This document shows, one piece after another, positions 1-64,000 of a stretch of 64,000 nt of DNA. Made by a program: the position numbers and the translations under genes. The notes under the pieces are model-generated. The model was not told where the DNA came from and did not search any database. It was given only the letters and a program-made list of their open reading frames with translations. Origin of the DNA: a virus; IMG/VR virus record IMGVR_UViG_3300042945_001831, positions 1 to 64,000 of that record. One strand, 5' to 3'. Every line of letters begins with the position of its first letter. The stretch's first letter is position 1.

Positions 1-2
1 TT

Positions 3-145
3 CAACAAAACAAAATGCACGAATCTACTCTTGATCTTTTTTGTCAGCACGATGAAGTCATTGCTGATGAGTATGCAATGGAACTTGAACAAAAAGCAGC
101 AGAATTGCAAATCACTGTTGATTATTATATGGCAGAGTTTATGTG
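3..145 (+). CDS. Small hypothetical protein, possibly 5'-truncated
   Basis: An open frame runs from the window edge to a TGA at 143-145. It either continues from upstream or starts at ATG 15, which would give a 43-residue acidic protein. The C-terminal part (KAAELQITVDYYMAEFM) looks like an amphipathic helix. It resembles the many short acidic proteins of the accessory region that follows. A degenerate GTGCCACTTGT hairpin lies just after the stop, as it does after other gene blocks here. No function can be assigned, and whether it is complete cannot be judged. Confidence 0.4.
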
Positions 146-186
146 ACCTCTGTGCCACTTGTGGAACTGGTGAAACTTACCATAAT

Positions 187-194
187 TATAAATA
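187..194 (+). promoter_or_regulatory. T4-type late promoter TATAAATA
   Basis: Exact TATAAATA, the sequence T4-type gp55 recognises at late promoters, 25 bp upstream of the GIY-YIG endonuclease start. Late-promoter control of a homing endonuclease in an otherwise early-type region would be typical of a self-contained mobile gene. Confidence 0.6.
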
Positions 195-218
195 ATATTA
201 TGATATGTTTCACCACTT

Positions 219-752
219 ATGTATTATACTTACGCATATTTAAGAGAAGATAAAACTCCATATTATATTGGTAGAGGAAAACATTACAAGGGATACAAAT
301 ACCATAGAATGTCTCAAAAGCATACTTGTGGTATTCCTCCACAGGAAAGAAGAATAGTATTAAAAGATAATCTAACAAAAGAACAAGCAATAAAACACGA
401 AGAATACATGATTGACTTATTTGGATTAGTTTGGGATGAAACTGGAATATTGAGAAATCAGGTTAGGGATAGTTGTGGAGGAAGTCATAAAGGCAGAAAA
501 CTTTCGGAAGAAACAAAACAAAAAATGTCTCTTGCTATGAAAAAAAGATGGGAAAGTGGAGTTTATGATACTGAAGAGTATAAAAATAAAATAGCAGAAA
601 GTAATAGAAAAAATCCAAGAGTTAAACAACATAGAGAAGAAACAAAAGAAAAGCAGAGAAAAGCAAGCACTGGAAGACCACAAAGTGAAGAAACTAAAAG
701 AAAAAGGTCTGAAAGTATAAAAAAATGGTGGAAACAGAAAAAATCAGTATAA
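219..752 (+). CDS. GIY-YIG homing endonuclease with NUMOD3 repeats
   Basis: A free-standing homing endonuclease (177 aa) that would cut DNA site-specifically to promote its own spread. The N-terminal GIY-YIG nuclease core is visible: YTYAYL at residues 3-8, YYIG at 15-18, an arginine in the following helix (RRIVLKD, 44-50) and the expected acidic residue in EEYMI (61-65). Two NUMOD3 DNA-binding motifs follow, at about 92-111 (GRKLSEETKQKM) and 152-171 (GRPQSEETKRKR), and the tail is very basic. The gene is A-rich compared with the helicase gene downstream and has its own TATAAATA. Both fit recent insertion. No interrupted host gene or intron is visible, so it resembles the seg-type genes of T4. 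Confidence 0.88.
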   Translation: MYYTYAYLREDKTPYYIGRGKHYKGYKYHRMSQKHTCGIPPQERRIVLKDNLTKEQAIKHEEYMIDLFGLVWDETGILRNQVRDSCGGSHKGRKLSEETKQKMSLAMKKRWESGVYDTEEYKNKIAESNRKNPRVKQHREETKEKQRKASTGRPQSEETKRKRSESIKKWWKQKKSV

Positions 753-764
753 AATTTCTCCGTT

Positions 765-822
765 GGGACACATATTGAACTGTCCCTATAATTGACCGAG
801 CACTGGGTTTCTGTGCTACAAT
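765..822 (+). promoter_or_regulatory. Hairpin plus extended -10 promoter for the helicase gene
   Basis: A stem-loop with arms GGGACA (765-770) and TGTCCC (781-786) follows the endonuclease gene. It is followed by TTGACC (792-797), a 19-bp spacer and TACAAT (817-822) preceded by TGC, an extended -10. The layout matches the repeated cassettes further on and would drive the helicase gene at 846. The spacer is long, so the extended -10 probably matters more than the -35. Confidence 0.5.
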
Positions 823-845
823 ACTTGTATTGATGAATTGATTTT

Positions 846-2081
846 ATGCAACTTTATCCCTATCAGCAGAGAACTCTTGATGCGATTAAGTCTCAAATTA
901 AAGGCACTTGCTATCTTCCTACTGGTGCGGGTAAAACTGTTGTAATGATGGAAGATGCAAAAACCCGCATTGAAAATTCAAAAAAAGCAATGACATTTGT
1001 TGTTGTTGCTCCAAGAATCCTTCTTGCTCAGCAACTTGCAATTGAGTTTGAAGAATATCTTAATGAGTTTCAAATTTCTATCTTTCATTGTCATAGTTCT
1101 AAACAAACACATCATCAATCCTCTACACGTCCAGAAGACATTGCAGAATACAATGACACTGCAATCGGAAGTGGTAAGCATCAATTTATCTTCACCACTT
1201 ACAATTCAATTCAACGTGTGAATGAATCAGACATTGAAATTGATGTTGTGTATTTTGATGAAGCGCACCATTGTGTGAAACCTGCTAACTTTGTTGGTAT
1301 TGCACACACTTCAGCAGTTGCAGATAATGCTTATTTCTTCACTGCAACTCCGAAGTTCAATAACAGCACTGAGTCAATGAATAATACTGATGTGTATGGT
1401 AGTAATATCATCAGTATTCCGGCACAAGAACTGATTGATGCTGGTAGTATCATTCCTCCCAAAGTTGTGCCTTATGAAGCACAAACGATTCGCACAAAAG
1501 AAAATGCTGCATTTGTAGATGCTGAAAACATTGTAGGTATTCTATCGGAGATTGATGAGAATACTATTCCTAAGGTTCTTGTTGCTGCTCCTAGCACCAA
1601 AGTAATCTGGGCAATGTTCACTGAAAGTGATTTGCTTCAACAACTCAATGAGATGGGTTATACGATTATGCACATCACTTCCAAGCACGGTGCTTATATT
1701 GACAAACAGAAAGTGTCTCGTGAAGTTTTCTTTGAGAAAATGAATGAGTTTGGTGCAGACCCAGACAAGAAGTTCATTGTGTTTCATTACTCTATTCTAT
1801 CTGAGGGTATGAATGTTCACGGTTTGACTCATTGCATTATGCTTCGCAATCTTCCTGTGATTGAAATGGCACAGACTGTTGGTCGTATTATTCGTATGCA
1901 CAAAGATGACAGACAAGCAATCGCAGATGGTAAGATGAAAGCAGGAGAGTTTGCTTTCTATAAGAAACCCTTTGGAACTATCACGATTCCTGTCAATAAT
2001 AACTATGGTGATAAGATTGCAAAGCAACTTCAAAATGTTGTGGATACTATCTTTGTGAAAGGTGAGGTTCTTTCCGCATAA
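846..2081 (+). CDS. Superfamily 2 DEAH-box helicase
   Basis: An ATP-dependent nucleic-acid helicase or translocase of 411 residues. Superfamily 2 motifs appear in order: Walker A PTGAGKT at 25-31, DEAH (Walker B) at 138-141, TAT (motif III) near 165, and QTVGRIIR (motif VI) at 343-350. The N-terminal YPYQQRTLDAI is a Q-motif-like start of the RecA1 domain. This layout resembles restriction-type and UvsW-type helicases. The window encodes a separate, bona fide UvsW at 51903, so this is a second, early-region enzyme. Its substrate is unknown. It may remodel DNA or RNA during takeover or early replication. It is preceded by its own early-type promoter. Confidence 0.88.
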   Translation: MQLYPYQQRTLDAIKSQIKGTCYLPTGAGKTVVMMEDAKTRIENSKKAMTFVVVAPRILLAQQLAIEFEEYLNEFQISIFHCHSSKQTHHQSSTRPEDIAEYNDTAIGSGKHQFIFTTYNSIQRVNESDIEIDVVYFDEAHHCVKPANFVGIAHTSAVADNAYFFTATPKFNNSTESMNNTDVYGSNIISIPAQELIDAGSIIPPKVVPYEAQTIRTKENAAFVDAENIVGILSEIDENTIPKVLVAAPSTKVIWAMFTESDLLQQLNEMGYTIMHITSKHGAYIDKQKVSREVFFEKMNEFGADPDKKFIVFHYSILSEGMNVHGLTHCIMLRNLPVIEMAQTVGRIIRMHKDDRQAIADGKMKAGEFAFYKKPFGTITIPVNNNYGDKIAKQLQNVVDTIFVKGEVLSA

Positions 2082-2108
2082 ATTATGTTATGTGTGACAC
2101 ATAGAATT

Positions 2109-2273
2109 ATGCCTTTTACAAAAAAATTCAAAAATGCAGGAGATACAAAACATATCAGAGTTCCAATTGTTTATGCTGACTTAATTGAAGAACTTATGAT
2201 AGTATTTGACAATAAATTTGATGTTACTAAAGGAAAACACATTTTGAGAGTCTTTATAGATCGATTTTTGTGA
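2109..2273 (+). CDS. Small basic hypothetical protein
   Basis: 54 residues if started at ATG 2109. The frame is open from ATG 2085, but the region from MPFTKKFKNAGDTKHIRVP looks like the natural N-terminus. The sequence has a basic head, a beta-like segment (HIRVPIVYAD) and two likely helices ending in GKHILRVFIDRFL. This pattern recalls small ribbon-helix-helix-like DNA-binding proteins, but I cannot confirm it. The gene is A-rich like the endonuclease and follows the helicase closely. Confidence 0.55.
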   Translation: MPFTKKFKNAGDTKHIRVPIVYADLIEELMIVFDNKFDVTKGKHILRVFIDRFL

Positions 2274-2287
2274 GACCAATGATGCCG

Positions 2288-2346
2288 TGTGCCACTTGTA
2301 GCACTGGCACATATAATCGCCAAACAGACCCCAGATGCCCTACAAT
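2288..2346 (+). promoter_or_regulatory. Stem-loop/promoter cassette (GTGCCA repeat)
   Basis: Arms TGTGCCA (2288-2294) and TGGCACA (2305-2311) flank a 10-nt loop. They are followed by AACAGACCCC and a -10-like TACAAT (2341-2346). The loop begins with the CTTGT shared by other copies. No good -35 is seen. This is one of at least five related copies between gene blocks, and it precedes the gene at 2368. Confidence 0.6.
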
Positions 2347-2367
2347 GAACGGAGTTCACTGAGATAA

Positions 2368-2784
2368 ATGTCTTACACTCAATTCGTTGCCACTGCTTCC
2401 CTCACTGTTTATGAAGGATTCAATCTTCAATCCTATCTGGATGCTATCTCCGAACGTAGCGTAAAGGAAGACAACTTTCTGATGGAACATTATGGTGAAG
2501 TGAATGGAAAGATTGACATTGACTTTGAGGATTATGTGCGTCAATCTGATGGAAACATTCTGATTGAATGTGACACTGAAGAAAACAATAATAACAGTGA
2601 AGTTTGGGACTGGTTGATTGACCAATTCATTCCAGTGATGAATTCTCAGTTTGTACAGATTAAATCTGCAACGATTGATAGTCGGAGTGGAGTTGACATT
2701 GGATTCTCACTCTATGATAAGATGGGCAAGGTTGTTGATCTTACTGAAATCATGGAAGTCTATCAGAAGACTGTGACGCCCTGA
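2368..2784 (+). CDS. Hypothetical acidic protein (138 aa)
   Basis: Not recognised. It is an acidic soluble protein with no membrane segment or signal peptide. The central part is rich in D/E/N (DFEDYVRQSDGN, CDTEENNNNSEVWDW) and the C-terminal half alternates hydrophobic residues in a beta-like way. It sits alone between two hairpin-promoter cassettes, so it forms its own transcription unit. The ATG at 2368 follows the GGAG-containing leader of the upstream cassette. Early takeover functions are common for such proteins, but this is inference. Confidence 0.7.
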   Translation: MSYTQFVATASLTVYEGFNLQSYLDAISERSVKEDNFLMEHYGEVNGKIDIDFEDYVRQSDGNILIECDTEENNNNSEVWDWLIDQFIPVMNSQFVQIKSATIDSRSGVDIGFSLYDKMGKVVDLTEIMEVYQKTVTP

Positions 2785-2788
2785 GAAC

Positions 2789-2829
2789 TGGCACACTAAA
2801 AGAGCACAGACCCCTGAATGTGGTATTAT
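2789..2829 (+). promoter_or_regulatory. Half-repeat plus extended -10 promoter
   Basis: Only the right arm of the repeat, TGGCACAC (2789-2796), remains. It is followed by GAGCACAGACCCC and TGG-TATTAT (-10 at 2824-2829). The string AAAAGAGCACAGACCCC recurs exactly near 5217, with the same 9-bp distance to the -10. It drives the coupled cluster 2853-4154. Confidence 0.55.
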
Positions 2830-2852
2830 AGTCTTATGGTTGAGGAAGTCCG

Positions 2853-3017
2853 ATGACTTATGTTCCAATTCTTTCCTGGATTCCTTATTTGCAAGTGCCT
2901 GAAAACCGATTGAATCTTGCGTTTAATTGGTATCGAAGGCAGAAAGATCATCCATTGAACTTTCCTTGCTATTCTTACTGGATTCAACAATGTGAAAATG
3001 ATGGGAGTGATTACTGA
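2853..3017 (+). CDS. Small hypothetical protein (54 aa)
   Basis: A complete short frame from ATG 2853 to TGA 3015-3017, sharing ATGA with the next gene. The protein is rich in aromatics and prolines (VPILSWIPYLQVPENR, FPCYSYWIQQ). It has no recognisable domain. Its place as first gene after a promoter, the translational coupling and the coding-like sequence support reality. Confidence 0.55.
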   Translation: MTYVPILSWIPYLQVPENRLNLAFNWYRRQKDHPLNFPCYSYWIQQCENDGSDY

Positions 3018-3202
3018 TGCAAACCTTGCTTGATAATGTTCTGATGATTGAAGAAGTTTTGTCTGAGAAGCAACTGCTTGCTCTGCGTGATATTCTTTAT
3101 CATTACAAAGAGTTTCAGTTGGAACTGTATGAGTATCCCCCAGAGGATACTCTTTTTACTCAAGTGCAACTAGAACTGTTTGACATTTTTGACGTTCGAT
3201 GA
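3017..3202 (+). CDS. Small acidic hypothetical protein (61 aa)
   Basis: Translationally coupled to the gene before it (ATGA at 3015-3019) and to the gene after it (4-nt overlap at 3199-3202). It is acidic and probably mostly helical (DNVLMIEEVLSEKQLLALRDILYHYKEF). No domain is recognised. It is part of a chain of at least six overlapping small genes from 2853 to 4154. Confidence 0.6.
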   Translation: MQTLLDNVLMIEEVLSEKQLLALRDILYHYKEFQLELYEYPPEDTLFTQVQLELFDIFDVR

Positions 3203-3405
3203 CTTCTATTTCTTTTACATCTGGTGAATTGCTTGACATTATCTCTGCTCTTGAGATTAAATTGTCTCAAGCAGAAGATAAAGGTGACGCACATCTTGCA
3301 ATGTATTATTTCGAGATGCAGAATCAATTTCAACGTATCTTTGATAAATTGCAAGACTTTGTTTCCGAAAATCGTGTTGCTCATCTTGTTCTTGCAGTAA
3401 ACTAA
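3199..3405 (+). CDS. Small hypothetical protein (68 aa)
   Basis: Overlaps its neighbours by ATGA at the 5' end and TAATG at the 3' end, a sign of translational coupling. It appears mostly alpha-helical (LLDIISALEIKLSQAEDKGDAH, then FEMQNQFQRIFDKLQDFV) and could form a helical hairpin or dimer. No family is recognised. Confidence 0.6.
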   Translation: MTSISFTSGELLDIISALEIKLSQAEDKGDAHLAMYYFEMQNQFQRIFDKLQDFVSENRVAHLVLAVN

Positions 3406-3587
3406 TGAAACCAAAGTTCCGTGCCGTATTGGAAATGGCAATCGAATCAGGTGTAAGGTATGGATACACCCGTGCATTTAAGTACAATCCAGAACCAGAC
3501 ACTAATTCGATTACTGATACTATTGTAACTGAAATCTTTAATTCACTTGACACTTGGTTTGATGACATCAATGACAATGAATCCTGA
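3405..3587 (+). CDS. Small hypothetical protein (60 aa)
   Basis: Coupled to the gene upstream by TAATG, and overlaps the start of the next gene. The N-terminus is basic (MKPKFRAVLEMAIESGVRYGYTRAFKYNP) and the C-terminus acidic (DTWFDDINDNES). Small proteins of this type are common in cyanophage accessory regions. The function is unknown. Confidence 0.55.
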   Translation: MKPKFRAVLEMAIESGVRYGYTRAFKYNPEPDTNSITDTIVTEIFNSLDTWFDDINDNES

Positions 3588-3972
3588 AATTAAACAGAAA
3601 TGGGTTGATGCACTGCTTTCTGGTAAATACGACCAGGGCAGTGAGAAACTTCGCAGTGAGCAAGGTTATTGTTGCCTTGGTGTTCTTTGTGATTTGTATG
3701 CACAAGAACAGAATCAAGAATGGGAGTTTCGAGGTGCTTTTGAGGAAGAGAATACTCAACCCACTGACTATTGGTATTTCGACGGTGAGGGTGAGTTTCT
3801 GCCTGAATCTGTGAGAGAATGGGCAGGACTTTCTCTTGCTAATCCTCAAGTTCGAATTGAGGTCACTGAAGAATATGAGGATGATTGGGTCTACAATGAT
3901 GAGATTGCCAATCTGAATGATACAGGTTATACTTTTGAAGAACTTTCTAAACTAATCAAAGAACAATTTTAA
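3577..3972 (+). CDS. Conserved phage hypothetical protein, MNPEIKxKW type
   Basis: 131 residues from ATG 3577. ATG 3571 is equally possible, and the frame is open from 3547. The N-terminus MNPEIKQKWVDALLSGKYDQG followed by YCCLGVLCDLYA is, as I recall it, common in phages of many hosts, where it is annotated only as hypothetical. The paired cysteines in GYCCLGVLC could bind metal or be structural. The C-terminus is acidic and ends in a helix (TFEELSKLIKEQF). The gene overlaps the upstream gene and is coupled to the downstream gene by TAATG. Confidence 0.7.
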   Translation: MNPEIKQKWVDALLSGKYDQGSEKLRSEQGYCCLGVLCDLYAQEQNQEWEFRGAFEEENTQPTDYWYFDGEGEFLPESVREWAGLSLANPQVRIEVTEEYEDDWVYNDEIANLNDTGYTFEELSKLIKEQF

Positions 3973-4154
3973 TGGAAGAACAAGACACTCTAACTCAAGG
4001 ACGTATTCCTACTCATAAAAGTGTAAATGTCACACTTTTCTTTAATGATGGGATGGATGATGGTGAAGTAAGAGATTTCATTGATCGTATGACTGAGAAG
4101 TATCATCATCCTGATGATATTGTAAAAGATTATGAATACTGGTATGATGAGTGA
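3972..4154 (+). CDS. Small acidic hypothetical protein (60 aa)
   Basis: Last gene of the coupled cluster, starting in TAATG with the previous stop. It is strongly acidic, with a probable beta-strand (KSVNVTLFFND) and a helix (GEVRDFIDRMTEKY). No family is recognised. A perfect 11-bp-arm hairpin follows its stop. Confidence 0.55.
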   Translation: MEEQDTLTQGRIPTHKSVNVTLFFNDGMDDGEVRDFIDRMTEKYHHPDDIVKDYEYWYDE

Positions 4155-4166
4155 GTCTAGTGTAAG

Positions 4167-4228
4167 ACTGTGCCACTTGTTGTAGTGGCACAGTACACTC
4201 CCCAAACTCCTTCCGGGGGTGCTATGAT
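4167..4228 (+). promoter_or_regulatory. Best copy of the stem-loop/promoter cassette
   Basis: Perfect arms ACTGTGCCACT (4167-4177) and AGTGGCACAGT (4184-4194) around TGTTGT, with no T-run after them. A second small CCCC...GGGG pairing (4200-4203 with 4215-4219) and TGC-TATGAT (-10 at 4223-4228) follow. It marks the boundary between the 2853-4154 and 4252-5155 gene blocks. The hairpin could terminate upstream transcripts, protect RNA ends or bind a protein. Confidence 0.65.
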
Positions 4229-4251
4229 TACGGAGTAATCAAAAGAGATCA

Positions 4252-4698
4252 ATGATTTCCCTTCCAAACTTGAAAGAAACTGTAGATTACTCTAATCTCA
4301 CCAGTGAGAACTATAAGCAAGTTCTCGATGAAATGGTAGTAGATCAGATTCAAGATTTCATTGATGAAAACTTCTACATTGATGATATTCTTGAGTTCAT
4401 TCAAGAACACGGTGTTGAGTCTTTCTCTGCTCATTATGATGAGTATGTCGATGCAGGTGAAACTTACTCTTACAATGCAGTAGATACTTTCATTGAAGAG
4501 TTTGGTGTTGATGCACTTAGTGGATTTATGGATGCTTATCGTGGACAATGGGAATCGAAAGCAGATTATGCAGAAAACTATGTGACTGATTGTTATTCTG
4601 TTGATTTCCCTGCTTTTATTGAGATTGACTGGGAAAATACCTTTGACAATCTTGATTGTGTTTATGTCAATGGTTTTGTTTTCGATAATAACTTCTGA
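4252..4698 (+). CDS. Hypothetical acidic protein (148 aa)
   Basis: Not recognised. It is strongly acidic (DQIQDFIDENFYIDDILEFI, EYVDAGETY, DTFIEEFGVDAL) and mostly helical, with a more beta-like C-terminus rich in aromatic and acidic residues. The overall negative charge would suit a DNA mimic, but that is speculation. It is first in a three-gene coupled set after its own cassette promoter. Its stop overlaps the next start (TGATG). Confidence 0.65.
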   Translation: MISLPNLKETVDYSNLTSENYKQVLDEMVVDQIQDFIDENFYIDDILEFIQEHGVESFSAHYDEYVDAGETYSYNAVDTFIEEFGVDALSGFMDAYRGQWESKADYAENYVTDCYSVDFPAFIEIDWENTFDNLDCVYVNGFVFDNNF

Positions 4699-4946
4699 TG
4701 AAACTTCAATCTAAAGACGGCAATATGGTGGTAGATTTCTATCCCATTAAAACACCATTTGGTGATGTATCTCAAGAGTGGTTCTTGAAAACTCTTACTT
4801 TTATGGGTAAGAGTCAATCCAAGAAGTTTCTCAATCGAATTGAGATGAATCTTGAGATTCAAGAATATCTCAATCACACAATTCCTTATGAGATTGTAGA
4901 CTTTAACACTACTCCTCAACTTGCCAATCCATTTGCTACTGTATGA
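4698..4946 (+). CDS. Small hypothetical protein (82 aa)
   Basis: Coupled to the gene before it and to the one after it (ATGA at 4943-4946). Mixed alpha/beta sequence, starting MKLQSKDGNMVVDFYPIKTP. No domain is recognised. Its position in the middle of a coupled trio suggests it is translated in step with its neighbours. Confidence 0.6.
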   Translation: MKLQSKDGNMVVDFYPIKTPFGDVSQEWFLKTLTFMGKSQSKKFLNRIEMNLEIQEYLNHTIPYEIVDFNTTPQLANPFATV

Positions 4947-5155
4947 CAATGCTACTCAAACTGACTGATATTGAATTTGATTTTGAGGATTCTTCTGGAG
5001 AACTTCCTTATGATGAACAAGTTGCAGTTGTTCAATCAGTTCTTGATGATGTTTGGGAAGTTTATGATGAAGATGAACTTGCTGATGTCATTTCTGATGA
5101 CACTGGTTGGTGTGTAAAATCCCTTGATTATGTTGAAATCTCCGAATCTGCCTGA
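4943..5155 (+). CDS. Small acidic hypothetical protein (70 aa)
   Basis: Starts in the ATGA overlap at 4943; ATG 4949 is an alternative. Very acidic throughout (ELPYDEQVAVVQSVLDDVWE, EDELADVISDD) and without basic clusters. No family is recognised. Last gene of this block, followed by the next hairpin cassette. Confidence 0.6.
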   Translation: MTMLLKLTDIEFDFEDSSGELPYDEQVAVVQSVLDDVWEVYDEDELADVISDDTGWCVKSLDYVEISESA

Positions 5156-5190
5156 TTCTTACATCTGTCCCACATAGTCCAAGGTTGAGA

Positions 5191-5248
5191 TGTGCCACTT
5201 GTTCTGGTGGCACACTAAAAGAGCACAGACCCCAAAAGGTGCTATATT
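5191..5248 (+). promoter_or_regulatory. Stem-loop/promoter cassette
   Basis: Arms TGTGCCAC (5191-5198) and GTGGCACA (5207-5214), then GAGCACAGACCCC, then TGC-TATATT (-10 at 5243-5248). The leader from here to the next likely start (5371) is over 110 nt and contains GGTGGTGAGGGAGG, which pairs partly with ACCACCTC downstream (5274-5281). A structured leader is possible. Confidence 0.6.
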
Positions 5249-5370
5249 AAAGGGGTGGTGAGGGAGGCAATAAGACCACCTCGATAACGTCAACTGACAT
5301 CTTGGCAAGTATGCTGTTATCAAACCTCATCACTTCTCACAAACGTCCAACTTACTTTATTATTCTTAAA

Positions 5371-5523
5371 ATGACTGTTGATTTCTCTCGTGATGTGATG
5401 CTCGGTATGCTCCGCAAGGGTCAGACTGGAAATGATATTCTGGATATTCTGAATGTGATTGTTCCTGATGAGAGCAACACCGAAGTTCAGAATGAGGAAG
5501 TGACCGAACAAGTTGCTGCCTGA
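5371..5523 (+). CDS. Small conserved hypothetical protein (50 aa)
   Basis: I prefer ATG 5371 because MTVDFSRDVMLGMLRKGQTG then NDILDILNVIV reads as the start of a compact helical protein. The frame is open upstream to TTG 5302, with ATG 5311. The pattern RDVMLGMLRKGQTGNDILDIL resembles a small protein seen in several cyanophages, as I recall. The function is unknown. The tail is acidic. Confidence 0.5.
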   Translation: MTVDFSRDVMLGMLRKGQTGNDILDILNVIVPDESNTEVQNEEVTEQVAA

Positions 5524-5556
5524 GTTTAATTCTAGTTCATTTACTCTTTAATTCCA

Positions 5557-5745
5557 ATGTTTCTTTCCTGCCCTGTTTCTTTTGATCTGATTGATGCCGA
5601 ATGGTATGATGATCTTGATAATGCAAGAGAAGATGCACTTGATTGGAGTGTTGAATTGTCTGGTGAGAATGTGATTGTTTATCAGGCACTTGAGAGTGAA
5701 GATGGTGCTTATGAGTTCAACAAACTCTATGCTATCTCTGCCTGA
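5557..5745 (+). CDS. Small acidic hypothetical protein (62 aa)
   Basis: MFLSCPVSFDLIDAEWYDDLDNARED and then a beta-like stretch (SGENVIVYQALESE). No recognisable domain. It follows the previous gene after 33 nt with no promoter of its own and is followed by the GGGAC hairpin cassette, so the two probably share a transcript. Confidence 0.55.
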   Translation: MFLSCPVSFDLIDAEWYDDLDNAREDALDWSVELSGENVIVYQALESEDGAYEFNKLYAISA

Positions 5746-5759
5746 GTCCAGTGTTGAGA

Positions 5760-5817
5760 GGGACGGTTTCTGAACTGTCCCTAAAGTCCCCCACTGGGGC
5801 ACTGGATGCCCTATAAT
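5760..5817 (+). promoter_or_regulatory. Variant stem-loop/promoter cassette (GGGACGGTT type)
   Basis: Arms GGGACGGTT (5760-5768) and AACTGTCCC (5773-5781) with one G-T pair and a 4-nt loop. A CCCCC...GGGG segment follows, then GGGCACTGGATGCCC leading directly into TATAAT (5812-5817). That 15-mer and the TATAAT recur exactly at 6953-6973. Drives the DUF2786 gene. Confidence 0.6.
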
Positions 5818-5845
5818 ACAGGAACACAAGCAAACGAGACCTGTG

Positions 5846-6520
5846 ATGGATCGCCAACAAGTTATCGCAAAGATTCAATCCATTCTGAAACTTCAGAATG
5901 GAACTTCTTTTGAGGGTGAGGCAGATGCTGCTGCAAAGATGATTGATAAACTTTGCAAGCAGTATGGTGTTACGATCACTGAGGCAACTGAAACTCAAGT
6001 TATGGATGAGGAGTTTCTTTCTTTCAAACGAGTGAATGTTGCTCTGACGACTCTTCTCAATGCGATTGCAACATTCTATGATGCAAAAGCATATATGAAG
6101 AATGGTGATTCCAAGTCTCTGCAAATCATCGGTAGTGAAGCACAACAAATCCAAGTGCGACTCTATTATGATTACCTTGTTCAGGTGATGGAGAAAGAGG
6201 CAGAAGTTGCACATAAAGCAGAAAAGATTATGTGCGACATCAAAGGAACTGTCATCTCTCGTAGTTTCAAACTTAATTTCCGCAAGGCATTTGCAGATAA
6301 AGTTGCGGAACGTCTGAAGGAAATGAAACTCGCAGAGAACCGAGTTCACGATGATGCCGATGCAGTGAAGAATAAACTCTCCACGATGCGATTCGGACGT
6401 TCCAAGAAGATGAATGGTGCTAGTGGTGCTGGTGCTTATTCTGGTGCAAACGTAGGTGCTGGTGTTTCTTTGAATCGTCAAGCATCTGGTTCTGTTACCA
6501 AGCAACTCTGTGGTGTGTGA
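5846..6520 (+). CDS. DUF2786-type protein
   Basis: 224 residues from ATG 5846; a GTG at 5843 is directly upstream. The N-terminal 45 residues (RQQVIAKIQSILKL, then ADAAAKMIDKLCKQYGV) match the DUF2786 pattern of a short helical domain found in phage and bacterial proteins. A conserved-looking middle follows, and then a basic helical part (FRKAFADKVAERLKEM). The C-terminus is a low-complexity Gly/Ala/Ser stretch (about 189-210) that looks flexible. The role of the family is unknown. It is the largest gene of its block and has its own TATAAT cassette. The long frame on the opposite strand is a shadow. Confidence 0.75.
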   Translation: MDRQQVIAKIQSILKLQNGTSFEGEADAAAKMIDKLCKQYGVTITEATETQVMDEEFLSFKRVNVALTTLLNAIATFYDAKAYMKNGDSKSLQIIGSEAQQIQVRLYYDYLVQVMEKEAEVAHKAEKIMCDIKGTVISRSFKLNFRKAFADKVAERLKEMKLAENRVHDDADAVKNKLSTMRFGRSKKMNGASGAGAYSGANVGAGVSLNRQASGSVTKQLCGV

Positions 6521-6569
6521 GTTAAACACTCCTTCTTTCTTTTTTTCCTTTCTTTATTTCTCCAACACA

Positions 6570-6899
6570 ATGAAAATGTACCTGACTGTTCCTGAAATGA
6601 AAGTGATGTGGATTGTTGGTGCTGCCGAACGTCTTGCGACATTGGGTATGCTTTCTTCCGACATTCCAATGAAACTTTCTGCTTATGCAGTCGATTATTT
6701 TATTGAGATTGATAATCACCGCAATATTCTGTTTCCAGATGATTTTGAGATTGAACAAATCTTCAGAATCATTGCAAAAACAGAGAATGAATGTGAAGTA
6801 TCTGATGATGACATGAATCAAATCATCAAATTGATTCTTGAGTATAAGAACAATCGCACTGAGATTGTGAAGTATGCACTGTCGCATCAGACTATCTAA
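6570..6899 (+). CDS. Hypothetical protein (109 aa)
   Basis: ATG 6570 (MKMYLTVPEMKVMW) is chosen because the upstream in-frame sequence is a pyrimidine-rich leader (TTTCTTTTTTTCCTTTC) that would encode an unlikely Phe-Ser run. The protein appears helical with an acidic middle (ENECEVSDDDMNQIIKLILEYK). No domain is recognised. The block ends with the next hairpin cassette right after the stop. Confidence 0.6.
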   Translation: MKMYLTVPEMKVMWIVGAAERLATLGMLSSDIPMKLSAYAVDYFIEIDNHRNILFPDDFEIEQIFRIIAKTENECEVSDDDMNQIIKLILEYKNNRTEIVKYALSHQTI

Positions 6900-6912
6900 G
6901 TCCAATGATACG

Positions 6913-6973
6913 GTGTGCCACTTGTAGTGGTGGCACACTACACTCCCCAACGGGGCACTGGATGCCCTATAAT
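6913..6973 (+). promoter_or_regulatory. Stem-loop/promoter cassette
   Basis: Perfect arms GTGTGCCAC (6913-6921) and GTGGCACAC (6930-6938) with loop TTGTAGTG, then CTCCCCAACGGGG, then GGGCACTGGATGCCC and TATAAT (6968-6973). The downstream part is the same as that at 5800-5817. Drives 6997-7436. Confidence 0.65.
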
Positions 6974-6996
6974 ACAGAGACACAAAGGAACTCCAA

Positions 6997-7251
6997 ATGT
7001 TTGATCTTCTTCAATTTCAACCGCATCTGAATGGTATTCCTGGTGCGATTGGTGCAAGGTATAAGTTTGAGAATGGTTGGGAGATTTCCGTAGTTGCTGG
7101 TCCACCGAATTGTGGATTGTATGGTAACATCAATGAGAATACCTATGAGGTTGGCATCTTCCGTCCCAATGGTAATCTTACTGAGGACGTTTCTGGATGG
7201 AATACTAAAGAAGAAGTATCTGCGATGATGTGGGTACTATCTCAACTCTAA
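6997..7251 (+). CDS. Hypothetical protein (84 aa)
   Basis: Starts 24 nt after the cassette -10. It is a glycine-rich, apparently beta-type protein (GIPGAIGARYKFENGWEISVVAGPP, then NENTYEVGIFRPNG) ending in a helix (TKEEVSAMMWVLSQL). This layout could fit a small barrel or binding fold, but no family is recognised. Confidence 0.65.
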   Translation: MFDLLQFQPHLNGIPGAIGARYKFENGWEISVVAGPPNCGLYGNINENTYEVGIFRPNGNLTEDVSGWNTKEEVSAMMWVLSQL

Positions 7252-7265
7252 ATCACGAGAAACAA

Positions 7266-7436
7266 ATGACTCAAACCTGGAATCAATTTCTTACTGTTTC
7301 TGTTGAAAATGGTGAGAATGCAAATGTGATTGAATGGAATAGTTTAGAATCGTATCGGAACACTTCACCTGGAACTGCACTCAAACGTCATAAAGAACTC
7401 TTTCCTAGTTCCAAGGTAAAAGTTATATCATTCTGA
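7266..7436 (+). CDS. Small hypothetical protein (56 aa)
   Basis: ATG 7266 is preferred (MTQTWNQFLTVSVENGENANV). The frame is open upstream to 7230, but that would overlap the previous gene by 22 nt. The C-terminal half (SYRNTSPGTALKRHKELFP) looks like a helix-turn-helix-sized unit. Function unknown. Confidence 0.5.
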   Translation: MTQTWNQFLTVSVENGENANVIEWNSLESYRNTSPGTALKRHKELFPSSKVKVISF

Positions 7437-7485
7437 GTTTCTATACCCATCAGGGATGCTGATAGGTAGAAGAACCGTAGACCCC

Positions 7486-7514
7486 TTGACAAACCCCCAG
7501 ATCCGTGCTATGAT
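7486..7514 (+). promoter_or_regulatory. Strong sigma70-type promoter TTGACA-17-TATGAT
   Basis: TTGACA (7486-7491), exactly 17 bp, then TATGAT (7509-7514) preceded by TGC. It is the best consensus promoter in the accessory region. It means the in-frame ATGs at 7456, 7510 and 7513 lie upstream of or at the transcription start, which decides the start of the following gene. Confidence 0.75.
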
Positions 7515-7536
7515 GAACGAAGTTCAGAGTCAAGCA

Positions 7537-7710
7537 ATGACCACCGAGCAACGAATGGAGAGGCAATTCTTTATTCACTTCATTGAACTCATCAATGAAG
7601 TTCAGGGCAAATCTAAACTTCCTTCACAAGTTTATTCTCGCAGAACTTCCACCTGGATTAAACAAACACAGAATCCGAAGCAAAAAACTGACGCACTGTC
7701 ACGAGTTTAA
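7537..7710 (+). CDS. Small basic hypothetical protein (57 aa)
   Basis: ATG 7537 is the first in-frame ATG after the predicted transcription start near 7521. Earlier ATGs would not be transcribed from the TTGACA/TATGAT promoter. MTTEQRMERQFFIHFIELINEVQG is helical, and the C-terminus is basic (SRRTSTWIKQTQNPKQK), which could bind nucleic acid. No family is recognised. Confidence 0.55.
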   Translation: MTTEQRMERQFFIHFIELINEVQGKSKLPSQVYSRRTSTWIKQTQNPKQKTDALSRV

Positions 7711-7752
7711 TTCTCTCGGTGCCTGATTTTTATCAATTCATTAACTGATCTA

Positions 7753-7881
7753 ATGACTATCCGTTTCACTTACGACATTAACACTCAACAAAAAGTTTAT
7801 GCCGTATGTAACACCAATGGTGATTGTAAGTATTTGACTACTTCGATTACTGATGCTATTAAACTCTGCCAACAAAACTGA
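7753..7881 (+). CDS. Small hypothetical protein (42 aa)
   Basis: A short complete frame from ATG 7753 to TGA 7879-7881, ending one base before the next ATG. The sequence MTIRFTYDINTQQKVYAVCNTNG then CKYLTTSITDAIKLC has a strand-strand-helix pattern with three cysteines. Reality is supported mainly by the tight spacing and by filling the gap between neighbours. Confidence 0.45.
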   Translation: MTIRFTYDINTQQKVYAVCNTNGDCKYLTTSITDAIKLCQQN

Positions 7882-7882
7882 A

Positions 7883-8074
7883 ATGATTATCCTACACAAA
7901 GAAGATCACGGTTGTGTTTATAAGTTAGGTGAAGAGTATGAACTATTCTATGCTCCGATCTATACTGATAATACAATCAATTTGAATGAGTTTCATCCAG
8001 TAGATTTAGCAGAGTATGATGATGTGAATGAGATTGAAGATATTCAATCACAACTGATTACATTGAATCAATGA
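7883..8074 (+). CDS. Small acidic hypothetical protein (63 aa)
   Basis: ATG 7883 (MIILHKEDHGCVYKLGEEYELFY) is preferred because it begins just after the previous stop. The longer frame to 7853 would overlap. The N-terminal half is beta-like and the C-terminal half acidic and helical (DLAEYDDVNEIEDIQSQLI). It is the last gene before the 1.2-kb non-coding repeat region. Confidence 0.55.
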   Translation: MIILHKEDHGCVYKLGEEYELFYAPIYTDNTINLNEFHPVDLAEYDDVNEIEDIQSQLITLNQ

Positions 8075-8377
8075 AGATCAGATGGAAGAGATTAACACTC
8101 AAGCATAAGAGATAATTATCATTTGATATGTAAGAATGTTTTAATTGATAATTAAATTAAATGTATTAAAAAACATAGTTGAGTGTTTTGTTGTGTTATA
8201 ATGATAGTGTTATATAAAGGTTCTTATAACCTGTCTAGACACTTATAAATGCCTCTAGTTCTTGTTCTTATGCTTCTCTAAACCCCTCTAGTTCTTGTTG
8301 TCTAAGCCCGCATTATACCATAAACCCCATAAAAAGTCAAGGGCACACAGACACTCCTAGGACTGGCACAACACATA
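8075..8377. other. Non-coding AT-rich stretch with short direct repeats
   Basis: No credible gene is seen here. It contains a 10-bp palindrome GATAATTATC (8111-8120) and an extended -10-like TGTTATAAT (8194-8202). The 15-mer CCTCTAGTTCTTGTT occurs twice (8252-8266 and 8285-8299), and one GGCACA half-repeat related to the upstream cassettes lies near 8364. It leads into the DnaA-box-like cluster. Confidence 0.5.
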
Positions 8378-8405
8378 TTGACAGAATCTCGACAATTCTT
8401 ATAAG
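8378..8405 (+). promoter_or_regulatory. Sigma70-type promoter reading into the DnaA-box cluster
   Basis: TTGACA (8378-8383), a 16-bp spacer and TATAAG (8400-8405). The expected start near 8412 would place the palindrome at 8413-8438 at the very 5' end of the transcript. No gene follows for over 800 bp, so any product would be non-coding or a primer-like RNA. Confidence 0.5.
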
Positions 8406-8412
8406 TCTCGTG

Positions 8413-8624
8413 CCTGTGGAAAAATAGTTTTCCACAGGTTTCATTCATTTCCTATAGGGGAAAGTAATGATTTTCACAGAATAGTTTTCCACAGGTTTAT
8501 AATAATTTGTAGTGTTTGCAAGGGTTTATAAGAATTGCCCTGTGGAAAACTATTCAAAACCTGTGGAAAACTTGTGGAAAACTATTCGTTATATTCCACA
8601 GAGTTCGTTATATCCTGTGGAAAA
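8413..8624. repeat. Cluster of TTTTCCACA (DnaA-box-like) motifs; candidate origin
   Basis: Seven exact TTTTCCACA motifs lie in 210 bp. Forward copies are at 8428-8436 and 8485-8493; reverse copies are at 8415-8423, 8541-8549, 8562-8570, 8573-8581 and 8616-8624. A one-mismatch copy TATTCCACA is at 8592-8600, and TTATCCACA, the E. coli consensus DnaA box, is at 8870-8878. The first two form a palindrome with 11-bp arms CCTGTGGAAAA around ATAG. GAATAGTTTTCCACAGG (8479-8495) has an exact 17-nt inverse at 8539-8555. As I recall, TTTTCCACA is the DnaA box reported for cyanobacterial dnaA/dnaN regions. Very AT-rich DNA follows (8700-8755). T4-type phages are not known to need DnaA, so this could be an origin, a DnaA sink or a structural repeat. 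Confidence 0.7.
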
Positions 8625-9018
8625 CAGTTCGTTATTCATAGAACTTCGTCATAAGACTTCGTTATACATAACAGTTCGTCATAACACTTCGTTGTACTCA
8701 TAGTATAAACATATAATTGTCTTATAGTATAATAATATAACAGTATCGTTATTAGACACCTCCCATACAGTTTGCTATTCGGTTCGTCCTGTGCTATACT
8801 ATTCGTTGTATATAGTTCTGTGTACTCACTTGTAGTCTCACTGTCTTATACTTTAGAAGCACTTCGTCTTTATCCACACCCCCCATACAGTTTATTATTT
8901 GAATCTGACAGTGTTGTATAAGCACTTATATCGTGCTCTTCGTTATAAGGACACCCCCCATATAGTTTATTATTTTTATAACACAGTAATGAATATAAAG
9001 TATTCGTCATTGTTCGTT
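8585..9018 (+). repeat. Strand-biased TTCGTY repeat array (13 copies)
   Basis: TTCGTT or TTCGTC begins at 8585, 8604, 8628, 8645, 8658, 8675, 8688, 8783, 8802, 8863, 8939, 9003 and 9013, always on the + strand. I see no reverse-strand copies in the interval. Between 8641 and 8700 the copies lie in two 30-bp units that match at about 23 of 30 positions. The spacing is irregular elsewhere. The array starts inside the DnaA-box-like cluster and runs through the AT-rich DNA beyond it. Confidence 0.7.
8756..8974 (+). repeat. Three copies of a C-rich 24-mer
   Basis: Copies at 8756-8779, 8876-8899 and 8951-8974 follow the pattern ACACCYCCCATAYAGTTT then RYTATT. Copies 2 and 3 differ at one base. Distances are 120 and 75 bp. 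The first two are interleaved with the TTCGTY array. C-runs on one strand in an AT-rich background suggest a protein-binding or priming site rather than chance. Confidence 0.65.
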
Positions 9019-9246
9019 TATTATAATAAAACAGCACTGTTTTGACAGTTATATTTTGTGTTGTTGTATTCTTATACCTAACCGATGCCCCCCCCCCTAA
9101 AGCTAAAAAAGCAAACTACCCTAACCTACAAACCTTTGAAAACGTTCGAGAGATTGAGAATAAAATAAAAAAATTTCCGGAAAAATTTTTATTCAAAAAG
9201 GTTAAAATGCTATATAAAAACAAAAGAGTAAAAATGCGTAAGGGTT
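9019..9246. other. Non-coding stretch with poly-C run and AT stem-loop
   Basis: TTGACA (9042-9047) has only weak -10 candidates after it. A run of ten C bases lies at 9088-9097. A small stem-loop with arms AAAAATTT (9169-9176) and AAATTTTT (9183-9190) is present. TGC-TATATA (9208-9216) could be an extended -10 for the gene at 9247. A frame spanning 9042-9257 is judged not to be a gene. Confidence 0.4.
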
Positions 9247-9399
9247 ATGAAATTTGAATTTGACGATTATGAGAAAGATGTATTATTGGAGACGATTCAA
9301 TATCGTTTAGATGTTGATAAGATGTTAGTAATCAATGATAGTTTAAGAAAAGATGTTGAAGATTTATTTCGAAAGATAGAAGAAGATGAATACTTATAA
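9247..9399 (+). CDS. Small acidic helical protein (50 aa)
   Basis: ATG 9247 to TAA 9399. MKFEFDDYEKDVLLETIQYRLD and then KMLVINDSLRKDVEDLFRKIEED form two probable amphipathic helices. The gene overlaps the next by 14 nt. No domain is recognised, but the charge pattern and coupling look coding. Confidence 0.55.
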   Translation: MKFEFDDYEKDVLLETIQYRLDVDKMLVINDSLRKDVEDLFRKIEEDEYL

Positions 9400-9556
9400 T
9401 ATTTCAGTTCGGGGTGTGAATATAATCGAGGAAATTCCCCAGAAAGACTTACAGGAAAAACTGAAATTGGTCAGAGGACTTGTATGGACGAGTGGGGGAG
9501 GAAACGAAGATATCACAGTATCTCTAAATAATAACGAAGTACCTTGCAATGAGTAA
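9386..9556 (+). CDS. Small conserved hypothetical protein (56 aa)
   Basis: ATG 9386 to TAA 9554-9556. MNTYNISVRGVNIIEEIPQKD then LQEKLKLVRGLVWTSGG resembles, as I recall, a small protein found at this place in other cyanomyoviruses, just before the glycosyltransferase-like gene. Function unknown. The promoter of the next gene lies within its last codons. Confidence 0.6.
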   Translation: MNTYNISVRGVNIIEEIPQKDLQEKLKLVRGLVWTSGGGNEDITVSLNNNEVPCNE

Positions 9557-9572
9557 ATTGTAATGGTATAAT
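9544..9572 (+). promoter_or_regulatory. Sigma70-type promoter TTGCAA-17-TGG-TATAAT
   Basis: TTGCAA (9544-9549), a 17-bp spacer and TATAAT (9567-9572) with an upstream TGG. The start of the following gene at 9598 fits a short leader. Confidence 0.6.
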
Positions 9573-9597
9573 ATCAAATGTATAGTGAAAAAAATTT

Positions 9598-10347
9598 ATG
9601 GCTAAAGGATTTACAGTTAAAACAGTAGCACCTAAAGTATCATCTTCTGATGAATTTAATTTAGATGCAGCAAAAGAAATGATTCGTGGAAAGTCTGTGG
9701 TATTTTGTTTGCCAGGACGAGGAGTATCTTATACGTATTTGAAGAACTTTGTTCAGCTATGTTTTGATTTAGTACAGAGCGGAGCAAGTATTCAGATTTC
9801 ACAAGATTATTCAAGTATGGTTAATTTTGCGAGATGTAAGTGTTTAGGAGCAAATGTTCTCAGAGGACCAAAGCAAGTTCCTTGGGATGGGAAACTGAAT
9901 TATGATTATCAACTATGGATTGATAGTGATATTGTATTTGACACTGAAAAATTCTATCGTCTTGTTGCAATGGATAAAGACATTGCAGCAGGTTGGTATT
10001 GTACCGAAGATGGTATGACCACCTCAGTTGCTCATTGGTTGGAAGAAGAAGATTTTAGAAGCAATGGTGGTGTTATGAATCATGAAACAATTGAAACCAT
10101 GAGCAAACGTCGCAAACCGTTTACAGTAGATTACACAGGATTTGGTTGGGTTCTAATCAAGAAGGGTGTATTTGAAAATCTAGAATATCCTTGGTTTGCT
10201 CCGAAGATGCAACAATTTGAGAGTGGTGAAGTGCAGGACATGTGTGGCGAGGATGTCTCATTCTGTTTAGATGCAAAAGAAGCAGGTTATGAGATTTGGT
10301 GTGATCCAAGAATTCGAGTTGGTCATGAAAAGACTAGAATTATCTGA
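9598..10347 (+). CDS. Glycosyltransferase-like (GT-A fold) protein
   Basis: 249 residues, recalled as a family conserved near the late gene cluster of cyanomyoviruses. A GT-A-type layout is visible. There is an N-terminal strand (SVVFCLPGRGVSYTYLKNFV), a DxD motif in YQLWIDSDIVFD (about residues 104-115), which normally binds the metal of a nucleotide sugar, and an acidic GEDVSFCLDAKEAGY near the C-terminus that is typical of GT2-like acceptor sites. It would transfer a sugar to phage DNA, virion protein or host surface; the target is unknown. No membrane segment is visible. It has its own promoter and a terminator at 10401-10435. Confidence 0.7.
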   Translation: MAKGFTVKTVAPKVSSSDEFNLDAAKEMIRGKSVVFCLPGRGVSYTYLKNFVQLCFDLVQSGASIQISQDYSSMVNFARCKCLGANVLRGPKQVPWDGKLNYDYQLWIDSDIVFDTEKFYRLVAMDKDIAAGWYCTEDGMTTSVAHWLEEEDFRSNGGVMNHETIETMSKRRKPFTVDYTGFGWVLIKKGVFENLEYPWFAPKMQQFESGEVQDMCGEDVSFCLDAKEAGYEIWCDPRIRVGHEKTRII

Positions 10348-10368
10348 GTCTGGACTCTAAGTTCCTTC

Positions 10369-10398
10369 TTGACGTTTTCAGTCATTATATGATATAAT
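10369..10398 (+). promoter_or_regulatory. Sigma70-type promoter abutting a terminator
   Basis: TTGACG (10369-10374), an 18-bp spacer and TATAAT (10393-10398) preceded by TGA. The expected start at about 10404-10406 falls inside the left arm of the terminator hairpin, so transcripts begun here could not form the full hairpin. Confidence 0.65.
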
Positions 10399-10400
10399 AA

Positions 10401-10435
10401 CCCTATAAGATTTTAACAGTCTTATAGGGTTTTTT
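10401..10435 (+). terminator. Rho-independent terminator
   Basis: Perfect 10-bp arms CCCTATAAGA (10401-10410) and TCTTATAGGG (10420-10429) with a 9-nt loop, followed by six T (10430-10435). It ends the glycosyltransferase-like unit while overlapping the start of the next promoter's transcript. Confidence 0.85.
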
Positions 10436-10503
10436 GTGATTTATATAAACTACAAAATCCGTGTAAAAATCCGTCTTTTAAACCAAATTGGAGAAAATTT
10501 AAA

Positions 10504-10638
10504 ATGGCAGTATCAAAGAAAGAAATGAAGATTGAGAGTACTCCAAAAAATACTCGACAAGGTGATGGAAAAAATACTAAATATAGTGCAACAAGTCGTA
10601 ATGTTGCCCGTAAGCGTTATAGGGGTCAAGGTAAATAA
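10504..10638 (+). CDS. Small basic conserved protein (44 aa)
   Basis: A lysine/arginine-rich protein too short for most gene finders. It begins MAVSKKEMKIESTPKNTRQG and ends SRNVARKRYRGQGK. The composition suggests RNA or DNA binding. I recall nearly identical small proteins in several cyanomyoviruses at this place. It is preceded by GGAG (10491-10494), lies between two terminators and is served by the promoter at 10369, so it is a monocistronic unit. Confidence 0.7.
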   Translation: MAVSKKEMKIESTPKNTRQGDGKNTKYSATSRNVARKRYRGQGK

Positions 10639-10648
10639 TATTCAAGTG

Positions 10649-10675
10649 AGCATGTATTAATTTACATGCTTTTTT
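10649..10675 (+). terminator. Rho-independent terminator
   Basis: 8-bp arms AGCATGTA (10649-10656) and TACATGCT (10663-10670), with a T-run (10670-10675). Ends the small basic protein unit. Confidence 0.8.
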
Positions 10676-10687
10676 AATACAAATACT

Positions 10688-11320
10688 ATGGCATACTTAA
10701 ATCACAATCTTCCAACTTTTACTTGTTACATTCGTAATGAGTTCTTACACAATCACCAAAGCGGTCACGGTGAGGTCACTTTATGTGATGTTCACTCCGT
10801 AGCATCCCTTGAGAAAAGAGTTCCTTTATTTGAGGCATTTCTGGAGAATGGTGTGAACTGGACAAGAAGACCTATTCATGCATTTTGCTGGAAACCAGAT
10901 GCACCTGTACCAAAATTAGAAGAATGCATGTGGTGGGATTGCTTCTCACCTTATATTGATGTTCAAATTCGCTCAAGACTTGCTGGACTAAGAGCAGAAC
11001 TAATCAATTATAAGGGTGAAAAGAAAGAAGGCACCTACATGTTCACTATGGATTGGTCTTGGGAATCAAAATCGACTTTGAATACCAATTTTAGTGAAAC
11101 CCCGGAGCACAAATGCGCTCATTTCTTTAAAATGGATGATGGAAATTTCTATGCATATCCAAATAATAAGATCTTATGGTACGACGATGCCTGGATTCAT
11201 AATAGGATTACACAAAATCCTGGATATCTTATAGATATGAATGAATACTCAGTGGAAAATAAGAGAAAAATCGAAACCTCCGACGATTATATGTACAAAA
11301 TCGGGATAGAAACCCCGTAA
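10688..11320 (+). CDS. Conserved cyanophage hypothetical protein (210 aa)
   Basis: A soluble protein rich in His, Trp and Cys: FTCYIRNEFLHNHQSGHGEVTLCDVHSV at the N-terminus, CMWWDCFSPYIDVQ in the middle and MFTMDWSWESK further on. The many His/Cys/Asp residues could make a metal site, but no known motif is evident. It lies between the small basic gene and the baseplate operon, a place conserved in cyanomyoviruses as I recall. Structural and regulatory roles are both possible. Confidence 0.65.
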   Translation: MAYLNHNLPTFTCYIRNEFLHNHQSGHGEVTLCDVHSVASLEKRVPLFEAFLENGVNWTRRPIHAFCWKPDAPVPKLEECMWWDCFSPYIDVQIRSRLAGLRAELINYKGEKKEGTYMFTMDWSWESKSTLNTNFSETPEHKCAHFFKMDDGNFYAYPNNKILWYDDAWIHNRITQNPGYLIDMNEYSVENKRKIETSDDYMYKIGIETP

Positions 11321-11353
11321 AAAGTTCTAATTCACCTTAGAATTAGGAAATGT

Positions 11354-11590
11354 ATGTACAAAAACACAGATAGAGATCAAAATTACATGTATAAAATGTG
11401 GGGAACAACACATTTAGTGACTGATTACACTCCCGAACCGAAAAAAAAGGTTCTCCAAGAGATTATGCACGACTTGGCACCACATCATGACCTTAAGAAA
11501 CAAACTGATCTTCATGAAAAAATAAGAAATGATGAAGATTATGATGATTGGGAATATGGAACTGAACCAAACTACGGAAAAAATTGGTAA
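11354..11590 (+). CDS. Small hypothetical protein (78 aa)
   Basis: A polar protein with a helical centre (EPKKKVLQEIMHDLAPHHDLKKQTDLHEKIRND) and an acidic, aromatic tail (YDDWEYGTEPNY). The ribosome-binding AGGAA lies at the edge of a small hairpin (arms CTAATTC 11327-11333 and GAATTAG 11340-11346), so start access might be modulated. No family is recognised. It immediately precedes gp25. Confidence 0.6.
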   Translation: MYKNTDRDQNYMYKMWGTTHLVTDYTPEPKKKVLQEIMHDLAPHHDLKKQTDLHEKIRNDEDYDDWEYGTEPNYGKNW

Positions 11591-11627
11591 AAAAGTATTA
11601 TAGATATATTAAAGCATAAAAAGATGA

Positions 11628-12029
11628 ATGGCAGTAACAATTTCTCGTAGTTTTAAGGACATTAGTTTGTCTTTTGCGAGGCATCCAGTTACGAATGATG
11701 TGATTGCACTTAAAAATGAGGATGCAATTAAAAAATCTGTTATAAATTTGGTCAGAACTCGTCTCGGTGAGAGATTTTTTAATGATTTGTTGGGTACATC
11801 TGTAGAAAATTCAATGTTTGAATTGCAAAATTCAGGCATAGGTTCATTTTTACAAGAAGAAATTACATCATTATTGAATAATTTCGAACCTAGAATCAAA
11901 TTAAGAACTGTTTTTGTTGATGAACCAGCAGACACAAATGATTTAAACATTAATGTTTCTTATGATATTGTTGGATTACCATTTCCGACACAAAATATAG
12001 AATTCATCTTACAACCAACAAGAGTATAA
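11628..12029 (+). CDS. gp25: gp25 baseplate wedge / lysozyme-like protein
   Basis: 133 residues, essentially the length of T4 gp25. gp25-like proteins (also W in P2) join the baseplate wedge to the sheath and are conserved in contractile injection systems. Typical features are visible: DISLSFARHPVTNDV, then NLVRTRLGERFFNDLLGTSV and the C-terminal VSYDIVGLP strand. It overlaps gp6 by one base, as in other T4-likes, and opens the baseplate operon. The alternative frame on the opposite strand is a shadow. Confidence 0.93.
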   Translation: MAVTISRSFKDISLSFARHPVTNDVIALKNEDAIKKSVINLVRTRLGERFFNDLLGTSVENSMFELQNSGIGSFLQEEITSLLNNFEPRIKLRTVFVDEPADTNDLNINVSYDIVGLPFPTQNIEFILQPTRV

Positions 12030-13915
12030 TGTCATTCAATCAGTTTACAAATTTAGATTTCAACGATTTGCGAACTCAGATTAAAGATTATCTGAGAGCA
12101 AATCCTAATTTTACTGATTTTGACTTTGAGGGATCCAATTTTTCAGTTTTAATTGATCTTCTTGCGTATAATAGTTACATTACATCATATAATACTAATA
12201 TGGCTATCAATGAGTCATTCATTGATAGCTCTACATTAAGAGAAAATGTAGTTTCTTTAGCAAGAAATATTGGTTATGTTCCAAGATCTGTTAAATCTTC
12301 AAAAGCAAAGATTAGTTTTAGCGTAGATGTCAGTAACATTAATACAAGATTAGTAAAATTGAATGCTGGTGTAGTTGCTTTGGGGTCAGTTCAGGGAGGA
12401 AATTATATTTTTTCAATTCCAGAAGATATTTCTGTTACTCCAGATAGTAGTGGAGTTGCATCATTTGATAATATTGAGATTTATGAAGGAACATTTTTAA
12501 AAAAGACGTTTAATGTAGACAATTCGCAAGCAAATACAAAATATATCTTACCAAATGCAAATATTGACACCTCAACAGTTAGAGTTTCTGTTACTGGCAC
12601 CACAACAGAAAAATATGAACTCTATAAAAATATTTTTACAGTAGAATCAACCTCAAAAATCTTTTTAATTCAAGAAATTGATGACGAAAAGTATCAAATT
12701 TTGTTTGGGGACAACATTTTTGGCAAAAATCCAGAAAATGGTAGTACAATTAGTGTATCATACATTGTAACGAACGGAATTGATGGCAATGGTGGTGCAA
12801 ATTTCACATTTTCTGGCAATTTATCTTATGTGGAGAACGGAATTGATAAACCAGTCACCTCTGGAATATCTCTTCTTACCACTCTACAACCGTCTGAAAA
12901 CGGAGATGGCATTGAATCTATAGATACGATCAAATATCTTGCTCCAAGGGTCTATGCATCGCAATACAGGGCAGTTACGTCCAATGATTATACAAGTTTA
13001 ATTCCATTTTTATATTCAAATGTAGATTCGGCAAGCGCCTATGGTGGGGAAGAACTTGATCCTCCACAATATGGCAAAGTTTATATTACAATTAAACCAA
13101 AAAATGGTGAGACTCTTTCTGATGTTACAAAAAATTCAATTAAAAATGATTTAAAGAAATATACAGTAGCAGGAATTAAGCAAGAATTTATTGATTTGAA
13201 ATATTTGTATATAGAATATGATTCGACAGTATCATATGACCCAAGTTTTGTACCAAATAAAGAAAATCTTTATACAAAAATTCAATCGACAATAAATTCG
13301 TATTCAAAATCTTCCGATATCAATTCTTTTGGTGGAAGAATTAAATATAGTAAGTTGATTTCATTAATTGATAATGTAGATAAGGGCATAACGTCAAATA
13401 TTACTCTTTTAAAAATGAGAAGGAATCTTTCTCCTGCATATAATATACTTGCTAACTACGAATTATGTTTTGTGAACAAATTTCATGCAGATGTTTATGG
13501 ATTTAATATTCGTTCAACATCGTTTAAAATAAGTGGAGTGGATGGCGATATATATTTAACTGATCTTCCAGATGATTCTACAGGAAAAAAAGGAAAAATT
13601 AGATTTTTTACCTTGATTGATGGATCTCCAAATTTTATCAATAATAATGCAGGAGTAGTAAATTATGAAAAAGGAGAAATTATATTATATCCAGTAACTA
13701 TTACATCTACAAAATCTTCTGTTGGAATTGAAATCGAAGTTGTTCCAGATTCTAATGATATTATTGCAAAAGAGAATCTTTATATTGTCCTAGATACTAC
13801 AAGCAATAGTTCACTAAATCTTATAGAAGATCCAATATCTTCTGGATCTAATAAATCTGGAAACTCTTACGTTCCACCTTCTAGTTTCACAAGTAATAAA
13901 AAGTATACAAGATAA
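12029..13915 (+). CDS. gp6: gp6 baseplate wedge subunit
   Basis: 628 residues (T4 gp6 has 660). It forms the continuous inner ring of the baseplate wedge with gp7 and gp25. The N-terminal sequence FNQFTNLDFNDLRTQIKDYL then NYITSYNTNMAINESFIDSS is the J-like/gp6 signature region, followed by YVPRSVKSSKAKISF. The middle (APRVYASQYRAVTSNDYTSLI) is also typical. It starts on the last base of gp25 and ends two bases before gp7, so the three are coupled. The C-terminal part is beta-rich. Confidence 0.92.
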   Translation: MSFNQFTNLDFNDLRTQIKDYLRANPNFTDFDFEGSNFSVLIDLLAYNSYITSYNTNMAINESFIDSSTLRENVVSLARNIGYVPRSVKSSKAKISFSVDVSNINTRLVKLNAGVVALGSVQGGNYIFSIPEDISVTPDSSGVASFDNIEIYEGTFLKKTFNVDNSQANTKYILPNANIDTSTVRVSVTGTTTEKYELYKNIFTVESTSKIFLIQEIDDEKYQILFGDNIFGKNPENGSTISVSYIVTNGIDGNGGANFTFSGNLSYVENGIDKPVTSGISLLTTLQPSENGDGIESIDTIKYLAPRVYASQYRAVTSNDYTSLIPFLYSNVDSASAYGGEELDPPQYGKVYITIKPKNGETLSDVTKNSIKNDLKKYTVAGIKQEFIDLKYLYIEYDSTVSYDPSFVPNKENLYTKIQSTINSYSKSSDINSFGGRIKYSKLISLIDNVDKGITSNITLLKMRRNLSPAYNILANYELCFVNKFHADVYGFNIRSTSFKISGVDGDIYLTDLPDDSTGKKGKIRFFTLIDGSPNFINNNAGVVNYEKGEIILYPVTITSTKSSVGIEIEVVPDSNDIIAKENLYIVLDTTSNSSLNLIEDPISSGSNKSGNSYVPPSSFTSNKKYTR

Positions 13916-13917
13916 AG

Positions 13918-16900
13918 ATGTTAGAAAAAAAAGTTAAAATTTCAAATATTGTTGAAAATCAAATTCCAGAATTTCTAAATGAAGAAAATCCTTTATTTAG
14001 AGAATTTTTAAATCAATATTATATTTCTCAAGAATTTGAATATTCTATTGTAGATCTAGCAGAAAATATTCCTTCATATAAACAAATTGATACTTACAGA
14101 AATGTTGGATTGTCTACAATTTCTATAAATTTAACTTCTGACATATTAGCATTCGATGATACGATTAATGTAAATACAACTATTGGATTTCCTTCAAAAT
14201 ATGGATTATTACAGATTGATAATGAAATTATAACTTATACTGGAATTACAACAAATTCTTTTATTGGTTGTATTCGTGGTTTTAGTGGTATTTCTCAAAT
14301 TGAAACTGAAGGTAATCCACAATTTTTAACCTTCAGTTCAACTGATGCAGAAGAGCATTCATCTGGATCATTAGTTAGTAATTTAAGTTCTATATTTTTA
14401 CAAGAATTTTTTAAAAAATACAAATATCAATTTTTGCCTGGATTTGAAAATAGAACTTTTACTCCTGGTATATCCGTTGAAAATATTTTAACCAGAGCAA
14501 AAGATTTTTATAGTTCAAAAGGAACTGATAGTGCTATTAAAATCTTATTTAAAATTTTATTTGGAAAAAATGTTCAAATTATAAAACCATTTGACAATAC
14601 AATATCTCCATCAGAAGCAGAATGGGTAAGTGTTGATGAAATTATAGTAGAATCTTTAAATGGAAATCCATCCAATCTTAAAGAAACTACCTTATATCAA
14701 AATTCTTTTGATTCTCCTGCCGCAAATGGAACAATATCAAATGTGGAAGATGTTTATTTGGGAAATAGAAAATATTATAAAATTAGTTTTCCAAAATCTA
14801 CCATTAATGGAAATTTTTTAATTAGCACTAAGACCAAAGTAATTGGAAATACACCATCTTCTGATGTTGTTACTGTAGATTCTACTATTGGATTCAAAGA
14901 TGTTGGGAATTTTTATTATTTGGATGAGGCAAGTAATGTGTATATTCAAACTGAATATACATCAAAATCTCATAATCAATTTTTTGGTTGTATTGGGCTT
15001 ACAACCTCATTAAATGAAAATACACCTATTATAGATGATAATTTTGTTTATGGATATGAAAATAACGATATAAACTCAATATGCAAAATGAGGGTTGTTG
15101 GTGCGATTTCAAATCTTTCTACAGGAGTAGAAAATACAAAATATTTTCTTCCTGGAGATCAAATTAAATTAAAATATATTGGCGAGAAAACATCATTAGA
15201 TGATATGAAGTTTTCTACTTGGTTTCATAATAATATTTCATATATAGAAACCCAATCTGTAAATGCAGCAACAAATACAATAATAACAAAATCTCCACAT
15301 TTTCTACACAAAGGAGATAATGTAGATATTATAAACAAATTAACAAATTCAATAACAGTAAATTCTTCTGAAGTTTCTCTTGTATTGAGTTCTACTGAAT
15401 TTCAAATTGCAACAGGATCTTTAAATGATAATACCGAATATTATGTTAAGAAAAATTTAAAATTCGTTTCAAGTAATTTAAATTTAAATAATCTTCTTGC
15501 AGATATTCAAAATTCATTTATCGACAAAGATAAAAATACTTATATTGCATTTTCTGGTTATCCATCATACAGATCATTAGAAACAACCGATAGATCTAAA
15601 ATATTTAATTCAATCTCTGCATCTTCAGGTATAATTAATATTAATTCTCATGGATTTATTACTGGTGATAAAATTTATCTAGAGGCATCTTCGGACATAT
15701 CTGGAATATCATCTGGTTATTATTATGTAAATAGATTGAATGAGAATTCAATTCAATTATCTTTAAGTAGATTAAACATTCATTCAAATAATTTTTTAAA
15801 TTTTAATGGAACTGGAAATAATACAAATACAATCACACCAGCAGATCTTTATGGCAATAATTTAAAAAACCAAGATAACTTTAAAAGAATTTTAAAGAAT
15901 CCAGAAAAAAATACAAAAAATTTACCATTGAATGGTCCAATTGGAATTTCTTTGAATGGTGTAGAATTATATTCTCCGATTTCAAATGATTCTGTATTTT
16001 ATGGACAATTGCAAAAAATCAATGTTTTGGAAAGTGGATCAAATTATGATGTGATAAATCCTGCAACTATTTCAATTTTAGATTCATTAGGTTCTGGAGC
16101 AGAAGCATATTCACAGTTATCTGGAAGTATTGAAGAAATAATTTTAGAAAATCCTGGATTTGATTATATTGATTTACCGATAGTAAAAATTTCAGGTGGC
16201 AATGGGTCTGGTTGTGTTGCTGAAGCAAAAATGACTTCATATCAACATTATGTGTCTTTCTCTGATCTAAAAGTTAATTTAATTTCAAATTCAATTAATT
16301 TAGATGATGATCACAAATTTGCTGATGGCGAAGAAGTAATTTATATTTCTTCTGGTCTTCCAATTGGAATTGGAAGTACAAATGTTGGATTTGCAACATC
16401 TCGTTTAACAAATAATACATTTTATTATATTTCAAAAATTAATGAAACTTCATTTTCTATTGCTGCATCAAAAGAAAATGCTCTAACAAAAACAAATCTT
16501 ATAGATTTTTTATCTTTTGGAAATCAAACACACACCTTTAAGTCTTCTAAATTTAAAAATATTATTGATAGGATTTCAATTCAAAATCCAGGAAGTTCAT
16601 ACTCAAATAAAAAAGTAATAGTTGATTCTGTTGCATATCCACCGTTAGAGAAAAAAGATATATTTAAAATTTTTGTTGGCATAAACACATATGATGATTA
16701 CATTTTTGCAGTAAACCATAATTATAAAAATGGTGACTTATTAACATATTCTGTTGATGGTACTGCAATATCTGGATTATCAACTTCAAATTATTATAAA
16801 GTCACAATAATAGATGAAAATAAATTTAAACTGAGTTATGCTGGAACTGCTTCAAGCATAAGCACTACAGATTACGATAACAAAATTTATACAAATTTAA

Positions 16901-19900
16901 CTAATATTGGAGTAGGTACACATACATTTAATTATCCACCAATAACTGTATCTATTTTTGGAAATACTGGAATTTCATCAACAACAGTTCCATCATATTA
17001 TACTGCAACTGCATATGCTATTGTACGAGGTAAAGTTGAAAATGTATTTTTAAGAAAAGGTGGTGTTGGTTATGGTGTTACAAATATCATAAACTTAATA
17101 AGAAGACCAGAAATAAATCTTCAGACTGGAAAAAATGCTTCAATTCAAGCAATTGTAAATGATAGTGGAGAAATTTCAAACGTTTATATCATAAACAGAG
17201 GATCCGAATATACAACTCCACCAATTTTAGAAATAATTGGTTCTGGAAAATATGCAAAATTAAAAGCAAACATTTCTAATGGTGAACTGACATCAGTTGA
17301 TATTATAAATGGTGGAAAAGGATACGATAAAAATAATACCACAATAAAAGTAACTCCTTGTGGATCTGGTGCATTTTTGAATGCCGAAATTCAAAAATGG
17401 TCAATAAATGCAGTAGAAAGACATAAAAATGTTTTAGAAACAGAACAATTTAAAGGAACTTTACAAATTCCATCCGAAGCAAGATTTAAACAAAAAAAAA
17501 TAGGTTCATATTATGCAACAAAAGAAATTCGTAAAATTTTAAATGACAATTTAGATCAAAATACCTTTGAGGAGTTGGATGAACTTAATTCTCATTCTCC
17601 AATTATTGGTTGGGCATATGATGGCAATCCAATTTATGGACCGTATGGAAATTCAAAGAGTATTGCAGATTCTTCTGGAACTGGTGGATTAAAGAGGATT
17701 GTTTCTGGATACACATTGGATCCAATTAATGATAATTCATTGAGACCATCATATCCATCTGGATATTTTATTGAAGATTACAATTTTGATGATAGTGGGG
17801 ATCTTGATGAATATAACGGAAGATTTATTGTTAATTCTGATTTTCCAAATGGATCATATGCTTATTTTTCAACTTTAGATGTAGATAAAAATCCAGAATT
17901 CCCATATATAACGTTTAAACATCATAATGCAACTGACTTATTCAATTATGATGTATTGAAAACTCAATCAGATTCATATTTAAATACAGGAGAGTATAAG
18001 AGGAATATTACGCCACAAGGAATATCAGAGAAATATAAAAAATATCCTTTCTTTGATGATAATTTTAATTCCAATGTTGATTTACAAGTAATTCTTACAA
18101 AAAAATCTGGAATTTCAACAATTAGTGTTAAAGATGGTGGCACTAATTACAAAGTTGGAGACAAAGTAATATTTTCAAATGATTCAAATATTAATTACAA
18201 TGTAAAAGAAGTTTTAGGAAAAAATATTATATCAATTGCATCTTCAGAAATTATAAATGAAAATCTTGTTTTTTCATTTTTAGATAAAAAAGTTACTGCA
18301 TTCAGCACAGTTCCTCACAATTTTGTAAATGGAGACATTGTTGAAATTTCTGGAATTTCATCAGCACTATACAAAAACATAGAAGGATTAAAAACAATTG
18401 AAGTTTCAGCAGTAGTTTCATCATTGTCTGTTTCCATTGGAGACACAAGCACTACGGGAATTACTACATTTATCTCAATTTCAGATCCAACTTCAAATGG
18501 CAATTTTATCCCTAATAGTATCATACAAATTGATTCTGAGCAATTATTAATTTTAAATCTTGACAATTATAATAACAGATATAGAGTTCAAAGGGCATAT
18601 AATAATACCGTAGGATCAGCACACACAGCAACAAGCATAGTTCGTTTATTACCAAAATCATTTACATTTAATAATAATTCACAAATACAATCAAATATTC
18701 AAACTAATTATTCGTATTATTTTAATCCAAATACTTCTATTGGAATTGGCAACAGTTATACTAATGTTATCGTAGCAACATCTGGAAGTAATAATATTGT
18801 AAAATCTATTCCACCAAAATCAATATATTTACCAGATCACAAATTTAATACTGGAGATTTAATTTCTTACACTTCTATAGGTTCAACAATAATTGCATCA
18901 AAAAATAGTTCTCTTACTCCAACATTTACATTGAATGATTTTCAAAATTTATATTGTGTTAAAATCAGTGATGAATATATTGGAATTTCCACAGAAAAAG
19001 TTGGATTTACTACTTCTTATGTTTATTTTGTTTCATATACGGGTTCAAATCATAAATTTGAATCTATCAAAAATCAAGTAACAGGAAATTGTAAAAAAGT
19101 AAATGTCACAGTAACTGTTGAGGATTCAATTGATTTGATGAAAGGTGATAATATAAATTTAAATATATTACCAAAATCAAATCAATATTTTAATTTTAAA
19201 TTTAATGATGCTATAAAAAAATTAGTCGTCAATCCTGTTTCATTTGCATCGACAGCAGTTGGTGTTGGAACTGCAGATTCTACAATAACAATCAATAACC
19301 ATAACTATAAAACTGGAGATGTAGTAGTATACACTGCAGAAAATCCAATCACACCATTTGTGAATAATGGGATTTACTACGTAATAAAAATATCAAATTC
19401 ATCTTTTAAATTGGCATCAAATTCTTATAATGCCACAAAACTAGATTATGAATATATTGGGATTTCTTCATATGGTTCAGGAACTCACAATTTATCATTA
19501 ATTAATCCAAAGTTAACTTTTTACAAAGGGAACAATGTTTCTATAGCAGTATCAGATACTAGCTTGTCTGGATATGATATTAAATTTTATTATGATAATG
19601 AATTTAAATCAGAATATAATTCAACTTTAATAAGAAAATATGGAGTAATTGGAAATTCAAATCCTTCATCAATAATAAACTTTTTTATTGATGATTCTAT
19701 TGAAAAACAATTCTTTTATAGAATTGAAGGAAAAGATATAAAGTTTACTGATACTTATCCTTCATCAGCAAATACCGATGTTCAAAATTATTCATTAATA
19801 GAAGTAAAACAATCCATATACAATGGATCTCATGTTGTTTCTGGAGTTGGTACAACTTCATTTAATTTTACTTTAGTTGGAACAGCAGAAACAACATTAT

Positions 19901-22900
19901 ACAATCAAACTGGGATTTCAACTGCTTATTATTTTACAAATTCTCAAAATGCAAAAGGAAAAATATTTTCAATAAAAAAAATTGACTCTAAATTAAATTT
20001 AGAAAGAATACCTCAAATTTCCTCTATAAGATCAATTGAAGGATCTGATGGTATTCTTTCAGTTGAATCAAATGATATTGGAAATATAAAAGATATTAAA
20101 GTTATAAATCAAGGTCTTGAATTTTCAAATAATAAAACATTAACACCAAAAGCAGATGTATATACTATTTTAAAATTAAAAGATGTATATAAATTAAAAA
20201 CAATTGGAATTTCTACTGGTGGTAAAAATTATACTTCTCCACCAAATGTAATTGCTATTGGAAACTCATCAATTTTAACTAGAACTTCTATACAAGGAAG
20301 TTCTGTATCAAAAATAGAAATTATTTCAAATGACAGTGGATTATCGAATGACATTAGAATTTTACCAATCAATAATTCAAATGGAGTTGGTATTATTAAT
20401 GCGACATCAAATTTTAAAATTAATACTTTATATCTAAAAGCACCACTTTTAGGATTTGTCGAATTTCCATTTGATATAGGAGATAAAATTTTTGTTGAAA
20501 ACGTTTTAATAACTGATTCATCGGATGGTTATAATTCGAGTGATTATGATTATAAGTATTTTACAGTTACTGAAATCAATACAATTTCTGGTTCGGAATA
20601 TGTTAGATATTCAATTTCTGGTCTTGGTAATACTGGTGGATTATTCGATTCAACAAAAACTTTTGGTAGGGTCATAAAAGTAGATGATTTATGTTCATTT
20701 AATGTAGAATTTGAAAAAATTAATTTTCTAGAAGGCGAAAAGATAACTCAAATTAATAATAATACAACCGCATATGTTTCCAAAAATGGTTGGGATTCAG
20801 AAGCACAAACTTTAAAAGTTATTAATATCGATGGAAAATTTGAGGAAAACAATCAAATAAAAGGGTCTATAGGAAATTATAAATCAAGTATTGACTCTAC
20901 ATATTCATTTGATTTTGATTTAAATGTCAATTCAACTGTCAAAAAAGATAAAGATTGGAATACAGATAAAGGAAAATTAAATTTTGACAATCAAAGAATT
21001 CAAGATAGTGATTATTATCAAAGATTTTCATATTCTATAAAAGGAGAAGTTGAATATGATGTGTGGAAAGAACCAGTTAACAGTTTAACTCATACCTCTG
21101 GATTTAAAAACTTTTCTAATTTAGAAATACTAAATGGAATTGGAAAAACATCTTCTGTGAAATCAACTGATTCGCAAATTGATTTAAATGTTGAAATATC
21201 AAGTTCATCTTCAGTAAATGATAGATTGTACTATGATCTTGCTTCTGAAGATACCAGCAATCAATCTTTGTCAAATATAATTAAATTTGATTCCAAAATT
21301 ATTACAGACTACAATGAATCAAGAACAAATAAAGTTTTAGAAATTGATGATATTAGTTCACAATTTACGGGAATAACAACTACTATTGGTGGTCAAATTG
21401 TTGGTCTGACTTCATTTACTTTGTATAATAATGGAAATACACTATTATACAAACAATTCAATTCTTCTGGAATAATAACATCTTCGTCATTGATAACAAT
21501 TCCTGATCATGAATTTAATACTGGCGAAATATTGAAGTATTCTTCAAATGGAGGAACACCAATTGGAATTGTAACGACAACAATAGTTGGTGTTGGGACA
21601 ACAACTATATTGCCATCTAATGTATATGCTATCAAAATATCCAAAGATACGATTAAACTGGCAGTAGGATCAACTCAAGCATCTTCTGGAATAGCAATAA
21701 CATTTACTTCTTCCGGCATTGGAACACAACACAGTCTTTCAGTTGAATCAAATTTGGCCTCAAGTAGATGTTTAATTACTATTGATAATATAATTCAAAG
21801 TCCATTATCTAAAAAAAATATATCAGTAGGATTGTCTACTCAAGTTGGATTGACCACAACAACAATTTATTTGAATGATATTTCAAAGATTCAAGGAAAA
21901 TCATTATTAAAAATAGAAAATGAAATTATTAAAGTCAATTTAGTTGGTGTCGGATCAACCAATTCTCTCAATGTTATTAGAAGTTATATGGGATCTGTTG
22001 CATCCGCACATACTGTTGGTGCAGCAGTTACTGTACTGTCTGGTGATTATACTATAAATGACGGTAAAATTTATTTTTCTGATGCTCCTTATGGTCCAAC
22101 AGGAATTGGATCATTAACGTCAAAATCATCTTTTTCTGGAAGAGTATTTTATCGTTTAAATTATGGTACAAATTACATAATTGATGATATTTCAGAATCC
22201 TTTGATAGTATTCAAAACAAATTTAATTTAACAACAAACGGAACAACTTTATCTGGAATACAAACCAGTTTTGGAATTGTTTTGGTCAATAATATTTTCC
22301 AAAGACCATTTTACGGGGATGTTGGATCTATTTTGGAGTCAGATTACCAAATTGTTGGTACTGGACAAACAATTAATTTTACTGGATCTGATTATAGAGA
22401 TTTACCAAGAGGTGGAGTAATTAATGAATTTGATATAACAAACGGGAGTGGATATCAATCACCATATAGGGCATCTGCGTATGTAACTGTTTCTGCTGGC
22501 GGAACAATTCAATCAATTGGATTATCAACTGGAGGATCTGGTTATACTGCCACACCTAGAGTTTCTATTGCAGATACACTTGGAGTTGGAATTGGGGCAT
22601 CAATTATTTCATCAATAACAAATGGAATTGTGACTTCATTTACAATAATAAATCCAGGAAGTGGATATACATCTTCCAGCCCACCTACAGTTACTATAGA
22701 TGAACCATATCCATACAAAAATCTATCATTAATTGGTGGTAATGGCAATGGAGCAAAAATGAATGTAGTAGTTGGTACGGGAGGAAGTATAATTTCATTT
22801 GATCTACAGAATCGTGGTTATAGATACAATGTAGGTGATGTGTTAACTCTTTCTGGAATACCATTTAGAACTGGAATTGGAACTTCTGCATTTAAAGTTA

Positions 22901-24159
22901 CAGTAAAGAATAGATATCAAAGTAAATTCTCTGGTTGGACTTTTGGTCAATTATTAGAACTTGATGATTTTAGCAATTTATTCAATGGATTTAGAAAGTC
23001 ATTTTTATTAACAAGAACTATAGTCACTAAAGAATATTATAGTATAAATGCACAAAAAGATTCTGGAATTATTTTGAAAAATAATTTACTTATTTTCTTA
23101 AATGATGTATTACAAAAACCAGAAATAGATTACATTTTTAACGGTGGAACTAGACTTACATTCCAAGAAGCACCAAAATCTGGAAGTAAATTAAAAATTT
23201 ATTTTTATGTTGGGTCAACTGAAGATTATTTAATTATTAATGTAAATCAGTCAATAAAACCAGGAGATAGATTGAGATTACAAAAACAAAATAACGTTCC
23301 ATCTCAAGACGAAAGAATCATTTATGAATTAATTGCATCAGATAGCGTAGAAACACAAACTTATGGTGGCATAGGAATAGTCACATCTTCCACATTCTTG
23401 AGACCAGTAGTTTGGTCAAAACAGTCTTCCGATATTATTATTGATGGAATTAAAATATCAAAACAGAGAGATTATTTAGAACCACAAATATATCCAAGCA
23501 CAAATATTATTGCATCAGTTGCATCGACTGATTCTAAAATTTATGTCAAAAATACGTATCCATTGTTTAATAATTTAGATGATTTGTCACAAACTTTAAA
23601 TGATATTAAAATAGTTGGTTTGGGAACTACTGCAGTGACAGAAAAAATAAAAAAAGTCACATATTCCGGAGATTGTGGAATTATTGTTGGAATTGCCACA
23701 AGTGCTACTGGAATAAGCACATCATCTCCTATGATTATTTTTGATATAATTCCAGATCCAAATATTCCTGGAAATGTAGTTAAACCAGGAATTTCAACAG
23801 GTGATTATTTTGTTATTGAAAATACAATAATTGGATCTGGAGTCACTTCAATAAAGGATAATTCATCTTCGATTGTTTCTGTTGGAAATAGCTTTATTGA
23901 TAATGTTTATTATGCAAGTAATATTACTTCAATTGGATCAAGTTCCCTTCGTGTATATTCAAACGTAAAATCTATTTCTGGAATAAACACATCATTATTA
24001 CCCAAACTTAATTCTTACGGAACCTATACTTGGGGAACAATCAATATATCTAGAAATTCAAATTCTAAATCATTTGAATTTTACAATCAAAATGGAATTG
24101 CTGGAATTGAAACATCAGCACATGTTTCTAGATTATTGCAATTAAGATTAACTTATTAA
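13918..24159 (+). CDS. gp7: Giant gp7-position baseplate/virion protein with repeated modules
   Basis: 3413 residues, over three times T4 gp7 (1032), in the gp7 position between gp6 and gp8. The N-terminus (residues 1-60: ISNIVENQIPEFLNEENPLF) is typical of the cyanophage protein here. A YHYH-like motif lies near 1226-1245 (SPIIGWAYDGNPIYGPYG). The extra length is largely built from beta-rich modules. Type A has GGxGYxxPPxVxI with GSGA, at about 700-770, 1039-1159 and 2864-2998. Type B has IDxExxxI...RG...H..G, at about 74-150, 1502-1578 and 2638-2708. Type C has HxFxxGDxVxY...YYVxxI...GTH, with about eight copies. Type D has GExIxxxxxxTAxV, near 2265-2326. No signal or membrane segment is seen. 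Probably a wedge or peripheral appendage. The name gp7 rests on position; direct homology to T4 gp7 was not tested. Confidence 0.75.
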   Translation: MLEKKVKISNIVENQIPEFLNEENPLFREFLNQYYISQEFEYSIVDLAENIPSYKQIDTYRNVGLSTISINLTSDILAFDDTINVNTTIGFPSKYGLLQIDNEIITYTGITTNSFIGCIRGFSGISQIETEGNPQFLTFSSTDAEEHSSGSLVSNLSSIFLQEFFKKYKYQFLPGFENRTFTPGISVENILTRAKDFYSSKGTDSAIKILFKILFGKNVQIIKPFDNTISPSEAEWVSVDEIIVESLNGNPSNLKETTLYQNSFDSPAANGTISNVEDVYLGNRKYYKISFPKSTINGNFLISTKTKVIGNTPSSDVVTVDSTIGFKDVGNFYYLDEASNVYIQTEYTSKSHNQFFGCIGLTTSLNENTPIIDDNFVYGYENNDINSICKMRVVGAISNLSTGVENTKYFLPGDQIKLKYIGEKTSLDDMKFSTWFHNNISYIETQSVNAATNTIITKSPHFLHKGDNVDIINKLTNSITVNSSEVSLVLSSTEFQIATGSLNDNTEYYVKKNLKFVSSNLNLNNLLADIQNSFIDKDKNTYIAFSGYPSYRSLETTDRSKIFNSISASSGIININSHGFITGDKIYLEASSDISGISSGYYYVNRLNENSIQLSLSRLNIHSNNFLNFNGTGNNTNTITPADLYGNNLKNQDNFKRILKNPEKNTKNLPLNGPIGISLNGVELYSPISNDSVFYGQLQKINVLESGSNYDVINPATISILDSLGSGAEAYSQLSGSIEEIILENPGFDYIDLPIVKISGGNGSGCVAEAKMTSYQHYVSFSDLKVNLISNSINLDDDHKFADGEEVIYISSGLPIGIGSTNVGFATSRLTNNTFYYISKINETSFSIAASKENALTKTNLIDFLSFGNQTHTFKSSKFKNIIDRISIQNPGSSYSNKKVIVDSVAYPPLEKKDIFKIFVGINTYDDYIFAVNHNYKNGDLLTYSVDGTAISGLSTSNYYKVTIIDENKFKLSYAGTASSISTTDYDNKIYTNLTNIGVGTHTFNYPPITVSIFGNTGISSTTVPSYYTATAYAIVRGKVENVFLRKGGVGYGVTNIINLIRRPEINLQTGKNASIQAIVNDSGEISNVYIINRGSEYTTPPILEIIGSGKYAKLKANISNGELTSVDIINGGKGYDKNNTTIKVTPCGSGAFLNAEIQKWSINAVERHKNVLETEQFKGTLQIPSEARFKQKKIGSYYATKEIRKILNDNLDQNTFEELDELNSHSPIIGWAYDGNPIYGPYGNSKSIADSSGTGGLKRIVSGYTLDPINDNSLRPSYPSGYFIEDYNFDDSGDLDEYNGRFIVNSDFPNGSYAYFSTLDVDKNPEFPYITFKHHNATDLFNYDVLKTQSDSYLNTGEYKRNITPQGISEKYKKYPFFDDNFNSNVDLQVILTKKSGISTISVKDGGTNYKVGDKVIFSNDSNINYNVKEVLGKNIISIASSEIINENLVFSFLDKKVTAFSTVPHNFVNGDIVEISGISSALYKNIEGLKTIEVSAVVSSLSVSIGDTSTTGITTFISISDPTSNGNFIPNSIIQIDSEQLLILNLDNYNNRYRVQRAYNNTVGSAHTATSIVRLLPKSFTFNNNSQIQSNIQTNYSYYFNPNTSIGIGNSYTNVIVATSGSNNIVKSIPPKSIYLPDHKFNTGDLISYTSIGSTIIASKNSSLTPTFTLNDFQNLYCVKISDEYIGISTEKVGFTTSYVYFVSYTGSNHKFESIKNQVTGNCKKVNVTVTVEDSIDLMKGDNINLNILPKSNQYFNFKFNDAIKKLVVNPVSFASTAVGVGTADSTITINNHNYKTGDVVVYTAENPITPFVNNGIYYVIKISNSSFKLASNSYNATKLDYEYIGISSYGSGTHNLSLINPKLTFYKGNNVSIAVSDTSLSGYDIKFYYDNEFKSEYNSTLIRKYGVIGNSNPSSIINFFIDDSIEKQFFYRIEGKDIKFTDTYPSSANTDVQNYSLIEVKQSIYNGSHVVSGVGTTSFNFTLVGTAETTLYNQTGISTAYYFTNSQNAKGKIFSIKKIDSKLNLERIPQISSIRSIEGSDGILSVESNDIGNIKDIKVINQGLEFSNNKTLTPKADVYTILKLKDVYKLKTIGISTGGKNYTSPPNVIAIGNSSILTRTSIQGSSVSKIEIISNDSGLSNDIRILPINNSNGVGIINATSNFKINTLYLKAPLLGFVEFPFDIGDKIFVENVLITDSSDGYNSSDYDYKYFTVTEINTISGSEYVRYSISGLGNTGGLFDSTKTFGRVIKVDDLCSFNVEFEKINFLEGEKITQINNNTTAYVSKNGWDSEAQTLKVINIDGKFEENNQIKGSIGNYKSSIDSTYSFDFDLNVNSTVKKDKDWNTDKGKLNFDNQRIQDSDYYQRFSYSIKGEVEYDVWKEPVNSLTHTSGFKNFSNLEILNGIGKTSSVKSTDSQIDLNVEISSSSSVNDRLYYDLASEDTSNQSLSNIIKFDSKIITDYNESRTNKVLEIDDISSQFTGITTTIGGQIVGLTSFTLYNNGNTLLYKQFNSSGIITSSSLITIPDHEFNTGEILKYSSNGGTPIGIVTTTIVGVGTTTILPSNVYAIKISKDTIKLAVGSTQASSGIAITFTSSGIGTQHSLSVESNLASSRCLITIDNIIQSPLSKKNISVGLSTQVGLTTTTIYLNDISKIQGKSLLKIENEIIKVNLVGVGSTNSLNVIRSYMGSVASAHTVGAAVTVLSGDYTINDGKIYFSDAPYGPTGIGSLTSKSSFSGRVFYRLNYGTNYIIDDISESFDSIQNKFNLTTNGTTLSGIQTSFGIVLVNNIFQRPFYGDVGSILESDYQIVGTGQTINFTGSDYRDLPRGGVINEFDITNGSGYQSPYRASAYVTVSAGGTIQSIGLSTGGSGYTATPRVSIADTLGVGIGASIISSITNGIVTSFTIINPGSGYTSSSPPTVTIDEPYPYKNLSLIGGNGNGAKMNVVVGTGGSIISFDLQNRGYRYNVGDVLTLSGIPFRTGIGTSAFKVTVKNRYQSKFSGWTFGQLLELDDFSNLFNGFRKSFLLTRTIVTKEYYSINAQKDSGIILKNNLLIFLNDVLQKPEIDYIFNGGTRLTFQEAPKSGSKLKIYFYVGSTEDYLIINVNQSIKPGDRLRLQKQNNVPSQDERIIYELIASDSVETQTYGGIGIVTSSTFLRPVVWSKQSSDIIIDGIKISKQRDYLEPQIYPSTNIIASVASTDSKIYVKNTYPLFNNLDDLSQTLNDIKIVGLGTTAVTEKIKKVTYSGDCGIIVGIATSATGISTSSPMIIFDIIPDPNIPGNVVKPGISTGDYFVIENTIIGSGVTSIKDNSSSIVSVGNSFIDNVYYASNITSIGSSSLRVYSNVKSISGINTSLLPKLNSYGTYTWGTINISRNSNSKSFEFYNQNGIAGIETSAHVSRLLQLRLTY

Positions 24160-24165
24160 TTAAAG

Positions 24166-24173
24166 TATAAATA
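24166..24173 (+). promoter_or_regulatory. Late promoter TATAAATA
   Basis: Exact TATAAATA 17 bp before the gp8 start, in the short gap after the giant gp7-position gene. Expected target of gp55. Confidence 0.75.
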
Positions 24174-24189
24174 GTCAAAAAGACACAAA

Positions 24190-25752
24190 ATGCCCGCCAT
24201 AATTACTGATCAGTTTAGAATATTAAACACTGAAACTTTTGTTCAAAGTTTTACTGGAATTGGCACTACAACAAATTATTATTATAGTTTTTTGGCTCAT
24301 CCAAATCCCACAAATACAAATATTGAAAATTATGGTACTTCTGATTGGCAAACAGATCCACCAGAACCAAAAGATTCATTGAGAGAAGAAAATTTATACT
24401 TTGATAGTATGTTATTTTTAAAAAGAATAACATCCAATGATGTTGCTAGAATTATTCCTAGAATTAATTGGGAATCTGGCGTAAGATATGATATGTATAA
24501 AAATAATTATAGTATCGACAACCCTTCATCGCAAACTAATGCAAAAACTTTATATGAATCTAGTTTTTATGTCTTAAATTCCGAATATAAAGTATACATT
24601 TGTTTAAATAATGGATCAAATCCAGAATATTTAAATGGACAAAAATCTTTATATGAACCAAATTTTGTAGACACAAATCCACAACAAGCAGGAGATGATG
24701 GATATTTGTGGAAGTATCTTTATACAATTTCACCATCAGATATTTTAAAATTTACAACTGAAAATTATATTCCTGTTCCAAAATTTTGGGGAGATCAAAC
24801 AACAGAATCTATTAAAAATTCTGCAGTGAATGGAAAAATACAAACGGCAATTATAAAAAATAGAGGATCTGGATATACCCTTTCTGGTGGTGGAGGTTCA
24901 ACTGGAACTATTACGGATATTCCAATACTAGGAGATGGCACTGGAGGAACAGTAACAATAACAATTAATAGTGGAGAAATTGATACAATACAAGTTACAA
25001 ATGGTGGTTCAAATTATACCAAAGCATTTATAAACTTTGGTGTTGGGTTAGGAGGAAATCCAGAGATTACAGGAGGTTCTGGAGGTTCTTTTGAAGTAAT
25101 TATTCCTCCAGTTGGTGGTCATGGATTTAATATTTATAAAGAACTTGGAGCATACAGGGCTATGGTCTATTCAAAATATGACTCTGACCCAGATTATGTA
25201 ATTGGAAACAATTTTTCAAGAATTGGAATAATTAAAAATCCAGTTGTTTATGGTAGTCAAATAGAACCAATAAATACTTCCACAGCAACAAATCTTGGTG
25301 CATTAAAATTAAAACCAGTGGGAGCTGGTAATACATCGGATACATCATATCCAATAAATGCATTAATAACACAATCTGTTGGAGTTGGGTCCACTGCAGT
25401 TGGATATGTTGCTTCTTGGAATGGAAATACTGGTATTTTAAAATACTATCAACCAGTTGGTCTCTCAACATTGTCTACATATGGATATAAGTTGAATTCA
25501 TTTGTTGGTTCTGGAACAACAATAAATTGTTCCACCGTCAGTGGATCTCCATTAATTGTAGATACATCATTTGGAGGTGATAATATTCAAGTTGGCGGAA
25601 AAGTGATTCAACTCGGACAAACTTTTTCATCTGGAATTTCAAATCCAGATATAAAAAAATATTATGGTGAAATAATTTATATTGATAACAGAGCTCCAAT
25701 CACGAGATCTGCTTCACAAAAAGAAGAATTAAAAATTGTAGTAGAATTCTAA
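24190..25752 (+). CDS. gp8: gp8 baseplate wedge subunit with inserted repeat module
   Basis: 520 residues against 334 in T4 gp8. The N-terminal 200 residues carry the gp8-like features: ITDQFRILNTETFVQSF, then YYYSFLAHPNP, DSMLFLKRITSNDVARIIPR, and DDGYLWKYLYTISPSD. The added length includes a module at about 216-300 (RGSGYTLSGGGG and NGGSNYTKAFINFG) of the type also seen in the gp7-position protein and gp14. The C-terminus (IDNRAPITRSASQKEELKIVVEF) is typical of gp8. It binds gp6/gp7/gp10 in the wedge. It has its own late promoter, and the next gene follows after 4 nt. Confidence 0.88.
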   Translation: MPAIITDQFRILNTETFVQSFTGIGTTTNYYYSFLAHPNPTNTNIENYGTSDWQTDPPEPKDSLREENLYFDSMLFLKRITSNDVARIIPRINWESGVRYDMYKNNYSIDNPSSQTNAKTLYESSFYVLNSEYKVYICLNNGSNPEYLNGQKSLYEPNFVDTNPQQAGDDGYLWKYLYTISPSDILKFTTENYIPVPKFWGDQTTESIKNSAVNGKIQTAIIKNRGSGYTLSGGGGSTGTITDIPILGDGTGGTVTITINSGEIDTIQVTNGGSNYTKAFINFGVGLGGNPEITGGSGGSFEVIIPPVGGHGFNIYKELGAYRAMVYSKYDSDPDYVIGNNFSRIGIIKNPVVYGSQIEPINTSTATNLGALKLKPVGAGNTSDTSYPINALITQSVGVGSTAVGYVASWNGNTGILKYYQPVGLSTLSTYGYKLNSFVGSGTTINCSTVSGSPLIVDTSFGGDNIQVGGKVIQLGQTFSSGISNPDIKKYYGEIIYIDNRAPITRSASQKEELKIVVEF

Positions 25753-25756
25753 AGAA

Positions 25757-28700
25757 ATGGCACAAAACACTAATTTAAATATCTCTCCATATTTTGATGA
25801 TTTTGATGAGAATAAAAACTACAAGAAAGTTTTATTCAAACCTGGATTTCCAATTCAATCCAGAGAATTAAACACTCTACAATCAATTCTTCAAAATCAA
25901 ACTGAAAAATTTGGTCAATATTTTTTTAAAGAGGGATCAGTTGTTATTCCAGGGGCAACTTTTTATGATGATAGATATTTTGCCGTCAGAATAGATCCAT
26001 ATTTTTTAAATATACCAGTAAAAGAATATACAAGTATATTATCGTCCGAAGAAATTGAAATAAAAGGAGAAACTTCTGGTGTAACCGCAACTGTTGTTAA
26101 TAGAATTACAGATACAGAATCCATAGATGGATTTGATACTCTTTATGTAAAATATAAATCCTCGGGAACAGATCCAAATGTAAAAACTTTTATTGATGGT
26201 GAGAATTTAATTACGCTTTCGGATATTAATTATTCTTTAACTAAAATTTCAACAAATAGTTCATTTGCAAAGTGTATAAATTCAAATGCAACTAAAATTG
26301 GATCTTCCGCTTCAATTAATGATGGAGTTTATTTTATAAGAGGATATTTTGTAAAAGTTCAAAAAGAAACAATAATTTTAGATCAATATAGCAATGCTCC
26401 TAGTTATAGGATTGGTTTATTAATTAATGAACAAATTATCTCAGCATCAAGTGAAAATCAAGATCTTTTTGACAATGCTCAAGGATTTCCAAATGAATCA
26501 GCACCTGGAGCTGATAGATTTAAAATCAGTGCAAGTTTACACAAAAAAGAATTAACTGATTTAAATGATCAAAATTTTGTAGAATTAATTCGTGTAAATC
26601 AAGGAATATTGCAAAAATTTGTCAATAAAACAGAATTAAATATTTTCAAAGAAGAATTAGCAAGAAGAACATTTGAAGAGTCTGGAGATTATTACGTTTC
26701 CCCATTTGCTATTGACGTTAGAGAATCTTTAAATGACAGAATCTCCAATAGAGGTGTATATTATGAAAATCAATTAACGCAAAACGGAAATACTCCATCT
26801 GATGATATTTTTGTTTTGCAAGTTTCTCCAGGAAAAGCATATGTTAGAGGATATGATATTGATAAATTATCTACATCATCCATAGATTTAGTAAAACCAA
26901 GAACCACGAAATCAAAACAGAATGTAAGTTTACCAATAAAAATTGGAAATTTAGTCAGAACAAATAACGTGTATGGTTCTCCAAAAATTGGATTTTCAAC
27001 AACATATACAATAAATTTGTTAAATCAAAGATTGGATAGCAATCGCACAATTGGATCAGCGACAACTATTGGCATCGCTAGAGTTTATGATTTCAATCAA
27101 AGATTTGTTTCTGGTATTTCGACCACTGAATACGATTTAAGACTTTTTGATATTCAAACATATACTTCAGTTACAATTGGACTTGGTATCACTGCATCAG
27201 CAGATTCGCACATTAAAGGTCAATATAGTGGTGCAACTGGATTTTTGAAAAATTCAATTGCAAATGAAACATCTTTAACCATATATGATACTAAAGGAAA
27301 TTTTTCAATTAATGAACCAATTATAGTTAATGGAATTAATGTAGGTAGAAATTTAACATCAATAGTAGATTATAACTTTACTGATGTTAAATCAGTATAT
27401 GGAGCAGTTGGAGTATCGACTTTTGCTTCTGATTTGGTTTTGGGACAAAAAGCAAAAGTTTTTACAGAAACAAGTCAATTTACAATTACTCCGGGAACGA
27501 CAGGGATTAGTACAGTAACAAGCCCAAGTGTTTCGGATTTTAGGTCATTAGTAAAAATTGGAGATATTGTACAATATTCTAGACCAGGATTTAGTACAAT
27601 TACATACAATAGAGTATCAAATGTTTCTGCAACTAAGTTAACAGTTGTTGGTGTATCTACAGTCATTGGAGTGTGTGAAGGTAATCTTCCTTCTTCTGGG
27701 TCGGATTTGACTGTTACTGATTTTGATGTTGTAATTCCATCATTAGAGGATGCATCCAATCCTGGATATACAATTGATATACAAAATAGATATGTTTCTT
27801 CAATTAATTTATTAGATTCTACGTATATTGCAAGAAAACAAATTTTAAAAAATATTACAGCATCTACATATACTTTTTATTTGAGTGATCTTGGAGATAA
27901 TAATATTTATTTTGAACCATTCAAAGAAGATAATTATATTTTAACTTGGGAAACAGGACAAAAGGAAGTTTTAACTAGCGCACAAGTATCGTTTAGTTCA
28001 AATTTAAGAGAATTGACTATTTCTGGTCTTTCTAGAACTGGAAACGCAACTTTATCTTGCACAGTAAAGAGAACAACACTTTCATCTAAAGAAAAAACAT
28101 TAGTTAGATGCAATGAATTAATAATTAATAGATCAAAATATAGTGGATCTGGAATTGGATCAACTACTTTTAATGATGGCCTTACTTATAATTCAGTATA
28201 TGGAACTAGAGTACAGGATGATGAAATTTCATTAAATTATCCAGACATTTATAGAATTTTAGGTGTTTTTGAATCAAATGATAGTAATAATCCAACTTTA
28301 CCAGCATTGACAGTCTCATCTCAATCTGACAGTTTTGTAAATAATGTAAAGATAGGAGAACAACTTATTGGAAATTCTTCTGGGGCACTTGCTCGTGTCG
28401 TGTATGTTGATGGATCAAATCAAATAAGGTTTGTATATGAAAATGAAAAAACTTTTGAAATTGAAGAAATAATAACATTTAAAACTTCTTCTATTGTTGC
28501 AACTATTAGTATTTTAATAGTTGGTGATAGAAATATTATTAGAAATTATCAATTTGATGATGGGTATAGATTAGAATATGCAGATTATGGAAGAATTATA
28601 AGAAACTCTGGAATTGCAGAACCAACTAAAAAATTAAGTATTATTTTTGATTATTATCAAAATAATGAATCATCTGGAACAGTTGAATCTGTAAATAGTT

Positions 28701-31700
28701 ATAATTCATTAAATTATTCTAAAGAAATACCATCAGTATTGGGTGTACGAGCATCCGACTATATTGATTTTAGACCAAAAGTTTTACCATATTCTACAAC
28801 TAGTACACTATCGCCATTTTCATTCTCAAGTAGAAATTTTTCAGGATCTTCTTCTGAAACAATTGTTTCTAATGAAACAATTGTTGTAGATTATTCGTAT
28901 TATCTTGGAAGACTGGATAGATTATATCTAACTAAAGATGGATTATTTGAAATAAAAAAAGGAGAACCATCAGAAAATCCAAAACTTCCTATTCCAAATA
29001 ATGAAGGATTTGAAGTTGCAACAATTTCAATGAATCCTTATATGATTAATGCTACTAATGATTGTTCAATAAAAACTATACCTCATAAGAGGTATACGAT
29101 GAATGATATTGGGAATCTTGAGACAAGAATCAAAACATTAGAAGATTATACAACTCTTTCTTTACTTGAAACTGATACAAAAAATCTATCAATAAAAGAT
29201 CCAAACACTGGACTTGATAAATTTAAATCAGGATTTTTTGTAGATACTTTTAGAAATCACGAATCTCATAATTTGACTGGTGATTCTAAATTTGATATTG
29301 ATATAGAAAATGGAGAATGCAGACCAAGATCAACAGAAAGAAATGTCTCTTTAATTTTTGAAACAAAATCGTCTTTAGCAAATCCAACAAATTCTGACTA
29401 TCGTTGGATTGAAGATTTCGAATCTAACAATATTACAAGAAATGGTGTAGGTTTAACTTTAAAATATACTGAAGTTCCATTTATTGTACAAGATCTTGCA
29501 AGTAGAACAGAAAATATAAATCCTTTCCATATAGCATTATATGCTGGAGCAATTGAACTTACTCCAATATCTGATTTCTGGATTGAAGAAGTTATGCTGG
29601 AAACTCCAGATGTAATAAAAATTGATTCCGCTTTTGGTGCTGTTGCAGAATTGCTCGGAGTAGAGGATAGAGAAAACGGTGGAATGTCTGCAAGTTATTG
29701 GAATTCTCACGAAACAACTTGGACTGGAAAAGAATTAATTAAAGAAGAATTAGTTAGTAGTGATGTGATTAGTTCTTCTAGTGTTGTTGATGCACAACGT
29801 AGAAATCAAGTTCCACTTAGAAGAGACGTAACTACTACTACTAATGTACTTTCTAATGATTATTTACAAACAATACAGCAAACAGGAATAAACAAAACTT
29901 TTGGTTTGCAACTAACTGCAGGTGAAGAAAAAATAAGTCTTGGAAATAGAGTTATTGGAGTTGATGTTTTATATAATTGTCGTTCTAGAAACATTGAAGT
30001 AGTTGGAAATAAATTAAAACCAAATACAAGATATTATGTCTTTTTTGAGAATACAGATGTAACAGAATATTGCACTCCAAAACTTTTACCAATTACGATG
30101 AGAAGAGGGACATTTGCAACTTCTGATATTGTAAGAACTTCAATATCATCACAATCAGTTGGAAATCCTCAAATCAAATTTAGAGTTGCACAACTAAATC
30201 ACAAATTTGGTGATTTTAAATCACCAACTGTAACTTACAGTACGGATCCATATACATCATCTCCTTTGGGATCATCATATTCCAGCACTAGCACGATTGT
30301 AAATCTTGATACTGGAGATTTGGCACTTCTTGTGGATCCATCACGTTCTGGATGGGTTAGAAAAGGTTCTGTGATAGCAAATGAATCTGGAACTGCTGAA
30401 GCAGTTGTTAATGAATTGAGTTTAAGGAGCGATGAAAAAGGAACTCTTATTTTCTCGTTGTTTATTCCAGATCCAAAAATTCCAAGCAATCCCAAATTTA
30501 CCACTGGACAGAATACAATTAGAATTACTACAAGTCCAACAAATGCAAACAATTTAGACCCAGGTGAAAGTTCTGCACAAACTACTTACTTTGCTACTGG
30601 TTATGCACAAAATACTCAAGAACAAACACTTTCAATCAAAACTCCAGAAATTGAAAGAAAACAAATTGGTTCCGATCAACCAATTACACAAATAACACAA
30701 AGTCTTGATGAAAACAGAATTGAAACTAGAACAAATGTTTCTGATACTGGTTGGTATGACCCTCTTGCTCAATCTTTCTTAATTGAAAGAGACAAGTATC
30801 AAGATGGAGTATTTGTTACTGGTGGAGAAGTTTACTTTAAAACAAAAGATGAAGTTTCTCCAGTTACAATCCAAATTAGAACTATGAGAGATGGTTCTCC
30901 AACTGGAGTAATCGTTCCATTTGGAGAAACTCAAGTAGATCCAAAAGATATTCCACTTTCCACAGATGGAAGTGCTCCAACTATATTTAAATTTTCAACT
31001 CCGGTATATTTGCAATCTGGATATGAATATGCACTTGTTTTAGTATCATCTACTAGCAAATACTTAACGTTTACATCTAGAGTTGGTGAGGAAGATTTAA
31101 TTCTTGGGTCAATAAGCAATAAGCAACCATATATGGGTTCATTGTTTAAATCACAAAACGGATCAACTTGGGATCCAAGTCAATTTGAAGATTTGAAATT
31201 CAAGCTCTTTAAGGCAAAGTTTGTAACAAACACTCCATCTAGTTTCATATTTTACAATTCTGATCTTCCAAAAGGTAAGATTTTAAAAGAAAATCCAGCA
31301 ACTTCATATTCTAAGAGACAATATGTTTCAATTGCAAATACAACTATTTCATTTGCTCAAGGAAATAGTTTAACACAAACTTCATCTTATGGTAATATTT
31401 TTGATTATGGTGGTCCAGTCGGATTAGGAACAAGTTCTTTAGTTGTATCTTCTTCTGGAATTGGATTAACTAATGGAACTTTTACTGGAATTGGATTTAG
31501 TGCATTGACTGGGTATGGAAGTTCTTGTGTTGCAACAGTCACTGTATCTAATGGTGCTATAAGTAATTTAAATGTAACAAGTGGTGGAAATGGATATAGA
31601 TCTGGTGATTTGATTTTGGTAAATCAATTAGGAAACACTGGAACTGGCGTAAGAGCAACAGTTGGAATTGTTTCTACTACAAACTTGTTGGTTATTGATG

Positions 31701-33046
31701 ATGTAAATGGATCATTCAATACATTAGATTCTTTGACATATTACAATTCAACTGGTTCATCATTTGGACTTGCTGCTCCAACTTCTATCAATGATGATCC
31801 AATCAGAGATGGATATACATTATTGTTTGATCACAAAAATCACGGAATGCATTCAAGTTCAAATAAATTAGAAGTAATTAATTTCAATAGTGATTTGTCA
31901 CCAACAATTCTTTCTTCATCTATTTTGGATACATCAACAACAATAACTGTAAGCAATCCTGGAATATTAACTTCATTTGAAGGATCTGCCATAGGTGTTG
32001 CTAATACTGGATATTTGCTAATTGATAATGAAATAATTTCTTATAATTCTATTTCTGGAAATAATATTACAATTACTGAAAGGGGAATTGATAATAGTTT
32101 AAAAACAACTCATGCTATAAATTCATTGGTATATACTTATCAATTTAACTCTATTTCATTAAGAAAAATCAATAAAACACACAATATTGATTCAAGAGAA
32201 AAAACATTTGATAGTTACTATTTAAAATTATCAGATACATCAAAATCATTTAAAACAACCAAATCTGGCGGTGGAAAAAATCTTGAAGTTTCTCAAAATG
32301 TTCCATTTGAAGTTATTTCTCCAAGAATTAATTCAATAACACCTTCAGGAACAAATATTACAGCAAGAATTAAAACAATTTCAGGAACAAGTATTAGTGG
32401 AAATGAATCATCATTTGCAGATCAAGGATATGAGAATGTTTCTTTAAATAAATTGAATTATCTTAATAGTCCAAGAATTGTGGCATCGAAAGTAAATGAG
32501 TATAATTTACTTTCAAATGAAAAGTCATTTGCACTTGAAATGACTTTATCTACAACTAAAGAAGATGTATCGCCATTTATTGATTTGAATACTGCAAATA
32601 TTATCGCAATTAGCAACTTGGTTGATGATAAAGTTGAAAACTTTGAGACTGATAATAGATGTAAAATTCCAGGAAGTGATCCAAATTCTGGAATATATGA
32701 AACTAAAAAAATATCTTTGGAGTTCCCAGCAAACTCACTTTATGTTCAATTTGATGGACATAAATTTGCTGGAGCAGATATTCGAGTTATGTATAAACTT
32801 TATAGAAATGATAATTCAGATTTTCAACAAATTTATACTCCATTTAATACTGATGGATCACCAGACAAAACAGTAAATTCAAATAACAATTTAAATCAAT
32901 TTAGTGAATATAAATTTACTGCAGAAAATCTACCACAATTTAATGGATTTATGATTAAGGTTATTATGACCTCTAATGATCAATCAAAACCACCTAGAAT
33001 TAAAAACTTTAGGTCAATTGCTCTTCGTTCATATGCAGCAGAATGA
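25757..33046 (+). CDS. Large DUF4815-type virion structural protein
   Basis: 2429 residues. The N-terminus (YFDDFDENKNYKKVLFKPGF, then SRELNTLQSILQNQTEKFG) matches the DUF4815 pattern found in large cyanophage structural proteins downstream of gp8. Further recognisable parts are the linker DYTTLSLLETDTKNLSI (around 1135), the beta-sandwich-like DPLAQSFLIERDKYQDG followed by GGEVYFKTKD (around 1670), and shared modules: type A at about 1913-1975, type B at about 2050-2131, and a type D-like stretch near 863-920. It probably forms a baseplate-proximal or fibre-like part in the gp10 position. That role is inference from position. It overlaps the next gene by ATGA. Confidence 0.8.
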   Translation: MAQNTNLNISPYFDDFDENKNYKKVLFKPGFPIQSRELNTLQSILQNQTEKFGQYFFKEGSVVIPGATFYDDRYFAVRIDPYFLNIPVKEYTSILSSEEIEIKGETSGVTATVVNRITDTESIDGFDTLYVKYKSSGTDPNVKTFIDGENLITLSDINYSLTKISTNSSFAKCINSNATKIGSSASINDGVYFIRGYFVKVQKETIILDQYSNAPSYRIGLLINEQIISASSENQDLFDNAQGFPNESAPGADRFKISASLHKKELTDLNDQNFVELIRVNQGILQKFVNKTELNIFKEELARRTFEESGDYYVSPFAIDVRESLNDRISNRGVYYENQLTQNGNTPSDDIFVLQVSPGKAYVRGYDIDKLSTSSIDLVKPRTTKSKQNVSLPIKIGNLVRTNNVYGSPKIGFSTTYTINLLNQRLDSNRTIGSATTIGIARVYDFNQRFVSGISTTEYDLRLFDIQTYTSVTIGLGITASADSHIKGQYSGATGFLKNSIANETSLTIYDTKGNFSINEPIIVNGINVGRNLTSIVDYNFTDVKSVYGAVGVSTFASDLVLGQKAKVFTETSQFTITPGTTGISTVTSPSVSDFRSLVKIGDIVQYSRPGFSTITYNRVSNVSATKLTVVGVSTVIGVCEGNLPSSGSDLTVTDFDVVIPSLEDASNPGYTIDIQNRYVSSINLLDSTYIARKQILKNITASTYTFYLSDLGDNNIYFEPFKEDNYILTWETGQKEVLTSAQVSFSSNLRELTISGLSRTGNATLSCTVKRTTLSSKEKTLVRCNELIINRSKYSGSGIGSTTFNDGLTYNSVYGTRVQDDEISLNYPDIYRILGVFESNDSNNPTLPALTVSSQSDSFVNNVKIGEQLIGNSSGALARVVYVDGSNQIRFVYENEKTFEIEEIITFKTSSIVATISILIVGDRNIIRNYQFDDGYRLEYADYGRIIRNSGIAEPTKKLSIIFDYYQNNESSGTVESVNSYNSLNYSKEIPSVLGVRASDYIDFRPKVLPYSTTSTLSPFSFSSRNFSGSSSETIVSNETIVVDYSYYLGRLDRLYLTKDGLFEIKKGEPSENPKLPIPNNEGFEVATISMNPYMINATNDCSIKTIPHKRYTMNDIGNLETRIKTLEDYTTLSLLETDTKNLSIKDPNTGLDKFKSGFFVDTFRNHESHNLTGDSKFDIDIENGECRPRSTERNVSLIFETKSSLANPTNSDYRWIEDFESNNITRNGVGLTLKYTEVPFIVQDLASRTENINPFHIALYAGAIELTPISDFWIEEVMLETPDVIKIDSAFGAVAELLGVEDRENGGMSASYWNSHETTWTGKELIKEELVSSDVISSSSVVDAQRRNQVPLRRDVTTTTNVLSNDYLQTIQQTGINKTFGLQLTAGEEKISLGNRVIGVDVLYNCRSRNIEVVGNKLKPNTRYYVFFENTDVTEYCTPKLLPITMRRGTFATSDIVRTSISSQSVGNPQIKFRVAQLNHKFGDFKSPTVTYSTDPYTSSPLGSSYSSTSTIVNLDTGDLALLVDPSRSGWVRKGSVIANESGTAEAVVNELSLRSDEKGTLIFSLFIPDPKIPSNPKFTTGQNTIRITTSPTNANNLDPGESSAQTTYFATGYAQNTQEQTLSIKTPEIERKQIGSDQPITQITQSLDENRIETRTNVSDTGWYDPLAQSFLIERDKYQDGVFVTGGEVYFKTKDEVSPVTIQIRTMRDGSPTGVIVPFGETQVDPKDIPLSTDGSAPTIFKFSTPVYLQSGYEYALVLVSSTSKYLTFTSRVGEEDLILGSISNKQPYMGSLFKSQNGSTWDPSQFEDLKFKLFKAKFVTNTPSSFIFYNSDLPKGKILKENPATSYSKRQYVSIANTTISFAQGNSLTQTSSYGNIFDYGGPVGLGTSSLVVSSSGIGLTNGTFTGIGFSALTGYGSSCVATVTVSNGAISNLNVTSGGNGYRSGDLILVNQLGNTGTGVRATVGIVSTTNLLVIDDVNGSFNTLDSLTYYNSTGSSFGLAAPTSINDDPIRDGYTLLFDHKNHGMHSSSNKLEVINFNSDLSPTILSSSILDTSTTITVSNPGILTSFEGSAIGVANTGYLLIDNEIISYNSISGNNITITERGIDNSLKTTHAINSLVYTYQFNSISLRKINKTHNIDSREKTFDSYYLKLSDTSKSFKTTKSGGGKNLEVSQNVPFEVISPRINSITPSGTNITARIKTISGTSISGNESSFADQGYENVSLNKLNYLNSPRIVASKVNEYNLLSNEKSFALEMTLSTTKEDVSPFIDLNTANIIAISNLVDDKVENFETDNRCKIPGSDPNSGIYETKKISLEFPANSLYVQFDGHKFAGADIRVMYKLYRNDNSDFQQIYTPFNTDGSPDKTVNSNNNLNQFSEYKFTAENLPQFNGFMIKVIMTSNDQSKPPRIKNFRSIALRSYAAE

Positions 33047-33267
33047 ATAATTATTTAATAGTAGAAACTGATAGAAATTTAATTAGAGATTTAGATTCTA
33101 ATGCAATTGTAAATAAAAACAAAAATGAATATGATCAATTTTTAAAAATATCAGAACAAAAATATAAAGAAAAAAAAGAATTTGAAGATTTAAAAAATGA
33201 AGTCAATTTAATAAAAAGTGATTTAAGTGAAATTAAATCACTTTTAACTTTTATTGTGAATAAATGA
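33043..33267 (+). CDS. Small coiled-coil protein (74 aa)
   Basis: Coupled by ATGA to the large structural gene. It begins MNNYLIVETDRNLIRDLDSN and ends in a heptad-like coiled coil (EFEDLKNEVNLIKSDLSEIK). A similar small protein follows the DUF4815 gene in other cyanophages, as I recall. It may help assemble or chaperone the large protein. Function unproven. Confidence 0.65.
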   Translation: MNNYLIVETDRNLIRDLDSNAIVNKNKNEYDQFLKISEQKYKEKKEFEDLKNEVNLIKSDLSEIKSLLTFIVNK

Positions 33268-33269
33268 CT

Positions 33270-33277
33270 TATAAATA
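33270..33277 (+). promoter_or_regulatory. Late promoter TATAAATA
   Basis: Exact TATAAATA just after the coiled-coil gene and 29 bp before the next start at 33307. Confidence 0.7.
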
Positions 33278-33306
33278 ACTTAGAAAGATTTTAATTTAAT
33301 GTAATA

Positions 33307-33645
33307 ATGTCTGCATATGTTAGTAACATAATTATTGATGCTGGAAGTGACTTTTCTCAAACTTTTTATCTTGAGCAATCTACAAATTCACCATTAAATT
33401 TATCTGGGTATACTGGAGCATCTTTAATAAAAAAGCACCCAGCAGCATTAAAAACTATTGCAGCATTTGTAGTTTCATTTCCAAATAGAATCAATGGAGA
33501 AATTGTATTATCTTTGGGATCGACTATTACTTCCACGTTAAAACCTGGAAGATATTGTTATGATGTATTATTGAATAGTGGTACTAATGTTAAAACCAGA
33601 GTAATTGAAGGAAGTGCTATTGTTACTGCTGGAATTACTACTTAA
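33307..33645 (+). CDS. Hypothetical virion-associated protein (112 aa)
   Basis: A compact, all-beta-looking protein: VSNIIIDAGSDFSQTFYLEQ, LNLSGYTGASLIKKHP, and a C-terminal LKPGRYCYDVLLNSG then TRVIEGSAIV. The pattern resembles N-terminal domains of phage baseplate or receptor-binding proteins (BppU-like), but I am not certain. It is late-expressed, lies among structural genes and ends 5 nt before the next gene. Confidence 0.65.
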   Translation: MSAYVSNIIIDAGSDFSQTFYLEQSTNSPLNLSGYTGASLIKKHPAALKTIAAFVVSFPNRINGEIVLSLGSTITSTLKPGRYCYDVLLNSGTNVKTRVIEGSAIVTAGITT

Positions 33646-33650
33646 CAAAA

Positions 33651-34670
33651 ATGTCAGATATCAAAGTAAGAGTTGGATCACAAAATGCAATAAAAGTTAT
33701 ATCTACAGTTTCCGGAAAAACTGAAGGACGATTTCCCGGAGATTTAGTAGTAGAAGGAAATACATTTTTGGGAAATGATTCCAATGATGTATTATCTGTT
33801 ATTGGAATTGCAACATTCGTTGGAAATATTACTCAAACAGGAACATTTACAAATTTTGGTGGGGCAATAATTGATGAAATTAGCATTTTTTCAAATGTAA
33901 TTTCAACAAAATCTGGCACTGGAAATGTACTTTATATTGATCCATATCCAGATGGTTTGAGTAATGAAGGAAAAGTTGTAATTAAAGGTGATTTGCAAGT
34001 TGATGGAACTACAACCACAGTTAATTCAAGCATAATAAGCACAAACGAAACTATTTTAAATCTTGGTGATATTACAAGTATTAGAACTGTTATTTCTCCA
34101 GTCTCTTCTGGTGTAAGTACAATTTCATTGGATTCTATCATAGGTATTAATACTGGTGATATTATTTCTGGTTCAAATAGTCTTCCAATTTCATCTACAG
34201 ACAGAACAATTGTTGGATATAATCCAACAACAAAAGTTATTACCATACAGGGATCTACATTTTCAAGTATTTCTACCACAACCCAATTAACTATACAGCA
34301 TTTTTATGACACAAATACAGATAGAGGTATTTCATTCGAATACAATACATCATCTGGTGTCGAAAATTATAAAAAAGGATTTTTTGGATTTAAAGATAAT
34401 AGCGGTTACTTTACTTTTATTCCAGATGCTACATTTACAAATAGTGTAGTAACTGGAACTAAAGGAACATTAGATATTGGTGCAATTTATTTAAATTTTG
34501 CATCTTCTGGTATTAGTACTAGAGGAGTATCTTATTTTGATTCATTTGGAAAATTAGTAAGTACAAATTCGCCAGAAATTGGATATGCAAGAACATCTAA
34601 TTATATTCTAACCACAAATGATTCAAATGTTCCTGTTTGGACTAATATATTAGATGGAGGATCTTTTTGA
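33651..34670 (+). CDS. Fibre-like virion structural protein (339 aa)
   Basis: A repetitive beta protein beginning MSDIKVRVGSQNAIKVISTVSG. Segments such as GDLVVEGNTFLGNDSNDVLS and GDLQVDGTTTTVNSS resemble the triple-beta-spiral or beta-helix shaft repeats in phage tail fibres. The C-terminus is rich in G/S/T. Its place between a BppU-like protein and the neck genes suggests a whisker or short-fibre component. It overlaps nothing, but the next gene starts one base after its stop. Confidence 0.68.
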   Translation: MSDIKVRVGSQNAIKVISTVSGKTEGRFPGDLVVEGNTFLGNDSNDVLSVIGIATFVGNITQTGTFTNFGGAIIDEISIFSNVISTKSGTGNVLYIDPYPDGLSNEGKVVIKGDLQVDGTTTTVNSSIISTNETILNLGDITSIRTVISPVSSGVSTISLDSIIGINTGDIISGSNSLPISSTDRTIVGYNPTTKVITIQGSTFSSISTTTQLTIQHFYDTNTDRGISFEYNTSSGVENYKKGFFGFKDNSGYFTFIPDATFTNSVVTGTKGTLDIGAIYLNFASSGISTRGVSYFDSFGKLVSTNSPEIGYARTSNYILTTNDSNVPVWTNILDGGSF

Positions 34671-34671
34671 T

Positions 34672-34899
34672 ATGGATAGTCAAGTTGATGTCAATATTTT
34701 AATTAATGTGTACAATCAAAAAATATCTTCATTGATAAATCAAAATATTTTATTAGAAGCAAAAATTAAATCAAATTTAAAAGACTACGAAGAAGAAAAA
34801 AACACTCTTCTTATAAAAAATCTTGAACTGCAAAAAAAATATGATGAATTGAATAAATCAAAGCAAAAAAATCAAAATGATCAAGATAAATACGAATAG
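34672..34899 (+). CDS. Coiled-coil protein (75 aa)
   Basis: ATG 34672 is preferred, one base after the upstream stop; an in-frame ATG at 34654 would overlap. Almost all of it is predicted coiled coil (INQNILLEAKIKSNLKDYEEEK, KNLELQKKYDELNKSKQKNQ). It could oligomerise and act as an assembly factor for the fibre-like protein. No family is recognised. Confidence 0.65.
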   Translation: MDSQVDVNILINVYNQKISSLINQNILLEAKIKSNLKDYEEEKNTLLIKNLELQKKYDELNKSKQKNQNDQDKYE

Positions 34900-34913
34900 G
34901 CGGAAATTTAAAA

Positions 34914-35729
34914 ATGTCTCAACCATCATCTCGTCAAGGTTTAATCGATTACTGCTTGAGAAAGCTTGGTTATCCAGTTTTAGAAATTAATGTTGATGAT
35001 GATCAAATAGATGATTTAGTTGATGATGCCATTCAATACTACAATGAGAGGCATTATGATGGAATTGAAAGGGTTTATTTAAAACACAAATTAGATAAAG
35101 ATCAAGTAAATACATTAAGAACCGGGGTTACAACTTCAACTGCATCATCAAATGTTGGAGTAACTACAGTATCATACACAGAAACAAATAATTTTTTACA
35201 ACTTCCAGATTATGTTATTGGAGTCAACAACGTATTTAAAGTTGATTCTAGTACTATTTCTAGTGGATTATTCAATATTAAGTATCAAATATTTTTAAAT
35301 GATTTATATTATTATGGAGCATTAGATCTTTTAAATTATTCAATGACAAAAACTTATTTGGAAGATTTGAGTAGACTTCTAACACCAGATGTTCAAATAA
35401 GATTTAATAAAAAAAATCATAGGTTATATATGGATATTGATTGGGCACAAATGAGTGATACAAATTATTTAATATTTGATTGCTACAGAATGATAAATCC
35501 ATCAGACACGCCAAAAGTATATAATGATTTTTGGTTAAAAAAATATTTGACATCTTTAATTAAAAGACAATGGGGTCAAAATATGATTAAATTCCAAGGA
35601 GTTATGCTTCCTGGTGGTGTTCAACTAAATGGTAGACAAATTTATGATGATGCAGTTGCAGAAATAGATGAAATTGAGAAGCAACTTAAGTACGAATACG
35701 AATTGCCCCCAATGGATATGATCGGATAA
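34914..35729 (+). CDS. gp13: gp13 neck protein
   Basis: 271 residues (T4 gp13 309). With gp14 it closes the filled head and joins it to the tail. The N-terminus (SRQGLIDYCLRKLGYPVLEIN then VDDDQIDDLVDDAIQYYNE) is, as recalled, the strongly conserved start of cyanophage gp13. The C-terminal half (WLKKYLTSLIKRQWGQNMIK, LPGGVQLNGRQIYDDA) is also typical. It lies 4 nt upstream of gp14. Confidence 0.9.
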   Translation: MSQPSSRQGLIDYCLRKLGYPVLEINVDDDQIDDLVDDAIQYYNERHYDGIERVYLKHKLDKDQVNTLRTGVTTSTASSNVGVTTVSYTETNNFLQLPDYVIGVNNVFKVDSSTISSGLFNIKYQIFLNDLYYYGALDLLNYSMTKTYLEDLSRLLTPDVQIRFNKKNHRLYMDIDWAQMSDTNYLIFDCYRMINPSDTPKVYNDFWLKKYLTSLIKRQWGQNMIKFQGVMLPGGVQLNGRQIYDDAVAEIDEIEKQLKYEYELPPMDMIG

Positions 35730-35733
35730 TATT

Positions 35734-37131
35734 ATGTCACCACTTAATCCATTTTTTTTACAAGGTTCTGCAAGTGAACAAAGACTGGTTCAAGATTTAA
35801 TTAATGAACAATTGAGAATGTATGGGCAAGATGTAGTATATCTTCCTAGAAAAATTATTAATAAAAAAACTGTCATTAAAGAAGTAGTTGCATCAAAATT
35901 TGATGATTCTTTTAGAATTGAAGCATATTTGATGAATTATCAAGGATTTGGCGGTCAAGGAGATATATTATCAAAATTCGGAGTTCAAACTACAGATCAA
36001 CTTACTTTAATAATATCAAAAGAAAGATATGAAGATTTCATATCTCCATTTTTAACTGGAGATGAACAAATAGAATTAACAACAAGACCAGAAGAAGGAG
36101 ATTTGATATATTTACCATTAGATAATACAATTTTTGAAATTAAATATGTAGAAGGAAAAGCACCATTCTATCAGTTGAATAATTTGTATGTTTATGAATT
36201 GAGATGTGAAGTATTTGACTATGCATCTGACGATATTATTGATACTTCTATATCTGAAGTTGATGAATCCGTAGAAAATTTTGGATATATAACAACAATC
36301 AATATGGTTGGTGCTTCTGCAACTTCAGCATCAGCATCTGTAAGTTTATCCAATATTACTGGAAAATCAGTTTCGAGTATAGATCTAATTAATGATGGAA
36401 CTGGATATTTGTCCACCCCTATTGTTTCAATTTCAACTTCACCAAATGGTATTTCAGCAACAGCAGTTGCAATTATGACGTATCGTTCTGGACAAACTGG
36501 AAATTCTATTGATAAGATTTTAATAATCAACCCAGGATATGGATATACAATTGAACCAACAGTAACAATAAAATCAAATTCTGGTTCTGGAGCAATTGCA
36601 AGTGCAATTATTTCTAGTGGTTCACTTTCAAGTATTAGCATAATTAATACTGGATTTGAATATTCATCAGCACCAATAGTTTCAATTTCTACTGCTCCTC
36701 ATGGTGGAACAAATGCCTCTGCAGTATCAACTATAAATTCAGATGGAGAAGTTACTTCCATAAGATACATCAATGCTGGTGCTGGATATACAATAGCACC
36801 AAATATCACATTCACATCACCTTCTGATAGTTCATTTGGAAATTATAAATTTAATGAAAATGTGAGGGGAGTTTCCACAGGAACAACTGCTTATGTATCT
36901 AAATGGGATTCTGTCAATAGAAAACTTGAAGTTAAAGTTACTAATGGAACATTTGCAGTTGGAGAAACTATTGTTGGTCTGGGAACAACTAATGGTTATA
37001 GTGCAAGTTATAAAGTTTTATCAATAGAAAGAGATGATTTGTATGATACATATGCAGAAAATATTCCTATAGAAAATGAAGCGGATAATATTCTCGATTT
37101 CAGCGAAAGAAACCCCTTTGGAGATTATTAA
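35734..37131 (+). CDS. gp14: gp14 neck protein with inserted repeat domain
   Basis: 465 residues against 256 in T4. Residues 1-185 are standard gp14 (NPFFLQGSASEQRLVQDLIN, then YGQDVVYLPRKIINK, AYLMNYQGFGGQGDILSKFG, FEIKYVEGKAPFYQL). The conserved C-terminal tail (ENEADNILDFSERNPFGDY) closes the protein. Between them sit four type A modules at about 186-369 (GTGYLSTPIVSIS, GYGYTIEPTVTIK, GFEYSSAPIVSIS, GAGYTIAPNITFT). A type D module follows at about 370-440 (GVSTGTTAYVSKWD, GTFAVGETIVGLG). The insertion would place a decoration domain on the neck. Confidence 0.9.
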   Translation: MSPLNPFFLQGSASEQRLVQDLINEQLRMYGQDVVYLPRKIINKKTVIKEVVASKFDDSFRIEAYLMNYQGFGGQGDILSKFGVQTTDQLTLIISKERYEDFISPFLTGDEQIELTTRPEEGDLIYLPLDNTIFEIKYVEGKAPFYQLNNLYVYELRCEVFDYASDDIIDTSISEVDESVENFGYITTINMVGASATSASASVSLSNITGKSVSSIDLINDGTGYLSTPIVSISTSPNGISATAVAIMTYRSGQTGNSIDKILIINPGYGYTIEPTVTIKSNSGSGAIASAIISSGSLSSISIINTGFEYSSAPIVSISTAPHGGTNASAVSTINSDGEVTSIRYINAGAGYTIAPNITFTSPSDSSFGNYKFNENVRGVSTGTTAYVSKWDSVNRKLEVKVTNGTFAVGETIVGLGTTNGYSASYKVLSIERDDLYDTYAENIPIENEADNILDFSERNPFGDY

Positions 37132-37161
37132 ATCTAAATAATTAATAAAACTTTTAATATT

Positions 37162-38211
37162 ATGTTTGGACAATACTACTATCACGAAATAATTAGAAAG
37201 ACTATCATTGCTTTTGGTACTCTTTTTAATACTATTGACATCAAGCATAAAACACAAAGTAATGAAGACTATAGTATTATTAGAGTTCCAATTGCTTATG
37301 GTCCAACAGAAAAGTTTCTTGCTAGATTAGAACAAAAACCAGATTTAAGAAAAAGAGTATCAATAACACTTCCGAGAATGTCATTTGAAATGACCAGCAT
37401 TCGTTATGATAATAGTAGAAAAATTTCTACTATGCAAACATTTAAAGTATTAAATCAAGATAATAAAACTATAAAAAAAATGTTTATGCCTGTTCCATAT
37501 AATATAGGCATACAACTTTCTATCATGACTCAATATAATGATGATGCTCTGCAAATCGTAGAACAAATTTTACCTTATTTTCAACCATCATTTAATCTTT
37601 CTGTAGATTTAGTATCTTCTATTGCAGAAAAAAGAGATATTCCAATGATTTTGGAAGATGTATCATTCAAAGATAATTATGACAGTGGATATGAAGAAAA
37701 AAGAACTATAATTTATACATTAGACTTTACAGCAAAAACTTATCTATTTGGTCCAATTCCAAATTCCGATGAAGGATTTATTAAAAAAGTACAAGTTGAT
37801 TATTATAGCAACACAAATACTAAAAATGCTTCCAGACAACTTAGATACGTCGCGGAACCAAGAGCAACAAAAGATTATGATGAAGATAATACTACAACAT
37901 TAGCAGAAAATATTGATAATCAAATTACAAAATTTAATGTTGGAGACACCACAAATCTGTCTATTGATGATTATATTCAAATTGATACTGAATCAATGTT
38001 AATTAAATCAATTGACGGAAATACATTGACTGTAGTGAGAGGAAAAGACAACACACTTATTGAATCTCACATTAATGGAAGTTATATTAATTTAATCAAT
38101 TCTTTAGATAATGATTTAATAGAACAAACTGATGATTTTGGATTTAGTGAATATCGTTATGATTATAACGATGGAAAAGTGTACAGTCCAACTAAAGGTA
38201 CTGATGTATGA
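37162..38211 (+). CDS. gp15: gp15 tail terminator / sheath stabiliser with inserted module
   Basis: 349 residues (T4 gp15 272). The start MFGQYYYHEIIRKTIIAFGT aligns by eye with T4 gp15 (MFGYFYN...), as do VEQILPYFQP and the DYDSGYEEKR-like region. gp15 caps the tail and joins the neck. Residues about 247-313 (ITKFNVGDTTNLSIDDYIQI, then TESMLIKSI, LTVVRGKDNT, SHINGSY) form a type B module not present in T4, shared with the two giant structural proteins. The stop overlaps the gp16 start (ATGA). Confidence 0.9.
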   Translation: MFGQYYYHEIIRKTIIAFGTLFNTIDIKHKTQSNEDYSIIRVPIAYGPTEKFLARLEQKPDLRKRVSITLPRMSFEMTSIRYDNSRKISTMQTFKVLNQDNKTIKKMFMPVPYNIGIQLSIMTQYNDDALQIVEQILPYFQPSFNLSVDLVSSIAEKRDIPMILEDVSFKDNYDSGYEEKRTIIYTLDFTAKTYLFGPIPNSDEGFIKKVQVDYYSNTNTKNASRQLRYVAEPRATKDYDEDNTTTLAENIDNQITKFNVGDTTNLSIDDYIQIDTESMLIKSIDGNTLTVVRGKDNTLIESHINGSYINLINSLDNDLIEQTDDFGFSEYRYDYNDGKVYSPTKGTDV

Positions 38212-38639
38212 ATAATAAATTTGATGATATAAATGAAGCATTGGAGATAGAAGCAACTCCAATAGAAAAAAAACTTGTAAAAAGATCTTCATCAAAATTA
38301 TCTAGACCAATAGATATCAATGATTTGGATGCAGATTATGAGTATACAAGAGGGCATTATTATGCGTTATTGGAAAAGGGACAAGAAGCCATTGATAGTA
38401 TATTAGAACTAGCACAAAATTCAGAAAAAGCAAGAGATTTTGAAGTCGCACTTCAAGGAATTAAAAACATTGCCGATGTTGCTGATAAACTTATGGATCT
38501 ACAACAAAAAAATAAAAAAATAAGAGAAGAAGAAACAAAACGACCATCTACAGTAAATAATTCTGTATTCATTGGTTCAACAGCAGATCTTCATAAATTA
38601 ATTAAAAATGGGTTCAACTCTGAAGATAAAACTAAATAA
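38208..38639 (+). CDS. gp16: gp16 small terminase subunit
   Basis: 143 residues (T4 gp16 164). It forms a ring that recognises DNA and regulates gp17. The central region YEYTRGHYYALLEKGQEAID then LAQNSEKARDFEVALQGIKN followed by DVADKLMDLQQKNKKI is the conserved helical hairpin of T4-type small terminases. It overlaps gp15 by 4 nt. Unusually, gp17 does not follow directly: two further genes intervene. Confidence 0.88.
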   Translation: MNNKFDDINEALEIEATPIEKKLVKRSSSKLSRPIDINDLDADYEYTRGHYYALLEKGQEAIDSILELAQNSEKARDFEVALQGIKNIADVADKLMDLQQKNKKIREEETKRPSTVNNSVFIGSTADLHKLIKNGFNSEDKTK

Positions 38640-38659
38640 TAAAAGGTAGAGAAAAAACA

Positions 38660-40129
38660 ATGAGCACTAACTCTTTTAAAAATTGGAGATTCATTACAGA
38701 TATGATGATTTGCAATTCTATCATATCGGAAGATTATGAATTTTCAATGGCAAGAAGTGAGTTGAAAACTGCAAAAAGTGCAATTGATAGATTATTGAAA
38801 AAATTGAACGGTGAAGGAAATTTAGAAGCTTGGATACAATCAAAAATCACAAAAGCTGCTGATTATATTGATACTGTTGCTGACCATATGGATAGTGGAG
38901 AGTCAGAAACAGAAGTTAATGAGCAATTAAAACCACACAAAACGGTAGAGCAGATTGCAAGGAAACATCGTATGGATGTCTCGGATATTCAGAAGCAACT
39001 TGATATGGGTGCTCCAATTGAACACGAGCACACAAAAGATAAAACTTTAGCAATTGATATTGCTCTTCAACATCTTGATGAAATTCCAGATTATTATACT
39101 CGTTTAAAAAAAATGGAAGCATCTGCAAAAAAAGAACATAAAAAGTTCAAAGATGTTAAAGAGACCGTAACAATTGAAGATGCGAAAGGAAATACATTTT
39201 TAGAAATTATTGATTTAATTAAACCAGAAAAAATGAAAGGTGTTAGTGAAGAAACTGCATCTGGAGATGAATCTCTCCACGATTGGTTTGCAAAATCAAG
39301 TGGAACAAATCCAAAAACGGGAAAAAAAGTAAAAGGATGGCCTCAAATTGGTGGAAAGTTTGCTGGTGCTCCTTGTGCCCGTCAACCAGGACAAACTACT
39401 AAACCAAAATGTGGTTCATCAAAAATGGCTGCAAATATGTCCGATGATGAAGAAGATGCCGCAGCAAGAAGAAAAAGAAAGGAAGATCCAAATCCAAATA
39501 GAACAGGACAAGCAAGAAATGTTAAGACCGAAGAATTTGTAAACGAGGATGCTTGTAAAGAAAAAGTAAAATCTCGTTATAAAATTTGGCCTAGTGCTTA
39601 TGCTTCTGGAGCAGTTGTAAAATGTCGTAAAGTTGGTGCTGCAAATTGGGGAACAAAATCTGAAAGTACTGATTCACTTGGGGGTGATTGGCATACTCCA
39701 ATTCGTGAAAGAGCAGATAGATATTGTCCAAAATGTGAAAAACTCGAAAGAAGAACAGAATGTAAGTATGGTACAAAATATTGGGATATGTTCTCCTTAC
39801 CAGCAGAGATAATTAGTTCAAAAAAAGATTATAATATAACAATGCCGTATCCTGCAAATGAATCAGCAACAATTGAAGATATAGATGAAAACTATCTACG
39901 AATACAAACTCGCGGAACAACTTATAGTATACTACTAAATTGGAGAGGGAAATATATTACATCACAGATGTTTTTTCCGCAATTTACAAGACCAACGAAA
40001 AAACAAGTTACGGATGAAGTGAGAAAAATTTATCCAAATGCAATTGTCTTGTCATTTAATCCATCCACAAAAGACCCAACAAAACCATTATTATTTACTG
40101 GAGATGCAAATGGACCCAAACAGTATTGA
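38660..40129 (+). CDS. Mosaic protein with DUF5661- and DUF5872-like domains
   Basis: 489 residues between the two terminase genes. Domains by eye, in order: a helical N-terminus (SELKTAKSAIDRLLKKLNGE, then AWIQSKITKAADYIDTVADH, 30-70); a DUF5661-like domain at about 94-155 (HKTVEQIARKHRMDVSDIQ, EHEHTKDKTLAIDIALQHLD, DYYTRLKKME); a DUF5872-like domain at about 204-280 (SLHDWFAKSSG, then GGKFAGAPCARQPGQ, KPKCGSSKM); a CxxK segment at 295-335 (KVKSRYKIWPSAYASGAVVK); and a C-terminal region with CPKC (about 356) and CKYGTKYW. The cysteine pairs suggest zinc binding. No activity is known for these domains. Its place suggests a packaging-linked or virion role. Confidence 0.72.
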   Translation: MSTNSFKNWRFITDMMICNSIISEDYEFSMARSELKTAKSAIDRLLKKLNGEGNLEAWIQSKITKAADYIDTVADHMDSGESETEVNEQLKPHKTVEQIARKHRMDVSDIQKQLDMGAPIEHEHTKDKTLAIDIALQHLDEIPDYYTRLKKMEASAKKEHKKFKDVKETVTIEDAKGNTFLEIIDLIKPEKMKGVSEETASGDESLHDWFAKSSGTNPKTGKKVKGWPQIGGKFAGAPCARQPGQTTKPKCGSSKMAANMSDDEEDAAARRKRKEDPNPNRTGQARNVKTEEFVNEDACKEKVKSRYKIWPSAYASGAVVKCRKVGAANWGTKSESTDSLGGDWHTPIRERADRYCPKCEKLERRTECKYGTKYWDMFSLPAEIISSKKDYNITMPYPANESATIEDIDENYLRIQTRGTTYSILLNWRGKYITSQMFFPQFTRPTKKQVTDEVRKIYPNAIVLSFNPSTKDPTKPLLFTGDANGPKQY

Positions 40130-40301
40130 ACTTCACAATTTAAGTAAAATATTTGAATATGAAAAAATTTCAAGAACAATAGATAATTGTGATGATATAA
40201 AGTTTTTAAAAAATCTTTCTAAATCTTTTATTAAACTTTACTTTAAACAACAAGAAACATTAACCGCAATAGAAGCAAATATAAAAATAAATGATGGTTG
40301 A
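40110..40301 (+). CDS. Small helical protein upstream of terminase (63 aa)
   Basis: ATG 40110 is chosen (MDPNSIELHNLSKIFEYEKI). It overlaps the upstream stop by 20 nt, and its own stop lies inside the gp17 start region. The frame is open to 40038. The sequence is helical (DIKFLKNLSKSFIKLYFKQQ). A small gene just before gp17 is common in cyanophages, as recalled. Function unknown. Confidence 0.55.
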   Translation: MDPNSIELHNLSKIFEYEKISRTIDNCDDIKFLKNLSKSFIKLYFKQQETLTAIEANIKINDG

Positions 40302-41943
40302 AAAACATTATAAAGGAAATCCCAATTTAAAAGCTGAAAACGTTCAAATTGAATTTACTAAAGAAAATATTGAAGAGTATATAAGATGTAAAGAAAATCC
40401 AATATATTTTGCAAAAAAATATGTAAAGATTGTTTCATTGGATCATGGATTAGTTCCGTTTGATATGTATGATTTCCAAGAGGAACTGATTAAAAATTTT
40501 CATTATAATAGATTTAACATCGCAAAACTCCCCAGACAAACTGGAAAATCGACGACTGTTGTATCATATCTTCTTCACTATGCTCTTTTTAACGATAATA
40601 TAAGAATTGCAATTCTGGCAAATAAAGCAGAAACTGCTAGAGAACTTTTAGGTAGGTTGCAATTATCTTATGAAAATTTACCAGATTGGTTGCAGCAAGG
40701 TGTAGGTTCTTGGAACAAAGGTTCTTTGGAACTTGAAAATGGATCTAAAATTGTAGCAGCATCCACATCATCATCTGCTGTTCGAGGAAATTCTTTTAAT
40801 ATCATTTTCTTGGATGAATTTGCATTTATTCCAAATCATATTGCAGAACAGTTTTTCTCTTCTGTATATCCTACTATTTCTTCGGGACAAAGCACAAAAG
40901 TTATTATCATTTCAACTCCCAACGGGATGAACATGTTTTATAAACTTTGGCATGATGCGGAGAGAGGAAAGAATGGTTATATTCCACTAGAAGTTCATTG
41001 GTCTGCGGTGCCTGGAAGAGACGCAGAGTGGAAACGACAAACGATTGCGAATACTTCCGAAAGACAGTTTACGCAAGAGTTTGAGTGCGAATTTCTTGGG
41101 TCTGTTGATACTTTAATTGCTCCATCAAAACTTAGATCAATGGTCTACGAAGATCCATTGAAAAAAAATAAAGGACTTGATGTATATTATGAACCAATTG
41201 AAGAAAATAGTTATTTGATGACGGTTGATGTTTCTAGAGGAATGAGTAATGATTATTCTGCATTTGTAGTTTTTGATATAACCACATTTCCATATAAAGT
41301 TGTTGCAAAATATAGAAATAATGAAATAAAACCCATGCTTTTTCCAAACATTATACAAGATGTCGCAAAAGCATATAATAAATGTTTTGTTTTAGTTGAA
41401 GTCAATGATATTGGAGAACAAGTATCAACAATACTTCATTTTGATTTGGAATATGATAATATTTTAATGTGTTCAATGAGGGGCAGAGCAGGACAATTAG
41501 TTGGGCAAGGATTTTCTGGAAAAAAATCTCAACTTGGAGTGAAAATGTCCAAAACTGTAAAAAAAGTTGGATGTTCAAATTTAAAGACAATCATAGAAGA
41601 TGATAAATTAATAATCAGTGATTATGATATTATTAGCGAATTGACCACTTTTATTCAAAAAAATCAATCATTTGAAGCAGAGGAAGGTTGCAATGATGAT
41701 TTAGCCATGTGCTTAGTAATTTTTGCTTGGTTGGTTGTTCAAGATTATTTTAGAGAAATGACGGATAATGATGTCCGCAAAAGAATATATGAAGAGCAAA
41801 AAGATCAAATTGAAGCGGACATGTCTCCATTTGGATTTATTATAGATGGACTCAATGAAGAAACTTCATTTGTCGATGTTGATGGTGATAGGTGGCACAT
41901 TGATGAATATGGAGATAGATCATATATGTGGGAATATAATTAA
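40291..41943 (+). CDS. gp17: gp17 large terminase subunit
   Basis: 550 residues; ATG 40294 is equally possible. It is the ATPase-nuclease that pumps and cuts DNA. Walker A-like LPRQTGKSTT lies at 80-89 and Walker B IIFLDEFAF at about 171-179. The RNase H-like nuclease begins at TVDVSRG (about 311-317) with the expected Asp, and LVEVNDIG follows. C-terminal acidic motif SFEAEEGCNDDLAMCLVIF contains the third nuclease aspartate. Length is slightly below T4 (610). Confidence 0.95.
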   Translation: MMVEKHYKGNPNLKAENVQIEFTKENIEEYIRCKENPIYFAKKYVKIVSLDHGLVPFDMYDFQEELIKNFHYNRFNIAKLPRQTGKSTTVVSYLLHYALFNDNIRIAILANKAETARELLGRLQLSYENLPDWLQQGVGSWNKGSLELENGSKIVAASTSSSAVRGNSFNIIFLDEFAFIPNHIAEQFFSSVYPTISSGQSTKVIIISTPNGMNMFYKLWHDAERGKNGYIPLEVHWSAVPGRDAEWKRQTIANTSERQFTQEFECEFLGSVDTLIAPSKLRSMVYEDPLKKNKGLDVYYEPIEENSYLMTVDVSRGMSNDYSAFVVFDITTFPYKVVAKYRNNEIKPMLFPNIIQDVAKAYNKCFVLVEVNDIGEQVSTILHFDLEYDNILMCSMRGRAGQLVGQGFSGKKSQLGVKMSKTVKKVGCSNLKTIIEDDKLIISDYDIISELTTFIQKNQSFEAEEGCNDDLAMCLVIFAWLVVQDYFREMTDNDVRKRIYEEQKDQIEADMSPFGFIIDGLNEETSFVDVDGDRWHIDEYGDRSYMWEYN

Positions 41944-41955
41944 AAATTAGTATTT

Positions 41956-41963
41956 TATAAATA
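41956..41963 (+). promoter_or_regulatory. Late promoter TATAAATA
   Basis: Exact TATAAATA 38 bp before gp18, in the gap after gp17. The gp18 leader carries AGAGGG near 41991. Confidence 0.75.
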
Positions 41964-42001
41964 TTTCTAGACAAAAATGAAACTTCTTCAGAGGGAAAAA
42001 C

Positions 42002-44371
42002 ATGTCGCTAAACTTAGTATCTCCGGGCGTCAAAACGAGAGAAGTTGACTTAACAATTGGGAGAATTGATGCAATCAATGATCAAGTCGGCGCTATAGCA
42101 GGACCATTTGAGAAAGGACCAGTAAATGTTCCTATCTTAATTGAAACTGAAAACGATCTTCTTAAAACATTCGGTAAGCCTCTTTCGACTGATGCTCAAT
42201 ATGAGTACTGGTTAGGTGCGTCATCATATCTTTCTTATGGTGGCATTCTTAGAGTTATTAGAACAGATGGAGACAATTTAAATAATTCAAATGCTGGTGT
42301 TTCCGTAGCATCAACTACGCTTAAAATTTCCACATATGAAGATTACATCAATAACCAACAAACTGCAACATCTTGGTACTATGCTGCCAAGAATCCAGGA
42401 AAGTGGGCAAATAATTTAAAAGTTTGCACGATTGATGCTTTTGCTGACCAAACTATTTCAGGCATATCAACTACTGGTGTATCTGTTGGAATGGGAATCA
42501 CCCAGTCAATTGATGGTAGAGTGATTGCTGGTGCAGGATCAACTTCTTCTGCTACTGGTTATTTGAGAGGAATTATCACTGGTGTAGGTGCAAGTGAACT
42601 GTATGTAAAAGTATCTGAAACAGTTTCTGGAACAACAGTTTCGCAAATTGCTTATACTGAAGGAAGTACATATGCATTCCAAACTCCAACAACATCTACT
42701 GTATCAACAACAGTTGGAGTTGCAACAACTTCTGGTTTTTTGAGTGAATCGTTTGATGTTTCAATTACTGGAATCGTAACAACTGGAATTCTACTAGGTG
42801 ATATTGTTTCTGGAACAAGTGTAGCAGCAGGAACAACGGTTGTTTCTATTGGAGCAAGTACAATTTTTGTTGACAAAACAATCACAGCAGGTATTGGAAC
42901 AACAACGTTTACTTTTACAAGAGGTTCTACGTCATCAACTGTTTCAAATGCAATTCAAGTAATTACCACGGCAGGTGTAACAACTAGCTCAATTACTTCT
43001 GCTACATTGTCAGATTGGTATAACCAACAAACTTTAGGTCTTACTAATACTATAGTTTATTGGAAATCTATTGCAGAAAAACCAAAAACTTCACAGTATT
43101 GTGTAGAAAGAAATGGTCGTAATGACGAATTCCACCTTGCAGTTGTAGATGATACTGGTTTAGTAACTGGTATTGCTGGAAATGTTTTAGAAAAATATAC
43201 TTACTTATCAAAAGCACTTGATGGTAAGATTTCACCAACAGAACCAGTATACTATAAAGATTCCATTGCAAATAAATCTTCATATATTTTTGCTGGATAT
43301 GCACCAACTGGAACTGCTACTGGATTTGCATTAACTACTGGACTTACCGCTACTGGAACTGGAAATTGGGGAGCAAATGCACAAGGAACTACATTTAGTG
43401 CTGCTGGAAATGTAACTTACAATTTGACTGGTGGTGTTGACTATTCTGCAAATGGTGGAATGAATGCGACACTTTCAAATATTATTTCATCTTATAATAT
43501 TCTTACCAATCCAGCGGAATATTCAGTCAATTTCTTAATTTCTGGACCTTCTGGTGGTGCTACAATTTATGATTCACAATCAAAAGCAAATGCTTTAATT
43601 TCTATTGCAGAACAAAGAAAAGATTGCATTGCAGTTATTTCTCCACACAGAGATGGGGTTGTAAATGTTACCAACTCAGATACACAAACACAAAACGTTA
43701 TTAATTTCTTTGATTCAATAACTTCATCTTCGTATGCAGTTTTTGATTCTGGATATAAGTATATGTTTGATAGATTTAATAACACCTTTAGATACGTTGC
43801 TTGCAACGCAGACATTGCTGGATTGATGGCTAGAACATCAATCAATCAATATCCTTGGTTCTCCCCTGCTGGTTCGTCCAGAGGTGGGATCAATGGTGCT
43901 GTAAAACTTGCTTACAATCCCTCACAAGCACAAAGAGATTTACTTTATCCAAAGAGAATTAATCCAATTATTTTCTCTCCTGGTGCTGGAATCATCTTAT
44001 TTGGTGATAAGACTGCACTCTCTTATGCTTCTGCTTTTGATAGAATCAACGTTCGTCGTTTGTTTTTGACAATTGAAGGAACAATTGAAAGGGCAGCAAG
44101 ATCACAACTTTTTGAATTCAATGACGTAATCACAAGATCAAACTTTATTAACATTGTTGAACCATATCTCCGCGATGTCAAATCAAAGAGAGGAATTACT
44201 GATTTTGTCGTTATCTGTGATGAGACAAATAATACTCCCGATGTGATTGATGGAAATCAATTCAGGGCTGATATTTTTGTAAAACCTGCAAGATCAATCA
44301 ACTTCATTGGACTTACTTTCGTTGCTACTCGCACTGGAGTAAGTTTTGAAGAAGTCATTGGAAACGTTTAA
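42002..44371 (+). CDS. gp18: gp18 tail sheath protein
   Basis: 789 residues, longer than T4 gp18 (659). Contractile sheath subunit. The N-terminus (LVSPGVKTREVDLTIGRIDA then GAIAGPFEKGPVNVPI) and the C-terminal half (FDRFNNTFRYVACNADIAGL, YPWFSPAGSSRGGINGAVKL, FDRINVRRLFLTIEGTIERA, NQFRADIFVKPARSINFIGL) are classic sheath signatures. The extra length lies at about 152-314, a Gly/Thr/Ser-rich insertion (VIAGAGSTSSATGYLRGIITG and DKTITAGIGTTTFTF) that probably forms an outward domain. Confidence 0.95.
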   Translation: MSLNLVSPGVKTREVDLTIGRIDAINDQVGAIAGPFEKGPVNVPILIETENDLLKTFGKPLSTDAQYEYWLGASSYLSYGGILRVIRTDGDNLNNSNAGVSVASTTLKISTYEDYINNQQTATSWYYAAKNPGKWANNLKVCTIDAFADQTISGISTTGVSVGMGITQSIDGRVIAGAGSTSSATGYLRGIITGVGASELYVKVSETVSGTTVSQIAYTEGSTYAFQTPTTSTVSTTVGVATTSGFLSESFDVSITGIVTTGILLGDIVSGTSVAAGTTVVSIGASTIFVDKTITAGIGTTTFTFTRGSTSSTVSNAIQVITTAGVTTSSITSATLSDWYNQQTLGLTNTIVYWKSIAEKPKTSQYCVERNGRNDEFHLAVVDDTGLVTGIAGNVLEKYTYLSKALDGKISPTEPVYYKDSIANKSSYIFAGYAPTGTATGFALTTGLTATGTGNWGANAQGTTFSAAGNVTYNLTGGVDYSANGGMNATLSNIISSYNILTNPAEYSVNFLISGPSGGATIYDSQSKANALISIAEQRKDCIAVISPHRDGVVNVTNSDTQTQNVINFFDSITSSSYAVFDSGYKYMFDRFNNTFRYVACNADIAGLMARTSINQYPWFSPAGSSRGGINGAVKLAYNPSQAQRDLLYPKRINPIIFSPGAGIILFGDKTALSYASAFDRINVRRLFLTIEGTIERAARSQLFEFNDVITRSNFINIVEPYLRDVKSKRGITDFVVICDETNNTPDVIDGNQFRADIFVKPARSINFIGLTFVATRTGVSFEEVIGNV

Positions 44372-44391
44372 TCAACTAGAGGTAAAAAACA

Positions 44392-45021
44392 ATGGCGAAC
44401 AATCCAAATACAAAAGATAGAACCCTTGATCAATTCAAGGGAAGAATGCTTCAAGGTGGGGCGAGACCTAATTTATTTGAATGTGAATTATTTTTTCCAA
44501 CAGAAGCAATTCCAACTGGTTCTACTCCAGATACATTATCCGATGCTACTAGATTTTTAATTAAAGCAGCAGCTCTTCCAGCATCAACTCTTGGTATTAT
44601 TGATGTTCCTTTTAGAGGAAGAAATCTTAAAATTGCTGGAGATAGAACATTTGATCCTTGGACAATCACTGTTATTAATGAGGTTAATTTCGATATCAGA
44701 ACTGCATTTGAAAGATGGATGAACTTAATTAACAAGCACGAAGATAATGCTGGATTGATCAATCCATTTGATTACCAACAAGATGCTTACGTCAAACAAC
44801 TTGGAAGAGCAGGACTTAATGGAAATGTTCCAACCTCTGACACTCAACTTCCGGTATTGAAGCAATATAAGTTTTATGGGGTATTCCCAACTTCAGTAAG
44901 TGATATTGCAGTTTCTTATGATTCTTCAGATACAATTGAAGAATTTACTGTAGATCTCCAAGTTCAATGGTGGGATGCTCTTGATGAAGATGGCAATACT
45001 CAACTTGGAACAGGTTCATAA
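44392..45021 (+). CDS. gp19: gp19 tail tube protein
   Basis: 209 residues (T4 gp19 163). Inner tube subunit. Typical features: FKGRMLQGGARPNLFECELF, AAALPASTLGIIDVPFRGR, LKIAGDRTFDPWTITVINE, FERWMNLINKHEDNAG, and the tube-type C-terminus DIAVSYDSSDTIEEFTVDLQ. Lies 20 nt after gp18 behind AGAGG. Confidence 0.95.
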   Translation: MANNPNTKDRTLDQFKGRMLQGGARPNLFECELFFPTEAIPTGSTPDTLSDATRFLIKAAALPASTLGIIDVPFRGRNLKIAGDRTFDPWTITVINEVNFDIRTAFERWMNLINKHEDNAGLINPFDYQQDAYVKQLGRAGLNGNVPTSDTQLPVLKQYKFYGVFPTSVSDIAVSYDSSDTIEEFTVDLQVQWWDALDEDGNTQLGTGS

Positions 45022-45024
45022 ATA
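45017..45024 (+). promoter_or_regulatory. Late-type promoter CATAAATA
   Basis: One mismatch to TATAAATA, overlapping the gp19 stop codon (TAA at 45019-45021), 23 bp before gp20. Probably a weaker late promoter. Confidence 0.5.
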
Positions 45025-45046
45025 CTAAAAAGTATTTAAATTTTTG

Positions 45047-46723
45047 ATGGCTAAATTATTTGGTTTTAAAATACAGAATACTGGAGATGATAAGTACAAA
45101 AAACTTATTTCTCCAGTTGCTCCTAACGACGAAGATAAGTCAGATTTCTATATATCTAGTGGTTTTTATGGACAATATGTAGATATTGAAGGAGTATATA
45201 AAAACGAACAAGACTTGGTAAGAAGATATCGTGAGATGTCTCTTCATCCAGAGTGTGATAGTGCTATTGAAGATGTAGTAAACGAAGCAATTGTATCTGA
45301 TGCAAATGATTCTCCAGTAGAAATTGATTTATCAAATCTTCCAGCATCAGATAAATTAAAAAAAATTATTCGAGAAGAATTTAAATATATTAAAGAAATA
45401 TTGGATTTTGATAAAAAGTGTCATGAAATTTTTAGAAATTGGTATGTAGATGGAAGGATCTTCTATCATAAAGTAATTGATATGAAAGATCCAAGTTCTG
45501 GAATTAAAGAAGTAAGATTTATCGATCCATTAAAAATTAGGTTTATTCGCAAAGCAGAACAAATATCAAATAATAACCAATCTTCAATGTTTGTAAACAA
45601 AGAAGGTTTAGAACAATATCAAGCTCCAAAGATTGAAGAATATTATTTGTATGATCCAAATAGCCCAACTTCAAGTGGTGGAACAATTTCTTATAGAAAT
45701 GAATCAAAAAGTGTAAAAATTGCAAAAGACTCAATTACATATGTAACTTCTGGATTGGTGGACAGAAATAAACAAACAATCCTTTCATATTTACATAAAG
45801 CAATTAAGGCACTCAATCAACTTCGAATGATCGAGGATAGTTTAGTTATCTATAGACTTTCTCGTGCTCCAGAACGTCGTATATTTTATATTGATGTTGG
45901 TAATCTTCCCAAGATTAAAGCAGAGCAATATTTACGAGATGTAATGAATCGTTATAGAAATAAACTTGTTTATAATGCCGATACTGGAGAAATTCGTGAT
46001 GATCGTAAGCATATGGCAATGTTGGAAGATTTTTGGTTGCCTCGTAGAGAAGGTGGTCGTGGAACTGAAATCACTACACTTCCTGGTGGACAAAATCTTG
46101 GAGAACTTGCTGACATTGAATATTTTCAAAAGAAATTATACAAATCATTAAATGTTCCATCAAGTAGAATTGATGTTGGTGGTGGTGGTTTTAATTTAGG
46201 AAGATCATCAGAAATTTTAAGAGATGAATTAAAATTCACAAAATTTGTAGGAAGACTTAGAAAAAGATTTTCTGGAGTTTTTAATGATATGCTGAAAACT
46301 CAGCTCATTTTAAAAAATATTGTTACTCCAGAAGACTGGCAAATTTTAAATGATCATATTCAATATGATTATGTTTATGATAATCATTTTTCAAATCTTA
46401 AAGATAATGAACTTTTAAATGATCAGTTAGGTGTTGTTGCGGCAATGGAACCATATATTGGAAGATATTTTTCTGCAGAATACGTCAGAACTAAAGTATT
46501 AAAACAATCTGATACAGAAATGTTGGAAATTGATAAGCAAATCAAAAAAGAGATTGAAGATGGTATTATTCCAGACCCCAATCAACCAATAGATCCAACA
46601 ACTGGAATGCCTATGCAAGATATGAATGGATCTATGGATTTGGGGCAACCAATGATGGAGCCGGGATTAGAAAATCAAGCAAAAGCAACGCAAGTTCAAA
46701 TGCCAAAAGGTGGAGAGATATAA
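45047..46723 (+). CDS. gp20: gp20 portal protein
   Basis: 558 residues from ATG 45047; TTG 45044 directly precedes it (T4 524). Dodecameric portal at the capsid vertex. Recognisable: SDFYISSGFYGQYVDIEGVY, REMSLHPECDSAIEDVVNEA, FHKVIDMKDPS-like region, ISRAPERRIFYIDVGNLPK-like stretch, NRYRNKLVYNADTGEIRDDR, TLPGGQNLGELADIEYFQKK and LNVPSSRIDVGGGGFNLGRS. The C-terminal Gln/Met/Pro-rich tail (about 515-558) is disordered. It is the marker gene used for cyanomyovirus diversity. Confidence 0.95.
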   Translation: MAKLFGFKIQNTGDDKYKKLISPVAPNDEDKSDFYISSGFYGQYVDIEGVYKNEQDLVRRYREMSLHPECDSAIEDVVNEAIVSDANDSPVEIDLSNLPASDKLKKIIREEFKYIKEILDFDKKCHEIFRNWYVDGRIFYHKVIDMKDPSSGIKEVRFIDPLKIRFIRKAEQISNNNQSSMFVNKEGLEQYQAPKIEEYYLYDPNSPTSSGGTISYRNESKSVKIAKDSITYVTSGLVDRNKQTILSYLHKAIKALNQLRMIEDSLVIYRLSRAPERRIFYIDVGNLPKIKAEQYLRDVMNRYRNKLVYNADTGEIRDDRKHMAMLEDFWLPRREGGRGTEITTLPGGQNLGELADIEYFQKKLYKSLNVPSSRIDVGGGGFNLGRSSEILRDELKFTKFVGRLRKRFSGVFNDMLKTQLILKNIVTPEDWQILNDHIQYDYVYDNHFSNLKDNELLNDQLGVVAAMEPYIGRYFSAEYVRTKVLKQSDTEMLEIDKQIKKEIEDGIIPDPNQPIDPTTGMPMQDMNGSMDLGQPMMEPGLENQAKATQVQMPKGGEI

Positions 46724-46726
46724 ATA
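46719..46726 (+). promoter_or_regulatory. Late promoter TATAAATA
   Basis: Exact TATAAATA overlapping the gp20 stop codon (46721-46723), 28 bp before the gp67-like gene. Confidence 0.75.
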
Positions 46727-46754
46727 GTTTTTAGTTATTATATATCAAAACAGT

Positions 46755-46979
46755 ATGGATGATTTACTAGATATGATTGTTTCTGATGAGTCTCCTTCAC
46801 AAATTTCAGACAAAATCAAAGAAATTCTTTTTACAAAAAGTGCAGAAAGAGTTGAGGCAATGAGACCTCAAGTTTCTTCTAGTCTTTTTGGTGAACAAGA
46901 TGCAGAAACATATGAAGATGATGATGAAGAAGATGAGGATTATGAAGATGATGAAGATTACACCGAGGATGAAGAATAA
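46755..46979 (+). CDS. gp67: gp67-like prohead core protein
   Basis: 74 residues in the T4 gene 67 position (after gp20). It is small, with a helical head (DLLDMIVSDESPSQISDKIKE) and a long acidic tail of D/E/Y (residues 51-74), like T4 gp67. It acts in the scaffold core and would be removed by gp21. It is coupled by TAATG to the next gene. Its own late promoter overlaps the gp20 end. Confidence 0.78.
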   Translation: MDDLLDMIVSDESPSQISDKIKEILFTKSAERVEAMRPQVSSSLFGEQDAETYEDDDEEDEDYEDDEDYTEDEE

Positions 46980-47527
46980 TGACAGTACATAAAGCCGTTG
47001 GTCTTGGAAATTCTATTGCAATTACTTCTGGATCTGCAACAACTTCATCTGCACTATCTGTTCAAACAAAAGCATTAAGAGTTGTCGCAACTGCTCCAGC
47101 TTTTATTGCAATTGGAACAAATCCAACAGCATCAACAACGGATTATTATGTTCCAAGTGGAGGAACTGCAGTTCTTGCATTAAGTCCAGCATCACAAAGA
47201 GTTATTGGAATTACAACAGGAACTGTAACTACAATCACTTTTCCCGAAGGAACTGGATCACCATTTGAAGTTGGAGATTTTGTTTCTTTATCTTCTGTTG
47301 GGCAATCATATTATAACTTTACACACCAACCTGTAACAGCAGTTGATTCTTCAACTGGATATAGTGGTTATTATTCTACTAGAGTCAGTATTGGAACAAA
47401 TACTTCAGGAATTGTAACTGCATTTTCTACTGATGCAAATTTAAGAAAATCTGTGAGAATATCAGCATATGGAGCAGGAGCAGGAGCTTTATATTATCAA
47501 CAAGTTCAAATTTCTGGAGACGCATAA
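46979..47527 (+). CDS. Hypothetical head-associated protein (182 aa)
   Basis: Sits where T4 has gene 68, between gp67 and the prohead protease, but bears no visible likeness to gp68. The sequence is beta-rich and Ser/Thr/Gly-rich (SIAITSGSATTSSALSVQTK, VPSGGTAVLALSPASQRVIG, VTTITFPEGTGSPFEVGDFV). It resembles a compact surface or decoration protein of the head. The family is present in other cyanophages at this place, as I recall. Function unproven. Confidence 0.68.
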   Translation: MTVHKAVGLGNSIAITSGSATTSSALSVQTKALRVVATAPAFIAIGTNPTASTTDYYVPSGGTAVLALSPASQRVIGITTGTVTTITFPEGTGSPFEVGDFVSLSSVGQSYYNFTHQPVTAVDSSTGYSGYYSTRVSIGTNTSGIVTAFSTDANLRKSVRISAYGAGAGALYYQQVQISGDA

Positions 47528-47529
47528 AA

Positions 47530-48180
47530 ATGAAACTCATCACAGAAGAAGTACAAAAAGTTGAATTTATTGTTGAAGGAAAGGGTTCTGAAAAAAAAAT
47601 GTTTATTGAAGGTATTTTCCTTCAAGGTGATCTAGAAAATAGAAATAAAAGACGTTACCCAACCCAGATTCTTGCTCGTGAAGTAAAAAGATATAATGAA
47701 GCATTTGTAGAAAAAGGTCGTGCTCTTGGAGAGTTGGGACATCCAGATGGTCCTACAGTAAATCTAGATAGAGTTTCTCACAAAATTGTTTCTCTAACTC
47801 AAGAAGGAAATAACTTTAGAGGAAAAGCACAACTTTTAGAAACACCAATGGGAAAGATTGCAAAATCTTTAATTGGCGAAGGAGTTATGTTGGGTGTTTC
47901 TTCTCGTGGTATTGGTTCATTAACTCCAACAAATGAAGGATACTCAGTAGTTGGAGAAGATTTTATGCTTGCTACTGCTGCTGATATTGTTGCTGATCCT
48001 TCTGCTCCAGATGCTTTTGTAAACGGTATTATGGAAGGAAAAGAATGGATTTGGGAAGGAACTGTTTTGAGAGAAAAAAATGTAAGTAATATTCAAAGAA
48101 GAATAAATACATTAGTTGATCAGAAGAGATTGGATGAACAAAAACTCAATCTGTTCAATGAATTTCTATCAAATTTATAA
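47530..48180 (+). CDS. gp21: gp21 prohead protease
   Basis: 216 residues (T4 gp21 212). Serine protease that matures the prohead, cutting the core and gp23. The herpes-like fold is signalled by EGIFLQGDLENRNKRRYP, the catalytic His71 in GELGHPDG, and the Ser in GVSSRG (124 or 125). An aspartate follows in MLATAADIVADPSAPDA. Starts 2 nt after the upstream gene. Confidence 0.93.
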   Translation: MKLITEEVQKVEFIVEGKGSEKKMFIEGIFLQGDLENRNKRRYPTQILAREVKRYNEAFVEKGRALGELGHPDGPTVNLDRVSHKIVSLTQEGNNFRGKAQLLETPMGKIAKSLIGEGVMLGVSSRGIGSLTPTNEGYSVVGEDFMLATAADIVADPSAPDAFVNGIMEGKEWIWEGTVLREKNVSNIQRRINTLVDQKRLDEQKLNLFNEFLSNL

Positions 48181-48182
48181 TT

Positions 48183-48190
48183 TATAAATA
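48183..48190 (+). promoter_or_regulatory. Late promoter TATAAATA
   Basis: Exact TATAAATA 37 bp before gp22, directly after the gp21 stop. Confidence 0.75.
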
Positions 48191-48227
48191 AATATAGATT
48201 TAACACAGGTTTAATCGGAGAGTTCAA

Positions 48228-49397
48228 ATGTCCCGTGGTAACAATTTACAAGAAATGGAAACAGGCACTTCACAATCTCGTACTGCTGTAAATGCTAATG
48301 CAAAAGCAGGCGATCCAATGCAGAAATTAGATGCAGGAGCTGTTGCTGGTCAAACCGGCAGTTGGGAAGATCTTGGTGGTCCCACCCCAGAGAATTACAA
48401 ATCAACTGATGATTCAGCAAAATTAAAAACTCCTGGAGCAACTCTTAAGCAAGTTAAGGACGTTATCAACAAAGGCGCAAAACCTGCTGAAGCAATGAAG
48501 GGAATGAAAGAAGAGGAAGAACTCGAAGATGAAGATCTTCTTTCAGAAGAAGAAGAGAAAGAAGATAGCGAAGAGGATGACGATGAAGATAAGAAAGAGA
48601 AAAAATCCAAAAAGTCAAAAGACGAAGAAGATGATGACGAAGAAGAAGATGATACTCCTATGAAAGAAGCATATGACATCGAAGAAGATGTCAATGCTCT
48701 TCTAGGTGGAGAAGATCTTTCTGAAGAATTCAAAGAAAAGGCAAAAATTATATTTGAGTCTGCAATCAATTCAAAGATCGTCGAAATTCAAGAATCACTA
48801 GAAGCACATTATGAAGCTCAATTAATTGAGCAAGTTGAAGATATGAAAGTTCAACTTGCCGAAAGAGTTGATGCATATCTCGAATATGTATCCGATGAAT
48901 GGATGCAGGAAAATGAACTTTCAGTAGAAAGGGGACTCCAGGCAGAAATGACTGAATCTTTCCTTTCTGGTCTGAAAGGACTTTTTGAAGAACATTATGT
49001 AACAATCCCTGAAGATAGATATGATGTACTTGAGAGTATGGTAGACAAACTTGATGAAATGGAGACAAAACTCAATGAGCAAATTTCAAAGAACGTTGCT
49101 CTTAATCAAAAACTAGCAGAATCAGTTGCTGATGTAATTTTCAGTGATATTTCTGAGGGACTTGCAGTTTCACAGAAAGATAAACTTGCTTCTCTAGCAG
49201 AAAGTGTTGAGTTTGAAAGTGAAGAAGACTATCGTGAGAAACTAGTAACATTGAGGGAAGCATATTTTCCCAAGAATACTGGCACTCAAAGAGATCATTC
49301 AGAAACATTAACTGAAGAAGGTTCAACTTATAATCAACCAGTTTCTGGTTTGATGGAATCATATCTTCAGACTCTGAATAGAGTTTCAAAAAAGTGA
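48228..49397 (+). CDS. gp22: gp22 prohead scaffold protein
   Basis: 389 residues, longer than T4 gp22 (269). Main scaffold for gp23. It has a disordered N-terminus, then an extreme acidic stretch at about 94-150 (EEEELEDEDLLSEEEEKEDS with KKEKKSKKSKDEEDDDEEED), then a mostly helical C-terminal half (AHYEAQLIEQVEDMKVQLAE, ERVDAYLEYVSDEWMQENEL) like other cyanophage scaffolds. It would be digested by gp21. The Ser-rich frame on the opposite strand is its shadow. Located between gp21 and gp23 as in T4. Confidence 0.92.
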   Translation: MSRGNNLQEMETGTSQSRTAVNANAKAGDPMQKLDAGAVAGQTGSWEDLGGPTPENYKSTDDSAKLKTPGATLKQVKDVINKGAKPAEAMKGMKEEEELEDEDLLSEEEEKEDSEEDDDEDKKEKKSKKSKDEEDDDEEEDDTPMKEAYDIEEDVNALLGGEDLSEEFKEKAKIIFESAINSKIVEIQESLEAHYEAQLIEQVEDMKVQLAERVDAYLEYVSDEWMQENELSVERGLQAEMTESFLSGLKGLFEEHYVTIPEDRYDVLESMVDKLDEMETKLNEQISKNVALNQKLAESVADVIFSDISEGLAVSQKDKLASLAESVEFESEEDYREKLVTLREAYFPKNTGTQRDHSETLTEEGSTYNQPVSGLMESYLQTLNRVSKK

Positions 49398-49446
49398 TTT
49401 TTAAATCATAAATCAAACTAACAAATTTCCAAAAGAGGCAAAACAA

Positions 49447-50847
49447 ATGCAAATGTTCAATGCAGAACAATTGCAGGAAAAGTGGGCACCACTTCTAAAC
49501 TATGAGGGTCTTGATAAAATCAAAGACTCACATCGTAGAATGGTAACTGCAGTCCTGCTAGAAAACCAAGAAAAATTCTTAAGAGAGGAGCGTGATTTCC
49601 TCTATGAAGGACCAACCAACTCAGCTGGAACTGGTGGTTTCTCAAACACTGGAACTGGTGCAGTTGCTACTGGTCCAGTTGCTGGTTTTGATCCAGTTCT
49701 TATTTCATTGATCAGACGTTCAATGCCTAACCTGGTCGCTTATGACCTCGCAGGTGTTCAGCCAATGAATGGTCCTACCGGACTTATCTTCGCAATGCGT
49801 TCACGCTACGGAACAAATAGAACAACTGGAGCTGAAGCATTCTTCAATGAAGCAGATACTTCATTCTCTGGAGAAAACGCAGCACAAAACCTCACAGGTT
49901 CCTTCACTGATGTCGCTGCTGGTTTTGGTACTACTTCGAACCCAGCAGGAACAAATCCAGGTCTTCTTAACCCAGTTGGAACTGCAGTAACCGCTAGCTA
50001 CGCTACCGGACAAGCAATGAATACTGGCGATGCTGAATCACTCGGTGAAGCTGGTAACATATTCAACGAAATGGCTTTCTCAATCGAGAAAGTTACCGTT
50101 ACTGCAAAATCACGCGCACTGAAAGCTGAGTATTCACTAGAACTCGCTCAAGACCTCAAGGCAATTCACGGTCTAAATGCAGAAGCAGAACTTGCTAACA
50201 TTCTCTCAACTGAAATCCTCGCTGAAATCAACAGAGAAGTTATTCGTACAATCTATAAGGTTGCAGAGCAAGGTGCTGCCGTTAATACTGCTACCTCTGG
50301 TATTTTTGACCTTGACGTTGACTCCAATGGTCGTTGGTCAGTTGAGAAGTTCAAAGGACTTCTATTCCAAATTGAGCGCGATGCTAACGCAATCGCACAA
50401 AGAACTCGTAGAGGAAAGGGTAATATGATCCTCTGCTCGGCAGACGTTGCTTCGGCACTCACCATGGCAGGTGTTCTTGATTACACCCCAGCACTTAATG
50501 CTAACCTCAACGTTGATGACACTGGTAATACCTTTGCTGGTGTTCTTCAGGGCAAGTATCGTGTATATATTGACCCATATTCGGCAAACGTATCTGCTAA
50601 CCAATACTACGTTGTTGGTTATAAGGGATCTTCACCTTATGATGCAGGTCTCTTCTATTGCCCATATGTACCTCTCCAAATGGTACGTGCCGTTGGTCAG
50701 GACACCTTCCAGCCAAAAATTGGATTCAAGACTCGTTATGGTCTTGTTGCTAATCCATTCGCTGAAGGAACTACTCAAGGTTCTGGTCGTCTTCTTGCTA
50801 ACGCAAACCGTTACTACAGAAGAGTCCGCGTTGACAATTTAATGTGA
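49447..50847 (+). CDS. gp23: gp23 major capsid protein
   Basis: 466 residues from ATG 49447; MFNAEQLQEKW at 49453 is an alternative. Hexameric shell protein. Features: LIRRSMPNLVAYDLAGVQPM, GPTGLIFAMRSRYG, MAFSIEKVTVTAKSRALKAE, YSLELAQDLKAIHGLNAEAE, INREVIRTIYKVAEQGA, YVDPYSA-like IDPYSANVSANQYYV, and the C-terminal RYGLVANPFAEG. The N-terminal part would be removed by gp21. Codon use is more GC-rich than in neighbouring genes, as in a highly expressed gene. A strong terminator follows. Confidence 0.97.
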   Translation: MQMFNAEQLQEKWAPLLNYEGLDKIKDSHRRMVTAVLLENQEKFLREERDFLYEGPTNSAGTGGFSNTGTGAVATGPVAGFDPVLISLIRRSMPNLVAYDLAGVQPMNGPTGLIFAMRSRYGTNRTTGAEAFFNEADTSFSGENAAQNLTGSFTDVAAGFGTTSNPAGTNPGLLNPVGTAVTASYATGQAMNTGDAESLGEAGNIFNEMAFSIEKVTVTAKSRALKAEYSLELAQDLKAIHGLNAEAELANILSTEILAEINREVIRTIYKVAEQGAAVNTATSGIFDLDVDSNGRWSVEKFKGLLFQIERDANAIAQRTRRGKGNMILCSADVASALTMAGVLDYTPALNANLNVDDTGNTFAGVLQGKYRVYIDPYSANVSANQYYVVGYKGSSPYDAGLFYCPYVPLQMVRAVGQDTFQPKIGFKTRYGLVANPFAEGTTQGSGRLLANANRYYRRVRVDNLM

Positions 50848-50869
50848 GCCATTGGTTCACACATTACTG

Positions 50870-50896
50870 GAGGGTCCTTCGGGACCCTCTTTTTTT
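50870..50896 (+). terminator. Rho-independent terminator after gp23
   Basis: 8-bp arms GAGGGTCC (50870-50877) and GGACCCTC (50882-50889) with a TTCG tetraloop, followed by seven T (50890-50896). The stable loop and its place after the capsid gene suggest a strong late terminator. Confidence 0.92.
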
Positions 50897-50918
50897 ATGC
50901 AAATAAATACAAATAAAA

Positions 50919-51467
50919 ATGTCACAGACACCGTTCTCAAAACAATTATCAAATAGAAATTACTTATCTCCAGCTGGGTTTAAATTTTCTATTACAAAGA
51001 TTCCAAAAGCAGATTTTTTTTCTAATTCTGCAAATATTCCTGGAATCAATCTTGGAGTTGCAATGCAACCAACTTACCTAAAGGATATTCCTGTTCCTGG
51101 TGATAAAATAACTTATGATGATTTGTCTTTTAGTTTTTTTGTAGATGAAAATTTAGAAAATTATCTTGAAGTCCATAAATGGATAAGAGGGCTTGGATAT
51201 CCAGAAAGTATTCAAGAATTTTCTACATTAAAAGAAAATGATCAATATTTTCCCACCAATTCAGCAAAAAATCCATATAACGAATATTCTGATGCTTCTT
51301 TGTCTATCTACAACAGCAATTTCAATATAATTGCACAAATACATTTTAAAGATGTATTTCCTGTGAGTTTATCTCCTGTGGATTTTGATGCAAAATCAGG
51401 TGATATCAATTATGTTGAAGCAGAGGTCACTTTTAAGTATTCTATATATGATATAGTTGTTTTATGA
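50919..51467 (+). CDS. gp3: gp3-like tail completion protein
   Basis: 182 residues (T4 gp3 176). Expected to cap the tail tube and stop its growth. Features: YLSPAGFKFSITKIPKADFF, IPGINLGVAMQPTYLKDIPV, DDLSFSFFVDENLENYLEVH, KWIRGLGYPESI. Tube-family proteins gp19, gp3 and gp54 share this fold, so the name rests on place (between gp23 and uvsY, the usual cyanophage order) and length. The leader contains AATAAATAC, a weak late-promoter-like element. Confidence 0.78.
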   Translation: MSQTPFSKQLSNRNYLSPAGFKFSITKIPKADFFSNSANIPGINLGVAMQPTYLKDIPVPGDKITYDDLSFSFFVDENLENYLEVHKWIRGLGYPESIQEFSTLKENDQYFPTNSAKNPYNEYSDASLSIYNSNFNIIAQIHFKDVFPVSLSPVDFDAKSGDINYVEAEVTFKYSIYDIVVL

Positions 51468-51470
51468 TTT

Positions 51471-51899
51471 ATGAACATTGATGAGATTCAATTATTATGG
51501 GAAGAAGATTCAAAAATAGATCAAGACAATCTCCACACGGAGTCATTAAAAATACCTTCACTTCACGCAAAATATTATAAAATTTACAATAATACGTTAA
51601 CTCTCAAAAAATCTCAAGAAAACAAGTATAAAATTTTAAAAAAAGAAAAATGGCAATATTACACTGGAAAATCCGATCCTGATGTTTATATTAAAAATCC
51701 ATTTGATCATAAAGTTTTAAAGCAAGATATAGACAAATATCTTGATGCTGATGAAGAATTAATTATTTGTTTAACAAAAATTGAATATTATCAAATGATG
51801 ATCAATTATTTGGAAAGTATTTTAAAAACAATATTAAACAGAACATATCAATTAAAAAATGCCATTGAATGGTCAAAATTTGTTGCAGGATATAGTTAA
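51471..51899 (+). CDS. uvsY: UvsY recombination mediator
   Basis: 142 residues (T4 UvsY 137). Loads the UvsX recombinase onto gp32-coated single-stranded DNA. Typical: IDEIQLLWEEDSKIDQDNLH, SLKIPSLHAKYYKIYNNTLT, LKKEKWQYYTGKSDPDVY, and the C-terminal helical oligomerisation part. It lies directly before uvsW, 3 nt apart. UvsX itself is not in this window. Confidence 0.92.
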   Translation: MNIDEIQLLWEEDSKIDQDNLHTESLKIPSLHAKYYKIYNNTLTLKKSQENKYKILKKEKWQYYTGKSDPDVYIKNPFDHKVLKQDIDKYLDADEELIICLTKIEYYQMMINYLESILKTILNRTYQLKNAIEWSKFVAGYS

Positions 51900-51902
51900 A
51901 AT

Positions 51903-53369
51903 ATGGCCGACATTATTATTAAAAAGAAGAACGAAATTTTCCTCACATTAAAAGCAGAACCACATATATTTCAAGAATTGTCAGATCATTTTACTTTTGA
52001 AATTCCTGGTGCAAAGTTTATGCCGCAATATCGCAGCAAACATTGGGATGGTAAAATAAGATTATTTTCTACACATAATGGTGAAATTTATGTTGGTCTT
52101 TTAGATAAAATCATTTCTTGGGCAAAAAATCATGAATACTCAATTGAGTTTGAAAATAATAAATTTTATGGAACTCCATTTGAAGAAAATGAGATGATCT
52201 CATATGAAGGAGTTTCTGATTATATGAATAAAATTTCAAAACATAAACCAAGAGATTATCAAATTGATGCTGTTTGTGATGCATTGAAATATAATCGCAA
52301 ACTTTTAATATCCCCAACTGCTTCAGGAAAATCTTTAATGATTTATTCTGTTGTTAGGTATTATATTGAATCAAATAAAAAAATTTTACTTATTGTTCCA
52401 ACAACTTCTCTCGTGGAACAAATGTATAAAGATTTTGAAGATTATGGATGGAATGCAAAAGAATATTGTCATAAAATTTATTCAGGTAAAGAAAAAACAA
52501 CCGATCTTCCTGTAGTGATTACAACTTGGCAATCAATATACAAATTGGATAGAAAATTTTTTAAAAATTTTGAAGTTGTAATCGGAGATGAAGCACATCA
52601 ATTTAAATCAAAGTCATTAATCAGCATTATGACTAAGTTGGATAATGCAAAGTACAGATTTGGATTTACTGGAACTTTAGATGGATCACAGACTCATAAA
52701 TGGGTTTTGGAAGGTCTATTTGGTCCTAGTTATAAAGTAACTCAAACAAAGGATTTAATAGATAAAGGACATTTATCAAAATTACAAATTCGTGTTCTTT
52801 TGTTAAAACATAATGAACAGCAATTTAATGATTATGAAGAAGAAATTCAATATATTATCAATCATCAAAAAAGAAATAATTTTATTAAAAATCTTGTAAA
52901 TGATTTAAAAGGAAATACATTGGTTCTTTTTAATCGTGTTGAATCTCATGGAACTCCTCTTTATGAATTAATAAATAAATCAGTAGATAAGAATCGTAGA
53001 GTATTTTACGTTCATGGTGGAATAAGCACAGAAGAAAGAGAAAAAGTAAGAGAAATTACAGAAAAAGAAAGTAATGCAATTATTGTTGCTTCTTATGGAA
53101 CATTCTCAACTGGAATCAATATTAAAAATTTGCACAATGTAGTCTTTTCTTCTCCAAGCAAATCTAGAATAAGAAATCTACAATCTATAGGCAGAGTTTT
53201 AAGGAAAGGAGATAGCAAAACAAAAGCTATTCTTTATGATATTGCCGATGATATGACTTACAAATCAAGAAAAAATTATACATTAAATCATTTAATTGAA
53301 AGAATAAAAATTTATAATGAAGAAAAATTTAACTATGAAATTATACAAGTTAATTTTAAAGAAAAATGA
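51903..53369 (+). CDS. uvsW: UvsW recombination helicase
   Basis: 488 residues (T4 UvsW 502). Unwinds branched recombination and R-loop intermediates and switches origin to recombination-dependent replication. N-terminal domain (about 1-110: FEIPGAKFMPQYRSKHWDGK) of the UvsW type; Walker A SPTASGKS at about 137-144; DEAH at about 229; and motif VI LQSIGRVLRKG near 428. The last codons overlap the next gene by 4 nt. Confidence 0.95.
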   Translation: MADIIIKKKNEIFLTLKAEPHIFQELSDHFTFEIPGAKFMPQYRSKHWDGKIRLFSTHNGEIYVGLLDKIISWAKNHEYSIEFENNKFYGTPFEENEMISYEGVSDYMNKISKHKPRDYQIDAVCDALKYNRKLLISPTASGKSLMIYSVVRYYIESNKKILLIVPTTSLVEQMYKDFEDYGWNAKEYCHKIYSGKEKTTDLPVVITTWQSIYKLDRKFFKNFEVVIGDEAHQFKSKSLISIMTKLDNAKYRFGFTGTLDGSQTHKWVLEGLFGPSYKVTQTKDLIDKGHLSKLQIRVLLLKHNEQQFNDYEEEIQYIINHQKRNNFIKNLVNDLKGNTLVLFNRVESHGTPLYELINKSVDKNRRVFYVHGGISTEEREKVREITEKESNAIIVASYGTFSTGINIKNLHNVVFSSPSKSRIRNLQSIGRVLRKGDSKTKAILYDIADDMTYKSRKNYTLNHLIERIKIYNEEKFNYEIIQVNFKEK

Positions 53370-53755
53370 ACGAAGACTTTTACGCAGCTATAAAATTAAT
53401 ATCTGGTGAAGAAATATTTTCTAAAGTATGTTCTTGTGAAGAAAAAGATAAAACTATTTTAATTCTTGATACTCCAGTAGTTATTGAAACAATTAATATT
53501 CGTCAATTGGGAGTTAATGCAGTTCGTGTTAATCCTTGGTTAAAATATGCAAATGATTCAATTTTAGTCATTAATATGGACAGAATAATTACAATTACTG
53601 AAATAAATGATGAATCAATAATTAAAGTATATAATAAATTTTTGAGAGATAAAGATAAAAAATCTTCTATGAGTAATATTAGTCCTAATATGGGATTTTT
53701 ATCATCTATTGCTGAAGCAAGAGTATCTTTGGAGAAGTTATATAAAAATAATTAA
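53366..53755 (+). CDS. Small Sm-like-type cyanophage protein (129 aa)
   Basis: Coupled to uvsW by ATGA. The first 90 residues (YAAIKLISGEEIFSKVCSCE, then DTPVVIE, NDSILVINMDRIITITEIND) have the strand pattern and GEE turn expected of a small Sm-like barrel. They resemble the protein at 62078 (LALLKSGEEVISDI, VVNYDWVVCIVEP). A crystallised Sm-like protein of putative cyanophage origin is known. Homology to it is not tested here. Likely role: RNA or protein binding. The C-terminal tail is unrelated. Confidence 0.7.
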   Translation: MNEDFYAAIKLISGEEIFSKVCSCEEKDKTILILDTPVVIETINIRQLGVNAVRVNPWLKYANDSILVINMDRIITITEINDESIIKVYNKFLRDKDKKSSMSNISPNMGFLSSIAEARVSLEKLYKNN

Positions 53756-53809
53756 AGCTATAATTGATCTTCAACCCTAACAGAGTGATTATAGGCATAT
53801 TCAAACTGT

Positions 53810-53839
53810 TTGTCAACTATTTACTTGATGTGCTATAAT
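53810..53839 (+). promoter_or_regulatory. Sigma70-type promoter for gp55
   Basis: TTGTCA (53810-53815), an 18-bp spacer and TGC-TATAAT (-10 at 53834-53839). Gives gp55 early expression by host polymerase, which fits its role in starting late transcription. Confidence 0.68.
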
Positions 53840-53864
53840 AAACCAAAACTAGTAAGACTTATAA

Positions 53865-54332
53865 ATGAAAGAAAAGAAAAAAAATCCCAATTATGTTAAT
53901 AATAAAGATTTTCATGATGCATTGATTACTCATAAGAGAAAAATGGATGAGTCAAAAGCTAATGGACTTCCACCGCCAAGAATTTCCAATTATCTTGGAG
54001 ATTGCTTTTTGAAAATTGCTACTCATTTATCATATCGTCCTAATTTTGTAAATTATATGTTTCGTGATGATATGATTTCTGATGGTGTGGAAAATTGTGT
54101 TCAATATATTAATAATTTTGATGTTAATCGTTCAAATCCGTTTGCTTACTTTACTCAAATTGTTTGGTATGCTTTTTTGAGGCGTATTTCTAGAGAAAAG
54201 AGACAAATGGAAATTAAAGATAAAATTATTGAACGCAGTGGATTTGAAGAGGTATTTACTGCTGATGAAGGATACAATAGATCAAATTACAATACAATTA
54301 AAGACAATATTCAAATTAAATTAAATCAATGA
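53865..54332 (+). CDS. gp55: gp55 late sigma factor
   Basis: 155 residues (T4 gp55 185). Directs host RNA polymerase to TATAAATA late promoters together with the clamp gp45. Conserved parts: NYLGDCFLKIATHLSYRPNF, MISDGVENCVQYINNFDVNR, PFAYFTQIVWYAFLRRISRE, which is the region-2-like helix set. It overlaps gp47 by ATGA. The TATAAATA sites in this window are its expected targets. Confidence 0.92.
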   Translation: MKEKKKNPNYVNNKDFHDALITHKRKMDESKANGLPPPRISNYLGDCFLKIATHLSYRPNFVNYMFRDDMISDGVENCVQYINNFDVNRSNPFAYFTQIVWYAFLRRISREKRQMEIKDKIIERSGFEEVFTADEGYNRSNYNTIKDNIQIKLNQ

Positions 54333-55372
54333 AGATTGGATTGATTACTGATACTCATTATAATTTTAAAAAAGCAAATAAATCTTTTCATGATTATTTT
54401 GCAAAATTTTACAATGACATATTTTTTCCTACTTTAGAAAAACATAAAATTCAAACTGTCATTCATTTGGGCGATGCTTTTGATAGTCGCAAAGGTGTTG
54501 ATTATTGGGCTCTTGATTGGGCGAAAAAAAATGTTTATGATAGATTTCAAGATTTAGGAATTACTGTTTATAATATTGTAGGAAATCACGATGCTTATTA
54601 TAAAAACAGTAATGAAATTAATTCTATAGATACACTTCTTCAACAATATTATAATGTAGTTAAAGTTTCCAGACCAACAGAATATATTATTGAAGGAATG
54701 AAAACAGTTCTTCTTCCTTGGATATGCGCCGATAACGAAAAAGAAACTTTTGATCTTCTTGAAAAAACAGAAGCAAAAGTTATTTTTGGTCATCTTGAAT
54801 TAAATGGATTTACAGTTTATCCAGGACAATATCAACAGGATGGATTGGATAAAAAAGTATTTCAAAAGTTTGATAGAGTTTATTCGGGCCATTATCATAC
54901 TCGTAGTGATGATGGTAAAATTTTTTATATTGGAAATCCATATCAAATGTTTTGGAATGATGTAAATGATGTAAGAGGATTTCATATTTTTGATACTAAT
55001 GAATATGAATTGGAAAAATTTGATAATCCGTATAATATTTTTGAAAAAATATATTATGATGAGACGGATTATAAAAAATTTAATACTTCATATTTGACAA
55101 ATAAAATGGTTAAGATAATTGTTAGAAAAAAAGAAGATCATTTGATGTTTGATAAGTTTGTAGACAGTATACTTAAAGTAAATCCATTGGAACTTAAGAT
55201 ATCTGAAAATATTGATGTTTTTGATGATGATGTAGATTGTTCTGATATTACCACGGAAGATACATTGAGTATTTTGGATAAATATGTTCAAGAAGCAGAC
55301 TTTGATTTAAATAAAGATATGATAAAAAAACTTCTACGAGATGTATACAAAGAAGCATTAGAAATAGAATAA
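54329..55372 (+). CDS. gp47: gp47 recombination nuclease (SbcD/Mre11-like)
   Basis: 347 residues (T4 gp47 339). Metallophosphoesterase subunit that pairs with gp46 to process DNA ends. Motifs: GLITDTHYN (4-12), HLGDAFDSRKG (about 46-56), GNHDAY (about 86-91), HLELNG (about 155), and the C-terminal GHYH (about 188-191). The C-terminal helical part binds gp46. Coupled to gp55 by 4 nt and to the next gene by TAATG. Confidence 0.95.
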   Translation: MKIGLITDTHYNFKKANKSFHDYFAKFYNDIFFPTLEKHKIQTVIHLGDAFDSRKGVDYWALDWAKKNVYDRFQDLGITVYNIVGNHDAYYKNSNEINSIDTLLQQYYNVVKVSRPTEYIIEGMKTVLLPWICADNEKETFDLLEKTEAKVIFGHLELNGFTVYPGQYQQDGLDKKVFQKFDRVYSGHYHTRSDDGKIFYIGNPYQMFWNDVNDVRGFHIFDTNEYELEKFDNPYNIFEKIYYDETDYKKFNTSYLTNKMVKIIVRKKEDHLMFDKFVDSILKVNPLELKISENIDVFDDDVDCSDITTEDTLSILDKYVQEADFDLNKDMIKKLLRDVYKEALEIE

Positions 55373-55659
55373 TGTTTATACTTACTATCAAAGAAAAGGA
55401 AAATGAAGGAGCATATGCAGTAATTGATGATGATGGCGAAAAGGCATTGTATTTTTTTGAAGAAGAAGATGATGCCGAAAGATATGCTGGTCTTTTGGAA
55501 GCAGAAGATTATCCAAAAATGGCTGTAATTGAAGTTGAAGATGAACCAGCAATAAAAACTTGTGAGATGTATGGATATCATTATGTTATAATTACCCCAA
55601 ATGAACTTGTAATACCTCCGCGAGAAAATGATTTTATTCAAGCAAATAACTTATCGTAA
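55372..55659 (+). CDS. DUF3110-like protein (95 aa)
   Basis: Begins on the last base of gp47 and overlaps the gp46 start by 32 nt. The stretch ALYFFEEEDDAERYAGLLEAED then YPKMAVIEVE matches my recollection of DUF3110, a family otherwise seen in cyanobacterial and plastid genomes. The remaining C-terminus (YHYVIITPNELVIPPRENDF) ends with the family-like IPP motif. Role unknown; an origin from a cyanobacterial host is likely. Placed inside the gp47-gp46 operon, it may be a cofactor, but this is inference. Confidence 0.72.
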   Translation: MFILTIKEKENEGAYAVIDDDGEKALYFFEEEDDAERYAGLLEAEDYPKMAVIEVEDEPAIKTCEMYGYHYVIITPNELVIPPRENDFIQANNLS

Positions 55660-57346
55660 TTTTTTATCATCAGGAAACCAACCAACTCAAATTAAATTTA
55701 CAGAACATCCAACTACATTAATTGTTGGTGCAAATGGATCCGGAAAAAGCACAATGTTAGATGCTTTGTGTTTTAGTTTGTTTAATAAAGCATTTCGTAA
55801 AATTACAAAAGGGCAATTAGTCAATTCAACTAACGAAAAAGAATGTTTGGTTGAAATTGAATTTAGTATTGGAACAAAAGAGTATAAAATTGTAAGGGGA
55901 ATTAAACCAAATATTTTTGAAATTTGGATTGATGGTGTTTTGCAAAATAAAGCTGCAGCATCTACAGATCAACAAAAACAATTAGAAGATAATATTTTAA
56001 AATTAAATTATAAGTCATTTACTCAAATTGTAATTTTGGGTAGTGCTTCTTTTGTGCCATTTATGCAACTATCTACGGCAAATCGTAGAGAAGTCGTAGA
56101 AGATTTGTTGGATATTAAAATTTTTTCTGCGATGAATGCGGTAATTAAAGACAGAATTAAAAATACAAATGATAAAATCAAAGAACTTTCTTTAAAGCAA
56201 TCCATGACCGAAGAAAAGGTTGAGATGCAAAAAGATTTTATTGAAAGTATTGAGAAAAGTGGTAAAGAAAATATAGAAAAGAAAGAGGATAAAATTACTT
56301 CCATCATCACCTATATTAACCAATTGGCAGCAGAAAACGAACAAAAAGTATTAGTGGTGTCAGATAATCTTCAACCTCAATTGGAAGACCTTTTAGATGC
56401 ATCTAAAAAATTAAAAAAACTTTCCAATTTAAAAGGAAAGATTTCCGAAAAAGTATCAAACATTACAGAACAGCATAAGTTTTTTAATAATAATTCGGTA
56501 TGCCCTACCTGTACTCAAACTATTGAAGAGGAATTTAGATTAAATAAAGTAAATGAATCTGAAACCAAAGCAAAAGAACTTCAGCAAGGTTATAATGAAT
56601 TAAAAGATGCAATTCAACAAGAAGAAAAAAGAGAACGTGAATTTAATGCCATTTCAAAAAAAATCAATTCTTTAAATAATGAAATTTCCAACAATAATGT
56701 TAAAATTTCCCAACTTAATAAACAGACAAGAGACTTGGAACAAGAAATTCAAGACATTGCCAATAAAATTAAAAATAGAAATGTTGAAAGAGAAGCATTA
56801 ATTGAACTGGAGAATTCTTTAAATTTGATTCAAATTGAAAAAGCAAATGAAAAAGAAAATATAACTTATTATGATTTTGCTAATTTTTTAATGAAAGACG
56901 GTGGGATTAAAAGTAAAATTATAAAACAATATTTGCCATTGATGAATAAGCAGATTAATAAGTATCTGCAAATGATGGACTTTTATATTAATTTTACTCT
57001 TGATGAAGAGTTTAATGAAAAAATTAAATCTCCTATTCACGAAGATTTTACATATGAAAGTTTTAGTGAAGGTGAAAAAATGAGAATTAATCTTGCAATT
57101 TTGTTTACTTGGAGAGAAATTGCAAGAATGAAAAATTCAGTTAATACTAATCTTCTTATTTTGGACGAAGTGTTTGATAGTTCTTTAGATTTTATGGGAA
57201 CAGATTATTTTACAAAAATTATTAAATATGTGATAAAAGATACTAATATATTTGTAATTTCTCATAAGACAGACGAATTGATTGATAAATTTGATAGGAT
57301 CATTAAGTTTGATAAAATTAAAGGATTTAGCAAAATGGTTGACTAA
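55628..57346 (+). CDS. gp46: gp46 recombination ATPase (SbcC/Rad50-like)
   Basis: 572 residues (T4 gp46 560). Walker A GANGSGKS at 34-41, a zinc-hook CPTC at 292-295 in the middle of a long coiled coil, the ABC signature FSEGEKM at about 479, and Walker B LLILDEVFDSS at about 507-517. With gp47 it resects double-strand ends. ATG 55628 gives the expected N-terminus (MILFKQITYRNFLSSGN). Confidence 0.95.
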   Translation: MILFKQITYRNFLSSGNQPTQIKFTEHPTTLIVGANGSGKSTMLDALCFSLFNKAFRKITKGQLVNSTNEKECLVEIEFSIGTKEYKIVRGIKPNIFEIWIDGVLQNKAAASTDQQKQLEDNILKLNYKSFTQIVILGSASFVPFMQLSTANRREVVEDLLDIKIFSAMNAVIKDRIKNTNDKIKELSLKQSMTEEKVEMQKDFIESIEKSGKENIEKKEDKITSIITYINQLAAENEQKVLVVSDNLQPQLEDLLDASKKLKKLSNLKGKISEKVSNITEQHKFFNNNSVCPTCTQTIEEEFRLNKVNESETKAKELQQGYNELKDAIQQEEKREREFNAISKKINSLNNEISNNNVKISQLNKQTRDLEQEIQDIANKIKNRNVEREALIELENSLNLIQIEKANEKENITYYDFANFLMKDGGIKSKIIKQYLPLMNKQINKYLQMMDFYINFTLDEEFNEKIKSPIHEDFTYESFSEGEKMRINLAILFTWREIARMKNSVNTNLLILDEVFDSSLDFMGTDYFTKIIKYVIKDTNIFVISHKTDELIDKFDRIIKFDKIKGFSKMVD

Positions 57347-57367
57347 TCTTTGGTTCTTTGGTATGAT
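57339..57367 (+). promoter_or_regulatory. Sigma70-type promoter for the replication block
   Basis: TTGACT (57339-57344), exactly 17 bp, TGG-TATGAT (-10 at 57362-57367), overlapping the gp46 stop. It would drive 57392 through regA early in infection. GATAAATA (57375-57382) just after it may add late expression. Confidence 0.7.
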
Positions 57368-57391
57368 TGATAAAGATAAATATACCTTTTT

Positions 57392-57718
57392 ATGACTTAT
57401 TCTGAATTTGATATTATTATGCCCGAAAACACAAATGTTAATGGTTTCTGGAAATATAATGAAGACAAAATTCTGAAACAACTTGAAGAGTATATTGCTA
57501 GTACTTATAAACAGCATTATGTGGACAGGACTGGTAATGGAACTGAACAAACCCTTGATAAGATTAAACATAATCGTCGTGAAGGATTTTGTGCCGGAAA
57601 TATAACCAAGTATACTGATCGCTATGATACTAAAGGAACACCTCGTGCCGACTTGTTTAAAGTATTGCACTATACTATTCTTTTGATTAATCATCTCAAT
57701 CTCGTTGAAAACAAGTGA
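57392..57718 (+). CDS. DUF3310-like protein (108 aa)
   Basis: Central part EQTLDKIKHNRREGFCAGNI then TKYTDRYDTKGTPRADLFKV and LHYTILLINHL matches the DUF3310 layout (GfxxGNxxKYxxRyxxKG...dLxKaxxYl), a short helical family seen near nucleotide and replication genes in many phages. The two domains of T4-like gp45 and gp46 flank it. Its stop overlaps the next frame. Function unknown. Confidence 0.72.
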   Translation: MTYSEFDIIMPENTNVNGFWKYNEDKILKQLEEYIASTYKQHYVDRTGNGTEQTLDKIKHNRREGFCAGNITKYTDRYDTKGTPRADLFKVLHYTILLINHLNLVENK

Positions 57719-57735
57719 AACTCAAATCTCAAATT

Positions 57736-58401
57736 ATGAAACTATCTGAATCTACTATTACTATTCTAAAAAACTTTGCTTCAATTAATCAGTCCATTCT
57801 GGTAAAAGAAGGTTCTAAACTTCGCACGATTTCGGTAATGAAAAATATTCTTGCCGAAGCAGAAATTAAAGAAAAGTTCACAAAAGATTTTGCGATTTAT
57901 GACCTTAATCAATTTCTAAATGGATTGGGACTACACCAGGATCCTGACCTTGATTTTGAAAATGACTCGCACGTTATTATTCGTGAAGGAAAACGTCGTG
58001 TAAAGTATTTCTTTGCTGATCCAGAAGTAATTGTTTCACCACCAGAAAAAGATATTGTCCTTCCTTCTCAAGATGTTTGTTTTCAACTAGAACATTCTCA
58101 ATTGGATAATTTGAAAAAAGCAGCAGCAGTTTATCAACTTCCAGATCTTTCTGCTATTGGTGAAGCAGGCGTAATTCGTTTGGTTGTTCGTGATAAGAAG
58201 AATGATACTTCTAACGAATACTCAATCGTTGTGGGTGAGACCGATAAAGAATTCGCTTTTAACTTCAAGGTTGAGAACATCAAGATCATTCCTGGATCTT
58301 ATGATGTGGTTGTGTCAGAAAAACTTCTGTCTAAATTCACAAATGAACGTTATAATTTGACTTATTATATTGCTCTTGAGCCAGATTCAACATTTAATTA
58401 A
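57736..58401 (+). CDS. gp45: gp45 sliding clamp
   Basis: 221 residues from ATG 57736, a start that matches T4 gp45 (MKLSkxtxxLLKNFAxIN). An in-frame ATG at 57715 would overlap the previous gene. Trimeric clamp for gp43, and coactivator of late transcription with gp55. Conserved: FAIYDLNQFLNGLGL, RRVKYFFADPEVIVSPP, and the C-terminal YIALEPDSTFN, which also matches T4. The codon use is richer than in nearby hypothetical genes. Confidence 0.94.
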   Translation: MKLSESTITILKNFASINQSILVKEGSKLRTISVMKNILAEAEIKEKFTKDFAIYDLNQFLNGLGLHQDPDLDFENDSHVIIREGKRRVKYFFADPEVIVSPPEKDIVLPSQDVCFQLEHSQLDNLKKAAAVYQLPDLSAIGEAGVIRLVVRDKKNDTSNEYSIVVGETDKEFAFNFKVENIKIIPGSYDVVVSEKLLSKFTNERYNLTYYIALEPDSTFN

Positions 58402-58444
58402 TTATCTTCGTATGCCGTCAAGAAAACCTGAATGGATTTAAGTG

Positions 58445-58663
58445 ATGGATAATAGTCATCCTGTTTGTAATTTATGTGGAGGTAAAGGATGTGAAAAGTG
58501 TCATAGTGGTTGGGAGTGTACTGGAGAAACCTGTAACAAATGTGCTATGGGTTGGGAATTGGGATTAGATAAATCAACCATTTCTCAAAAGAGTTCTGGA
58601 ATAACTCTTAGAACTGTGAATAATTTTGAAAAGACCGTTTGTGAATTAAATTATGACAAGTGA
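58445..58663 (+). CDS. Small Cys-rich putative zinc protein (72 aa)
   Basis: Starts at ATG 58445; GTG 58442 directly precedes it. The N-terminal half has eight cysteines (CNLCGGKGCEKC, CTGETCNKC) in a DnaJ-like CxxCxGxGCxxC pattern, so it should bind zinc. It overlaps gp44 by 11 nt. It may bind nucleic acid or the clamp loader. No direct family call is possible. Confidence 0.72.
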   Translation: MDNSHPVCNLCGGKGCEKCHSGWECTGETCNKCAMGWELGLDKSTISQKSSGITLRTVNNFEKTVCELNYDK

Positions 58664-59597
58664 ATTTCTTTTTGTGGAAAAGTACCGTCCTCAAGTGATT
58701 GAGGATTGTATTCTTCCTGATGATACTAAAAAAACATTCAAGGAGTTTGTAGAGAAGGGTGAGATCCCAAATCTCCTTCTTTCTGGACCTCCTGGTATTG
58801 GTAAAACTACAATCGCAAAAGCATTGTGTAATGAGTTGGGAGCAGATTATTATGTCATCAACGGATCTGACGAAGGACGTTTCCTGGATACTGTACGGAA
58901 CCAAGCGAAGAACTTCGCTTCGACCGTCTCACTTACGGGATCTTCTAAACACAAAGTCATCATCATCGATGAAGCAGATAACACGGGCAACGACGTTCAA
59001 CTCCTACTACGGGCAAATATTGAGACATTTTATAATAACTGCAGATTCATCTTCACCTGTAACTACAAGAACAAGATCATCGAACCCCTGCACTCCCGAT
59101 GTGCCGTCATCGACTTCACAATCAAAGGGAAACAAAAGGCACAACTTGCAGGAGCATTCTTCAAAAGAGTTCTTCAAATCCTTGATCAAGAAAGGATTGA
59201 ATATGATGAAAAGGTTGTTGTAGAACTTGTAACCAAACATTTTCCAGATTTTCGTCGTGTTCTCAACGAATGTCAAAGGTATTCTACTGGTGGGAAAATT
59301 GACACTGGAATTCTTGCATCCTTTTCTGATATTGCCGTAAATGATCTTATTCCTCACCTCAAAAATAAAAACTTTCCTGAAGTTAGAAAGTGGGTGGTCT
59401 CCAACTTGGACAACGATTCTGGTATCGTTCTTCGCAGGGTGTATGATGCCTGTTATGGTTGCCTTTCATCCCAATCTATCCCTGCTGCCGTTCTTATTAT
59501 TGCTAAGTATCAGTATCAGAATGCCTTTTGTGCAGACCAGGAGATTAATCTCCTAGCGGCATTGACTGAAATTATGTGTGAGTGTCAGTTCCAATGA
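58653..59597 (+). CDS. gp44: gp44 clamp loader large subunit
   Basis: 314 residues (T4 gp44 319). AAA+ ATPase that, with gp62, loads gp45. Walker A GPPGIGKT at 45-52, Walker B DEAD at 106-109, and SRC (arginine finger) near 147-149 in HSRCAVIDF. N-terminal FLFVEKYRPQVIEDCIL is the typical start. Its stop overlaps the next gene by ATGA. Confidence 0.95.
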   Translation: MTSEFLFVEKYRPQVIEDCILPDDTKKTFKEFVEKGEIPNLLLSGPPGIGKTTIAKALCNELGADYYVINGSDEGRFLDTVRNQAKNFASTVSLTGSSKHKVIIIDEADNTGNDVQLLLRANIETFYNNCRFIFTCNYKNKIIEPLHSRCAVIDFTIKGKQKAQLAGAFFKRVLQILDQERIEYDEKVVVELVTKHFPDFRRVLNECQRYSTGGKIDTGILASFSDIAVNDLIPHLKNKNFPEVRKWVVSNLDNDSGIVLRRVYDACYGCLSSQSIPAAVLIIAKYQYQNAFCADQEINLLAALTEIMCECQFQ

Positions 59598-59803
59598 ATC
59601 TATATAAAATCTCATATAAGAATCTAAAAGAAGAATCTATTAAAACAACTCCAGAAAATGTAAAGGAGGCAAATGAAGCACTTTTTTATTCTAAAATGAA
59701 TCTTCCACAGGCAGCAAAGCACTGTGGTATGACGCAGAAAGAAATGAAACTTACTTTTTTTGAATACCTTAAATATAATAAACCTGATTATGAAATCTCT
59801 TAA
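59594..59803 (+). CDS. Small helical protein between gp44 and dam (69 aa)
   Basis: Starts in ATGA at 59594. A helix-turn-helix-like stretch (NLPQAAKHCGMTQKEMKLTF then FEYLKYNKP) suggests DNA binding. A similar protein follows gp44 in other cyanophages, as recalled. It overlaps the methyltransferase by 14 nt. Confidence 0.68.
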   Translation: MNLYKISYKNLKEESIKTTPENVKEANEALFYSKMNLPQAAKHCGMTQKEMKLTFFEYLKYNKPDYEIS

Positions 59804-60668
59804 GACCCCTTGCCGCTACCCCGGTGGTAAGAGTAGAGCGGTCACTAAAATGGACCAATACTTCCCAGATCTTCGCAACTATGATGAATTTCGTGAACCA
59901 TTTCTTGGTGGAGGATCAGTTGCAATTCACATTACAAAGAAATATCCATACCTTAAGATTTGGGTGAACGATCTGTATTCTCCACTTGTAAACTTCTGGC
60001 AGCAACTCCAGATGTTTGGGGATGATTTGAAGAATGAACTTAGTGGACTGAAGTTAGCATATTGTACACCAGAATTAGCAAGAGAATTATTTACAAAGTC
60101 AAAGGTACAAATCAATGATGAGTCTGAAACGAACCTTAATCGTGCTGTCGCTTTCTATATTGTTAACAAATGTTCTTTTAGTGGTCTTACCGAAAGTTCT
60201 TCTTTTTCTCCACAAGCATCAAATAGCAATTTTTCATTGATGGGTATTGAGAAACTCCCAGAGTATTCAAAGTTAATTGCTAATTGGCGTATAACTAATT
60301 ACTCCTATGATTATCTAATGGATGGAAACAAGAGTGCTTTTATGTATCTCGACCCTCCTTATGATATTAAGGATAATCTCTATGGGAATAAAGGATCAAT
60401 GCACAAAGGATTTGATCACGATAAGTTTGCTGCTGATTGCAATTCCAACAATATGGATATGTTGGTAAGTTATAATACTGATCAACTTGTCAAAGATCGT
60501 TTCTTAGGTGGAAAATGGAATGCTGCTGAGTTTGATTTGACTTATACAATGCGTTCTGTTGGTGAATATATGAGAGAGCAAAAACAACGTAAAGAACTGC
60601 TACTTTTTAATTATGGAATTGAAGGACTGGTTAAACTCGATCAATCAGACGAAGAACAACCTAATTGA
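59790..60668 (+). CDS. dam: D12-class DNA adenine methyltransferase
   Basis: 292 residues from ATG 59790 (MKSLKTPCRYPGGKSRAVTK). D12-class N6-adenine methyltransferase. Motifs: PGGKS (11-15), EPFLGGGSVAIHI (motif I, about 36-48), WVNDLYSPLVNFW, and catalytic DPPY (188-191). The target is usually GATC; not shown here. It may protect DNA from host nucleases or mark it. It sits between gp44 and gp62, which are adjacent in T4, and its last 56 nt overlap gp62. The gene name is by class. Confidence 0.9.
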   Translation: MKSLKTPCRYPGGKSRAVTKMDQYFPDLRNYDEFREPFLGGGSVAIHITKKYPYLKIWVNDLYSPLVNFWQQLQMFGDDLKNELSGLKLAYCTPELARELFTKSKVQINDESETNLNRAVAFYIVNKCSFSGLTESSSFSPQASNSNFSLMGIEKLPEYSKLIANWRITNYSYDYLMDGNKSAFMYLDPPYDIKDNLYGNKGSMHKGFDHDKFAADCNSNNMDMLVSYNTDQLVKDRFLGGKWNAAEFDLTYTMRSVGEYMREQKQRKELLLFNYGIEGLVKLDQSDEEQPN

Positions 60669-60993
60669 TGAAGATCCTTCACTTGAGAAGGAATATGCAC
60701 CATACATTATTAATCGTTGCCTCTCTGGGCATATTGATTGTATTATGTTTGCAAATGAAATGAATAAGTATAACTTTTTGCCAAAAAAATTACAATATGA
60801 TTTTTTTATAAATATCATTAGGAACAAGAAGAGATTTTCTCCTTGGATCAAAAAAGAAACAATTAAAGATCTTGATTATGTTAAAAATTACTATGGATAT
60901 AGTAATGAAAAAGCACAGCAAGCTTTAAAGATTCTATCTAAAGAACAAATCGACTTCATTAAATCTAAATTTGAAACTGGAGGAAAAAAATGA
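60613..60993 (+). CDS. gp62: gp62 clamp loader small subunit
   Basis: 126 residues, shorter than T4 gp62 (187) but typical for cyanophages. MELKDWLNSINQTKNNLIDE, then YIINRCLSGHIDCIMFANEM, KKLQYDFFINIIRNKKRFSP and the C-terminal KAQQALKILSKEQIDFIKSK. The start overlaps the methyltransferase by 56 nt. It is the only in-frame start that keeps the conserved N-terminus. Coupled to regA by 4 nt. Confidence 0.85.
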   Translation: MELKDWLNSINQTKNNLIDEDPSLEKEYAPYIINRCLSGHIDCIMFANEMNKYNFLPKKLQYDFFINIIRNKKRFSPWIKKETIKDLDYVKNYYGYSNEKAQQALKILSKEQIDFIKSKFETGGKK

Positions 60994-61427
60994 TTGCTGA
61001 ACCTGAAGTAAAATGGTCTTCTGACCAAATGATTGAAGTATCTTTGAATGAGCCTGATGATTTTCTTAAGGTTCGTGAAACTTTAACTCGTATTGGAGTT
61101 GCTTCACGAAAAGAAAAAAAGATTTATCAGTCTTGTCATATTCTGCATAAACAGGGAAAGTATTTTATTGTTCATTTTAAAGAATTATTTGCACTTGATG
61201 GCAAACACGCAAATCTTACTTTAAATGACGTACAACGTAGAAATCGTATTGTACAGTTACTTTCTGATTGGGGACTAATAACTGTTATTTTTCCAGAAAA
61301 AGTTACTGATATTGCACCACTTAATCAGATTAAAGTTTTATCTTATAAAGATAAAGATGAATGGGAACTTGAAACCAAATATAATATTGGTAAGAAAAAA
61401 GTTAAATCGGAAGAGGAAACCGAATAA
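60990..61427 (+). CDS. regA: RegA translational repressor
   Basis: 145 residues (T4 RegA 122). Binds the start regions of early mRNAs and blocks their translation. Signature: VSLNEPDDFLKVRETLTRIG then VASRKEKKIYQSCHILHKQG and YFIVHFKELFALDGK, NDVQRRNRIVQLLSDWGL. Located after gp62, as in T4. A terminator follows 4 nt after the stop. Confidence 0.93.
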   Translation: MIAEPEVKWSSDQMIEVSLNEPDDFLKVRETLTRIGVASRKEKKIYQSCHILHKQGKYFIVHFKELFALDGKHANLTLNDVQRRNRIVQLLSDWGLITVIFPEKVTDIAPLNQIKVLSYKDKDEWELETKYNIGKKKVKSEEETE

Positions 61428-61431
61428 AAAA

Positions 61432-61458
61432 AGACGGGTTTCCTACCCGTCTTTTTTT
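61432..61458 (+). terminator. Rho-independent terminator after regA
   Basis: 8-bp arms AGACGGGT (61432-61439) and ACCCGTCT (61445-61452) with loop TTCCT, followed by a T-run to 61458. Upstream A-run can extend the stem. Confidence 0.92.
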
Positions 61459-61533
61459 ATGATTTCTTATAATTATATACGGATGCTGAAAAGGTCCACA
61501 AAACACAAACTCGCTTTTAAAGGAGCTACCATA

Positions 61534-61974
61534 ATGACTAATCTTGCAACATCGCGGTTTACTGCGTCTGATCTTCCTGCCTTGATGGACAGAATTACAC
61601 GCAATAGCATTGGAATGGACGAATATTTTGATCGTCTATTGAATCTTCATGAAACTTCAACTAATTATCCACCTTATAATCTAATTCAAATTAATACCGT
61701 TGAATCTCATCTGGAACTCGCACTAGCAGGATTCAAGAAAGAAGAGGTTAATGTTTTTACAGAATATGGAAAACTTTTTGTCGAAGGGCAAAAAGCAGAT
61801 GCTGAATCAGATAGGACGTTTATTCACAAGGGAGTAGCTAGTAGAAGTTTTAAACGAGTATGGACTTTATCAGATGACACAGAAGTACGTGAAGTTACAT
61901 TTGAAGACGGACTTTTACGAATCGTACTTGGAAAAATAGTACCAGAGCATCATACTCGTAAAGATTATCTCTAA
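61534..61974 (+). CDS. hsp20: Hsp20 / small heat-shock protein
   Basis: 146 residues from ATG 61534, preceded by AAAGGAGCT, a strong ribosome site. Longer in-frame starts would lie upstream in the terminator region. Alpha-crystallin domain at about 40-130: YPPYNLIQINTVESHLELAL, AGFKKEEVNVFTEYGKLFVE, KGVASRSFKRVWTLSDDTEV and VTFEDGLLRIVLGK. Small heat-shock chaperones are a hallmark of cyanomyoviruses and hold unfolded proteins. It has its own terminator before and after, so it is a single-gene unit. A TATAAT at 61468 may be its -10. Confidence 0.94.
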   Translation: MTNLATSRFTASDLPALMDRITRNSIGMDEYFDRLLNLHETSTNYPPYNLIQINTVESHLELALAGFKKEEVNVFTEYGKLFVEGQKADAESDRTFIHKGVASRSFKRVWTLSDDTEVREVTFEDGLLRIVLGKIVPEHHTRKDYL

Positions 61975-62005
61975 ATAGAACTGAATATCGTCGTCGCTAT
62001 GCCAC

Positions 62006-62046
62006 GGGAGGTAACTGGCAAAATCCAGTTGACACCTCCCATTTTT
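62006..62046 (+). terminator. Rho-independent terminator after hsp20
   Basis: GGGAGGT (62006-62012) pairs with ACCTCCC (62034-62040), with an inner AACTGG/CCAGTT stem and a 3-nt bulge, followed by ATTTTT (62041-62046). Confidence 0.85.
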
Positions 62047-62077
62047 ATTGCTAAAATTTTAAAAAAGGACATAAAAA

Positions 62078-62452
62078 ATGACTGTAAAGCTTGCATTATT
62101 GAAATCTGGTGAAGAAGTTATTTCTGATATTAAAGAATTTAGAGATCCTGATGATAATTTAGTTTCTTATCTTTTTAAAAGGCCACATTACGTTAAACTA
62201 TCTTCTTCTCAAGTATTAGTTGAGGGAGTAGAGCAAACAAAATATAATGCATCATTTTATAAATGGATGGCACTATCAAAGGATAATGATATTGTTGTTA
62301 ATTATGATTGGGTAGTTTGTATTGTTGAACCAATTGATGAAATTAAAAAATCTTATGAGGAGAAAATGAATGGAGCAGGAAATAGTGGAAACGGAATCGG
62401 AGATTCTGACACAAGTAATAGTCTTACTGAATCGGTCAATTTTGATCAGTAA
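62078..62452 (+). CDS. Small Sm-like-type cyanophage protein (124 aa)
   Basis: The first 90 residues (VKLALLKSGEEVISDIKEFR, RPHYVKLSSSQV, NDIVVNYDWVVCIVEPID) share strand order and GEE turn with the protein at 53366, and the CIVEP segment also resembles ILTLVEP in the next gene. The C-terminal tail is a low-complexity Gly/Asn/Ser/Asp stretch (about 100-120). AAAGGACA is the ribosome site. Possible RNA-binding. Function unknown. Confidence 0.7.
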   Translation: MTVKLALLKSGEEVISDIKEFRDPDDNLVSYLFKRPHYVKLSSSQVLVEGVEQTKYNASFYKWMALSKDNDIVVNYDWVVCIVEPIDEIKKSYEEKMNGAGNSGNGIGDSDTSNSLTESVNFDQ

Positions 62453-62666
62453 GATTCAGGAAGTATTGGCTGATATTGGTCAACCAGACTGTAGACTTAT
62501 TTCTCCATATGAAATTGTAACCAGTGAATCTGGGGAAAAAACTCTAGTGAAGTGGTTAAACAATATTACAAATGATGTTGAAATTATGATTAGTTCAGAT
62601 AAAATTTTGACTCTCGTTGAGCCAAATGGAAAATTACTTGATGATTATCTAGAAGTTACAAAATGA
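62370..62666 (+). CDS. Small Sm-like-type protein (98 aa) before gp43
   Basis: Starts at ATG 62370 behind a good GAGGAG (62357-62362, 7-nt spacing), overlapping the previous gene by 83 nt. The alternative TTG at 62442 (LISKIQEVLADIG) would reduce this to 11 nt but has no ribosome site. The part from PDCRLISPYEIV to SDKILTLVEPNG resembles the two other Sm-like-type proteins. The stop overlaps the gp43 start (ATGA). Confidence 0.65.
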   Translation: MEQEIVETESEILTQVIVLLNRSILISKIQEVLADIGQPDCRLISPYEIVTSESGEKTLVKWLNNITNDVEIMISSDKILTLVEPNGKLLDDYLEVTK

Positions 62667-64000
62667 GATTTTATACCAACGTCTATGAAAAATTTAATAA
62701 AATGTTGGTTCGTGGTTATGAGGACGGTAGGTATTTCCAATTAGAAGAAGAGTTTCAACCAACTCTTTATGTGACTTCTAAAAAACAAAGTAAATACAAA
62801 ACTCTTGATGGATTAAGTGTTGAACCAATTCAACCTGGAAAGATTTCTGATTGTAAGGAATTTTTAAAAAAATATGAAAATGTAGAAGGATTTACTGTTT
62901 ATGGTAATGATAATTACAAAGCACAATATATTTCTGAAACTTATCCAGAAGATGAAATTAAGTTTGATATTAAAAAAATTCGTCTCGTAACAATCGACAT
63001 TGAGGTTGCATCAGAGAATGGATTTCCAAATGTATTTGATTGTGCAGAAGAACTTCTAGCAATCACATTACAAAATTATTCAACAAAGAATATCATTTGT
63101 TTTGCTTCTCGTCCTTATGTTAATACTCGCAAAGATGTAGTATATGTCGAATGTAGAGATGAAATTGATTTAATTCAGCACTTTCTTGCATTTTGGGAAA
63201 GAGAAACTCCTGATGTGATTACAGGTTGGAACTGTGAGTTGTATGATATTCCTTATATTGCCGGAAGAATTGATAGAATTCTTGGCGAAAAAGAAGCACG
63301 TCGTCTTTCTCCTTGGGGAAATATTCACAAACGAGAACTTGTAATTAAGGGAAGGGATCAAATCTTTTATGAGGTTTCTGGAATATCGATTATTGATTAC
63401 CTTGACCTTTATAAGAAATTTACTTATAAAGCACAGGAATCTTATCGTCTAGACCATATTGCGAATGTGGAACTAGGTCAAAAAAAATTAGACCACTCTG
63501 AGTTTGAGACCTTTAAGGATTTTTATACAAAAGATTGGCAAAAATTTATTGATTATAATATTCGAGACGTAGAACTTGTAGATCAATTAGAAGACAAGAT
63601 GAAACTTATCGAACTATGTTTTACGATGGCTTATGACGCAAAAATAAATTTTAATGATGTGTTCTTTCAGGTAAGAACTTGGGATGCAATCATTTATAAC
63701 TATTTAAAAAAAAGAAACATTGTCATTCCTCCTAAAGATCGTTCGGAAAAGAGTGATAAATTTGCGGGGGCATATGTTAAGGAACCAAAACCTGGAAAGT
63801 ATGATTATGTAGTAAGTTTCGATTTGAATTCACTTTATCCGCATTTAATTATGCAATATAATATCTCACCAGAAACTTTGATTGATGCAAGACACCCAAG
63901 TGCAACAGTAGATAAAATTTTGAATAAAGAATTGGATCTTTCTGATTATAAAGACTATGCAGTATGCCCGAATGGTGCGATGTATCGTAAAGACGTTCGT
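62663..64000 (+). CDS. gp43: gp43 DNA polymerase (partial, 3' end beyond window)
   Basis: Family B replicative polymerase with proofreading, open to the window edge (446 codons; T4 gp43 has 898). ATG 62663 overlaps the previous stop. Exo I is TIDIEV, with D112 and E114, the same numbers as T4; Exo II is VITGWNCELYDIPYI (about 187-201); Exo III is YNIRDVELV with D302. Motif A is SFDLNSLYP with D387 (T4 D408). It works with gp45, gp44/62 and regA encoded just upstream. Confidence 0.96.
   Translation, partial: MRFYTNVYEKFNKMLVRGYEDGRYFQLEEEFQPTLYVTSKKQSKYKTLDGLSVEPIQPGKISDCKEFLKKYENVEGFTVYGNDNYKAQYISETYPEDEIKFDIKKIRLVTIDIEVASENGFPNVFDCAEELLAITLQNYSTKNIICFASRPYVNTRKDVVYVECRDEIDLIQHFLAFWERETPDVITGWNCELYDIPYIAGRIDRILGEKEARRLSPWGNIHKRELVIKGRDQIFYEVSGISIIDYLDLYKKFTYKAQESYRLDHIANVELGQKKLDHSEFETFKDFYTKDWQKFIDYNIRDVELVDQLEDKMKLIELCFTMAYDAKINFNDVFFQVRTWDAIIYNYLKKRNIVIPPKDRSEKSDKFAGAYVKEPKPGKYDYVVSFDLNSLYPHLIMQYNISPETLIDARHPSATVDKILNKELDLSDYKDYAVCPNGAMYRKDVR

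Follow-up and report, generated by a model that had tools for sequence, protein, structure and literature searches.

A terminator and a promoter that overlap each other were found at a gene junction in a viral genome, and we consider it probable that this terminator disarms itself for the transcript of the downstream gene. The DNA analysed here (hereafter the window) is a stretch of 64,000 nt from the IMG/VR virus record IMGVR_UViG_3300042945_001831, which has 81,457 bases in total. At positions 10369-10435 of the window, a sigma-70-type promoter, TTGACG-18-TATAAT with TG ahead of the -10 element, adjoins a 14-bp hairpin and a T run, and this composite separates a glycosyltransferase-like gene from a small basic gene (Table 1). 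The virus looks like a T4-like cyanophage, because the gene at 11628 encodes the baseplate wedge protein gp25 (Pfam PF04965) and the upstream gene has its best annotated matches (ten examined) mostly in Synechococcus and Prochlorococcus phages.

Table 1. Features of the terminator-promoter composite and its flanking genes (coordinates of the window)
Feature	Position	Strand	Basis or remark
Upstream gene, glycosyltransferase-like, 249 aa	9598-10347	+	stop codon 10345-10347
-35 element TTGACG	10369-10374	+	sequence; TTGAC 17-18 nt upstream in 29/29 sites found without that condition
Extended -10 element, TG-A-TATAAT	10390-10398	+	TATAAT 10393-10398, TG 10390-10391
Terminator stem, left arm	10399-10412	+	14 pairs with right arm; fold
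Predicted transcription start, inside left arm	10405	+	predicted as the seventh base after the -10 element
Terminator stem, right arm	10418-10431	+	fold; covaries with left arm
Terminator T run	10430-10435	+	sequence
Downstream small basic gene, 44 aa, phrog_516 (unknown function)	10504-10638	+	PHROG match
Second terminator-like hairpin, 3' of small gene	10648-10671	+	9 pairs, T run

The two hexamers of the promoter match at 11 of 12 positions, and their spacer of 18 nt lies within the 16-18 nt of sigma-70/sigma-A promoters. The hairpin begins at the base right after the -10 element and stands as a stable structure directly before the T run, the make-up of an intrinsic (Rho-independent) terminator. 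An earlier note on this DNA had correctly located TATAAT, a perfect 10-bp stem and a T run ending at 10435; the stem itself, however, has 14 pairs rather than 10, four of them G-C, with the perfect 10-bp stretch as its core (10401-10410/10420-10429). Because the stem is that long, its two outermost A-T pairs take the first two T of the run, and two of the six T are paired as a consequence. The 66-nt RNA folds at -19.5 kcal/mol, a value equalled by one of 200 shuffles (z -4.29). The -35 element follows the upstream stop codon after 21 bases, and 68 bases separate the T run from the small gene. A search of Rfam with E up to 1 gave six matches, none of which came close to its gathering score.

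In the mechanism that we propose, a polymerase reading through the glycosyltransferase-like gene would make the whole 14-bp hairpin together with its U tract, and would be released near 10435. A second polymerase would use the host sigma-70-type promoter and start within the left arm, at about 10405; its RNA would hence lack the outer six pairs of the stem. The remaining helix would be weak and separated from the U tract, and this polymerase would go on into the phrog_516 gene.

The upstream protein matched phrog_1574 (unknown function; E 4.5e-119) and, more weakly, the glycosyltransferase family phrog_34859 (5.9e-07), and a Pfam search with it gave no match. The small gene of the window looks like a one-gene unit with a terminator-like hairpin on both sides, as the hairpin at 10648-10671 closes its 3' side; by eye, such a second hairpin was seen in 10 of the 21 rows of relatives with a readable small gene, the window included. 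A GGAG ribosome site lies at 10490-10493, and the hairpin of the composite has already ended at 10431. In the leader of the small gene (10454-10474), AAAATCCGT is present twice. G000 and G002 each contain one close pair of copies of this type, such a pair being absent from the other six sequences scanned, and copies resembling AAAACCGT were seen by eye ahead of the phrog_516 genes in several relatives, whether the composite is present or absent.

The composite recurs at the same junction in 40 places, counted once per locus. These lie on 35 contigs including that of the window (five contigs are represented twice) and comprise 25 distinct sequences, with a promoter spacer of 18 nt in 21 and of 17 nt in four. 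When the pattern consisted only of the -10 element and the left arm, 29 stretches were retrieved; TTGAC precedes each of them at a spacing of 17-18 nt, each has a right arm complementary to the left one as well as a T-rich tail, and the upstream gene is the same in all 29; the small gene was visible in 26. TGATA was present also in seven relatives found through the upstream protein. Among 90 loci found through the upstream gene, which are the 80 best of a longer list plus ten phages, seven carry the composite (L002-L006, L013 and L019). The small gene comes next in 30 of these loci, six with the composite and 24 without it; in 52 the stop codon is followed within 12 nt by the start of another gene, and eight have neither arrangement, one of which (L019) carries the composite. 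The composite is confined to one group, and the junction does not require it. No phage with the composite was found among 50,697 phage records by a 181-base query that contained the composite of L005. Inspection by eye of L009 revealed a different layout after the glycosyltransferase stop codon: the two arms of the hairpin flank the -10 element, one being within the promoter spacer and the other past the hexamer, which puts the -10 element in the loop; +1 would fall within the right arm.

The stem is maintained by compensatory changes. We numbered stem positions from the first base 3' of the -10 element, and evaluated ten sequences found without a stem condition, save that the first two bases had been given for two of them. 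In these ten unconditioned sequences, 98 of 100 cells pair at positions 1-10; when all bases after position 10 were shuffled and the best register was chosen anew, 200 trials gave a mean of 69 and a maximum of 75. Two-sided changes that keep the pairing occurred at positions 1-8 and 10, including all six positions upstream of +1, those at positions 1 and 2 coming from the window alone. For the full set of 25 distinct sequences, pairing holds in 248 of 250 cells, and 11 distinct outer stems can be recognised. All 25 were collected by a promoter pattern, which fixed the +1 purine and much of the left arm in 15 of them, and their agreement in those features is thus partly by construction; the sequences are also related, so that the cells are not independent events. 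Since the predicted +1 comes after positions 1-6, RNA from the composite's own promoter would never contain them, and their upkeep points to selection on the read-through RNA.

An inverted repeat over a transcription start could instead act as DNA, namely as the operator of a repressor. Operators typically sit over the -10 element and +1, just where this dyad lies, but an operator accounts poorly for a stem that varies with compensation, for many G.U pairs (common at positions 8, 9 and 12) and for a T-rich tail. The frequent G.U pairs speak for a hairpin in RNA rather than a dyad in DNA, and we regard an operator as very improbable.

The earlier note had also predicted a start near 10405, which is correct for a discriminator of 6 nt and places +1 in the left arm. 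This seventh base after the -10 element is a purine in all ten unconditioned sequences (A in eight, G in two), and is preceded by T in eight. With RNA starting there, the predicted stability of the hairpin falls sharply: over the 25 sequences, the read-through RNA folds at -17.2 to -23.5 kcal/mol and the RNA from +1 at -1.4 to -6.9 kcal/mol. For the window, the full value of -17.3 kcal/mol drops to -4.4 kcal/mol, with eight weak pairs left that end 4 nt before the T run; escape of this RNA is predicted, and need not be complete. The gap between the residual helix and the stem base is 6-8 nt in 20 of the 25 sequences and 10 nt in L237. In three others (L013, L217 and L218), a different small hairpin (-3.3 to -3.7 kcal/mol) can form directly beside the tail when the RNA starts at +1. 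The prediction is sensitive to the start, as one at 10403 (position 5) would leave -8.9 kcal/mol in the window. The start, the termination and the escape all rest on sequence and fold predictions. That read-through RNA stops here and newly started RNA passes, the two-sided reading of the earlier note, is supported by the -35 element in all 29 stretches, the compensatory changes in the stem and the predicted fall in stability from +1.

If transcription started at 10399-10401, the whole hairpin would be at the 5' end of the RNA and the composite would be a promoter-proximal attenuator or the source of a short RNA, most transcripts stopping after about 35 nt unless something intervenes. Starts 1-3 nt after the -10 element are not usual, and in most relatives at this junction purines are found only at positions 1, 7 and 9 of the first nine. 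Such an attenuator is improbable, even if a start at positions 5-6 in a second family of composites, located ahead of gp33, would leave most of the stem.

Plain compaction deserves more weight, as an unlikely explanation with a real chance of being correct. In a dense genome, a functional terminator and a functional promoter may have been driven into each other, the bases being shared without consequence, and the new RNA would pass only since a start-proximal hairpin is inefficient in any case. For instance, L011 has at the same junction a separate terminator followed by TTGACG-17-TATAGT (by eye), which is an unshared version of the arrangement, and in the gp33 family the stem begins 3-5 nt after the -10 element, so that truncation is small. 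Mere adjacency, however, does not need the stem to extend into the -10 hexamer, as it does in most sequences at the glycosyltransferase-like junction, where AAT pairs with the tail; nor does it need a purine as the seventh base in ten of ten unconditioned sequences. We keep the self-disarming terminator as the preferred reading.

The composite stands out from the chance expectation in the window. Of 348 sites with a promoter score of at least 9 on both strands, it is the sole one with an abutting terminator hairpin (score 12); 60 simulated windows (first-order Markov) contained a mean of 0.18 composites at a score of at least 9 and none at a score of at least 11. No other composite in the 81,457-base contig reaches a score of 10, and the stem pattern occurs there at one place. 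Among 81 sites with the same promoter form (80 loci among the matches listed), nine had an abutting terminator hairpin, seven of which are at the glycosyltransferase-like/small-gene junction, and two of 72 sites of this form at other places (among the matches listed) had one, L284 being marginal. An abutting terminator was found for one of 97 consensus promoters (L463; 80 loci among the matches listed), and a control with pseudo-promoters (spacers of 19-20 nt, looser hairpin rule) gave a hairpin at two of 81. The hairpin rule of the controls required five T, which L213 fails though the composite is present.

One could still suppose that the terminator alone matters and that the promoter is a chance match in AT-rich DNA. 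Promoter-like matches are indeed common (105 in 15 kb, where 85.8 were expected), and false ones can arise from an adjacent coding gene (L045, L056 and L340). This explanation is nevertheless hardly credible, given that TTGAC stood at the proper distance in every one of the 29 sites found without asking for it. The three loci just named were not counted as composites: the promoter pattern matched within a coding gene and without a hairpin. Their small gene beside the glycosyltransferase gene encodes a lookalike of the -35 and extended -10 elements, which is a trap for promoter finders.

A genome-wide device was considered and rejected. We found five composites at a score of at least 10 in 1.78 Mb of strand (six records or contigs, G002 only to base 80,000) against six in 5.33 Mb of shuffles. 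The five are that of the window, the copy of the same junction in G003, two in DSL-LC02 (near 133542 and at 120692) and one in P-SSM2 (103823), and those at DSL-LC02 120692 and P-SSM2 103823 look weak. The scan was incomplete in that it missed G002's own copy of the junction, the tail of which has only four T in eight; scanning of ACG-2014f and Sf-CH5 gave no composite. On an unrelated contig, L337, a composite with a 9-pair hairpin was noticed at 6151 (minus strand).

Composites occur at two further kinds of place. In L463, one follows a short gene and precedes gp33 (phrog_254, late promoter regulator), with gp59 (phrog_269) and gp32 (phrog_224) coming after gp33. Loci found through gp59 had a composite in 32 of 80 cases (L539-L584; some loci are incomplete upstream), representing 17 distinct sequences, and a gp33-like start follows in 14 of these 17, none being recognised in three. 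The promoters are mostly perfect (TTGACA and TATAAT), and the stems are very different. This family belongs to an uncultured T4-like group; the gp59 of L463 was less than 60% identical in all 1,043 matching phage records. RNA from positions 5-7 would keep -5.9 to -15.5 kcal/mol in 14 sequences, with the helix 0-4 nt from the stem base, and disarming in the gp33 family is doubtful on these predictions. The third composite is that of DSL-LC02 near 133542. Here the TGA of the extended -10 element is at the same time the stop codon of a phrog_249 gene (porphyrin biosynthesis), which we take to be cobS-like. On the minus strand of L518 (about 1510-1575), which holds this composite, an ATG lies six bases past the stem, and the annotated start of the next gene is further upstream. 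It is attractive to speculate that T4-like aquatic phages make recurrent use of self-disarming terminators, which would have arisen separately before phrog_516, before gp33 and after the phrog_249 gene, and would work as one-way gates, stopping the incoming polymerase and handing it, once released, to the buried promoter. We put this forward tentatively, as a generalisation that may well prove wrong.

If the proposed mechanism is correct, about 70 bp would suffice to end one unit, insulate it and start the next, without a second terminator. It would follow a clear sequence rule, +1 inside the arm, and could serve as a compact insulator. Such a joint element would escape programs that look for terminators and for promoters separately. 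The gp33 composite would put a junction of this kind ahead of the phage late-transcription coactivator.

The transposase genes of IS10 and IS50 offer a parallel: their own RNA starts inside a hairpin, and only the read-through RNA folds fully. The phage composite would share both properties if +1 is 10405. The hairpin of IS10/IS50, however, hides a ribosome site and acts on translation, whereas that of the phage looks like a transcription terminator. Sequestration of the IS10 type was not found in the window, as GGAG sits in a small local helix that is identical whether the RNA begins at 10405 or at 10369.

The position of +1 inside the arm, with a terminator that would disarm itself, is a variant geometry for which we found no precedent in the open-licence papers searched. 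The available parts of PMC10134795, PMC8046335, PMC3247240, PMC8450116 and PMC12594629 contained nothing on a self-disarming overlap, and cyanophage promoters and terminators have been predicted by separate programs (PMC3037559). A released polymerase can restart at a nearby promoter, with 37% downstream reinitiation in vitro in a mixture of holo- and core enzyme (PMC6978380). For such recycling, an overlapping promoter would be the nearest possible restart site; the recycling described there is polymerase behaviour in vitro, whereas the phage composite is a sequence element.

By its anatomy, the phage composite falls under the reported inter-operon terminator-promoter overlap, in that the stem adjoins the -10 element and the predicted transcribed region starts in the stem. 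This overlap (operon concatenation) is described for tufB-secE of Salmonella in PMC7055797, which cites experimental work on it; just as in the phage, some sequence belongs both to the terminator of the first unit and to the promoter of the second. In E. coli MG1655, we found a match of the form TTGACG-18-CATCAT whose -10-like part falls within the tufB terminator hairpin, in its left arm and loop, and a further -10-like TATAAT lies 100 bp downstream. The phage composite differs from tufB in that its -10 element is outside the left arm and its predicted +1 inside, and in that both of the units which it separates are phage genes.
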